Shown here piece after piece: positions 1 through 39,316 of a stretch of DNA of 39,316 nucleotides. The notes under the pieces are model-generated. The model worked only from the letters and a program-made list of their open reading frames with translations, made no database searches and was not told the origin of the DNA. Source of the DNA: Deltaproteobacteria bacterium (GTDB lineage Bacteria; Desulfobacterota; Syntrophobacteria; BM002). Each line of letters starts with the position of its first letter. Positions within the stretch are counted from its first letter, which is position 1. The stretch spans positions 2,429,279 through 2,468,594 of the forward strand of contig CP070689.1 of assembly GCA_020353155.1 (NCBI GenBank). Direction: 5' to 3'. A program made the position numbers and the translations under genes.

Positions 1-661
1 AAGCCATGAGATTCGGAATCCCCTTGGAATCATTGGTTCTACCGCCCAGCTTCTCCATCATAAAATGGATGAGGGTGACCCAAAAAAACAGCTAGGTGAG
101 ATAATTATGCAGGAGACGACTCGTCTCAACTCAATCGTCACAAATTTTCTGGATTTTGCCCGACCCACTACTCCAAACTACTCTGAGTGCAGAGTAGATA
201 TGGTTTTGAAGAGAAACCTGAAATTCCTAGAAGTTGAACTTGAACGACGAGACATTAGGGTGGAGCTTCGCTTTGCCGAAAATGGCAGACCAGTTATGGC
301 CGATGGTGATCTTTTGTATCGCGCTTTCCTTAACATTTTTGTCAATGCCATGGAAGCGCTGGAAGGTGGTGGCACTATTAGGGTAGTTACTCGGTATCGA
401 GATCGCCAAGAAGATACTCTGGAGGTTATTATTGCGGATACCGGTTCCGGTATTTCTAAGGCTGATATAGGTAGAATATTCGACCCTTTCTTTACTACTC
501 GCAAGACGGGAACCGGATTAGGACTTGCCATAGTCCGAAACATAATCGAAAGCCACGGCGGCACAGTCGATATCAAGAGTCCACCTCCGGAAGAATTGAC
601 GCAATTAGAAAGGAAGGGAACGGCTATTTTCATTTCTTTGCCGGTGAACCCAGTAGATTAG
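1..661 (+). CDS. Sensor histidine kinase, C-terminal part (5' end outside window)
   Basis: This is the kinase core of a two-component sensor that autophosphorylates on histidine and hands the phosphate to the response regulator encoded next door. The reading frame is open from base 2 and begins inside the H-box (SHEIRNPLG), so the sensor domain lies upstream of the window. The N-box (LYRAFLNIFVNAMEAL) is near 318-365, the G1 box (DTGSGIS) near 438-458, the F-box (FDPFFTTR) near 481-503 and the G2 box (GTGLGLAIV) near 511-537. All residues expected of an active HATPase are present. The H-box and HATPase layout is NtrB/AtoS-like. It ends 101 bp before the sigma54 regulator on the same strand, the usual arrangement of a cognate pair. 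The signal it senses cannot be told from this fragment. Confidence 0.93.
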   Translation, partial: SHEIRNPLGIIGSTAQLLHHKMDEGDPKKQLGEIIMQETTRLNSIVTNFLDFARPTTPNYSECRVDMVLKRNLKFLEVELERRDIRVELRFAENGRPVMADGDLLYRAFLNIFVNAMEALEGGGTIRVVTRYRDRQEDTLEVIIADTGSGISKADIGRIFDPFFTTRKTGTGLGLAIVRNIIESHGGTVDIKSPPPEELTQLERKGTAIFISLPVNPVD

Positions 662-762
662 GCGGAGTCAGCATGCCCCAGGCGTGATGCATATTGTCTA
701 AGAATTTGGTATTTGTAATTTAGACATTACTACTCGCTCAGCTCAGTTATTAAGAGATAATC

Positions 763-2208
763 ATGGAAACCATTCTTATCGTTGATGATGAAAAGAATTA
801 CCTATTGGTTCTGGAGACACTTTTAACAGATGTGGGTTACGAGGTGCTTACCTGCGACAACGCCAATGAGGCTCTTGAGGTTACCACGAGTCATGACCTG
901 GATCTGGTCATAACTGACATGCGCATGCCTGGTGTGGACGGGATGGAGTTTCTGGCTCAATTGCGGGGTCGTCAACCAGAGATCCCTGTGATCATGATGA
1001 CAGCATACGCCACGGTGGAAAAAGCTGTAGAAGCTATGAAGAGAGGGGCCTTCGACTATATTACCAAGCCTTTCAAGAATGAAGAACTTATCCTAACCAT
1101 TCGTAAAGCCTTAGAGATGCACCGGCTCAAGCGAGAGAACCGTTTTCTCAGCCAGGAACTGCAAGAGCGCTTCAAATTCGGCAACATCGTGGGCAAAAGC
1201 AAGGTCATGCGTCAGGTGTACGAGATTATCGAAAAGGTCGCACAAACGAGGGCATCAGTGCTGATAACCGGCGAGTCCGGTACAGGCAAGGAACTTATCG
1301 CCAGGGCCATTCATTTTAGTAGCCCCAGAAGTGATAAACCTTTTGTTTCGGTTAATTGTTCAGCTTTACCGGAAACCCTTCTCGAGAGCGAGCTTTTTGG
1401 CCACGAGAGGGGTGCATTTACTGGGGCTGTCACTAGACGGAAAGGCCGTTTCGAGCTGGCTCACAACGGAACCTTATTCTTGGACGAAGTGGGTGACATG
1501 TCTCCAGCTCTGCAAGTTAAGTTACTAAGAGTGCTTCAGGAACTGAGATTCGAGCGTGTGGGCGGTACTACAACCTTGCAGGTGGATGCCCGTTTGGTAG
1601 CCGCTTCCAACCGTGATCTCAAACGGGAGGTAGAGCTAGGACGTTTCAGGGAGGATCTCTATTATCGTTTAAAAGTCGTTCACATAAGCGTCCCTCCGCT
1701 CAGAGAACGGCGAGATGACATACCTATTTTGGTTCACCATTTTCTTAGAAAAGTGGCGAAGGCCAACGGGCTTCCAGTAAAAAATCTAAGCCATGAGGCA
1801 CTCAAGCATCTTTACCAGTATGACTGGGTTGGTAATGTCCGCGAGCTGGAGAATGTTATAGAACGGGCAGTAATTCTCTGCGACGGTGGCGAAATTCGGC
1901 CCCAGGACTTACCGGAAGAGCTATTTCAGAAAAGACTTCCAGGGATCACGGGCAAGGAATCGGAGGAAGCCCTGAGTGGACCAGAAATGGCCGGAGCTGG
2001 AGATTTGCTCCCTTACCTTGGTTTGAATGCACGCCAAGTAAAAGCAATTAATTTCATAAGGAAAAACGGTTATATAACCAACGATTACTACATCCAAATC
2101 AACCAAATCTCTGATCGTCATGCCCGACGTGATTTGAGTCAGCTGGTGGAGATGGAGATAGTGGCAAGAGTTGGCGGGGGTAGGAGTACTCGATATGTTC
2201 TTAAATAG
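763..2208 (+). CDS. Sigma54-dependent response regulator with winged-helix C-terminus
   Basis: This is an NtrC-class activator of 481 residues. Residues 1-120 form a receiver domain with the acidic pocket D8/D9, phosphoacceptor D52 (ITDMRMPG) and K102. Residues about 140-385 form the AAA+ domain with Walker A GESGTGKE (170-177), the sigma54-contact loop GAFTGA (217-222) and Walker B LFLDE (239-243). The expected Fis-type helix-turn-helix is missing. The last 65 or so residues (from about 2011), starting LNARQVKAINFIRKNGYITN and ending in a G-rich wing (VGGGRSTRYVLK), resemble the winged helix found at the C-terminus of RecG/Fic-like proteins. It is likely phosphorylated by the upstream kinase. 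Its most obvious candidate target is the sigma54 promoter just downstream. ATG start; the family assignment is firm, the target is inferred. Confidence 0.95.
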   Translation: METILIVDDEKNYLLVLETLLTDVGYEVLTCDNANEALEVTTSHDLDLVITDMRMPGVDGMEFLAQLRGRQPEIPVIMMTAYATVEKAVEAMKRGAFDYITKPFKNEELILTIRKALEMHRLKRENRFLSQELQERFKFGNIVGKSKVMRQVYEIIEKVAQTRASVLITGESGTGKELIARAIHFSSPRSDKPFVSVNCSALPETLLESELFGHERGAFTGAVTRRKGRFELAHNGTLFLDEVGDMSPALQVKLLRVLQELRFERVGGTTTLQVDARLVAASNRDLKREVELGRFREDLYYRLKVVHISVPPLRERRDDIPILVHHFLRKVAKANGLPVKNLSHEALKHLYQYDWVGNVRELENVIERAVILCDGGEIRPQDLPEELFQKRLPGITGKESEEALSGPEMAGAGDLLPYLGLNARQVKAINFIRKNGYITNDYYIQINQISDRHARRDLSQLVEMEIVARVGGGRSTRYVLK

Positions 2209-2252
2209 TCCGGATTATGTCCGGATTATGTCCGGATTGCGTCCGGATTACG
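2209..2252. repeat. Four tandem 11-bp direct repeats (candidate enhancer)
   Basis: Four head-to-tail 11-bp units start on the base after the regulator's stop codon: TCCGGATTATG twice, then TCCGGATTGCG and TCCGGATTACG. The invariant core TCCGGATT recurs every 11 bp, which places each unit on the same face of the helix. The block lies about 124-167 bp upstream of the start predicted for the -24/-12 promoter at 2350, a typical distance for an NtrC-type upstream activating sequence. The role as a binding site is inferred. Confidence 0.8.
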
Positions 2253-2349
2253 CATTCCGCGGGTGGTTAACCTGATAAGCTTCACCATATTAATTGCAAA
2301 AATAATAGTGTTTTCAAAGTGATATAAATATTCAGTCTGCGGATTGCAG

Positions 2350-2365
2350 TGGCAAGAAATTTGCT
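2350..2365 (+). promoter_or_regulatory. Sigma54 (-24/-12) promoter
   Basis: TGGCAAGAAATTTGCT matches the sigma54 consensus TGGCACGN4TTGCW at every defined position but one, with the exact GG-N10-GC spacing (GG 2351-2352, GC 2363-2364). The predicted transcription start is about 2376. No open reading frame of note follows before the terminator at 2456, so the product would be a short RNA. The neighbour upstream encodes a sigma54 activator. Confidence 0.65.
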
Positions 2366-2375
2366 AGTAATGTAG

Positions 2376-2495
2376 TGGCGAGTAAGGATGGTAAGGTTAA
2401 AATAACAATGAAAGCCCTGCCTTCTTGACTCTTCAACTCTTTTTCTCCTTTCTCCGACCGCCTGGATGTGGCCCCGTCCAGACGGTCTTTTTTTT
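2376..2495 (+). ncRNA. Candidate sigma54-dependent small RNA, about 120 nt
   Basis: The segment runs from the predicted sigma54 start to the end of a strong intrinsic terminator. Its only reading frames are trivial (for example MKALPS then stop at 2408). It has a small hairpin GTTA/TAAC at 2396-2406. A pyrimidine-rich unpaired tract, CTCTTTTTCTCCTTTCTCC, lies at 2437-2455 directly before the terminator stem. Such a C/U tract is complementary to Shine-Dalgarno sequences, as in trans-acting sRNAs that block ribosome binding. Existence of the RNA and its mode of action are inferred from promoter, terminator and absence of coding; no homology is claimed. Confidence 0.45.
2456..2495 (+). terminator. 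Rho-independent terminator
   Basis: GACCGCCTGGA (2456-2466) pairs with TCCAGACGGTC (2477-2487) in an 11-bp stem with one mismatch and a 10-nt loop, followed by eight T residues. It sits about 250 bp beyond the regulator stop and is well placed to end the short transcript starting near 2376. Confidence 0.85.
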
Positions 2496-2543
2496 GGAGC
2501 ACCATTCCTGCATCATTCCCTCAGCCCATATGCGCACTATTTG

Positions 2544-2672
2544 ACAGGAGTTTGCTCAAAAATGTTTGCCTCGTGGCTATAGATTGAGCCCATTAAAGAG
2601 TAACTTAATCTTTTCTTGCCATTCACCAGAGCAGATGGCAAATCCGGAAGGAAAAAAATGGGGAAATTCCTG
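2544..2672. mobile_element. MITE-like element with terminal inverted repeats
   Basis: This roughly 129-bp segment begins ACAGGAGTTTGCTC and ends GGGGAAATTCCTG, whose complement is CAGGAATTTCCCC, so the ends are imperfect inverted repeats. The octamer ACTATTTG lies on both sides (2536-2543 and 2673-2680), as expected of a target-site duplication. No transposase is encoded inside. The first 45 bp (2546-2590) recur at 19021-19066 with about 80 percent identity, which shows a dispersed family. The right end stops 12 bp before the -35 box of hrcA, so the insertion lies just outside the promoter. Confidence 0.5.
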
Positions 2673-2684
2673 ACTATTTGCATC

Positions 2685-2713
2685 TTGACAAAGGATTGAC
2701 CGATTGCTACTTT
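2685..2713 (+). promoter_or_regulatory. hrcA promoter, sigma70-like
   Basis: A perfect -35 hexamer TTGACA (2685-2690) is followed after 17 bp by TACTTT (2708-2713), a weak -10 match. The CIRCE operator begins 3 bp after this -10, so bound HrcA would cover the transcription start. Confidence 0.55.
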
Positions 2714-2715
2714 CT

Positions 2716-2742
2716 TTAGCACTCCTTAGACTCGAGTGCTAA
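2716..2742. promoter_or_regulatory. CIRCE operator (HrcA binding site)
   Basis: The arms TTAGCACTC (2716-2724) and GAGTGCTAA (2734-2742) are separated by exactly 9 bp, a perfect match to the CIRCE consensus. It lies 11 bp upstream of the hrcA ATG, overlapping the leader and probably its ribosome-binding region. CIRCE is the known operator of HrcA, so this indicates autorepression. No second copy was seen before grpE or dnaK. Confidence 0.97.
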
Positions 2743-2753
2743 CATAAGAGGCG

Positions 2754-3797
2754 ATGAAACAATTAGTGCGAGGAGAAAGAGCTAGACGAGTACTTGAGGC
2801 CATAATCCTCGAGTACATCAGTGGCGGTGTGCCGGTGGGATCTCGAGCTATAGCGAAACGCCACGGTTTGGACGTCAGCCCGGCAACAATCCGGAATGTC
2901 ATGGCAGACCTCGAGGAACTCGGCCTTCTTTATCAACCCCATACTTCAGCCGGCAGGATTCCCACCGAACTTGGCCTACGGGTCTACATCGACTCGATCC
3001 TAAAAATAAAACAACTCAGCAACGCAGACCGAGAAAGGATCAGAAGATCCTACAAAGGAGGGGTGGCTCGGGTAGAAGGGTTGCTGAAAGAAACCTCCAA
3101 GGTGCTTTCATCCTTCTCCAATCAGGCTGGCGTGGTCCTAACACCAAGACTGTCTCTGACGGTGTTCAAGCGGATTGAGTTCGTCCGACTGAGGGCCAAT
3201 ATGGTAATGACCATTCTGGTTTCTCAGGCCGGCATCGTGCATAACACGATTTTTGAAATTGATGGAGATATTTCCCAGGAGGAGCTGGACAAATACAGCC
3301 GTTATCTCAATGATATGTTGCAGGACCTTACTCTCCACCAAGTCAAGACGCGGCTTCTGGATGAGATGAAAAAGGAGAAAGTGCTATTCGATCGATTACT
3401 CTCCAAGGCCTTGGAATTAAGTCAAAAAGCTCTGCAGGAGAACATAGAAGATAGCGAGATTTACATAGAAGGCAGAACAAATCTCTTGGATAATCCAGAA
3501 TTTGCTGACGTTGAGCAGATGAGGCGGATCTTCAACGCTTTTGAAGAAAAGAGCAAGATAATAGATCTTTTAGACAAAAGTATGTCGGCTGGAGGGGTAA
3601 ACATTTTTATTGGCTCTGAAAGTGAATTGCTGGATATGGAAAGTGTGAGCTTCATTACTTCACCTTATACTAGCGGCGATGAAATTTTGGGCACTCTCGG
3701 CGTGATTGGTCCGACTAGGATGGACTATTCTCGGATTATTCCTTTAGTGGACTACACTGCCAAACTCTTGAGCAAAATGTTGAAAGAGACTCTCTAA
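2754..3797 (+). CDS. hrcA: Heat-inducible transcription repressor HrcA
   Basis: HrcA represses heat-shock genes by binding CIRCE and is released when GroEL is occupied by unfolded protein. The 347-residue product has the normal family length. An N-terminal winged helix covers about residues 1-75, including the conserved segments VPVGSRAIAKR and SPATIRNVMADLEELG and the motif HTSAGRIPT. The rest is the GAF-like dimerisation region, ending in a conserved stretch (GTLGVIGPTRMDYSRIIPLVDY). The ATG at 2754 lies 11 bp after a perfect CIRCE element, and its Shine-Dalgarno (AAGAGG) is close to the start. An intrinsic terminator follows, so hrcA looks monocistronic rather than joined to grpE-dnaK. Confidence 0.97.
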   Translation: MKQLVRGERARRVLEAIILEYISGGVPVGSRAIAKRHGLDVSPATIRNVMADLEELGLLYQPHTSAGRIPTELGLRVYIDSILKIKQLSNADRERIRRSYKGGVARVEGLLKETSKVLSSFSNQAGVVLTPRLSLTVFKRIEFVRLRANMVMTILVSQAGIVHNTIFEIDGDISQEELDKYSRYLNDMLQDLTLHQVKTRLLDEMKKEKVLFDRLLSKALELSQKALQENIEDSEIYIEGRTNLLDNPEFADVEQMRRIFNAFEEKSKIIDLLDKSMSAGGVNIFIGSESELLDMESVSFITSPYTSGDEILGTLGVIGPTRMDYSRIIPLVDYTAKLLSKMLKETL

Positions 3798-3825
3798 ACT
3801 TAATTAAAAATTCTATTTTTTTCCT

Positions 3826-3856
3826 AGCTCCCTTATTTTTTGGGGAGCTTTGTTTT
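3826..3856 (+). terminator. Terminator after hrcA
   Basis: AGCTCCC (3826-3832) pairs with GGGAGCT (3843-3849) across a T-rich loop and is followed by TTGTTTT. It separates hrcA from grpE. Confidence 0.75.
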
Positions 3857-3921
3857 GAATAATGGGAGGGGGTCTTGACTGAACGCTAATCGTTATTATC
3901 AGAACATATGGAGGACGAAGG

Positions 3922-4626
3922 GTGGTTTCGAAAAAAGAGCGAACAGCAAAGCCTCAAGAAAAAGATAAGGAAGTGCAAGGTCAGCAGCAGGAGATTATTG
4001 CTGAAAAAGATGACAAGGTAAAAGCTGCTGGGGAAGTAGAGGAGGTCTTCGATCCTGAGCGTGCTGACAGAGATGATCTTCTGTTAAAGTTCAGAGAATT
4101 AGAGGATCAACTTCGGCAAGCTGAGGAACGGGTACTTCGCACTGCTGCTGATGCAGAAAATTTCAAAAAAAGGCTCCAGCGAGAAAAAGAAGAGCAAACT
4201 CGCTACGCCAACGAAACCTTCATGCGCGACCTGCTTCCAGTAATGGACAATCTAGAGCGGGCCCTGCAGCACTCGGCGATCGCGCCTAATCAGGAGGGAT
4301 TGCTGGAGGGTCTGAGCATGACCCTCAAGGGTTTCACAGACACTCTGGCTAGATTTGGCTGCACTGCATTGGAGGCCATAGGAAAAACCTTCGACCCAAA
4401 CTTCCACGAAGCTGTGTCTCAGGAGGAAAGTTCAAAGGTAGAGCCTGGCACTGTGCTGAAGGAGCTTCAAAAGGGTTACATGCTCAAGGATAGGCTGTTG
4501 CGACCAGCGATGGTAATTGTCTCCAAGCCGGCCAGCGAGTCGGAAAGAGATAGAAAAGACCAAGCCCCCGCTGAGACTAAGAGAGCCAAAAATGGCGAGG
4601 TAAAAATACCGGTTAGAAAGGCTTGA
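3922..4626 (+). CDS. grpE: Nucleotide exchange factor GrpE
   Basis: GrpE drives ADP release from DnaK in the cytoplasmic Hsp70 cycle. The product has 234 residues. A charged, low-complexity N-terminus (residues 1-50, rich in K, E and Q) is followed by the long dimerising coiled coil (about 53-100, including RTAADAENFKKRLQRE), the four-helix region (LLPVMDNLERAL) and the beta-rich head (FDPNFHEAVSQEE, GTVLKELQKGYMLKDRLLRPAMV). The start is GTG at 3922, 7 nt after a GGAGG; the nearby ATG at 3908 is out of frame. Upstream, TTGACT (3875) and TATTAT (3894) are only 13 bp apart, so the promoter type is unclear. It ends 54 bp before dnaK and the two are probably one operon. Confidence 0.97.
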   Translation: MVSKKERTAKPQEKDKEVQGQQQEIIAEKDDKVKAAGEVEEVFDPERADRDDLLLKFRELEDQLRQAEERVLRTAADAENFKKRLQREKEEQTRYANETFMRDLLPVMDNLERALQHSAIAPNQEGLLEGLSMTLKGFTDTLARFGCTALEAIGKTFDPNFHEAVSQEESSKVEPGTVLKELQKGYMLKDRLLRPAMVIVSKPASESERDRKDQAPAETKRAKNGEVKIPVRKA

Positions 4627-4680
4627 TTAAGCGGGGCATGACCAGGACCAAATTTGTACGGGAAATGAAGGAGGAAAGAA

Positions 4681-6603
4681 ATGGGAAAGATTATCGGCAT
4701 TGATTTGGGGACCACAAACTCGGTCGTTGCGGTGATGGAAGGAAAAGAGGCCAAGGTCCTCACAAATGCCGAAGGGAGCCGCACGACCCCCTCTATTGTA
4801 GCTTTCACGGAGAGTGGTGAACGTCTTTTGGGTCAGGTGGCAAAACGGCAAGCCATCACCAATCCAGAGAATACCGTCTATGCGGTAAAACGCTTGATAG
4901 GTAGAAAATACGAATCCGCCGAGGTAAAGCAAGACGTTACAATTTGTCCTTATAAAATTGTTAAAGCTAAAAATGGAGATGCCCATATTGAGATTCGCGG
5001 GAAGGAGTACAGCCCGGCGGAGATCTCTGCCATGGTTCTACAAAAGATGAAACAGACCGCTGAAGACTATCTCGGTGAGAAAGTTATTGATGCTGTGATT
5101 ACCGTACCTGCATACTTCAACGACAGTCAGCGCCAGGCCACCAAAGATGCGGGGAAAATTGCAGGTCTGAACGTCCTGAGGATTATTAACGAGCCCACGG
5201 CAGCTTCACTGGCCTACGGTCTGGACAAGAAAGTGGACGAGAAGATCGCAGTCTTTGACCTGGGTGGCGGAACTTACGATATTTCTATTCTGGAGATCGG
5301 CGACGGCGTCTTCGAGGTAAAGGCAACAAATGGCGATACCCACCTCGGTGGCGAAGATTTTGACCAGAGGATCATTGATTGGTTGGCGGATGAGTTCCGC
5401 AAGGACCAGGGGATCGATTTACGGGGTGACAAGATGGCCCTTCAGCGTTTGAAGGAGGCTGCGGAAAAGGCAAAGATGGAACTTTCCACTTCCATGGAAA
5501 CCGATATCAACCTGCCCTTTATTACCGCGGACGCCAGTGGGCCAAAGCACCTCAACATAAAATTGACCAGATCCAAAATGGAATCAATGGTGGAAGACCT
5601 AATTGAAAAATTGGTACCTCCCATGCAAACCGCCCTTAAAGATGCAGGGTTGAAAACTTCCGACATTGATGAGGTCATCCTGGTAGGCGGCATGACCCGA
5701 GTGCCAAGGGTGCAGCAAAAGGTAAAAGATTTCTTCGGTAAAGAGCCACACAAGGGCGTGAACCCTGACGAAGTGGTTGCCGTAGGGGCTGCCATTCAAG
5801 CCGGCGTGCTGAAGGGGGATGTGAAGGATGTCCTGCTTCTAGACGTCACCCCCCTGTCGTTAGGCATTGAAACCCTAGGCGGAGTCATGACTAGGCTTAT
5901 CGACAAGAACACCACCATCCCAACTCGCAAGAGTCAGATCTTTTCCACGGCTGCTGACAATCAACCGGCGGTTTCTATTCACGTACTGCAGGGGGAACGG
6001 GAGATGGCGGCAAACAACAAGACCCTGGGCCGTTTTGAGTTGGTGGGGATTCCTCCGGCACCAAGGGGAATGCCACAGATTGAGGTGACCTTCGACATCG
6101 ATGCAAATGGTATTGTGAACGTCTCGGCTAAAGATCTGGGTACTGGTAAAGAGCAGTCTATCCGCATAACTGCTTCCAGTGGCTTGAGCGAGGAAGAAAT
6201 CGAGCAAGCTGTCAAGGAAGCAGAAATGCATGCCGAAGAGGACAAGAAGAAGAGAGAGCTGGTTGAGGCCAAGAACCACGCGGACTCCCTGATTTATCAG
6301 ACCGAGAAAACACTCAGAGAGATGGGAGACAAGGTTGACGGAGCTACCAAGCAGAACATAGAGGAGCACGTTCAAAGGCTCAAGACCGCAATGGAAGGAG
6401 ATGATGCCGAAGCCATCAAGCGGGGCTCAGAGGAACTGATGCAGGCCTCTCATAAAGTGGCGGAGGCCATGTATCAGCAGGCAACTCGTGCTGGGGCAGG
6501 GGAGACTCAGCAACAGCCGGGTGAGGCTGCCTCTGGCGCTGCTGGTAGTGACGAAGAAGTGGTGGAAGCAGAATTTGAGGAGGTTGACGAAGAAAAGAAG
6601 TAA
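4681..6603 (+). CDS. dnaK: Molecular chaperone DnaK (Hsp70)
   Basis: DnaK is the ATP-dependent Hsp70 that binds exposed hydrophobic peptides with DnaJ and GrpE. The 640-residue product is full length. The nucleotide-binding domain starts [12 protein letters not shown] (4-15) and contains [12 protein letters not shown] (around 190-200) and [11 protein letters not shown]. The linker is [16 protein letters not shown], then comes the substrate-binding domain and a helical lid from about residue 500. The C-terminal tail is rich in A, G, Q and E and ends [11 protein letters not shown] strong AAGGAGG lies 8 nt before the ATG. dnaJ, often the next gene, is absent: a terminator follows and then an unrelated lipoprotein gene. 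Confidence 0.99.
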
Positions 6604-6635
6604 TTGATAATAGGTACTTGCTTAATTCCGCCAAA

Positions 6636-6681
6636 GGGTGCTACAAAGACCTCGTTTTAAAAATTTGTAGCACCCTTTTTT
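6636..6681 (+). terminator. Terminator after dnaK
   Basis: A perfect 12-bp stem, GGGTGCTACAAA (6636-6647) with TTTGTAGCACCC (6664-6675), is followed by six T residues. It closes the grpE-dnaK unit and argues against a downstream dnaJ in the same transcript. Confidence 0.93.
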
Positions 6682-6768
6682 ATTATTAATCGCAGGTCAT
6701 CGAGCACAGGGCATCCAGATAACGCTCGCGTTTGTTTCGCCCTGTGGATTTCGAAACGGGAAGAACCG

Positions 6769-8868
6769 ATGAGCTCTAGGGCAGAAATCTTCCGAAGATT
6801 AACTCTCTGGCTATTGCCATTCCTTCTAATGGGCTGTGCCTTGTTACCGCCGAAAAAAGAAGTAACAACTCTGGCTGAGGTAACCGATGAAGAAGCCCTC
6901 CAACAGCTGGCTATGGCGGAAGAGGCCTTTAAGGCGGGCAACCTGGAGGAAGCATCCCAGCGCTACCAAGAGCTGGCTATGGCCTTTCCACGAAGTCCCC
7001 AGGCAGCGAGGGCTTTGCTTAGACAAGGAGAAATTGACTATCGTTTAGATAAATATGAAAAGGCTGTCTCCTGGTTTCAACAAGTGATAAATGAGTACCC
7101 CGTCAGGCCAGAGGGGGATGAAGCCCGTCTGTGGCTGCTTCGTTGCTATCTTCAGTTGGAACGTTTCAATGACGCAGTGGAGACGGGGAGATCTCTGACA
7201 AAATATTTACCTAAGAAAGCTCAAAAAGCTGTGGCCGCCGAAGTTGTTGGTGACGCTGAAGTGGCGCGACTCAACTATGTCAAAGCAGTAAATTGGTACG
7301 TCAGGTCCTACGAACTCGCCGAGGAAGATAAACATATCTTTCTGGCGGCGAAGGTGGACATCGCCCTGAAAAACCTCGGGAAGGAAGAAGTGGTCGCCCT
7401 GACGGCTGAGTATCCAGAGACCTTTCCTCATCTTCAACTGCAGACCCGTCTGGTGGAAATAGAAATGGAGAGTGGGCGGTTTGGCATGGCGCAAGAGCAA
7501 TTACAGTCACTAATCGAGAGGTGGCCTGACCATCCACTTGTCGATACCTGGCAAGGGATGACCGAAAAAGTTGAAGAGTGGCTGAAAGTGGATATGACCG
7601 CCGTCGGCTGCGTGCTGCCTCTGAGTGGTCGCTATCAAGCCTATGGTGACAGGGTTTTGCGGGGATTAGTAATGGCGGCCCAGGATTTCAAGAATAATGG
7701 TGGTGATATTCAGTTGATTATCAAAGATAGTGGTGGCGACCCAGGTCTTGCCGTGGCTGCAGTACGTGATCTTGTTCTGGATAACAAGGTTGCTGCCATT
7801 ATTGGACCCCTAAGCCGGGTTGCTGCTGAGGCGGCGGCCGAGGAAGCACAGAAACTCTGGGTTCCCATAATAACACTCACTCAAAAGGAGGGTGTGAGCG
7901 ACATCGGTAACTACGTATTCCGCTACTTTCTCAGCAATGAGGAACAGACAAGGGCACTGGTGGAGTACGCGGTACTTGGCCTTGATTACAAACGTTTTGC
8001 CATTCTTTATCCTAATGACAGTTACGGCGTACGGCTAATGAACCTCTTCTGGGATGAACTGGAGGGGTTGGGTGCTGAGGTAAGAGGGATCGAGGCCTAT
8101 GATCCCTCCCAGACAGATTTTGCCGATCAGATTAAAAAGCTAGTTGGTCTTTACTACCCTCGCCCCGAGGGTGAAACCACCGATGTGACAGAAGGAGAAA
8201 AGGCTAGAGAAACCTCGCCTGCAGGCTTGAATGGAGAAACTTCCGAAGATCAGGAGGAAGAGGAGGTTCCCATAGTGGACTTTGATGCCATCTTTATCCC
8301 AGATGGCTACAGTCAAGTGGGTCTAATTGCTCCCCAGTTGGCATATTACGACGTCACAGGTGTGAAACTGTTGGGGACGAACCTGTGGAATTCTCAGAAG
8401 CTGGTAGAGATGGCCGCACCCTATCTTCAGGACGCCGTTTTCGTGGATGGTTTTTTTTCAGGAAGCGGCTTGCCCCTGACCAGCCAGTTCGTCCAAAGTT
8501 ATGAACAGACTTTTGGCGGGAAGCCTGGATACCCTGAAGCACAGGCGTACGATACGATGCGTTTGCTCATAGAGGGCCTCCGCAAGCCCGAAGTGACATC
8601 TCGACCCATACTCCGTGACGCTTTGCTGGGAATACAGTCTTTGCCTGGAGTGGCGGGTACTGCCTCGGTAGGCCCAGATGGAGAGGTAAGCAAGCCTCCT
8701 TTTCTAATTACTATTTACAGGAGGCGGATGGAGGAGATCCAGGTGGATTTTGAGATGCTGCGCCAACGGCGGCTGAAATATTTGGAATATTTCACCGGGG
8801 ACGGATTTCCATCGTCAGAAAAACCCTCGCCTGTCCTCGGTTCGCCCATGTCATCGACTGGCCAGTGA
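6769..8868 (+). CDS. TPR/periplasmic-binding-fold lipoprotein, LpoA/LppC-like
   Basis: The 699-residue protein is probably an outer-membrane-anchored lipoprotein of the penicillin-binding-protein activator (LpoA/LppC) type, though a solute-binding role is possible. The signal peptide ends in the lipobox LMGC, with C23 as the lipidated residue. Residues about 40-270 are helical repeats of TPR type (EEAFKAGNLEEASQRYQELA, RQGEIDYRLDKYEKAVSWFQ). From about 275 there is a type I periplasmic-binding fold (AVGCVLPLSGRYQAYGDRVLRG, AAIIGPLSRVAAEAAAEEAQ, YAVLGLDYKRFAILYPNDSYG). An acidic, disordered insert (about 463-505, rich in E, T and S) interrupts that domain. No transport permease genes are near, which favours the cell-wall role. 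It stands alone after the dnaK terminator. Confidence 0.8.
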   Translation: MSSRAEIFRRLTLWLLPFLLMGCALLPPKKEVTTLAEVTDEEALQQLAMAEEAFKAGNLEEASQRYQELAMAFPRSPQAARALLRQGEIDYRLDKYEKAVSWFQQVINEYPVRPEGDEARLWLLRCYLQLERFNDAVETGRSLTKYLPKKAQKAVAAEVVGDAEVARLNYVKAVNWYVRSYELAEEDKHIFLAAKVDIALKNLGKEEVVALTAEYPETFPHLQLQTRLVEIEMESGRFGMAQEQLQSLIERWPDHPLVDTWQGMTEKVEEWLKVDMTAVGCVLPLSGRYQAYGDRVLRGLVMAAQDFKNNGGDIQLIIKDSGGDPGLAVAAVRDLVLDNKVAAIIGPLSRVAAEAAAEEAQKLWVPIITLTQKEGVSDIGNYVFRYFLSNEEQTRALVEYAVLGLDYKRFAILYPNDSYGVRLMNLFWDELEGLGAEVRGIEAYDPSQTDFADQIKKLVGLYYPRPEGETTDVTEGEKARETSPAGLNGETSEDQEEEEVPIVDFDAIFIPDGYSQVGLIAPQLAYYDVTGVKLLGTNLWNSQKLVEMAAPYLQDAVFVDGFFSGSGLPLTSQFVQSYEQTFGGKPGYPEAQAYDTMRLLIEGLRKPEVTSRPILRDALLGIQSLPGVAGTASVGPDGEVSKPPFLITIYRRRMEEIQVDFEMLRQRRLKYLEYFTGDGFPSSEKPSPVLGSPMSSTGQ

Positions 8869-8879
8869 ACAGCCGGCAG

Positions 8880-8907
8880 AAGTCAGAGGTCAGAGATCAG
8901 AAGTCGG
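8880..8907. repeat. Short degenerate tandem repeat, 7-bp unit
   Basis: Four 7-bp units run head to tail: AAGTCAG, AGGTCAG, AGATCAG and AAGTCGG. They begin 11 bp after the lipoprotein stop codon. The block is one of several word-like repeats found in gaps of this window. Confidence 0.7.
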
Positions 8908-8976
8908 AAGCAGCTTTAAGATTTTCCTGGGGGAGTGGCTTTCCAGCCGTGATTTTGCCACGCTGGGCGTTGGATT

Positions 8977-9017
8977 ACTTTAGGCACTTTAGCTCATTTT
9001 AGACATTTTAGGCATTT
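8977..9017. repeat. Short degenerate tandem repeat, 9-10-bp unit
   Basis: Units ACTTTAGGC, ACTTTAGCTC, ATTTTAGAC and ATTTTAGGC plus a partial unit follow each other and end about 20 bp before gatC. The word family differs from the AGGTCAG units 70 bp upstream. Confidence 0.65.
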
Positions 9018-9037
9018 GATACCTTGAGGAGATATAA

Positions 9038-9322
9038 ATGAAAATTACGATTGAAGAGGTAGAACACGTTGCCAGACTTGCTCGGCTGGAAATCAGTGCC
9101 GAGGAGAAAGGTAATCTCACAGAGCAAATGAACAGGATTTTGCTCTATATGGAAAAGCTCAACGAGCTGGATACCACCGGGGTTGAACCTACCTCTCATG
9201 TGGTTGATCTACACAACGCTTTTCGGGTTGATGCTGTCAAGCAGTCTTTCCCCAGAGAGCAAATTCTAGATAATGCCCCAGAGGCCAATGAGGCAGAGTT
9301 TATTGTGCCGAGGATCATTTAG
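9038..9322 (+). CDS. gatC: Asp-tRNA(Asn)/Glu-tRNA(Gln) amidotransferase subunit C
   Basis: GatC is the small subunit that stabilises GatA in the GatCAB complex, which amidates misacylated Glu-tRNA(Gln) or Asp-tRNA(Asn). The 94-residue product has the family hallmarks: the start ITIEEVEHVARLARLEIS, the central LYMEKLNELDTTGVEPTSH and the tail NAPEANEAEFIVPRII. A GAGGAG lies 8 nt before the ATG. gatA follows only after 288 bp, and gatB is not in the window. Since an AsnRS gene (24793-26091) is present, the complex may mainly serve Gln-tRNA formation here; that is an inference. Confidence 0.96.
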   Translation: MKITIEEVEHVARLARLEISAEEKGNLTEQMNRILLYMEKLNELDTTGVEPTSHVVDLHNAFRVDAVKQSFPREQILDNAPEANEAEFIVPRII

Positions 9323-9610
9323 AACAGAGGGCCAATCGCGGTGCCCACTATGCACCAAGGACTAGGCACTAAGCACTAATCGAGAAGACTAGTGAGAAGC
9401 TCAAAAATCTGGGTTTCGAATGGCCAGCTTATGACTCAAATTTTCAACCAATTTATTTAAAGTTATTTCTAGTAAAAATATATTATACATATCATTTTCA
9501 AGTATTTATACTTACTCTTATAAGTACCTAGTACCTAGTGCTCAGTGCCTAGTCGATAATCCGGGAGTGATTTTGCTATTCTAGCTGCATCGTTGTATTA
9601 GAGTCTAATC
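9323..9610. other. Gap between gatC and gatA with 19-bp inverted repeat
   Basis: GACTAGGCACTAAGCACTA (9360-9378) is the inverted complement of 9536-9554 with one mismatch. The DNA between the arms is strongly AT-rich (about 9430-9525). The arms belong to the same word family (CTAGGCACTAAGCAC) as the repeat upstream of glyQ. No gene is visible. Such a gap within gatCA is larger than usual and could hold a separate promoter for gatA. Confidence 0.7.
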
Positions 9611-11068
9611 ATGAAGCTATACGAATTGACCATACATGAACTCCGACGTCTACTGGCTCAGGGAGAGACTACCGCGGCAGAGGTGACAGCTTCCATCTAC
9701 GAACGAATTAAGAAGTTGGAGCCCAAGGTTGCTGCCTATTTATCCCTTTCTGAAGAAATAGCCATGGAGGAGGCACGCGGCTGGGATAAGCGGGGATTTG
9801 GGGATAAGACAAAACCCCTGGCCGGCGTTCCGTTAGCGGTGAAGGATGTTATCTGTACCATGGGAATTCGCACCAGTTGCGGTTCAAATATCCTGGCCAA
9901 TTTTGTCCCTCCCTATGATGCCACCGTTACTCTGAAGCTCAAACAAGCGGGTGGTATTCTTTTGGGTAAAACGAACATGGACGAATTCGCCATGGGATCC
10001 TCAAATGAGAATTCGGCTTTCGGGCCGACTCGAAATCCTTGGAATCTAAAATACATACCGGGCGGTTCCAGCGGTGGTTCAGCAGCAGCCGTGGCAGCAG
10101 ATGAATGCATAGCAGCTTTAGGATCGGATACAGGTGGTTCGATACGACAGCCAGCCTCTCATTGTGGGGTGGTAGGTTTTAAGCCGACTTATGGGCGTGT
10201 GTCTAGATACGGTCTGGTGGCCTTTGCCTCCTCCCTGGATCAAATTGGTCCCATCAGCAAAGATGTCACAGACGCTGCTCTGCTGCTGCAGGTAATCGCG
10301 GGCTACGATGAGCGTGATTCTACCTCGGTTCCCAAAGAAGTTCCAGACTACACAGAGAGCCTGGTGCAAGGATTGAAAGGCATCACCTTTGGAATCCCCC
10401 GAGAGTACTTCGTTGAAGGGTTGGAGCCGGAGGTGGAGAAAGCAGTCCGGGAGGCAATCAAGACCCTGGAGGAACTGGGCGGAAAGGCCATTGAGGTCTC
10501 TCTTCCCCACACCGAATATGGGGTAGCAGCCTACTACATCATAGCTCCGGCAGAAGCCAGTTCCAATCTGGCCCGTTACGACGGGGTGAAATACGGCCAT
10601 CGCGATAGGGAAGGGAAGACTCTTTTGGAGATGTATCGAAGAAGCCGATCGGAGGGTTTTGGGGCCGAGGTGAAAAGAAGAATAATGCTCGGAACCTATG
10701 TGTTATCAGCTGGTTATTACGATGCCTATTATAAAAAAGCCTTGCAGGTGCGCACCTTGATCCGCGAAGATTTCCTTGAAGTTTTCAAAAAGTGTCAGGT
10801 GCTGGTTGCTCCGGTGGCGCCCTCTGCGGCCTTCTCCCTGGGTTCGAAGGTGGATGATCCCTTACAAATGTACCTCTCCGATGTCTTCACCCTGCCGGCT
10901 AGCTTGGCCGGTATTCCAGGCATCTCCGTACCATGCGGCTTTACCAGCGAGGGTTTGCCCATTGGCCTGCAGATACTGGCACCACACTTCGAGGAGGGTT
11001 TGGCGCTGCAGGTGGCTTACAACTTGGAGCAGAATACCGACTTCCATCGCCGCCGCCCACCACTTTAG
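9611..11068 (+). CDS. gatA: Asp-tRNA(Asn)/Glu-tRNA(Gln) amidotransferase subunit A
   Basis: GatA is the amidase subunit that frees ammonia from glutamine for GatB. The 485-residue product is full length. The amidase-signature catalytic triad is intact: K78 in PLAVKDV, the cis-serine S153 in GGSSGGS, and the nucleophile S177 in [11 protein letters not shown]. The ATG at 9611 gives the family N-terminus ([13 protein letters not shown]). It is separated from gatC by a repeat-containing gap and faces the minus-strand RHH-PilZ gene with 61 bp between the stop codons. No convincing terminator was seen in that short gap. Confidence 0.98.
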
Positions 11069-11129
11069 AGTGGGAAATGTTTTAGACAGTCAAGCTCCCC
11101 CACCATCTCTAAACAGTTTCGTACCTCTC

Positions 11130-11654
11130 TTAAATAGCACCTTTTCGGCCTTTGTGTTCAATAGCATTGTAAAGGTGCTTGCGCTGATCAACATCAATCC
11201 CCAGAAAGCGGACAGCCAAATCATAGGAAGGGAAATCTTTGTCACTATCGTCAATATTTAGCCTGACCTTTTCTACAGTTGCTGATATGCCCAAGAGGTG
11301 ATCAGGTATCTCGATGCTCAACTCAAGGGGTTCATCTGTTTGCGGCAGCTCTGCACATTGGATAAGTGCACCCCCTCTACTGATGTCTTTTAATTGTCCT
11401 TCTAGTAAGCCTTGAGGAGTAATCATACTTACAGGCCATGAGACTTCAGCTCTGGGACTCTTGCGCCTTTCTGCTTTTGCTACCGAAGTGGAAGTTGCAG
11501 CTTGGGTGTCTTTTCCATATTTGTTTAAAAGGTCTTGGATCGCTTCTTCCAGAAGATCGTTCTGACGCTTGCCTTCTTGGGCTGCGAGGATGCGGAGTCG
11601 TCTGGTTAGGTCAGCCCTAAGAGTGGTGTTGTAGCTTTTTCGTTTCACAGTCAT
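11130..11654 (-). CDS. Ribbon-helix-helix/PilZ fusion protein, putative c-di-GMP-responsive regulator
   Basis: The 174-residue protein joins two small domains. Residues 4-46 look like a ribbon-helix-helix DNA-binding domain: a short strand (KRKSYNTTLR) then two helices (ADLTRRLRILAAQEG, RQNDLLEEAIQDLLNKY). After an Ala/Thr/Ser linker, residues about 62-165 form a PilZ domain with both c-di-GMP motifs, RRKSPR (RxxxR, R64 and R68) and DISRGG (DxSxxG, D90, S92 and G95). The combination suggests transcription control or protein interaction tuned by c-di-GMP; that is inference. A -24/-12 sequence lies at 11704-11719 and the Shine-Dalgarno is weak. The upstream DNA (about 11740-11826) is extremely AT-rich. 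Confidence 0.8.
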   Translation of the reverse strand: MTVKRKSYNTTLRADLTRRLRILAAQEGKRQNDLLEEAIQDLLNKYGKDTQAATSTSVAKAERRKSPRAEVSWPVSMITPQGLLEGQLKDISRGGALIQCAELPQTDEPLELSIEIPDHLLGISATVEKVRLNIDDSDKDFPSYDLAVRFLGIDVDQRKHLYNAIEHKGRKGAI

Positions 11655-11703
11655 GGCTCACTAGTAGTGGGTTTTTATTCAGTCATAGGATTTCACAGGA
11701 ATA

Positions 11704-11719
11704 TGCAAGGATTGGACCA
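11704..11719 (-). promoter_or_regulatory. Candidate sigma54 (-24/-12) promoter for the RHH-PilZ gene
   Basis: On the minus strand the sequence reads TGGTCCAATCCTTGCA, with GG-N10-GC spacing and a perfect TTGCA -12 element, but the -24 box lacks the CA of TGGCAC. The predicted start is near 11693, giving a leader of about 40 nt before the ATG at 11654. Confidence 0.4.
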
Positions 11720-11914
11720 TGTCACTAGCTGTATAGGTAGCCATTTAGCCATTTAATATAATATAAATAGCTAAAATATATAGTTTTATATAATTAATAT
11801 TAAAGTAATATATTAATTAAATTAAGGAGATGATCTGGGTTGGACTCTTAATAAAATAAGAGGGTAGGTGGGCAGCACGGCGAATGTGAGCGGCTATTCT
11901 AATCCCTTAGCTGT

Positions 11915-12835
11915 CTAGATTTCCACACTATGGGGGGATTGATTGTCCCTGGTCTTGGGAAGACGATTCACCAAGTATATTCCAGCACCCACAAGAGCCA
12001 TCCCGATCCAGACCATTGGGGTTACAGGCTCAGATAAAACGACTGCCCCCAGGACAGTCCCAAAAAGAGGGGCAAAGAAGGTGAAAGCCGTCAGCACGCT
12101 AACCGAGAAACGGCTGATCATCCAGAACCACAGTATGTAACTGAAGAAGGCAACCACAAGGCACTGATAGGCAAAGGCAGTCAACACTAGCCAATTGAGG
12201 CGGGGACCGTCCAGCTTCTCAAATATAGCCCAACCGGCTGCCAAGATGGGGATGGAATAGAGGAGCTGAGCGAAAAGAGTTTGATAGTGGGTGATGTGTC
12301 GGGTTTGGGACATTTTTTTTATATAGAGTGTGGTGCTCGCCCAGAAGAAGGCGGCTGCCAATTCCATCAGATCCCCGATCCAATAACCGGTGGGCAACTG
12401 CTCGGAGTGGCTTCGGAAGACAGATAGAATGCCTGCAAAGGCAAGAAACAAACCAGCTATCTTTCTGGGGGTGAGACGATCATCCTTCAAAACTAAGTGA
12501 GCTCCCAGAGCTACCCAAAACGGATGGGTGTAGAGAAAGATTACCGACCTGGAAGCGGTGGTGAAGGCTAGACCCCAATAAATGAAAAGAAATTCAGTGC
12601 CAAAAAGAAAGCCAATGATGATCCCGTGGATTATGTCCTTTCGATCTAGAGACAAGGACAACCCATTTAAACGGGCATAGATCCATAATAGACAGCCGGC
12701 TATGATAGACCTGCTGGCAGCTGCCAGCATGGGTGGGATACCCTGGTTGCTTATTCTGATGCTGACTAGATTTGCGCCCCAGAGGAAGCAGATAAAGATC
12801 TGTAACAGGCCATAGGGTAGTGAGAGGGGGTTCAT
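11915..12835 (-). CDS. EamA/DMT-family membrane transporter
   Basis: The 306-residue product is an inner-membrane protein of the drug/metabolite transporter superfamily, with two EamA repeats and about ten transmembrane segments. The first repeat holds GANLVSIRIS, AAASRSIIAGCLLWIYARL and SVIFLYTHPFWVALGAHLVLKD. The second begins near YWIGDLMELAAAFFWASTTL and ends PMVWIGMALVGAGIYLVN. The substrate cannot be deduced from sequence. Its ATG overlaps the glgC stop codon (ATGA), so translation is probably coupled to glgC even though no functional link is obvious. Confidence 0.9.
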   Translation of the reverse strand: MNPLSLPYGLLQIFICFLWGANLVSIRISNQGIPPMLAAASRSIIAGCLLWIYARLNGLSLSLDRKDIIHGIIIGFLFGTEFLFIYWGLAFTTASRSVIFLYTHPFWVALGAHLVLKDDRLTPRKIAGLFLAFAGILSVFRSHSEQLPTGYWIGDLMELAAAFFWASTTLYIKKMSQTRHITHYQTLFAQLLYSIPILAAGWAIFEKLDGPRLNWLVLTAFAYQCLVVAFFSYILWFWMISRFSVSVLTAFTFFAPLFGTVLGAVVLSEPVTPMVWIGMALVGAGIYLVNRLPKTRDNQSPHSVEI

Positions 12836-14112
12836 TCCTCCTCCCTAAAATACCCTTTCGGTATGACCACAATACCCCTTGGGGTCACGGTGAAACGCTT
12901 TCGGTCTTCCCTGGGGTTGTAGCCGATTGTGGTTTTGGCGGGGATTACATTGTTTTTATCTATGATCGCTTTTTTGATTCTACAGTGTCGACCCACTACA
13001 ACTCTATCCATAATAACTGACTCGTCAACTTGAGCCCAGCTTCGGACTATCACATTGGGAGAAAGTACAGAGTTTCGCACAATTCCACTAATGATGCATC
13101 CGGGAGAGACTAGGGAGTCAAGGGATTTACCCACTCGAAAACCTTCGGCCCGTTCGGTGGCAAATACAAATTTGGCGGGCGGCGCAGCAACCTGATAGGT
13201 GTGGAGGGGCCACTTTTGCCCGTAGAGATTGAAATAAGGATCTACTCCAGTGAGATCCATGTTGGCGTTCCAATAGGCATCCAGGTTGCCCACGTCTCGC
13301 CAATAGGCAGAATCTCTGGTATGTGGTTCTAGTTGCAACCTCCGTTCGCCGTCCGCCATGGTCTCGTAGACATAGTCTTCAATTTTGTTCTGCTTTCGGT
13401 AAGGATAGGCATAGATCCGGTAAGAATCCAATAAGTTAGGAATGATGTCACGGCCGAAGTCGTCCTCATTGCCGGATTTCAGGATGTCTAGGAGAGCCTC
13501 GGTCTGGAAGATGTAGATACCCATGGAAGCCAGGATATGGCTGGGATCGCCAGGAATGGTTTTGGGATCTTTTTTGGGCTTTTCTTGAAATCCTAGGATG
13601 CGAAATTCTTCATTCACTTCGGCCACGCCGAACTGGTAGGCCAGCTCGGTTCCCACCTCAAGAAGGGAGATGGTGATATGGGCCTCCTTTTCTTTGTGGT
13701 AGTTGAGAAATTGGCTATAGTCCATTTTGTAGATGTGATCACCTGAAAGAATCAAGACATGACTCGACCTATGGCGCTCAATGAGGTAGAGATTCTGGCG
13801 AATGGAGTCGGCGGTGCCTCTGTACCAGTCGAGACCTATGCGCTGCTGAGGGGGGACGATCTTGAGAAAATGGCCTAGCTTCTGATTGAATATGTTCCAA
13901 CCGTCTTCCAGATGGTCATGGAGAGACTGAGACTTGTACTGGGGCAGCACAATGATCTTGTATATTTGCGAATTAATACAATTGCTCAAGGGCAAATCGA
14001 TGAGCCGATAAATTCCGCCAAAGGGGACTGCGGGCTTGGTGCGGTCCTCTGTGAGTGGCATCAGCCTTTCCCCTCTACCACCCGCCATAACAAAGGCTAG
14101 AACGTCCTTCAT
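12832..14112 (-). CDS. glgC: Glucose-1-phosphate adenylyltransferase
   Basis: GlgC makes ADP-glucose from glucose 1-phosphate and ATP, the committed step of bacterial glycogen synthesis. The 426-residue product has the nucleotidyltransferase signature (VMAGGRGERLMPLTEDRTKPAVPFGG split around residues 8-33), the substrate region (WYRGTADSIRQNL, HVLILSGDHIYKMDY) and a C-terminal left-handed beta-helix with hexapeptide-like repeats (VSPGCIISGIVRNSVLSPNV). It overlaps the following transporter gene by 4 bp. No other glycogen gene (glgA, glgB) is in the window. Confidence 0.97.
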   Translation of the reverse strand: MKDVLAFVMAGGRGERLMPLTEDRTKPAVPFGGIYRLIDLPLSNCINSQIYKIIVLPQYKSQSLHDHLEDGWNIFNQKLGHFLKIVPPQQRIGLDWYRGTADSIRQNLYLIERHRSSHVLILSGDHIYKMDYSQFLNYHKEKEAHITISLLEVGTELAYQFGVAEVNEEFRILGFQEKPKKDPKTIPGDPSHILASMGIYIFQTEALLDILKSGNEDDFGRDIIPNLLDSYRIYAYPYRKQNKIEDYVYETMADGERRLQLEPHTRDSAYWRDVGNLDAYWNANMDLTGVDPYFNLYGQKWPLHTYQVAAPPAKFVFATERAEGFRVGKSLDSLVSPGCIISGIVRNSVLSPNVIVRSWAQVDESVIMDRVVVGRHCRIKKAIIDKNNVIPAKTTIGYNPREDRKRFTVTPRGIVVIPKGYFREEE

Positions 14113-14255
14113 GGAACTATCCTGTAGAAGAATATTACGGTTGTGTAGTATATGGTCACTGACAAGAGATGAGAATCCAGTTTAATCATGGTAACTCTTT
14201 TTGTCTATGATTTTAAAGAAAAAGTATGGCGTGAAGGACGTAGGGAAGAGCCGGG

Positions 14256-15314
14256 TCAGAAAAGAGCTGCTACGAACTGTTCGGGGTCGAATTCCTTAAG
14301 GTCATCCAATCCCTCACCTAGGCCGATGAAACGGATAGGAATTTGAAATTCCTGACAAACTCCCGCAACGATGCCACCCTTGGCAGTGCCGTCCAATTTA
14401 GTAAGCACCAACCCTGAGACTCCTAGTTCCTGGTGGAATAACCGTGTTTGGGAAATTGCATTCTGTCCTGTTGTGGCATCAAGAATTAACAAAACCTCAT
14501 GGGGCGCGGTGTCTATTTGTCTGCTAATTACTCGCTTCACCTTTTTGAGTTCTTCCATGAGATTCACTTTGGTGTGAAGACGGCCCGCAGTATCTATCAA
14601 AACCACGTCTACACCACGGGCCTGAGCCGCAGTGATGGCATCATAAACGACTGCGGCGGGGTCAGCACCACTGCTCTGTTTGATGAACTCCGCACCCACC
14701 CGCTCGGACCAGCGCATGAGCTGTTCTATTGCCGCAGCCCTAAAAGTGTCGGCTGCAACCAGCATCACCCGCAAGCCCGCTTCCTGAAAGTAAGCGGCTA
14801 GTTTGGCGAGGGTTGTTGTTTTGCCTACGCCATTAACGCCAACGGCCATGACCACGAAAGGCTTGTGGGCTTTAACGTCCAAGGGAGGTGCCTCGACCTT
14901 CAAAAAGCGACGGATTTCCTCCTTCAGGTAGAAAAGCAAACGATCAATGTCGGTCAGCTCATTCCGGTGCAGCTTCTCTTCCAAAGAGGCAATCAGTCTT
15001 TGGGTGGTATCAACCCCGAGGTCTGAGGTGATCAAGACCTCTTCCAATTCCTCCAGCACGTCTTGGTCAATTTCTTTTCTGCCGAGAACGATGCGGTCGA
15101 GCTGGCTTATGAAAGCCTGCCGCGTTTTCCGCAGACGGGAACGCATGTAAGTAAGAAAACCTGAAGGTTTCTCAGGGTCTGCATCTAAAGAGTGGCGGGG
15201 TGGTAAATCTGCAGTTTTGGTTGAGGAAGCAAGCGATTTTTGGGTCTCAGCTTCATTCTCACCTGAACTGTCAGGTGCATCGTCTTTCCCTCTTCTATTG
15301 AACCATCTGGCCAT
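14256..15314 (-). CDS. ftsY: Signal recognition particle receptor FtsY
   Basis: FtsY is the SRP-receptor GTPase that docks ribosome-SRP complexes to the translocon. The 352-residue product has a short acidic N-terminal A region (residues 1-55) and an NG domain. GTPase motifs are intact: GVNGVGKTTT (G1), DTFRAAA (G2), LIDTAGR (G3), TKLDG (G4) and the closing GLGEGLDDLKEFD. It overlaps the 3' end of smc by 20 bp in another frame, so the two are cotranscribed. The smc-ftsY order is common in bacteria. Confidence 0.98.
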   Translation of the reverse strand: MARWFNRRGKDDAPDSSGENEAETQKSLASSTKTADLPPRHSLDADPEKPSGFLTYMRSRLRKTRQAFISQLDRIVLGRKEIDQDVLEELEEVLITSDLGVDTTQRLIASLEEKLHRNELTDIDRLLFYLKEEIRRFLKVEAPPLDVKAHKPFVVMAVGVNGVGKTTTLAKLAAYFQEAGLRVMLVAADTFRAAAIEQLMRWSERVGAEFIKQSSGADPAAVVYDAITAAQARGVDVVLIDTAGRLHTKVNLMEELKKVKRVISRQIDTAPHEVLLILDATTGQNAISQTRLFHQELGVSGLVLTKLDGTAKGGIVAGVCQEFQIPIRFIGLGEGLDDLKEFDPEQFVAALF

Positions 15315-18300
15315 AACTCTCAGGTATCCCTTGAAAATCGACTGATATTATTTTGGAGATACCAGGCTCCTCCATGGTAACACCGAGAAGGATGTCTGAG
15401 ATCTCCATGGTTCGCTTATTGTGTGTAACCAAGATAATTTGCGACTCCTGGCTAATCCTCTTGAGCACCTCGATAAAGCGGTCTATGTTGGCGTCATCCA
15501 GGGGGGCGTCGACCTCATCCAGAATGCAAAATGGACTAGGCTTGATCATATATAGCGAGAAAAGGAGTGCTCCTGCAGCCAGGGCCTTCTCCCCGCCGGA
15601 AAGCAGACTCATGCTGGTCAACTTTTTGCCAGGAGGATGCACGAATATTTCCACGCCAGCTTCTAAGGGATCTCGGTCTGAGGACAGCTCCAAATGACCT
15701 GTACCTCCGTTGAAAAGAAGAGGAAAAACCTCAGAAAGCTTGCGATTTACCGCCTCAAGTGTCTTAAGAAAACGCTTCCGGGTGGTTCGGTTTATGCGGG
15801 ATATGGCCTTGTTTAAACCCTCCAGTGATTGAATCAGGTCATCTCTCTGGCCGGTGAGGAATTGGTGCCGCTGTTGCTGTTCTTCGTATTCTTCAATAGC
15901 TGTCAGGTTCACCTCGCCAATCCGTGCTACCCGATCGCGGAGTCGCTGCAGTTTTACTTCCAGTCTTTCAAGATCCACTGGTTCTTCTGAATCTGGGGGG
16001 GGCTCAGCGGTGATATCCATATGATAATGCTCTTGAATCTGGTGGACGAGATACTGAATCTTCAGTTTGAGCTCGGTGATTTCTTGGCGCAAATTCTGAA
16101 TTGCTTGCTCCTTTTCTCTGTCCTCCTTAATCAATTGGATTCTGCGCGATTCCAGCTCGTGCTGCTGGTCTTCAAACTTACGCCATTCATCCTCTTCAGC
16201 CCTGAGACTTGCTTCTCGCTCCACCGATTGCTTCTGTGCTAGCTCCAAACGCTCTTGGATTGCAATCTTTTCTTGCGACAGCAGTTCTATTTGCTGTTGA
16301 CAGTTTTTCCTTTCCTCTCGGAGCTGTTCGACTCGCCGTCGAGTTTCAGCGTAGTACTCTTCCAACTGCTTGTAACTTGAGCGGGCTGCCTCTTGCTTCT
16401 CAGTTAGTGCGCCTACTGAGACCTGCTGAGCCGTTACCTTTTCTTGGAGGTGATCCACTATGTCTTCCACTTCTTGTCTTTGATGTCGTATCTCTGCCAA
16501 ATCTCCTTCCAATGCTTGTTGCCTTTTTTCTAGAGACTCAAGTTCCTGATCACTTTGGCTGAGTTCGACATGCAACTGGGTGACCTCCTCTTCTTCATGT
16601 TCTTTTTCCATTTCCACTAATGTAATCCGCTCGGTAATTCTCTCCTCCTCTGTCTCTAAACGGTAATGTTCCTTTTCTTGCTCGAGACTCTGATCACGGC
16701 GTTGCTGTTTTTCCTCTTGAATTGACTGCAAATCAGAGGCGGTCTGGGCAAGTTGTTCATCAAGTTCCCGGAGCTTGGACCGTTTTGTGCCTAATTTGCT
16801 CTCTGACTCAGAAACCCTCTCCTCAAGATCCTTCCTCTGTTCCTGCTTTTCCAAGATACTTATTTGCTGCTCCGGGCTTCCTCCCCAGAGGGTTCCATCC
16901 TGGGCTACCAAGTCCCCTTCGGATGTCACCAGGACAAAAGAATTGGGGTGGGACTGCCACCAGGATAGGGCCTGCTGCAGATCGTTGCAGAACATTACCT
17001 CGGACAGCAGGTGGTCGACAACTGGCTCGTATCCAGGTTTGGGCCTCACTAATCTGGCAAGGGGTACCGGACCGTCTCCGCTAATTGCAGGTTTTGGATT
17101 TTGATTGGTGACCGATAAGGGAATGAAATGATTACGCCCTGTGCCAGTACGCTTGAGGTGCTCCAAGGCAGCACAAGCATCTCCGACTGAATCCACTACC
17201 AAGGCCTGCAAACGGCCACCCAAAACCGCCTCGACCGCTTGTCGATGGTTCGCATCTACTTCCAGCATTTCTGCCACTGCTCCCCTGATGTTACACTTGA
17301 GCTCATCCTCATCGCGGGCCTTCATCAGTTCCCTAACTGCATCGCTAAACCAGGCATAGGAACTCTCCATCTCTACTAGAACTTGCAGTTGGGACTGTTG
17401 CTGGTGGTAGGTGCTTTCCAGACTATTTATAGCTTCGGTGCACTCATCTCGGGCTTGATCTAGTTCTTGCTTTTTCTTATTTAGTGCGTCAGCTTGAGCA
17501 GAAAGCTCATCGAGTTTTCTCTCAATAGCATTTTTTTTGTTTTCAAGGTTTTCCCTGAGTGGCTGCAAGCGCGCAAGTTTTTCCGTGAGTTCCTGGTATT
17601 CAGATTTGCGCCGGCTTTGGCGGCGATCAATATCCTCGAGATGCTTACGCATTGACATTTGGGCATTGCGCACCTGGGCCATCTCGCCTAGCAGATCAAC
17701 AAGTTCACCTTTTCCCAGATCCAGCTCATCTGTCAACTGATTCAAACGCGATTTCTCTCGGTCTAGTTCCTCCTCCAGCTCCTGGGCTAGAACTTCTGCC
17801 TTGGAACTTTCCTCTGCCAAATCACGCTGTTTTTTAGTAAGGCGATCTCTTTCCTCAGCCAGGTTCTTGCGGCGATCCTCTTGCTGCTCAATCTCCTTGA
17901 TCAAGCGCTGTTGTCTCTCCTGCAGTTCTTGGCTTTGCCGTTGTAAGTGGAGGAGGCTGTTTTCGTCGCTGCTGATCGAATTTTTGATCTGAAACAGAGT
18001 TTCTCTTCGTTCTCTTAAATTTTCTCCAATTTCATGCATCTGGGTGGAACGGTCTGTCAATTCGGCGTCCAGCCTCCCCAATTGCGCCGACCGCTCAGCT
18101 TGTCGGTCATTAAAGGAGGTGAGATCTTGCTCCGACCGCTGTAGATCCTGGTTGTATTGTCCATAACGATATAGTGCTCGGGTGATTTCAATTTGTTTAA
18201 TTTCTTTTCTAAGGGTCCGGTAGCGGTTTGCTCGCTGAGCCTGACGTTTAAGGCTGGAAAGATGGCGTGAAACTTCGGCAATGATGTCACCAAGGCGGAG

Positions 18301-18873
18301 AAGGTTTTGCCTAGTAAGCTCAATTTTGCGGAGAGCGGCTTTCTTCCTTATTTTAAACTTGGTAATCCCCGCGGCTTCTTCGATGAGAGCGCGAATGTCT
18401 TCTGGCTTAGATTCTACCACGGTACTTATCTTGCCTTGTTCGATAATGGCGTAGTGACGATGACCAACACCCACATCCATGAACAGCCTGCTAATGTCCA
18501 TTCTACGGCAAGGTACTTTGTTAATGAGGTATTCACTTTCCCCTGAACGAAAGAGGCGGCGGGTAACCATGATCTCGGTGTGTTCGTGGTAGGGCGGAGG
18601 CGCTTTGCCTTCCTCATTGGAGAGAACAAGTGACACCTCAGTAAAATTCAATGACGGTCGCCCATTTGCTCCGCCGAATATGACCTCCTCCATTAATCTG
18701 CCTCGGAGCTGTTTGGCGCTTTGTTCTCCCAGAACCCAGCGAATTGCATCAACAATGTTGCTCTTGCCACAACCATTGGGTCCCACTACCGCACAAATCC
18801 CGGTGGAGAAGCTGATGGTGGCTTTGTCGACGAAAGATTTAAATCCGAAGAGTTCTAGCTGTTTAATGTGCAT
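15295..18873 (-). CDS. smc: Chromosome segregation protein SMC
   Basis: SMC is the ATPase that extrudes and organises chromosomal DNA together with ScpA and ScpB. The 1192-residue product is full length. It has Walker A GPNGCGKSN (residues 31-39), two very long coiled coils (about 165-500 and 670-1010, rich in E, Q, L and R), a hinge between them (about 510-660, including GAVAEMLEVDANHRQAVEAVLGGRLQALVV), the ABC signature LLSGGEKALAA, and Walker B CILDEVDAPLDD. It is followed by ftsY with a 20-bp overlap. Upstream lies the 0.85-kb gene-free, structured stretch. Confidence 0.99.
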   Translation of the reverse strand: MHIKQLELFGFKSFVDKATISFSTGICAVVGPNGCGKSNIVDAIRWVLGEQSAKQLRGRLMEEVIFGGANGRPSLNFTEVSLVLSNEEGKAPPPYHEHTEIMVTRRLFRSGESEYLINKVPCRRMDISRLFMDVGVGHRHYAIIEQGKISTVVESKPEDIRALIEEAAGITKFKIRKKAALRKIELTRQNLLRLGDIIAEVSRHLSSLKRQAQRANRYRTLRKEIKQIEITRALYRYGQYNQDLQRSEQDLTSFNDRQAERSAQLGRLDAELTDRSTQMHEIGENLRERRETLFQIKNSISSDENSLLHLQRQSQELQERQQRLIKEIEQQEDRRKNLAEERDRLTKKQRDLAEESSKAEVLAQELEEELDREKSRLNQLTDELDLGKGELVDLLGEMAQVRNAQMSMRKHLEDIDRRQSRRKSEYQELTEKLARLQPLRENLENKKNAIERKLDELSAQADALNKKKQELDQARDECTEAINSLESTYHQQQSQLQVLVEMESSYAWFSDAVRELMKARDEDELKCNIRGAVAEMLEVDANHRQAVEAVLGGRLQALVVDSVGDACAALEHLKRTGTGRNHFIPLSVTNQNPKPAISGDGPVPLARLVRPKPGYEPVVDHLLSEVMFCNDLQQALSWWQSHPNSFVLVTSEGDLVAQDGTLWGGSPEQQISILEKQEQRKDLEERVSESESKLGTKRSKLRELDEQLAQTASDLQSIQEEKQQRRDQSLEQEKEHYRLETEEERITERITLVEMEKEHEEEEVTQLHVELSQSDQELESLEKRQQALEGDLAEIRHQRQEVEDIVDHLQEKVTAQQVSVGALTEKQEAARSSYKQLEEYYAETRRRVEQLREERKNCQQQIELLSQEKIAIQERLELAQKQSVEREASLRAEEDEWRKFEDQQHELESRRIQLIKEDREKEQAIQNLRQEITELKLKIQYLVHQIQEHYHMDITAEPPPDSEEPVDLERLEVKLQRLRDRVARIGEVNLTAIEEYEEQQQRHQFLTGQRDDLIQSLEGLNKAISRINRTTRKRFLKTLEAVNRKLSEVFPLLFNGGTGHLELSSDRDPLEAGVEIFVHPPGKKLTSMSLLSGGEKALAAGALLFSLYMIKPSPFCILDEVDAPLDDANIDRFIEVLKRISQESQIILVTHNKRTMEISDILLGVTMEEPGISKIISVDFQGIPESYGQMVQ

Positions 18874-19020
18874 GGGGCTTTTGATAAAAGGACAGGTCCG
18901 AGTGTGAACGGATTGTCCGGTGTGGGCTGTTTTTTGATTTCATGGTGGTTTGGCCAGTTCCTCAAAAAAATCACCGAATGCTAACAAAAAGGCAGAACCT
19001 TGTAAAGGGATTCTTCTTGT

Positions 19021-19066
19021 AGGAGTTTCCCCAAAAATGTCGGCCTCTTGGCTATGAATTGAGGCC
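19021..19066. repeat. Dispersed 45-bp repeat, second copy
   Basis: This copy matches 2546-2590 at roughly 37 of 45 positions, sharing AGGAGTTT, CAAAAATGT, CCTC, TGGCTAT and ATTGAG in the same order and spacing. It contains a 6-bp hairpin (GGCCTC with GAGGCC) that is weaker in the first copy. Confidence 0.75.
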
Positions 19067-19189
19067 GCCCCCTCCCTTATTCCGCCTTCGGCGGGCCAGG
19101 GGCTCCCCCAGTCCGCCGTAGGCGGAGAAGTGGCTCAGGCCTTCCGCCAGCCACTCAGAAGAGACACCAGGAAACCTCGTCAAGGAGTA

Positions 19190-19500
19190 ACTAGTCACAG
19201 GAAGGGCAGGGTGAGCTGCGAGGGAAACAGCATCGGAGCAACCGGTGCGAAGCCTCCGCTGCTTTAGAGGACCACCATTTGCATCGGCGCGAGGATAGTC
19301 CAACCGGCCTAACCCGGATGTTCCATGAATTGCTGCGGCGAGACCGCGAAGATGGGTGTGCCACCGGGCAACCGCAGGGTGTTGGATTCGAGGCGTACCT
19401 GAACGGTACGTCGCAGGGTTCCACACCCGAGGACGCCCGGAAGGACGGCCATATCAGTGGTCGCAGCAAGCTATTCATAGAACATCCGGGTTATAGGTAA
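19190..19500 (+). ncRNA. Candidate structured noncoding RNA of unknown class
   Basis: Nested complementary segments suggest a folded RNA. In the 5' domain AGCTGCGAGG (19214 on) pairs with CCTCCGCTGCT around an inner hairpin CATCGG-AGCAA-CCGGTG, whose U-G pair favours the plus strand. A hairpin with GGA-TAG-TCC sits near 19291. A long helix pairs AACCCGGATGTTC (19311-19323) with GAACATCCGGGTT (19480-19492), then ATGAAT with ATTCAT and GCTGCG with CGCAGC. Inside it are GGGTGTG/CACACCC (19354/19422) and CGTACC/GGTACG (19394/19405). CCGGGC (19364-19369) can pair with GCCCGG (19435-19440) to form a pseudoknot. I do not recognise the class; HEARO/omega-RNA is only a possibility. Strand and ends are uncertain. 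Confidence 0.5.
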
Positions 19501-19727
19501 TTCATGGATGGCAGCGACTATGCTGCTTTACCGAGTAGCTTACCCTGGCGATACTAGACAGTCACCACAGTAATTGGGCAAATTCTAAGACAAAAAATCG
19601 GAAAACTCCTGATTGACTTGTTCCTGCTTAATGGCGAATGGTGGTGGAAATGTGAGGGCAAGACGGGCACAGACACCGCTACCGAGGAGAGTATCTATGA
19701 AACTTCAAAGTTTGTTCAATACTAAGA

Positions 19728-21794
19728 TCAAATGACGATGCGTGAGAAGTCCGCCATTTGTTGAAAAAGGTTGGCTAACCGTGTGAGTAAGGCCAATCTG
19801 TTCTGCCTCAAGGCCAAGTCCTCATCCAGGACCAAAACCTCATCAAAGAAACCATCTATTGGAGCTTTCAGTTGACTCAGTCGGTTCAACACCGCATCGT
19901 AGTCCCTGGCGGCCAAAGGCTTTTCTAGGTCCTGTTCACAGGCGATCAGATCCCCATACAAGTCTTTCTCTGCTTGGCTGACGAATCTTTCCGGATCGAC
20001 TGGCAAATCAACCGGTTCCTTCAAGATGTTAACCACTCTTTTGACTGTCCCCAGCAAGGGTTCAAAGTGCTCTTGTTCTTTGAAACTCTCCAGAGTTCTG
20101 ATTTTTGCCACCGTCTCGACCAAGGGATCGAGATGATGGGCAAGTACCGCCTCCACAACATTTTGTGGAAGTCCCTGGCCGATGAGGAAGTGCTGCAACC
20201 TCCTTTTGAAGAATTCCAGCACCGCTTGATGGGTCTGGTCAGCAGGTTCGGTAAGCTTTCCGTCCAAACCCTCAATGGCTTTACTTATCAGTTCAGAGAG
20301 AGATAAGGAGAGGTCTTTTTCCAATATAATGCGAATAATTCCCAAGGCTTGGCGTCGTAAAGCGAAGGGATCGGTAGTTCCAGTCGGCATCTGACCGATA
20401 CCGAAACAGCCAACAACGGTGTCCAGCTTATCGGATATGCTCACGAGGGAGCCAGCCATACCAGAGGGGAGTTGGCCACCCGCATGGGTTGGCAAGTAAT
20501 GCTCGTAAATGGCTTCAGCCACTGCCTCGTTTTCCTTGGCAAGTTGAGCATAGGCGCGGCCCATGATTCCCTGCAACTCGGGGAATTCACCCACAGTGCC
20601 GGTCACCAGGTCGGCCTTGCATAAATAGGCAGCTCTGCTAACTGTCGCCTTGTCATTCGGTGCCACCTGATCAGCCATATATTCAGCCAGTGTTTTGAAG
20701 CGCTCCAGCTTTTCGTAAGAGGTGCCGAGCTTGGAGTGGAATACTACTTCTTTGAGCTCCTCGACCCTGTCGTCAAGGGAGACTTTCTGATCTTCCACGT
20801 AATAGAAACGGGCATCCTCAAGACGGGCCCGAAGCACGTATTCGTTACCCAGGGCGACAATTTGAGGATCGCGGGTCAGGGTGTTGTTGACCGTGACAAA
20901 ATAGGGCATCAGTTTGCCTGCGTTGTCAAGCACTGCGAAGTAACGCTGGTGTGCTCGCATGGCAGTAATCAGGACTTCCTGCGGCAGCTCGAGGTAGTGC
21001 TGGTCGAAACTGCCGCAAACTGCAGTGGGATACTCCACCAGCTGCACCACCTCAGCCAAGAGATCTTCATCCTCACGGATATTGCCATTTTTTTCCTTGG
21101 CGCAACCAGCAACAATCTCTCGTATTCTTTCCCTGCGCTCCTCTATGTCTACGATTACAAATCTTTCGCGCAGAGCCTCCACATAGCCGTTAATGTCAGT
21201 AACCTCGAAAGGACCGGGGCTCATGAAGCGGTGTCCGTAAGAGGTGCTGCCACTTGTGACGTTACCATAAGTGAAGGGGACCACTTCCTTGCCCAAAAGG
21301 GCAACCATCCAGTGTATGGGGCGGGCAAAGGTAACTTTTAGATCACCCCAGCGCATAGACTTGGGAAAGGGTATATCTGCGATGAGATTCGCCAGCACTC
21401 CACCCAAAAGCTCGACAGTAGAGACACCAGACTCGTGGCGGCTAACTACCACGTACTCACCTCTACGTGTTTCCTTTATCTGAAGTTCTTCGGGGCTAAC
21501 CCCCTGGGATTTGGCAAAACCGAGAGCGGCCTGGGTGGGATTTCCTGCCTCGTCAAAGGCGGCATCCTTAGGCGGGCCAGTGATTTCAACAGTCTGAGCC
21601 TCTTGTTTTTCGGCCACATCTTTGATCACCCAGACCAAACGTCTTGGGGTAGCCATGGTCCGGATGGTTCCGTGGCCCACTCGCTTATCCGACAGGAATT
21701 TACTCATCATAGTAGCCATGGCATCCAGGGCTGGCTGGATGTAGCTGGCTGGAATTTCCTCGGTGCCGATCTCAAGTAAAAAGTCGCTTGCCAT
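19728..21794 (-). CDS. glyS: Glycine--tRNA ligase beta subunit
   Basis: GlyS is the tRNA-binding and editing-like subunit of the heterotetrameric bacterial GlyRS; it acts with GlyQ to charge tRNA(Gly). The 688-residue product is full length, beginning with the typical DFLLEIGTEEIPASYI and containing PTHAGGQLPSGMAGSLVSISDKLDTVVG-type sequence (about residues 438-465) and TDPFALRRQALGIIRI. The C-terminal third is the helical anticodon-binding region. It lies 62 bp after glyQ and is surely cotranscribed with it. Confidence 0.98.
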   Translation of the reverse strand: MASDFLLEIGTEEIPASYIQPALDAMATMMSKFLSDKRVGHGTIRTMATPRRLVWVIKDVAEKQEAQTVEITGPPKDAAFDEAGNPTQAALGFAKSQGVSPEELQIKETRRGEYVVVSRHESGVSTVELLGGVLANLIADIPFPKSMRWGDLKVTFARPIHWMVALLGKEVVPFTYGNVTSGSTSYGHRFMSPGPFEVTDINGYVEALRERFVIVDIEERRERIREIVAGCAKEKNGNIREDEDLLAEVVQLVEYPTAVCGSFDQHYLELPQEVLITAMRAHQRYFAVLDNAGKLMPYFVTVNNTLTRDPQIVALGNEYVLRARLEDARFYYVEDQKVSLDDRVEELKEVVFHSKLGTSYEKLERFKTLAEYMADQVAPNDKATVSRAAYLCKADLVTGTVGEFPELQGIMGRAYAQLAKENEAVAEAIYEHYLPTHAGGQLPSGMAGSLVSISDKLDTVVGCFGIGQMPTGTTDPFALRRQALGIIRIILEKDLSLSLSELISKAIEGLDGKLTEPADQTHQAVLEFFKRRLQHFLIGQGLPQNVVEAVLAHHLDPLVETVAKIRTLESFKEQEHFEPLLGTVKRVVNILKEPVDLPVDPERFVSQAEKDLYGDLIACEQDLEKPLAARDYDAVLNRLSQLKAPIDGFFDEVLVLDEDLALRQNRLALLTRLANLFQQMADFSRIVI

Positions 21795-21856
21795 AAAATC
21801 TCCCCCGATTCCTTTTCATTGTCACTGGTTATGAAAAACTACCTCTGTGATCCGGT

Positions 21857-22738
21857 CTATTGTTTTTTCCAGCGGTTCAGTAAGGGGTAACCCATCTCCT
21901 CACGCTGCTCCAAATAACCCTGCGCTGCAAGTCGAGCTAGATTTCTTACTCTACCTATGTAGTTGGTGCGCTCGGCCACACTGATGGCTCCCCGGGCATC
22001 CAACAAGTTGAATGTATGGGAACACTTCAGACAATAGTCATAGGTTGGCAGTACCAATTTACGCTCATTCATACGGATGGCCTCGGCCTCATACATGTTG
22101 AAGAGCTTAAAAAGCATGTCCACATCTGCTTCGTCGAAATTATAGTAGGAAAACTCCACTTCCCATTTATGATGGACATCTCCATAAGTGATTTCTTCGT
22201 TCCATTTCAGGTCGAAAAGATTATCTACTCCCTGGAGGTACATGGCGATACGTTCGAGGCCATAAGTGAGTTCTCCCGAAATGGGGTCCAGTGGCATACC
22301 TCCCGCATGCTGAAAGTAAGTGAACTGAGTGATTTCCATGCCGTCCAGCCAGACCTCCCAACCAAGTCCTGAGGCGCCTAGGGTGGGTGATTCCCAATCG
22401 TCCTCCACAAAGCGAATATCATGGTCCAATGGATCGATGCCGAAAGTCCTCAGACTTTCCAGGTACAGTTCCTGGATATCCATGGGAGATGGTTTGAGTA
22501 TTACCTGATACTGGTAGTAGTGCTGGAGACGGTTGGGATTTTCGCCGTAACGTCCGTCAGTAGGCCGGCGGGAGGGTTCTACGTAGGCGACATTGTAAGG
22601 TTCAGGACCCAGACATCTGAGCAAGGTGGCTGGGTTGAAGGTGCCGGCGCCCACTTCGATATCATAGGGCTGTTGAATGATACAACCGTAATCGTGCCAA
22701 TATTTTTCAATAGCTAAAATCAATTCCTGAAAGGTCAT
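21857..22738 (-). CDS. glyQ: Glycine--tRNA ligase alpha subunit
   Basis: GlyQ is the class II catalytic subunit that forms glycyl-adenylate. The 293-residue product has the family start ([23 protein letters not shown] split here), the [14 protein letters not shown] motif, [18 protein letters not shown], and [18 protein letters not shown], the motif 3-like segment. An AAGGAG lies 7 nt before the ATG. A sigma70-like promoter with 17-bp spacing is visible at 22783-22811. The alpha/beta type of GlyRS is typical of most Gram-negative bacteria and fits the proposed taxonomy. Confidence 0.98.
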
Positions 22739-22782
22739 GGGAGACTCCTTAAAGAGAGGATGAGGATATGGGTTAAGGAGCT

Positions 22783-22811
22783 AAATTACCTTGCTGCCGG
22801 TTGTCTGTCAA
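22783..22811 (-). promoter_or_regulatory. Sigma70-like promoter of glyQS
   Basis: On the minus strand a perfect TTGACA (22806-22811) is followed after 17 bp by TAATTT (22783-22788). The expected start is about 37 nt before the glyQ ATG. The -35 is ideal and the -10 is only moderate. Confidence 0.55.
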
Positions 22812-22840
22812 GCCTATTGTCTAGGGCGTTTGCAATGCAA

Positions 22841-22908
22841 CTAGGCACTAAGCACCAGACAGTAGGCACCAGAATGATTCGAAATAGTGCCTAGTGCTTA
22901 CTGCCTAG
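22841..22908. repeat. Imperfect inverted repeat between recO and glyQ
   Basis: CTAGGCACTAAGCAC (22841-22855) is complementary to 22894-22908 with one mismatch, and extra AGGCACCAG/AGTGCCTAG words lie between. It is the same word family as the arms between gatC and gatA, 13 kb away. It may act as a transcript end for recO or as a stabilising hairpin; neither is shown. Confidence 0.7.
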
Positions 22909-22949
22909 TCCCCAGTGCTCTTCTGACCGCTGCCTGCTGATAAGAAAGG

Positions 22950-23732
22950 CTAGGGATTGACAGAACTGTTGGTTACTTCTAATGCGCCTATCTGATAGAG
23001 CAGCTTCAGAGACTTCAGATCTTTCTCTAGATGATGTCGGACAAGATCTAGGAGGAGAAAACGGCATTCATCCCGGGATTTACGATGAAACCTTAAGCGC
23101 CAGACTTTGCCGAGGGGTAGCTGTTGTGCTTGCCTCAGCAGCATAACAGTACCCAAAGAAAGTAGATAAACCTTTCCACCGGGGCGGTGATTTCCGCAGA
23201 GTAGCCCTCCCTGGGAAATAGAGAAAAACCAGCCTTGAGCAGAGGTCGAATCCCGGCCGCAGCGCAGGCATTTCTGTAGATTTGGCGCATAGCCGCTCAG
23301 ACTCAACATCCGCACGAGGAACAAAAAGGAGGAGTTTTCAGGTTCTCCTTTTCCCCCTAGCTCTTTAAGGTAGTGATTAAGCAAAGCAAAAAGGGTGGGA
23401 TTGGCCTGCCGTTCCGGTGACATTTCCAGCACAACCTCGCAGCTGAGGCTGGCATAGCCCAAACGTGTCACGTCGTTGCGGAGTTCTATGAAACCGTTTT
23501 TGAGTTCGCTGGCATCGATACGCACCAGCCCAGAGGATGATCTGTCCGCATAGGTAATAAGCACGTGGGAAAGGGGTTCTAGGGTGTGGACAAAACGTTT
23601 CTTACTGCGCCGTGCTCCTTTAGCAATACCGGTGAGTTGCCCCTGGCTTCTGCTGAAGAATGTGATCAAACGGTCCGATTCGCGGTAGTCTCTGGTGCGG
23701 AGAATGATCGCCTCATCTTGGCGAATGGTCAT
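22950..23732 (-). CDS. recO: DNA repair protein RecO
   Basis: RecO helps load RecA onto SSB-covered single-stranded DNA in the RecF pathway. The 260-residue product has the N-terminal OB fold (RQDEAIILRTRDYRESDRLI, GQLTGIAKGARRSKKRF) and a helical C-terminal domain with a zinc-type cluster, CLRCG followed by CGNH. The second pair is C-x2-H rather than the more common C-x2-C. Its ATG overlaps the rodZ stop (ATGA), so the two are translationally coupled. Confidence 0.96.
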   Translation of the reverse strand: MTIRQDEAIILRTRDYRESDRLITFFSRSQGQLTGIAKGARRSKKRFVHTLEPLSHVLITYADRSSSGLVRIDASELKNGFIELRNDVTRLGYASLSCEVVLEMSPERQANPTLFALLNHYLKELGGKGEPENSSFLFLVRMLSLSGYAPNLQKCLRCGRDSTSAQGWFFSISQGGLLCGNHRPGGKVYLLSLGTVMLLRQAQQLPLGKVWRLRFHRKSRDECRFLLLDLVRHHLEKDLKSLKLLYQIGALEVTNSSVNP

Positions 23733-24601
23733 TGTCTGTTCCCTGAGTCTCCCCCTTCAGAATCGGTTTCAAAGATCAGAGAGGGATCAGGCAGCTCCAG
23801 CCGTACAACCTTACCGCTTTCCCCCAGGGGTTTCAAAGGATTGTCATTAAGAAAGAGCCTTACTCCGCCAGCGTTCCCTACAAGCATCTCCAGGTTTGAT
23901 CTGGCCATCCAGGTTAGCTGTTCACCCGGCTGGAGCAGATACTCCCGTTCTCGGCTTCCATCGATGATGATGTGCAGCCATGTTTTTTCCAGCGCCTCAA
24001 CCCTGAGCACGAATGGCGCAGGGAGAGATTCAACAGGTGCTTTCCGGACGCTTGACTGAGGGCTGTCGCTTCCCCATTCAGTCCCAATCTCCTTAACAGC
24101 CTTTGTCTCCTCTTCAGAGGGTTGTTTCTCCTTCGGCTCAGAAGCTGAATCAGCTCTTGTAGTTTTCTGGCCTACTTCCACTGAGAGATACGATTTTCCC
24201 TCAGCGGGTGTCTTGGGCTGACGGTGCACATAGCTGGCGTGGGACCAGAGGAGCGCCAAACCCGCCAAGAGTCCAAGGGCTAGAAACAGAGCAAAGAACT
24301 TTTTCTTGGAGGATTTGGGGTGTAGCTTTTGGTGGAACTTCTCTAATGCTTCCTGCCGGGCACCCACTTCCTCGATAAGATCTTGGTATTCAACAATCAC
24401 ATCTTCCGGGTCAAGACCAATCCTCTGCGCATAGGCCCTGAGAAATCCCTTGATGAGGACAGGGGCGGGGAGCTGCTCGCCATCCCCCTCTTCGATGGCC
24501 TGAAGCATTTTCATGCTGATTCTGGTATCGGCAGCTACTTGTTGCAGACTTATTCCTCGTGCCTGCCGTTCTCCTCGCAGGAATTCACCCAGCCTTTTCA
24601 T
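23729..24601 (-). CDS. RodZ-like HTH transmembrane protein
   Basis: The 290-residue protein is of the RodZ type, which anchors the MreB cytoskeleton in rod-shaped cells. Residues 1-75 are a Cro-like helix-turn-helix (LGEFLRGERQARGISLQQVA). A KSSKKK stretch precedes one transmembrane segment (FFALFLALGLLAGLALLW). A disordered linker rich in E, K and S follows, then a C-terminal beta domain (DUF4115-like: EKTWLHIIIDGSREREYLLQ). I chose the ATG at 24601, preceded by GGTGAGG, over an upstream in-frame ATG at 24655; the 18 extra residues do not look like RodZ. Because rod-shape genes are absent nearby, I leave the gene symbol open. Confidence 0.88.
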   Translation of the reverse strand: MKRLGEFLRGERQARGISLQQVAADTRISMKMLQAIEEGDGEQLPAPVLIKGFLRAYAQRIGLDPEDVIVEYQDLIEEVGARQEALEKFHQKLHPKSSKKKFFALFLALGLLAGLALLWSHASYVHRQPKTPAEGKSYLSVEVGQKTTRADSASEPKEKQPSEEETKAVKEIGTEWGSDSPQSSVRKAPVESLPAPFVLRVEALEKTWLHIIIDGSREREYLLQPGEQLTWMARSNLEMLVGNAGGVRLFLNDNPLKPLGESGKVVRLELPDPSLIFETDSEGGDSGNRQ

Positions 24602-24668
24602 GACCTCACCACCTGTTGCAGAGCATGAAGCCAGCCTTAACCACAGAGGAAACACAACATATTTGAGA

Positions 24669-24749
24669 TTTTAGATTGTAGACTGCAGATTAACACAGGT
24701 AAAAACTAAAAAATTTCCCACTCTTCAATCCACAATGGACAATCTTAAG
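24669..24749. repeat. Weak inverted repeat between asnS and rodZ-like gene
   Basis: The arm around 24669-24691 (TTTTAGATTGTAGACTGCAG and onward) is complementary to about two thirds of 24727-24749 (AATCCACAATGGACAATC). It uses a GATTGTAGA/AATCCACAAT word family not seen elsewhere here. Confidence 0.45.
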
Positions 24750-24792
24750 TCCCATCTCTTTGATTCAATGGGCCTTGTTTTATGATCTCGGG

Positions 24793-26091
24793 CTAGGGGT
24801 AGATGCGCTGCAAGAGCCTCGGAAAGGGAATAGTCTCCCTTAGATGCTTGATGCCACAGATCCAGCCAATGGTTCGTTCGATTCCAAGCCCAAAGCCTGA
24901 ATGGGGTACCGAGCCGTAGCGCCTCAGATCGAGATACCATTCAAAGGCCTCCCGGGGGAGGTTGTGCTGCTCCAGCCTCTCCACAAGTTTATCATAGTCA
25001 TCCTCCCTCTGAGAGCCGCCAATAATCTCCCCATAACCCTCAGGTGCGAGTACATCAACACAAAGTGCCAGATTAGGTTTAAGGGGATCGCCTTTCATAT
25101 AGAAGGCTTTTGTTTGTACAGGGTAGTGGGTGATCATTACAGGACGATCAAACTGCTCTGAGATAATAGTATCTTCGGTGGCACCAAAATCATCACCCCA
25201 GTGGTGGGAGATGCCTTTCTCCCGTAAAATGTCCAAAGCTTGATCATAGGTTATACGGGGAAATGGTCGTACCACCGACTGCAGTTTAGTAACATCACGG
25301 TCTAAAACTTTGAGTTCCTCGCTTCTGTAGGTCAGGACGGAATTGACCAGATGGCACACCAGTTCTTCTGCTAGCAAGAGGATGTCTTCCAATTCAGCGA
25401 AGGCCACTTCTGGCTCCAACATCCAAAACTCGGTTAAATGTCTACGGGTTTTGGATTTTTCCGCTCTAAATGTGGGGCCCAAAGTGTAAACCTTACCAAA
25501 AGCCATGGCACCGGCCTCGGCATACAGCTGCCCGCTTTGAGAGAGATAGGCCTTTTCACCATAGAAATAATCAGTTTCGAAAAGGGTGCTGGTGCCTTCG
25601 CAGGCGGTGGGTGTTAGGATGGGAGCATCGAAAAGGATGAAACCCTCGCGGTTAAAATAAGCTTGAGCTTCTTGGATAACGTGGCTTCGGATGCGCAAGA
25701 TGGCGTGTTGTTTGGAGGAGCGAAGCCAGAGATGACGATTGTCCAATAGAAATGAAGGTCCGTGCTCCTTGGGACTGATAGGATAGTCTTCAGCCACCTG
25801 AATGACCCGCATATCGCTCACCTGCAACTCATAGCCGCCGGGAGCGCGGGCATCGGCCCGTACCGTAGCGTCTACCTCTAGAGAGGATTCTTGCGTTAGG
25901 ATGTCAGTGGCGGAAAAAACCTCTGGAGCCACCTCATTTTTCACTATCACAGACTGGATGATTCCGGTGCCGTCACGGATTAGAAGAAAACGGATCTTGC
26001 CGCTAGAGCGCTTGTTATAAAGCCAGCCACGTATGGTTACCATCTGGCCGACGAACTGGCCAACTCTGTCAATGGTTGTAATTTGAGACAT
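24793..26091 (-). CDS. asnS: Asparagine--tRNA ligase
   Basis: AsnRS charges tRNA(Asn) directly with asparagine. The 432-residue product has an N-terminal OB-fold anticodon-binding domain ([20 protein letters not shown]) and a class II catalytic core: motif 2 ([27 protein letters not shown]) and motif 3 ([15 protein letters not shown]), ending [14 protein letters not shown]. The EFWMLEPE and ETIPFPR segments fit AsnRS rather than AspRS or LysRS. It is flanked by gaps of about 190 and 214 bp on the minus strand, so it may be a separate unit. Confidence 0.96.
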
Positions 26092-26101
26092 TGAAATACT
26101 C

Positions 26102-26272
26102 CGAAAACCATAAGGCGCAGGCTATGGTGCTTCAGTCATAATGCCGATTGCATCAGCGGTCATACTTGCCCTAATGTCCGTAGTAACTGGCCTAGACTCG
26201 CATAGCGCAAAGTGTATTGTTCTCATCTAACCATCCGCTTTCCGCTATGATGCAAGCGCTATAGGTTTTCTG
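26102..26272. repeat. Imperfect inverted repeat between surA-like gene and asnS
   Basis: CGAAAACCATAAGGCGC (26102-26118) is nearly complementary to GCGCTATAGGTTTTCTG (26256-26272). A second pair, TCCGTAGTAACTGG (about 26178) and CCACTAACTACGGA (about 26288), flanks the first, so the arms interleave. No gene is visible in this gap. Confidence 0.55.
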
Positions 26273-26305
26273 GCAACGGACAAAGGACCACTAACTACGG
26301 ACCTA

Positions 26306-27298
26306 CTAATAGACAATCCTCACATAGGAGCGCTCTCGCAGACCACTCAGCCACTCCTTGTACCTAAAGTCAACTTCTCTCTTATAAAGCAAGTCTCTAA
26401 TAGTACCCTCAACTGCATCCAACGACTTAGCGGGGGCTTTGTCTACCTCGGTGAGCTTTATAAGGTGTATACCTCTAGTGGTTTCAATGTCCGGGCTAAC
26501 TTGGCCAGGTTTTAAGGCTTCAACTGCTGCCTCTAGAACGGGCTCGAGTTCGCCTTTGGAAAAAAAACCTAGATCACCACCGGCCTCCGCTCCGGGGCCT
26601 TGGCTGTAACGTTTGGCCAGTGAGCTAAAATCGGCACCCTCCCGCAAGCGTTCTAAAATCTCTTGGGCCACTTTGCGCAAATAAGTCCGCTCCTGCGGGG
26701 TGTCAGTAGGGGTGAAGGGCAGGTAAATGTCCTGGATGCGCCACCTTTCCTTGCCTTCAAATTCCTCTATATGGTCCTGATAGTAAGCCTCAATCATTTC
26801 ATTGGTGATTACGGTCTTACTCCTTACCTCAAGGCTGACTAGCTTTGACTGTTCCAGACTTTTTTTGATTTGCTCGCGAAGATCTTCAAGTGTTCTTCCA
26901 TCTTTGCGAAGCTCGGCTTCCAGAGTCTCCTGCGTGAGCCGATTTTCCTCTATAATCCTGCCGATGGTCTGATCCACGTCCTCTTCGCTTACACTGATCT
27001 TCAAGCGGGTAATCTCTTGGTCAGCCAAGCGTTCGTTAATGAGAAGATTGAGCATGTCGCGACGAATCTTTTCCAAATCCAAAGACTGCTCTTCCTCGCG
27101 GAGAAATGGATTTTGGCGGCGGGCAGCCACAAAGGCATTTGTTCTCTCATTGAGTTCGCTCAAGGTGATGATGTCGTCATTGACGTAAGCGATAATTCTA
27201 TCTACCACCTCTGCCCTGGATGGGGAAAGAGCCAAGAAACCCCCGGCAAGGAGACAAAGCCACACACTGATAAGCCAATTTTTCCAGCCTATTTCCAT
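26306..27298 (-). CDS. SurA-like periplasmic peptidyl-prolyl isomerase
   Basis: The 330-residue protein is probably exported: residues 1-29 form a signal peptide with a hydrophobic core (WLISVWLCLLAGGFLAL) ending near SRA. A SurA-type N-terminal chaperone region follows (VVDRIIAYVNDDIITLSELNER), then one PpiC/parvulin domain (about residues 180-280, with EILERLREGADFSSLAKRYS and GGDLGFFSKGELEP). Enteric SurA has two parvulin domains, so this is a shorter version. It likely helps outer-membrane protein folding. It lies 78 bp after mfd on the same strand, an arrangement I would expect to be cotranscribed. Confidence 0.9.
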   Translation of the reverse strand: MEIGWKNWLISVWLCLLAGGFLALSPSRAEVVDRIIAYVNDDIITLSELNERTNAFVAARRQNPFLREEEQSLDLEKIRRDMLNLLINERLADQEITRLKISVSEEDVDQTIGRIIEENRLTQETLEAELRKDGRTLEDLREQIKKSLEQSKLVSLEVRSKTVITNEMIEAYYQDHIEEFEGKERWRIQDIYLPFTPTDTPQERTYLRKVAQEILERLREGADFSSLAKRYSQGPGAEAGGDLGFFSKGELEPVLEAAVEALKPGQVSPDIETTRGIHLIKLTEVDKAPAKSLDAVEGTIRDLLYKREVDFRYKEWLSGLRERSYVRIVY

Positions 27299-27376
27299 TG
27301 CGAGACAACGTCGGTCAAGTTGAGCTAACTACCCGACCTCAAAACAAAAACCTAGTAAATTTAAACTGATAACACG

Positions 27377-30300
27377 TTAAATCAAGTTGTGCAAGAGCTT
27401 TTTGAGTTCGGTGACGGATTCCACCACATCATGGGAGTGGCTCTTGAAATAGAGACGATATTCGGGAGTAAAGCGCAAACGTTTTGGCTCAGCTGCAATT
27501 AGTTGAGTTAGTCTGTCCAAATCTATTTCTGGGTTTTGGGCAAAGGTGAGCACAAGCTCGCCATTTACACTATCTAGCTGTTTTATCCACAGCCTTCTAA
27601 GAAGCAGTTTCAGTCTAAGGAGGGATAACAAATGAGAGGCCTCCTCTGGCAGGGGACCAAAGCGATCCCGCAATTCCTCTTCCAGGTCAGCGAGGATCCT
27701 TTCATCGCTGGCAGAGGCGAGTCGTTTATAGGTGGTCAACCGCTGGCTGCTACTAGTTATATATGTTTCAGGCAGATGGGCTGCTAGGTTTAGGTGAATT
27801 TCAGGCTCAACCGGGTCTCTGGGGGTTTCCCCCTTGAGTTGGGCAATGGCCTTCTCCATGAGGTGAACGTACATTTCATATCCCACTGCGGCAATGTGTC
27901 CGGATTGGGCGGCACCAAGTATATTACCAGAACCTCGGATCTGAAGATCGTTCATGGCTATTTTGAAACCAGAGCCAAGTTCAGTGAAATCCATAAGGGC
28001 TAGTAGACGGCGCTGTGCTTGGCGGGTTACCAGATGTTCACCCGGGATAAGTAGGTAAGCATAGGCCTGTTCCGAGGATCTTCCCACCCTACCTCGAAGT
28101 TGGTAGATTTGCCCTAAGCCGAACTTGTCGGCACGATTGATAAAGATTGTATTGGCAGCAGGTATGTCTAAGCCTGACTCAATGATAGTGGTGCAGACCA
28201 GCACATCGATACGGTGGTGGATGAAGTCGAGCATGACTTTTTCCAGCTCCTTTTCTCGCAACTGACCATGGGCGACAGAAACAGTGGCAGCAGGAATTAG
28301 CTCTTGGAGGTGATTGGCAATGCGATAAATAGTTCTGATGTTATTATGGACAAAAAATACCTGTCCCCCCCGAGCTTTTTCTTTGAGAACGCCTTCTTTG
28401 ATGATGTGGTCGTCGAAAGAACAGATTCTGGTGGCAATTGCTCTGCGGTCCTGTGGTGGCGTATCAATTATACTTAAGTCCCTAATTCCTATAAGAGACA
28501 TATGCAGGGTGCGAGGAATGGGCGTGGCTGTCAAAGTCAGGACGTCCACTTGGGCGCGGAGCTGTTTTATCCTCTCTTTATGGCGAACGCCAAATCGGTG
28601 CTCTTCATCGACAATTAGCAATCCAAGTTCTTTGAAGTTCACATCTGCTTGAAGCAACCTGTGGGTGCCGATAATGATGTCCACCAAACCGTTCTGAAGA
28701 TCTGCCAGTATCTTTTTCTGTTCTGACCTTACCTTAAAACGGCTTAGCACCTCCAAGAAGACTGGATAGCCATCAAGCCTCTGCTTGAAAGTGAGATAGT
28801 GTTGTTCGGCTAGGACCGTAGTAGGTACAAGTATTGCCACCTGTTTTCCGTCCATTACTGCCTTGAAGGCTGCCCGCAGGGCAACTTCAGTCTTGCCAAA
28901 CCCCACATCGCCGCAAATTAGCCGGTCCATGCACTTTTTTTTCTGCATGTCAGCGAGGACATCCTCTATGGCTGCCTGTTGATCCTGGGTTTCTTCATAA
29001 GGGAAAGTGGCTTCAAATTCCCTAAAACTGCTGTCCGGCGGCGAAAAACTCGTTGCTTCTTTGATTTGACGAAGAGCGTAAATATGTAAGAGCTCCTGGG
29101 CTATCTTTTGGATTGAATCTTGTATTCTTTTCCGGGTCGAAGCCCAACGCTGCCCCCCGAGTTTGTCCACGCGAGGTTGGTAGCCTTCAACGCCAATGTA
29201 TTTCTGCACTCTATCCAAGCGGTCAACTGGAAGATAAAGTAGGTCTCCATCTTGGTATTCGAGGAAGAGAAAGTCATTGGAGTGTTCATTGATTTTAAGG
29301 TGTACCAACCCTTTGTAAATGCCAATTCCGTGGTCTAGGTGAACAACAAAGTCATCAGGCTGAAGGTCGGCAAAGGTGGCCAGAAATGAACCGATCTCAG
29401 GGGGACGAACACGGTGCCGACGCGGCTTTTCACCGTAGAGTTCTGTTTCGGTGACAACGGCCAAGGCCTCGTCGGGCCAGATAAATCCCATGGGGAGGCG
29501 ACCCACCACAATTTTTGTCACCGGAGCTCGAAAGGAAAGCTGCCCAAAAGGTTCCGAGCTGAAGTGGGCGTCTACTCCATAGTCAGTAAGCAATTCTTCC
29601 AAGCGGCGGCCCTGTTCAGCTGTACGGCAAATTAAAAAGGGGCTTATCCCAGACTTTTGCCACTGCTGAAGTCTTTGAGCCAGTGGTTCGAGTAGCCGCT
29701 GGCGCTGTTGATGGTCTTGAATTTCGCGCTGCAGCCCTGTGTGATCCCCTAGGCGGAAGTGTAGTATTTCAGAGCTTTTTTGGTCGTAGCCGTGCTCCAG
29801 CGGAAGACTGGATTGGAGGATTTGGACACAAGGTTCAAGTAATTTATCTATTGCCCTTACATTTAGCAGGTAGGTTTCAGGGGAGGGGGTCCAGCGCGAA
29901 TTCTGACAGGCAAGATCCCGGTCTCGGTCAGCTTGTTCTAATACCTCGGCTACCGCATTTCTGATGGCACCTGAGTTATTCAGCACCACAAGGGTTGATG
30001 ACGGCAGGTAATCAAACAGGGTCTCAAGCTTTTCATAATAGAGAGGCAGCAATTGCTCGATACCGGGGAAATGGCTTGAGTTACCCACCCGTTCGAGCCA
30101 CAGCTCCAGGTCACTCCGATATTGGCCTTCTTTCTCCCAGAACCGTTTCAATGATGAGGTGGCCCTCTCTCTACTGGAATCATTCAGCAGTATTTCGTGG
30201 GCCGGCACTATGACCACATCCTCCAAAGGCTCACTGGAACGTTGGGTGGAAGGATTAAAAAAACGGATTGATTCAATAGTCTCGTCAAAAAACTCCAAAC

Positions 30301-30943
30301 GCAGGGGACGATGGTAGAAGGGAGAAAATAAGTCGACGATATCGCCCCGCACGCTGAAATCACCAATTTCCTCTACCAAGTCAGTTCGGTAGTAGCCCAT
30401 AAAAGTCAGGTGGGCTATAAACTGTTCACGGTGTACTTCCTCTCCTTTGACCAGATAGCGACTGGCATCCATGCACTGTGGTCGAGGCAGAACCTTCTCC
30501 ATTACTGCCTGGGCTGGAGTAACGATTATTTTAGCCTTGTTGCTGGCTGCTGCCGCGTAGAGGACAGCCAAACGCTGGCCTTGTATGTCAGGTGTAACGA
30601 ACGGTTCCGTTACCATGCGGCGATTAGTTGCGGGAAAATGCCAAAGGGGGCATTCCAAAGGGTCGCTGGTCCATAATTCGGGTAGACCGAGAAAGAAGGA
30701 AATGCTTTGGTGTGCTTCCCAGGCCTCTTTTGGCGAGGGGGTGATCAACAGTACCGTCCGTTTAATCTGTGGCAGCAAACGGGTCAGGCCATAGTAGAGA
30801 GCCCAGCGGCTGAGCCCTTGAGCAAAAATCCTCTGTCTGTCGCCAGCTATGGCGGCATGGAGGTCGACAAGACGGGAACCTCCAACCAGTTGTTGCCAGT
30901 TGTCATCTAACGTGATCTTATTTTGCTGCTCACTCTGCTCCAT
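27377..30943 (-). CDS. mfd: Transcription-repair coupling factor Mfd
   Basis: Mfd pushes stalled RNA polymerase off damaged templates and recruits UvrA. The 1188-residue product is full length. The N-terminal UvrB-homology modules (residues 1-350) are followed by the CarD-like RNA-polymerase interaction domain (QPDDFVVHLDHGIGIYKG, about 520-600). Then comes the RecG-like translocase with Walker A CGDVGFGKTEVALRA, DEEH (VDEEHRFGV) and motif VI (QLRGRVGRSSEQAYAYL). The C-terminal TRCF regulatory domain (LAAHLPETYITSSSQRL) ends the protein. It starts an apparent mfd-surA unit. Confidence 0.98.
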   Translation of the reverse strand: MEQSEQQNKITLDDNWQQLVGGSRLVDLHAAIAGDRQRIFAQGLSRWALYYGLTRLLPQIKRTVLLITPSPKEAWEAHQSISFFLGLPELWTSDPLECPLWHFPATNRRMVTEPFVTPDIQGQRLAVLYAAAASNKAKIIVTPAQAVMEKVLPRPQCMDASRYLVKGEEVHREQFIAHLTFMGYYRTDLVEEIGDFSVRGDIVDLFSPFYHRPLRLEFFDETIESIRFFNPSTQRSSEPLEDVVIVPAHEILLNDSSRERATSSLKRFWEKEGQYRSDLELWLERVGNSSHFPGIEQLLPLYYEKLETLFDYLPSSTLVVLNNSGAIRNAVAEVLEQADRDRDLACQNSRWTPSPETYLLNVRAIDKLLEPCVQILQSSLPLEHGYDQKSSEILHFRLGDHTGLQREIQDHQQRQRLLEPLAQRLQQWQKSGISPFLICRTAEQGRRLEELLTDYGVDAHFSSEPFGQLSFRAPVTKIVVGRLPMGFIWPDEALAVVTETELYGEKPRRHRVRPPEIGSFLATFADLQPDDFVVHLDHGIGIYKGLVHLKINEHSNDFLFLEYQDGDLLYLPVDRLDRVQKYIGVEGYQPRVDKLGGQRWASTRKRIQDSIQKIAQELLHIYALRQIKEATSFSPPDSSFREFEATFPYEETQDQQAAIEDVLADMQKKKCMDRLICGDVGFGKTEVALRAAFKAVMDGKQVAILVPTTVLAEQHYLTFKQRLDGYPVFLEVLSRFKVRSEQKKILADLQNGLVDIIIGTHRLLQADVNFKELGLLIVDEEHRFGVRHKERIKQLRAQVDVLTLTATPIPRTLHMSLIGIRDLSIIDTPPQDRRAIATRICSFDDHIIKEGVLKEKARGGQVFFVHNNIRTIYRIANHLQELIPAATVSVAHGQLREKELEKVMLDFIHHRIDVLVCTTIIESGLDIPAANTIFINRADKFGLGQIYQLRGRVGRSSEQAYAYLLIPGEHLVTRQAQRRLLALMDFTELGSGFKIAMNDLQIRGSGNILGAAQSGHIAAVGYEMYVHLMEKAIAQLKGETPRDPVEPEIHLNLAAHLPETYITSSSQRLTTYKRLASASDERILADLEEELRDRFGPLPEEASHLLSLLRLKLLLRRLWIKQLDSVNGELVLTFAQNPEIDLDRLTQLIAAEPKRLRFTPEYRLYFKSHSHDVVESVTELKKLLHNLI

Positions 30944-31245
30944 GACCTGTTTTGTACCTCGAGGGCCAGGAAGGATGAACCTATGAATCGTTTTTTATTC
31001 TGCCAGCTGTCGCTAGCGCTCAGTAAACAGTAGGAAGTGAAACTAACGCATGTACTGGCCAAATGCAAGAGGGGAAAACTATTTATGGGTTATGGGATGG
31101 TTCCTACCTATAATCTATTACCCATGACCTATTACCCTTGGGGAAACTCCTGAAGAAAATGACGATGGGAAATGTTATCATACTGAGCTAATCTGCTATT
31201 TACGAGGTTGAGCTTTTTCTCTAGGGTTGGTTAAGGAGACTGGTT
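30944..31245. other. Divergent mfd-bioY gap with inverted words
   Basis: Both flanking genes read outward, so promoters for mfd and bioY should lie here, but neither is clear. TATGGGTTATGGG (31084-31096) is roughly complementary to the CTATTACCCATGA region (31115-31127), with a further CCTATTACCC beyond. GGGGAAACTCCTG (31139-31151) is an extra copy of the terminal motif of the elements at 2544 and 19021. No gene or recognisable BirA-type operator is visible. Confidence 0.55.
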
Positions 31246-31833
31246 TTGGTTGCAGAGAGAGAAAAAACGAGCTGGCTGAGCGCCCGGGAGCTGAGCCTGG
31301 TGGCTCTTTTTGCTGCTTTAAGCGGAATTGGCGGATTCATTAGAATTCCTATTCCATATGTGCCCTTAACCTTGCAGACGCTGATGGTCATGTTTTCCGG
31401 CTTGATTCTGGGGGGAAGATTAGGTGCACTCAGCCAGTTGGTTTACATCCTTGTTGGCTTAATGGGCGTTCCTATATTTGCTCATGGGGGTGGACCGGGA
31501 TACGTGTTACAGCCAACTTTTGGTTATCTGTTGGGTTTTATCTGTGGGGCTTACCTAATAGGTAATATCACCGAGAGGCATGACCCTTTAAAACGCTCTT
31601 TGCTTTTTGTGGCTCTACTGGCGGGCACTCTGGCTATCTACGTGCCGGGAGTAACAGTACTTTATCTTAATCTGAATTTTATCCAACAAAAAGCTGTGTC
31701 TCTCTCCGCAGCTATAAAGATAGGATGTCTGGTGGTTTTGCCCGGCGATCTTATAAAGATTGGTGTGGTGCTTTACCTGGGTCCACTTTTGCACCAAAGA
31801 CTACAGATCTCCAAAGCTGATAATTCTCATTGA
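31246..31833 (+). CDS. bioY: Biotin transporter BioY (S component)
   Basis: BioY is the membrane-embedded biotin-binding S component of ECF transporters and can act alone or with EcfA/T. The 195-residue product is very hydrophobic with about six transmembrane segments. Family segments are LVALFAALSGIGGFIRIPIP, VPLTLQTLMVMFSGLILG and the GGPGYVLQPTFGYLLGF core. The start is TTG at 31246, with AAGGAG 7 nt upstream. No ecfA/T genes or biotin synthesis genes are nearby. Confidence 0.95.
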   Translation: MVAEREKTSWLSARELSLVALFAALSGIGGFIRIPIPYVPLTLQTLMVMFSGLILGGRLGALSQLVYILVGLMGVPIFAHGGGPGYVLQPTFGYLLGFICGAYLIGNITERHDPLKRSLLFVALLAGTLAIYVPGVTVLYLNLNFIQQKAVSLSAAIKIGCLVVLPGDLIKIGVVLYLGPLLHQRLQISKADNSH

Positions 31834-32088
31834 TTGTTTCCCTTCTGACTAGTGCTCCGAGGAGGCAAAAATCCTTGCTATTTCAGCACTTTTGTAGTAG
31901 TAGAGTGCCACTTGCCGACTTCTAGGCTGGTGATCATACCCTGCCTGGCTTGAATAGGCCACTGGTCTTGGTGGCACAGTTTTAGCAAAGCTAGGCGAAA
32001 AGAGTGGTGCCATTCTGGTTTTTTGTAATTTATTTTTATTATCTTTTACAGGTCATAAGTTAGGCTAATTCTTCGAGGGCGTTCTATT
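31834..32088. other. Gap between bioY and selA
   Basis: No gene is seen and no tRNA(Sec) is present. GTGCCAC (31905-31911) is complementary to GTGGCAC (31971-31977), which could fold a 73-nt hairpin; the second arm is also the -24 box of a candidate sigma54 promoter. Confidence 0.6.
31972..31987 (+). promoter_or_regulatory. Candidate sigma54 (-24/-12) promoter upstream of selA
   Basis: TGGCACAGTTTTAGCA has a perfect -24 box (TGGCAC) and the exact GG-N10-GC spacing; the -12 box is TAGCA rather than TTGCA. The predicted start is near 31998, about 91 nt before the selA ATG. An upstream activator site was not identified. Confidence 0.4.
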
Positions 32089-33501
32089 ATGGTAAGTTCG
32101 GGCAGCAAGGAAATGCTGCGTTCTCTGCCGGCGGTTGATGAAATATTACGCCAAGAGGCCATGCGTGATGCGGTGGAGAACTATCCTCGCACTCTGGTAG
32201 TGCGGGCGATACGGAACGTTTTGGACCGTAACCGGCAAGCCATCATCAAAGGAGAAATCGCCCTTGAGCCGGAAGAATTAGACCAAGCTACCTTGGTGCA
32301 GGAGATTCTCGAAGAGCTTGAGCACCTGGCATCCTTTACCCTCCGTCGAGTTGTTAATGGCACGGGTATAATCGTCCATACCAATTTGGGCCGCTCGCTT
32401 CTTTGTCAGGACGCCCTGGACAGGTTGCAGCTAATCGGCAGTGGCTACTCTAACTTGGAATATGATTTGGCAGCCGGAAAAAGGGGCTCCCGCTATGTCC
32501 ATGCCGAAGCCATATTGTGCGAGATAACCGGCGCAGAGGGGGCTCTGGTAGTCAATAACAATGCGGGCGCGGTGGTGCTTGTCCTCAACACCCTGGCGCA
32601 GGGTAGAGAAGTCGTGGTTTCAAGGGGACAGCTGGTTGAGATCGGTGGCTCATTCCGGATTCCAGACATCATGGCTCGCAGTGGCGCCCGTCTAAGGGAA
32701 GTGGGCTGCACCAATCGAACCCACCCCAATGACTATGAAGCGGCTATTGGTCCCGAAACAGCCCTGCTACTAGACGTGCACGCCAGTAACTACCAAATCA
32801 TCGGATTCACTGCTGAGGTAGGTCTCAGGGAACTGGTAGAACTGGGACGGAGACATAAGGTCCCTGTTATGCAGGACTTGGGTAGCGGCTGCTTTGTAGA
32901 TGTTACTCGCTTTGGGCTCCAGGGAGAGCCGCTTGTCCAAGACAGTGTTCGTTCTGGCGTGGATGTTATTACCTTTAGTGGCGATAAACTATTGGGAGGC
33001 ACGCAGGCGGGTATCATCCTGGCTAGGAAGGAGTTAATTGCAGAGCTGAGACGAAATCCGCTCACACGTGCCCTTCGAGTTGATAAGTTGACTCTGACGG
33101 CGCTGGAGGCCACCCTCAGGCTGTATAGGGACGAAGATGCTGCCATCCAGGCCATTCCCACCCTAAAGATGATTGCCACCGACCTCAAGACTCTGGAAGA
33201 CCGAGCCCAAGGTCTAGTAGAAGCTCTGAAGGTCAACATCCCTGAATCGATCGGGGTGCAAATAATGGATGGTTCCTCCATGGTAGGCGGCGGAGCCCTG
33301 CCCGTGCAAAAACTTCCGACAAAACTGGTAGCCATCAGCTCCAAAGAAATGTCAGCGGCTCGTCTGGAGGTTCGTTTCCGAGGATATCTGACGCCCGTAA
33401 TAGGACGGGTGGAACAGGAACTCTTCTTGCTGGATGTGAGGACTTTGCAGCCAGGAGATGAAGAAATTATTACTGCGGCAGCAATTTCGGTTTCGAGATA
33501 A
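32089..33501 (+). CDS. selA: L-seryl-tRNA(Sec) selenium transferase
   Basis: SelA is the PLP enzyme that turns seryl-tRNA(Sec) into selenocysteyl-tRNA(Sec) using selenophosphate. The 470-residue product has the family N-terminus (MLRSLPAVDEILRQ), the VNGTGIIVHTNLGRSLL segment, NNNAGAVVLVLNTLA and the PLP lysine K300 in FSGDKLLGGTQAG. It shows that the organism makes selenoproteins. selB and tRNA(Sec), often adjacent, are not found in this window; the next gene is an unrelated TPR protein. The start has GAGG about 10 nt upstream. Confidence 0.98.
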   Translation: MVSSGSKEMLRSLPAVDEILRQEAMRDAVENYPRTLVVRAIRNVLDRNRQAIIKGEIALEPEELDQATLVQEILEELEHLASFTLRRVVNGTGIIVHTNLGRSLLCQDALDRLQLIGSGYSNLEYDLAAGKRGSRYVHAEAILCEITGAEGALVVNNNAGAVVLVLNTLAQGREVVVSRGQLVEIGGSFRIPDIMARSGARLREVGCTNRTHPNDYEAAIGPETALLLDVHASNYQIIGFTAEVGLRELVELGRRHKVPVMQDLGSGCFVDVTRFGLQGEPLVQDSVRSGVDVITFSGDKLLGGTQAGIILARKELIAELRRNPLTRALRVDKLTLTALEATLRLYRDEDAAIQAIPTLKMIATDLKTLEDRAQGLVEALKVNIPESIGVQIMDGSSMVGGGALPVQKLPTKLVAISSKEMSAARLEVRFRGYLTPVIGRVEQELFLLDVRTLQPGDEEIITAAAISVSR

Positions 33502-33602
33502 AAATTTGCTTGGCTCCAACCTAATTTAGACTTCCTTGACACATCTTTTCTATGATTTAAGGCTGGATAGAAAATTCTGAAAATTTTACCTTGAGGAGAG
33601 CT

Positions 33603-35768
33603 ATGGGATTTCACTCCATTGAGTTAACCCCGGCTGATGCAATCGCCCACAAGGAAATCTTCCAACGGGAAATGGGCGATTTGTTGGGCAGTCGACAGCT
33701 TACTATCCTGCCTCCTTTCCCCGACTACACTCTTCTCAGTCAGCATCATTCACCAAAAGTTCTGTTAAGACTTGTAAACGAGGTAGTTCTTAGCCGTCGT
33801 CCTGCTTTTAATCAAGAGTTTGGCTGGTTACTTCTTCCCCTGGTTCAGTGCGAAAGAGTTGTAGGAGTACTCTTTATCGAGGATGTTGAAAAGAAATACC
33901 AAAATCCTGAAAACCAGGTGCTTTTAGAAAGGCTGGCCCGCCTCTGCATCGACAGCCTCCAGTGGGAAAAAAAAGGGTGGCGAGACGAGGAGACCATGCT
34001 GTGGCGGCGGCAGATTCTTGTGAAGGAATTGAGCCGGGCCATAGAGGCGGCAGAGAGTGACGGCAGTTTGACTTCCAGGCGAATGCTTGACCATAGACCT
34101 GGGGCGGCCCAATTTAGCTTCGTCTGCTTTGTAGTTACGCCAGCTCCCGAACCGTGGGCTGGATCGGGTCCAGTTTGGAAAGATCTTGGTCCAAAGGTGG
34201 TGGAAGCCTTGCCAAATGAGGCTATGGCGGCGCACTTGGGAGGTGGCTACGTGGGGATCTTCTGGCCGAAGGCGCAGGTTGGGGAAGCCCAACAATGGGC
34301 TGAAAGGCTGCACAGCATTTTGAATGAGGTTGAACCGAGGAGCCAAGATGGTGAGGAGAAGTGGACTTTGAGTGCGGGCATGGTAACTTTTCCAGAAGAT
34401 TTTTACGATGATGGACCCTCACTGCCATGGGAAAAGAGTGATCTCAGATTGCGGTTCACCGCCGCAGAAGAGGTAATTAGGAGGGCAACCATGGCGGCCC
34501 AAGTGGCCAAACAGAAAGACGAGAACATACTCAGCTATCAGACGCTCCTTGAACAAGGGTTGGTCAAGCGCGAGTCAGCCATAGAAAAAGGTTTGTCCCC
34601 CCTACTCACCAATGAAGAGCCCGGCGCCCTCTTGTTGGTCAAGCTCGATGATTGGAAGGTTTGGCAAAGACAGCACGGCTCAAGAGGAGCAGCGGGGAAA
34701 GCCAGAAATGTAATGGCGGTGTGTAAAAAGGAGGCTCCTGAAACTGCAGTGGTGGAGTGGGCAGGTCCCGATCGATTCGGGATATTTCTACCAATTACAA
34801 ATGGTGATTCAGCCCAAGAGCTGGGCAGTGCTATTCGTCAGCGAGTGAAATCGGAGTTGAGTACTACCGTGCAAATCGGCATTAGCGTTCATCCTTGTCC
34901 GGGTTTTGCTAAGGTCGAGATGCTGGACAACGCTCGTAAGGCTTTGATACATACAGGATTTTTTGGGCCCAACACTCAGACCCATTTTGATGCGGTAAGT
35001 CTTAATATTAGTGGAGATCGCCTTTATGAGAGGGGAAAGCTGAAAGAGGCGGTGGAAGAGTTCCAACGCGCTTTGACCTTGGATCCCGATAATGTAAATG
35101 TCAGCAATAGCCTTGGAGTTTGCTACGCCCAGATGGGTAAATTTGAGCAAGCCGTGGCTGAGTTTTCACGGGTAACCTCATTGGACCCCAGCGATTTCAT
35201 GGGGCAATACAACTTAGGCTGCGCTTTGCTGAGACTAGGGAGTGAAGATGAGGCTGAGCGAGCCTTCACTCGATCTTCCGAGCTCGATCCCGAAAGAGCT
35301 GCCCCATATTTCCAATTGGCTAAGTTGTGCAGGAAAAAGAACCGTTTGGAGGAAGCTCTGAAATACTTGGGTCAAACAGTGGATCTTAAACCCCACTGGG
35401 CCAAAGCTTGGCGCCTGTTTGGTGAATGTTTTCTAGAGCAGGGTAACGACGCAGAAGCAATGAGTGGATTCAAGAAAGCGCTGAAGATCAACGGTAATGA
35501 CGCTGCAGCACTGAGCGGTCTGGCTATCTTATATGGGCGGGTGGAGTCGAACTTGGAGATAGCCCTCTCTCTTGCCCGTAGGAGTGTTGAACTGGATCCG
35601 GATAACGTTCTTTTTTGCCGGAGATTGGCAGAATTGCTTTGGCAAAATCAAGAACTGGACGAAGCTCTGGTGCAGTGCCGACGGGCAGCGGCAAGGGTCC
35701 CAGATGACGAAGAGATTCGCCAGCTTCAAGAGAAGATAACCGCAGCTCAAAGAGTATCTACCTCGTAG
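33603..35768 (+). CDS. GAF-like / tandem degenerate GGDEF / TPR protein
   Basis: This 721-residue protein has an unusual layout. Residues 1-125 look like a GAF-type module (FGWLLLPLVQCERVVGVLFI). Two GGDEF-like domains follow. In the first the active-site loop reads LGGGYVGIFWP (near 211) with SAGMVTFPED downstream. In the second LLLVKLDDWKVWQRQHG precedes AGPDRFGIFLP (near 387) and QIGISVHP. Neither keeps GG[D/E]EF, so diguanylate cyclase activity is unlikely. Residues from about 468 carry roughly seven TPRs (LYERGKLKEAVEEFQRALTL, GVCYAQMGKFEQAVAEF). I chose ATG 33603, preceded by GAGGAG, over the TTG at 33591. It overlaps the convergent ilvA-like gene by 22 bp. Likely a signalling scaffold; function unknown. 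Confidence 0.8.
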   Translation: MGFHSIELTPADAIAHKEIFQREMGDLLGSRQLTILPPFPDYTLLSQHHSPKVLLRLVNEVVLSRRPAFNQEFGWLLLPLVQCERVVGVLFIEDVEKKYQNPENQVLLERLARLCIDSLQWEKKGWRDEETMLWRRQILVKELSRAIEAAESDGSLTSRRMLDHRPGAAQFSFVCFVVTPAPEPWAGSGPVWKDLGPKVVEALPNEAMAAHLGGGYVGIFWPKAQVGEAQQWAERLHSILNEVEPRSQDGEEKWTLSAGMVTFPEDFYDDGPSLPWEKSDLRLRFTAAEEVIRRATMAAQVAKQKDENILSYQTLLEQGLVKRESAIEKGLSPLLTNEEPGALLLVKLDDWKVWQRQHGSRGAAGKARNVMAVCKKEAPETAVVEWAGPDRFGIFLPITNGDSAQELGSAIRQRVKSELSTTVQIGISVHPCPGFAKVEMLDNARKALIHTGFFGPNTQTHFDAVSLNISGDRLYERGKLKEAVEEFQRALTLDPDNVNVSNSLGVCYAQMGKFEQAVAEFSRVTSLDPSDFMGQYNLGCALLRLGSEDEAERAFTRSSELDPERAAPYFQLAKLCRKKNRLEEALKYLGQTVDLKPHWAKAWRLFGECFLEQGNDAEAMSGFKKALKINGNDAAALSGLAILYGRVESNLEIALSLARRSVELDPDNVLFCRRLAELLWQNQELDEALVQCRRAAARVPDDEEIRQLQEKITAAQRVSTS

Positions 35769-36952
35769 CCACTGCCGCTGAGAGCGCTAAGAAGTTCCTC
35801 AATGTGATCCGAACCCCGTGTTTCTATCTCCAATTCTACTCTACTTAACTCAACAGGGAGATGCCGTCCTAGACGGTCATGGAAAACGTGGAGGATGTTG
35901 CCTCGGCAGTCGGCGACCACCTTGAGAAGATCGGCAAGGGCACCAGGGACATCCCTAAGTTGCACTGAGAGCCTCATGATCCGGTTGGTTTTAAACAAAC
36001 CTTTCCGCAGGATTCTTCCCAATAGATGAGTGTCCACATTGCCGCCGCTGATCACGAGGACCACCGATTCCCCGCTAACACTGCCTAGTTGGTCTCCCAT
36101 AAGTGCCGCCAAAGGGACTGCGCCGCTACCCTCGGCCAGAACCTTCTTGCGTTCCAGTAATTCAAGCATGGCAGCGGCAATCTCCTCCTCCTCCACGGTT
36201 ACCACACGGTCAACTAACTTCCGGATGATGGAGAAGGTCAGCTTTCCTAATTTTTTGACGCTGATGCCGTCAGCTATGGAATGCTTGGCTGGTACTGTTA
36301 CTCGTTTACCAAGGCTCAAAGCTGCGGCGGCGGAGGCACAGGAAGCAGCCTGCACCCCGATGATCGATGCCTGCGGGCGGAGGGATTTTACTGCCGCGGA
36401 AATTCCAGCAATTAGACCACCTCCGCCAATAGGGACCAGGACTTTTTCCACCTCAGGCAGTTGTGAGAGAATTTCCAAGCCTACGGTCCCCTGGCCAGCT
36501 ATAATATCCTCGTCGTCATAAGGATGAATAAAGGCTCTGCCTTTTGCTGCCAGTTTGTGGGCCTGGTCCAAGCTTTCTTCCAAACTCTGCCCACTTAGAA
36601 CCACCCGGCCTCCGTAGGATCGGGTGGCAATCTGTTTGCTGATGGAGGCCCACTCTGGCATGACTATGGTGGAGGGAATGGCCATGAGTTGAGCGGCATG
36701 TGCTACTCCCTGGGCATGGTTCCCAGCTGAAGCTGTTACCACGCCCTCCGGGCCTAGGGTCGCCCGGATTTTCGCCAGCTTGTGGTAGGCTCCACGGAAT
36801 TTAAAGGACCCCGTCTTTTGGAGATTCTCAAGTTTGAGATGGACTTTAGCATCGAATAGCCGACTGAGGTAGTTGGAATAAACTAGTGGGGTTTCAAAGG
36901 CGACATCCTTTAAGATTTCTGCTGCCTGGTTTATCTTGCCAATTTGAACCAT
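35747..36952 (-). CDS. ilvA: Threonine ammonia-lyase with C-terminal ACT domain
   Basis: The 401-residue enzyme deaminates threonine to 2-oxobutanoate with PLP, feeding isoleucine synthesis or threonine breakdown. The PLP lysine is K51 in GSFKFRGAYHK, and the glycine-rich phosphate loop is PIGGGGLIAGI. Residues about 328-401 form one ACT-like domain (MRLSVQLRDVPGALADLLKV), as in the short IlvA/TdcB group; the long enteric IlvA has a larger regulatory region. Biosynthetic and catabolic forms cannot be separated from sequence alone, so the symbol is tentative. Its 3' end overlaps the GGDEF/TPR gene by 22 bp, tail to tail. Confidence 0.9.
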   Translation of the reverse strand: MVQIGKINQAAEILKDVAFETPLVYSNYLSRLFDAKVHLKLENLQKTGSFKFRGAYHKLAKIRATLGPEGVVTASAGNHAQGVAHAAQLMAIPSTIVMPEWASISKQIATRSYGGRVVLSGQSLEESLDQAHKLAAKGRAFIHPYDDEDIIAGQGTVGLEILSQLPEVEKVLVPIGGGGLIAGISAAVKSLRPQASIIGVQAASCASAAAALSLGKRVTVPAKHSIADGISVKKLGKLTFSIIRKLVDRVVTVEEEEIAAAMLELLERKKVLAEGSGAVPLAALMGDQLGSVSGESVVLVISGGNVDTHLLGRILRKGLFKTNRIMRLSVQLRDVPGALADLLKVVADCRGNILHVFHDRLGRHLPVELSRVELEIETRGSDHIEELLSALSGSGYEVDTL

Positions 36953-37066
36953 GACTTTAATCCTTTACAGATGTATGCTGGTTGCCCCGCCAGGATAGCT
37001 GTTTCAGTGGAATCGGAGAAATCTGACATTTTAGCCTCATAACAAAACTAGGATTGACCGTCAACG

Positions 37067-37160
37067 GTTAGCATAGAGGACAGAGCATGGAGCATGGAAT
37101 ATGGAGTATATAAATCAAATTGCATTACTCTATGCCCTATGCTCCATGCCCTATGCTAAC
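37067..37160. repeat. Long imperfect inverted repeat upstream of the SppA-like gene
   Basis: GTTAGCATAG (37067-37076) is exactly complementary to CTATGCTAAC (37151-37160). Between them both arms continue with variants of GAGCATGGAGCATGG and CCCTATGCTCCATGC. The repeat overlaps the in-frame extension upstream of the SppA-like start, which supports the shorter start at 37218. Confidence 0.75.
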
Positions 37161-37217
37161 TTATTTAAATTAATAGGGAAGAGGAATAAAGAAAAAAAGA
37201 AAGTGAGGGAGACGAAC

Positions 37218-38213
37218 ATGAAAGTAGGGAATAGCCAGTGGAATGGTTTTCTGAAATGGTGTTTAGTTGCGGCTTGGCTCACCGTGACAGCATCCGGGTG
37301 TGCCTTTGTCAATGTGAGCCTCTATCAACCGGCCCTGCCACTACAGGAAAAGGTGATTGAAGGGGAGGGTCCCGGCAAAATCTTGGTGATGGATATCAGC
37401 GGAGTTCTGGCTTACGAAGAGAAGAAAAAAGAGGGTAGCTTCAGAGAAGAGATAAACATGATTACCAGGGTAAAAGAGGAGCTGGGTAAAGCCGCCAAAG
37501 ACATTGACATAAAGGCCTTGATTCTCCGCATACAGTCTCCGGGTGGGACGGTGAATGCAAGCGATCTTATACACCATGAGATATTGGAGTATAAGAAGAG
37601 ACGTAATGTAATAGTTGTTGCTTGCTTTCTTGGGATGGCCACCTCAGGAGGTTACTATGTAGCCACTGCAGCCGATCACATCGTCGCTCAACCAACCACA
37701 TTGACCGGGAGTATTGGCACTATTGCGCTAAAATTCAATGTGGAAGGTTTGATGGAGAAGGTGGGTGTTGAGGAAGAGACGGTAAAATCAGGAGAGAAGA
37801 AGGATATGTGGTCACCGTTCCGGCCGGCTTCTAGCGAGGAGAAGAAGATTTTGCAGAGTATTATCGACGAATACCAGGGCAAATTCTTGGAGGTGGTTAG
37901 GGCAGGAAGAAAGAATATGACAGAGGCTGATTTGGCTACTGTGAACGACGGACGGGTTTTTTCAGGCAGCCAGGCATTCAAGCTTCGCCTGGTGGACCAG
38001 TTGGGTTATCTAGACGACGCTGTTGATTGGGCTAAAAATGCTCTAGGGATGGAGCGAGCCATGGTGGTCATGTACCACCGACCTGGAACATATGTGGAAA
38101 ACATATATTCAATGTCACAGGGAGAGGCATGGAGTTGGGCAGAGCGTTTACAACGAGGAGAATTGCTTCCCCAGCGACAGACACCCCATTTTATGTACCT
38201 CTGGCTTCCTTGA
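37218..38213 (+). CDS. SppA-like S49 signal-peptide peptidase, lipoprotein
   Basis: This 331-residue protein is a short S49-family serine peptidase that degrades leftover signal peptides at the membrane. The N-terminus ends in a lipobox-like ASGC with C28, suggesting a lipid anchor rather than a plain transmembrane helix. The nucleophile is S143 in GMATSGGYYVA, and the general base is K195 in SGEKKDMWSPFRP. The spacing of 52 residues equals that of Bacillus SppA (S147/K199). The ATG at 37218 has GAGGGA upstream; an in-frame ATG at 37101 would add 39 residues encoded by an inverted repeat and was rejected. It is half the size of E. coli SppA, as in most bacteria. Confidence 0.9.
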   Translation: MKVGNSQWNGFLKWCLVAAWLTVTASGCAFVNVSLYQPALPLQEKVIEGEGPGKILVMDISGVLAYEEKKKEGSFREEINMITRVKEELGKAAKDIDIKALILRIQSPGGTVNASDLIHHEILEYKKRRNVIVVACFLGMATSGGYYVATAADHIVAQPTTLTGSIGTIALKFNVEGLMEKVGVEEETVKSGEKKDMWSPFRPASSEEKKILQSIIDEYQGKFLEVVRAGRKNMTEADLATVNDGRVFSGSQAFKLRLVDQLGYLDDAVDWAKNALGMERAMVVMYHRPGTYVENIYSMSQGEAWSWAERLQRGELLPQRQTPHFMYLWLP

Positions 38214-38453
38214 GCAGTCGCACCGTAGACAAAGTTGCTGAACCACCATCGCAGTGTTGGCCAGGCGGAGTGGACACGAATCGATGGTTATGTTTCTGGA
38301 GGAGACTGTGAGGGCGTGTGTGTGTTATCTTGCCAAAGGAAAGATTGACGGAAGAAGCGGGATTTCCTATTTTAGAGGTCACTTGAGCTGCAGTTTGAAT
38401 AGTTTAAATGCTATGTTTATATCTGCATGTCTCCTAAAGGATAGGAGTGAACT

Positions 38454-39316
38454 ATGACCTTGCGCCAACTGGATTTGAAGGACTGCCAGAGTTTGGCAAA
38501 AGAATTTGTTAAGCCATATCATCAGAATTATCTGGCCATGTACAACAGTGTGCTGGGTGGCGTGGTGACCCACCCCTTTCTTATGTCAATCCCCGTAGAC
38601 GATCATATGGTTCACCGCGGGGATGGTATTTTCGAGGCTTTCAAGTGCGTAAATGGCAATATCTACAACCTCGAAGCCCATCTGACACGGTTGGAGCGCT
38701 CTGCCAGGGCGGTGTATCTGACTCTGCCAGTTACCCTGGAACAAATAGCCGATTTGGTGGTAGAGACAATACGCATTGCCGGAACCAGAGATTGTCTGAT
38801 TCGGCTTTTCGTCTCCCGTGGTCCGGGAGGCTTCACCACCAATCCCTATGAGTGTCCATCCTCCCAGATCTATATCGTTGTGTGCAGTCCCAGTTCACCC
38901 CCGGAAGAGCACTTGAAAGAAGGCGTTATGATTAAAAGCAGCGGCATTCCAGTTAAAAAGTCCTATTTTGCCAACATCAAGAGTTGTAACTACCTTCCCA
39001 ATGTGTTGATGAAAAAGGAGGCGGTGGATGCGGGGGTGCAGTATACTATTTCCATGGACGAGAACGGCTTTCTGGGTGAGGGATCTACCGAAAATTTCGG
39101 TTTGGTGACCTCGGAAGGCGTACTGAAGTTTCCCAAGTTTAGCAGAATTCTTAGAGGCACCACGGTTACACGGGCGGCGGACTTGGCGGAATTACTGGTT
39201 GAAGCAGGCCAATTGAGACAAGTGACATTTGAAGACATAACCCTGAACGAAGCTTACTGCGGTTCTGAAATTCTACTATTCGGGACCACATTTGATATCC
39301 TGGCGGCGGTGATGTT
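38454..39316 (+). CDS. Class IV aminotransferase (BCAT/ADC-lyase fold), 3' end outside window
   Basis: The frame is open from ATG 38454 to the last base, about 287 residues, and is cut by the window end. The product is a fold-type IV PLP enzyme, as in branched-chain aminotransferases, D-amino acid aminotransferase and aminodeoxychorismate lyase. Visible features are DDHMVHRGDGIFEAFKCVNG with the following LEAHLTRLERSA, the PLP lysine in NIKSCNYLPNVLMKKEA, and the phosphate-binding GEGSTENFGLV. The segment RILRGTTVTRAADLAELL fits this superfamily. The substrate cannot be assigned. A Shine-Dalgarno-like AGGAG lies at 38442-38446. Confidence 0.9.
   Translation, partial: MTLRQLDLKDCQSLAKEFVKPYHQNYLAMYNSVLGGVVTHPFLMSIPVDDHMVHRGDGIFEAFKCVNGNIYNLEAHLTRLERSARAVYLTLPVTLEQIADLVVETIRIAGTRDCLIRLFVSRGPGGFTTNPYECPSSQIYIVVCSPSSPPEEHLKEGVMIKSSGIPVKKSYFANIKSCNYLPNVLMKKEAVDAGVQYTISMDENGFLGEGSTENFGLVTSEGVLKFPKFSRILRGTTVTRAADLAELLVEAGQLRQVTFEDITLNEAYCGSEILLFGTTFDILAAVM

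Follow-up and report, generated by a model that had tools for sequence, protein, structure and literature searches.

A predicted small RNA gene at positions 2376 to 2495 of the window (the whole stretch of DNA that was analysed, 39,316 nucleotides) appears from comparison with related genomes to be a real non-coding RNA gene, and it quite likely forms the output of a two-component signalling module. The order of the locus on the + strand is the end of a kinase gene, a regulator gene, a set of 11-bp repeats, a sigma54 box, the sRNA, a CIRCE operator, hrcA, grpE, and dnaK (Table 1). The 5′ part of the histidine kinase gene lies beyond the window edge, in sequence that is masked (N). In the proposed pathway, the kinase would phosphorylate the response regulator, the winged-helix tail of the latter would bind the 11-bp tandem array (a step supported by comparison of relatives), and its AAA+ domain would open the sigma54 promoter. 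The stable RNA expected from this promoter would begin with a 5′ hairpin, continue in an exposed CU-rich linker and end in a terminator, and the linker may lower the translation of several mRNAs by pairing with their purine-rich ribosome-binding sites, probably without Hfq. In the alignments the promoter, RNA, terminator, and array are demonstrably conserved together, and the regulator and its putative operator co-vary. The compact kinase-activator-enhancer-promoter-RNA module put forward in the first-pass annotation is largely upheld by the conservation of the unit, by a regulator-free second copy in genome G006, and by an array that is unique to the sRNA gene.

Table 1. Features of the kinase-regulator-sRNA locus (positions in the window).
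Feature	Position	Strand	Basis
Sensor histidine kinase gene, 3′ part (HisKA + HATPase_c)	2-661	+	Pfam PF00512, PF02518
Response regulator, NtrC/AtoC-like sigma54 activator (receiver + AAA+)	763-2208	+	PF00072, PF00158
Winged-helix DNA-binding tail of regulator, in place of the usual Fis-type HTH	2032-2205	+	PF08220, fold match, AlphaFold
Putative enhancer/UAS, TCCGGATTATG repeated four times in tandem with an 11-bp period	2208-2250	+	TRF
Sigma54 promoter TGGCAAGAAATTTGCT (-24/-12)	2350-2365	+	Sequence; invariant in relatives
sRNA gene, transcript predicted at about 117-120 nt	2376-2495	+	Conservation, fold, covariance models
5′ hairpin of sRNA, regular 1x1 mismatches	2376-2435	+	Predicted fold; pairing in relatives
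Single-stranded CU-rich linker CUCUUUUUCUCCUUUCUCC	2437-2455	+	Predicted fold, alignment
Invariant linker core UUUUCUCCUUU, anti-Shine-Dalgarno candidate	2441-2451	+	Alignment
Intrinsic terminator, invariant loop GGCCCC + U8	2456-2495	+	Sequence, alignment

The sRNA gene, its promoter and its terminator

The -24/-12 element has the form GG-N10-GC and places the predicted +1 at 2376. The first-pass annotation described a sigma54 promoter followed by a gene-free stretch up to a terminator, and this description holds. About 80 bp between the box and the terminator are free of genes, a scan of both strands found no open reading frame of at least 60 aa at 2208-2537, and the ATGs in the predicted RNA open only 5- and 6-codon frames that are absent from the relatives. 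The annotation's strong stem and T8 are likewise present; it counted 11 bp, and the stem (GACCG-C-CTGGATG / CGTCCAG-A-CGGTC with loop UGGCCC, 2456-2487, followed by T8 at 2488-2495) has 5+7 pairs with one C.A mismatch. The tract ahead of it, which was said to be unpaired, is indeed single-stranded in the predicted fold, whose energy is -37.1 kcal/mol (z -3.5; 1 of 200 shuffled sequences was equally good).

Pairing in the 5′ hairpin is kept in 82% of cells among 11 relatives, and the terminator shows compensatory changes. Because the genus alignment is 86% identical, it yields modest covariation (four pairs with two-sided change versus a shuffle mean of 1.3); the case for the predicted sRNA rests on conservation, synteny, and an independent model and not on covariation. 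In a sample covering 37% of the genome, an anti-Shine-Dalgarno (anti-SD) word lies within 22 nt upstream of the stem at 2 of 71 terminator-like sites, and a sigma54 box is in place at none of the 71.

Conservation in the genus and sister genera

The DNA at 2200-2500 is kept in 8 of the 9 other genomes of the genus (9 of 10 with the source included), the ninth (G005) being masked or broken at the sRNA locus, and also in sister genera; the promoter-RNA-terminator unit as such extends from the genus to its sister genera and to a further family of the class. The 12 aligned loci all share the box letters TGG-A and TTGC, the core TTTTCTCCTTT, and the loop GGCCCC, and their spacers are variable. The distance from the predicted +1 to CTCTTTT is 62 nt in nine of these loci and 51-55 nt in the rest. 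Neither the winged-helix regulator nor the sRNA is present in G015 and G019. G012 has no regulator, and its sRNA copy (L012:1500-1580) is decayed, with promoter, anti-SD core, and U-tract all missing; G012 and G019 are incomplete assemblies.

A superfamily in remote families

A covariance search of related genomes, which the first-pass annotation had suggested as a check, recovers copies within the genus as well as in its sister genera and in more distant families. Model R1, built mainly from sRNA cores of the source's genus and family together with one f4 sequence, matches copies in every sister genus and, further off, in remote families that include f12 and f56. Model R2 was built from f12/f56 copies alone, promoter included; the source locus is its sole match in the source genome (E=9e-6), and it also recovers copies in f2 (L367), f4 (L013), and L039. 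These two independent models recover each other's members (superfamily types A and B), and since R2, made from remote relatives, finds the source locus, the latter is a member of a phylum-wide sRNA superfamily. The gene is thus shared by many bacteria of the sulfate-reducer type. Rfam gave no match to the source sRNA or to the superfamily copies at gathering or permissive thresholds, and a search of a plasmid collection gave no match to the sRNA.

The f12/f56 copies, of which there are up to four per genome, run from a sigma54 box through a 5′ hairpin GUAUAUGAAC...GUUCAUAUAC and a linker CAUUUUCUCCUUUCACC to a terminator whose loop is C-rich. The orthologue of the regulator in these families has a Fis tail, and GTTCAA...TTGAAC-like palindromes lie upstream of the sRNA genes. 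Such palindrome-like sites (GGTAAAAAATATTGAACCG / GTTCAAATTTTTGAAC) are conserved upstream in L120, L124, L125, L127, L128, and L130, and they probably serve a Fis-type activator as enhancer sites. The f12 copies include a third, shorter type (L385-L390). L120, L127, L128, L367, and L039 contain tandem duplications of the sigma54-sRNA gene in which every copy has a promoter and a terminator to itself.

It is possible, and we put it forward tentatively, that these genes represent an ancient, phylum-wide, Hfq-independent anti-SD sRNA system of the Thermodesulfobacteriota (Desulfobacterota) that is always driven by a sigma54 activator. One class would then have replaced the Fis tail by a winged helix, and the palindromes by 11-bp tandem repeats, with the RNA output kept.

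The regulator and its enhancer array

Regulators of this class terminate in a winged helix. The tail of the source regulator matches HTH_DeoR (PF08220) with 22.9 bits (cut-off 21). Its AlphaFold model (pLDDT 86.6) has the order H-H-H-E-E, and its nearest folds are DIP2311 and the Fic-protein wHTH (8cil). The regulators form one supported clade (96/92) in a tree built without L398; L355 and L359 are labelled Fis there, the label rule having overlooked that they are winged-helix proteins. The regulator gene lies immediately upstream of the sRNA in f1, f2, and f4, and the module order regulator - UAS - sigma54 box - sRNA is found in f1, f2, f4, f55, f83, L039, and L043. The order kinase-regulator-sigma54-sRNA occurs again in f83 (L398) and f55 (L399), and regulator-sigma54-sRNA in f2 (L367, with two tandem sRNAs), f4 (L136), L039, and L043. 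In f3, f5, and f6 the winged-helix regulator is kept with no array or sRNA adjoining it.

At a tolerance of 3 mismatches in 22, the TCCGGATTATG array occurs genome-wide solely ahead of this sRNA in 6 of 6 genomes, and in G006 ahead of both copies; the regulator is therefore dedicated to the sRNA. The first base of the array falls at the regulator stop codon (2208). The repeated unit varies among genomes (GACCGATTAAT in G010, GGCCGGATTAT in G017, GCGCGATTATG in G013), but the 11-bp period stays. In G004 the regulator head is 93% identical to that of G000, the tail is 86% identical to that of G010 and 53% to that of G000, and the array is of the G010 type (GACCGATTA), so tail and operator moved together. 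The adjoining position of the regulator, the unique tandem array, and the co-variation of tail and array mark these as the cognate activator and enhancer sites of the sRNA, and the regulator is predicted to be the protein that activates it.

In G004 (L006:1270-1315) the regulator reading frame runs through the enhancer array, and the operator therefore encodes the final residues of its own activator.

The linker and its possible targets

In every family examined an anti-SD word precedes the terminator in divergent sequence (CCCUUUCCUCC in f2, UCUCCUCC in f45, UUUUCCUCCUU in f83), and its presence in most remote copies is partly circular because these were found with models containing the CU motif (L367 and L043, by contrast, were recovered through synteny). 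The retention of an SD-complementary linker despite its changed sequence favours pairing with ribosome-binding sites, and the sRNA probably blocks translation in this manner. Its tract had been proposed as a pairing partner of ribosome-binding sites on first reading; the maintenance of the anti-SD word across families makes this plausible, but no target was found, and for that reason the step is one that we infer. Target prediction with the linker at 2437-2455, which had been suggested as a further check, was negative: RNAduplex pairing with 1027 gene starts of the source genome was not stronger than that of five shuffled linkers. Near-perfect targets (AGAAAGGAGAAAAAGAG, with up to 2 mismatches) were about as numerous as matches to the reversed control, and the small number close to gene starts lack conservation across genomes. 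Nearly all matches in the equivalent search of f12 genomes are the sRNA genes themselves.

A family of paralogous proteins, each of about 137 aa (MKRKDKYLLRVTK...; L220:703-1116, L273-L292), with up to four members per genome, no Pfam or NCBIfam match, and genes that often have GAAAGGAG ribosome-binding sites, was considered as a target on the basis of the pattern GAAAGGAGAAA-N0-7-ATG and its two-block complementarity. It was rejected, since GAAAGGAG is a common strong ribosome-binding site and the pattern had been picked to match.

Hfq (PF17209) is below cut-off in 56 of 56 genomes of the class, with control genomes positive, so that another chaperone, or none, would be used. The failure of target pairing to exceed that of shuffled linkers is also what might be seen if the RNA were a CrcZ/CsrB-like sponge that binds a protein or some other RNA through the CU linker and the C-rich loops instead of pairing with ribosome-binding sites. 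In favour of such a sponge, the terminator loop GGCCCC is invariant even though pairing does not demand it, and C-rich loops are exposed in the f12 copies. We nevertheless think a sponge unlikely, given that the search for Hfq in the class was negative, that GGA motifs are few and AANAANAA is not repeated, and that the recurring element of the remote members is specifically SD-complementary.

Relation to the neighboring genes

There is no terminator from the regulator stop codon to 2456, and read-through from the regulator mRNA into the sRNA is therefore possible. The kinase-regulator operon could then simply end here in its 3′ UTR and terminator, the GG-N10-GC being a chance occurrence, but this seems very improbable. 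The sigma54 box is invariant while its flanks vary, the second array-promoter-sRNA copy in G006 has no regulator beside it, and the sRNA genes of f12, f21, f45, and f56 stand alone, those of f12, f21, and f45 with sigma54 boxes of their own. It is less probable still, and hardly to be entertained, that the sRNA acts locally on the adjoining hrcA-grpE-dnaK operon, even though hrcA lies directly downstream at the source locus and in G004 and also adjoins the second copy of G006, because a terminator separates sRNA and hrcA, the copies in f4, f12, f56, and elsewhere adjoin unrelated genes, and hrcA has its own CIRCE operator. That operator, at 2716-2742 ahead of hrcA-grpE-dnaK, is a perfect TTAGCACTC-N9-GAGTGCTAA.

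Significance and comparison with known systems

If the reading of the locus as a two-component module with an RNA output is correct, a large and poorly studied phylum gains a widespread regulatory RNA family outside Rfam, with a dedicated two-component system and promoter, and it becomes possible to test directly how conserved sRNAs directed at ribosome-binding sites by pairing work where Hfq seems to be missing. G004 would constitute a natural experiment in which the DNA-binding domain of the activator and its operator were exchanged and the RNA output was unchanged. The apparently new elements are a defined RNA superfamily that spans the phylum, the anti-SD signature of this superfamily, the winged-helix form with its tandem repeats, and the joint exchange of tail and operator.

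The arrangement of regulator and sRNA is of a known kind, since in D. vulgaris Hildenborough ncRNA genes lie directly downstream of the response regulators DVU0653 and DVU0679 (PMC3333781, PMC4641369); the one downstream of DVU0679, Dv_sRNA2, is expressed on tiling arrays and its function is unknown (PMC3333781, PMC4641369). There, as at the source locus, a sigma54-dependent two-component regulator is followed by its target sRNA gene. The two D. vulgaris regulators have a Fis-type HTH, whereas the source regulator has a winged helix; the ncRNAs beside them might come to be read as members of the superfamily. Activators of the DVU0151 type resemble the source regulator in being sigma54 activators with a winged helix in place of Fis, but they are one-component proteins that have no receiver domain and control a transport operon (PMC4641369).

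The CbrAB-CrcZ system of Pseudomonas similarly combines a kinase, an NtrC-type activator, a sigma54 promoter, and an sRNA in one unit. CrcZ titrates Hfq/Crc via CA motifs. Unlike CrcZ and CrcY, the source sRNA has no Rfam match, no conserved CA motif AANAANAA, and no Hfq in its class. In LuxO-Qrr (Vibrio) and GlrR-GlmY (enterobacteria), too, a sigma54 activator drives a trans-acting sRNA, which is sometimes multicopy. Qrr and GlmY, however, are Hfq-linked gammaproteobacterial RNAs to which Rfam detects no sequence relation, the source sRNA matching neither the Qrr nor the GlmY-GlmZ family, and assignment to the Hfq-dependent antisense sRNAs fails because Hfq is below cut-off in all 56 genomes of the class. 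Sponges of the CsrB/RsmY type have many loop GGA motifs, in contrast to the two GGA of the source sRNA, which are not kept in the remote members. By its promoter, with GG-N10-GC in 12 loci and in the remote families, the predicted RNA belongs with the sRNAs controlled by sigma54 activators.
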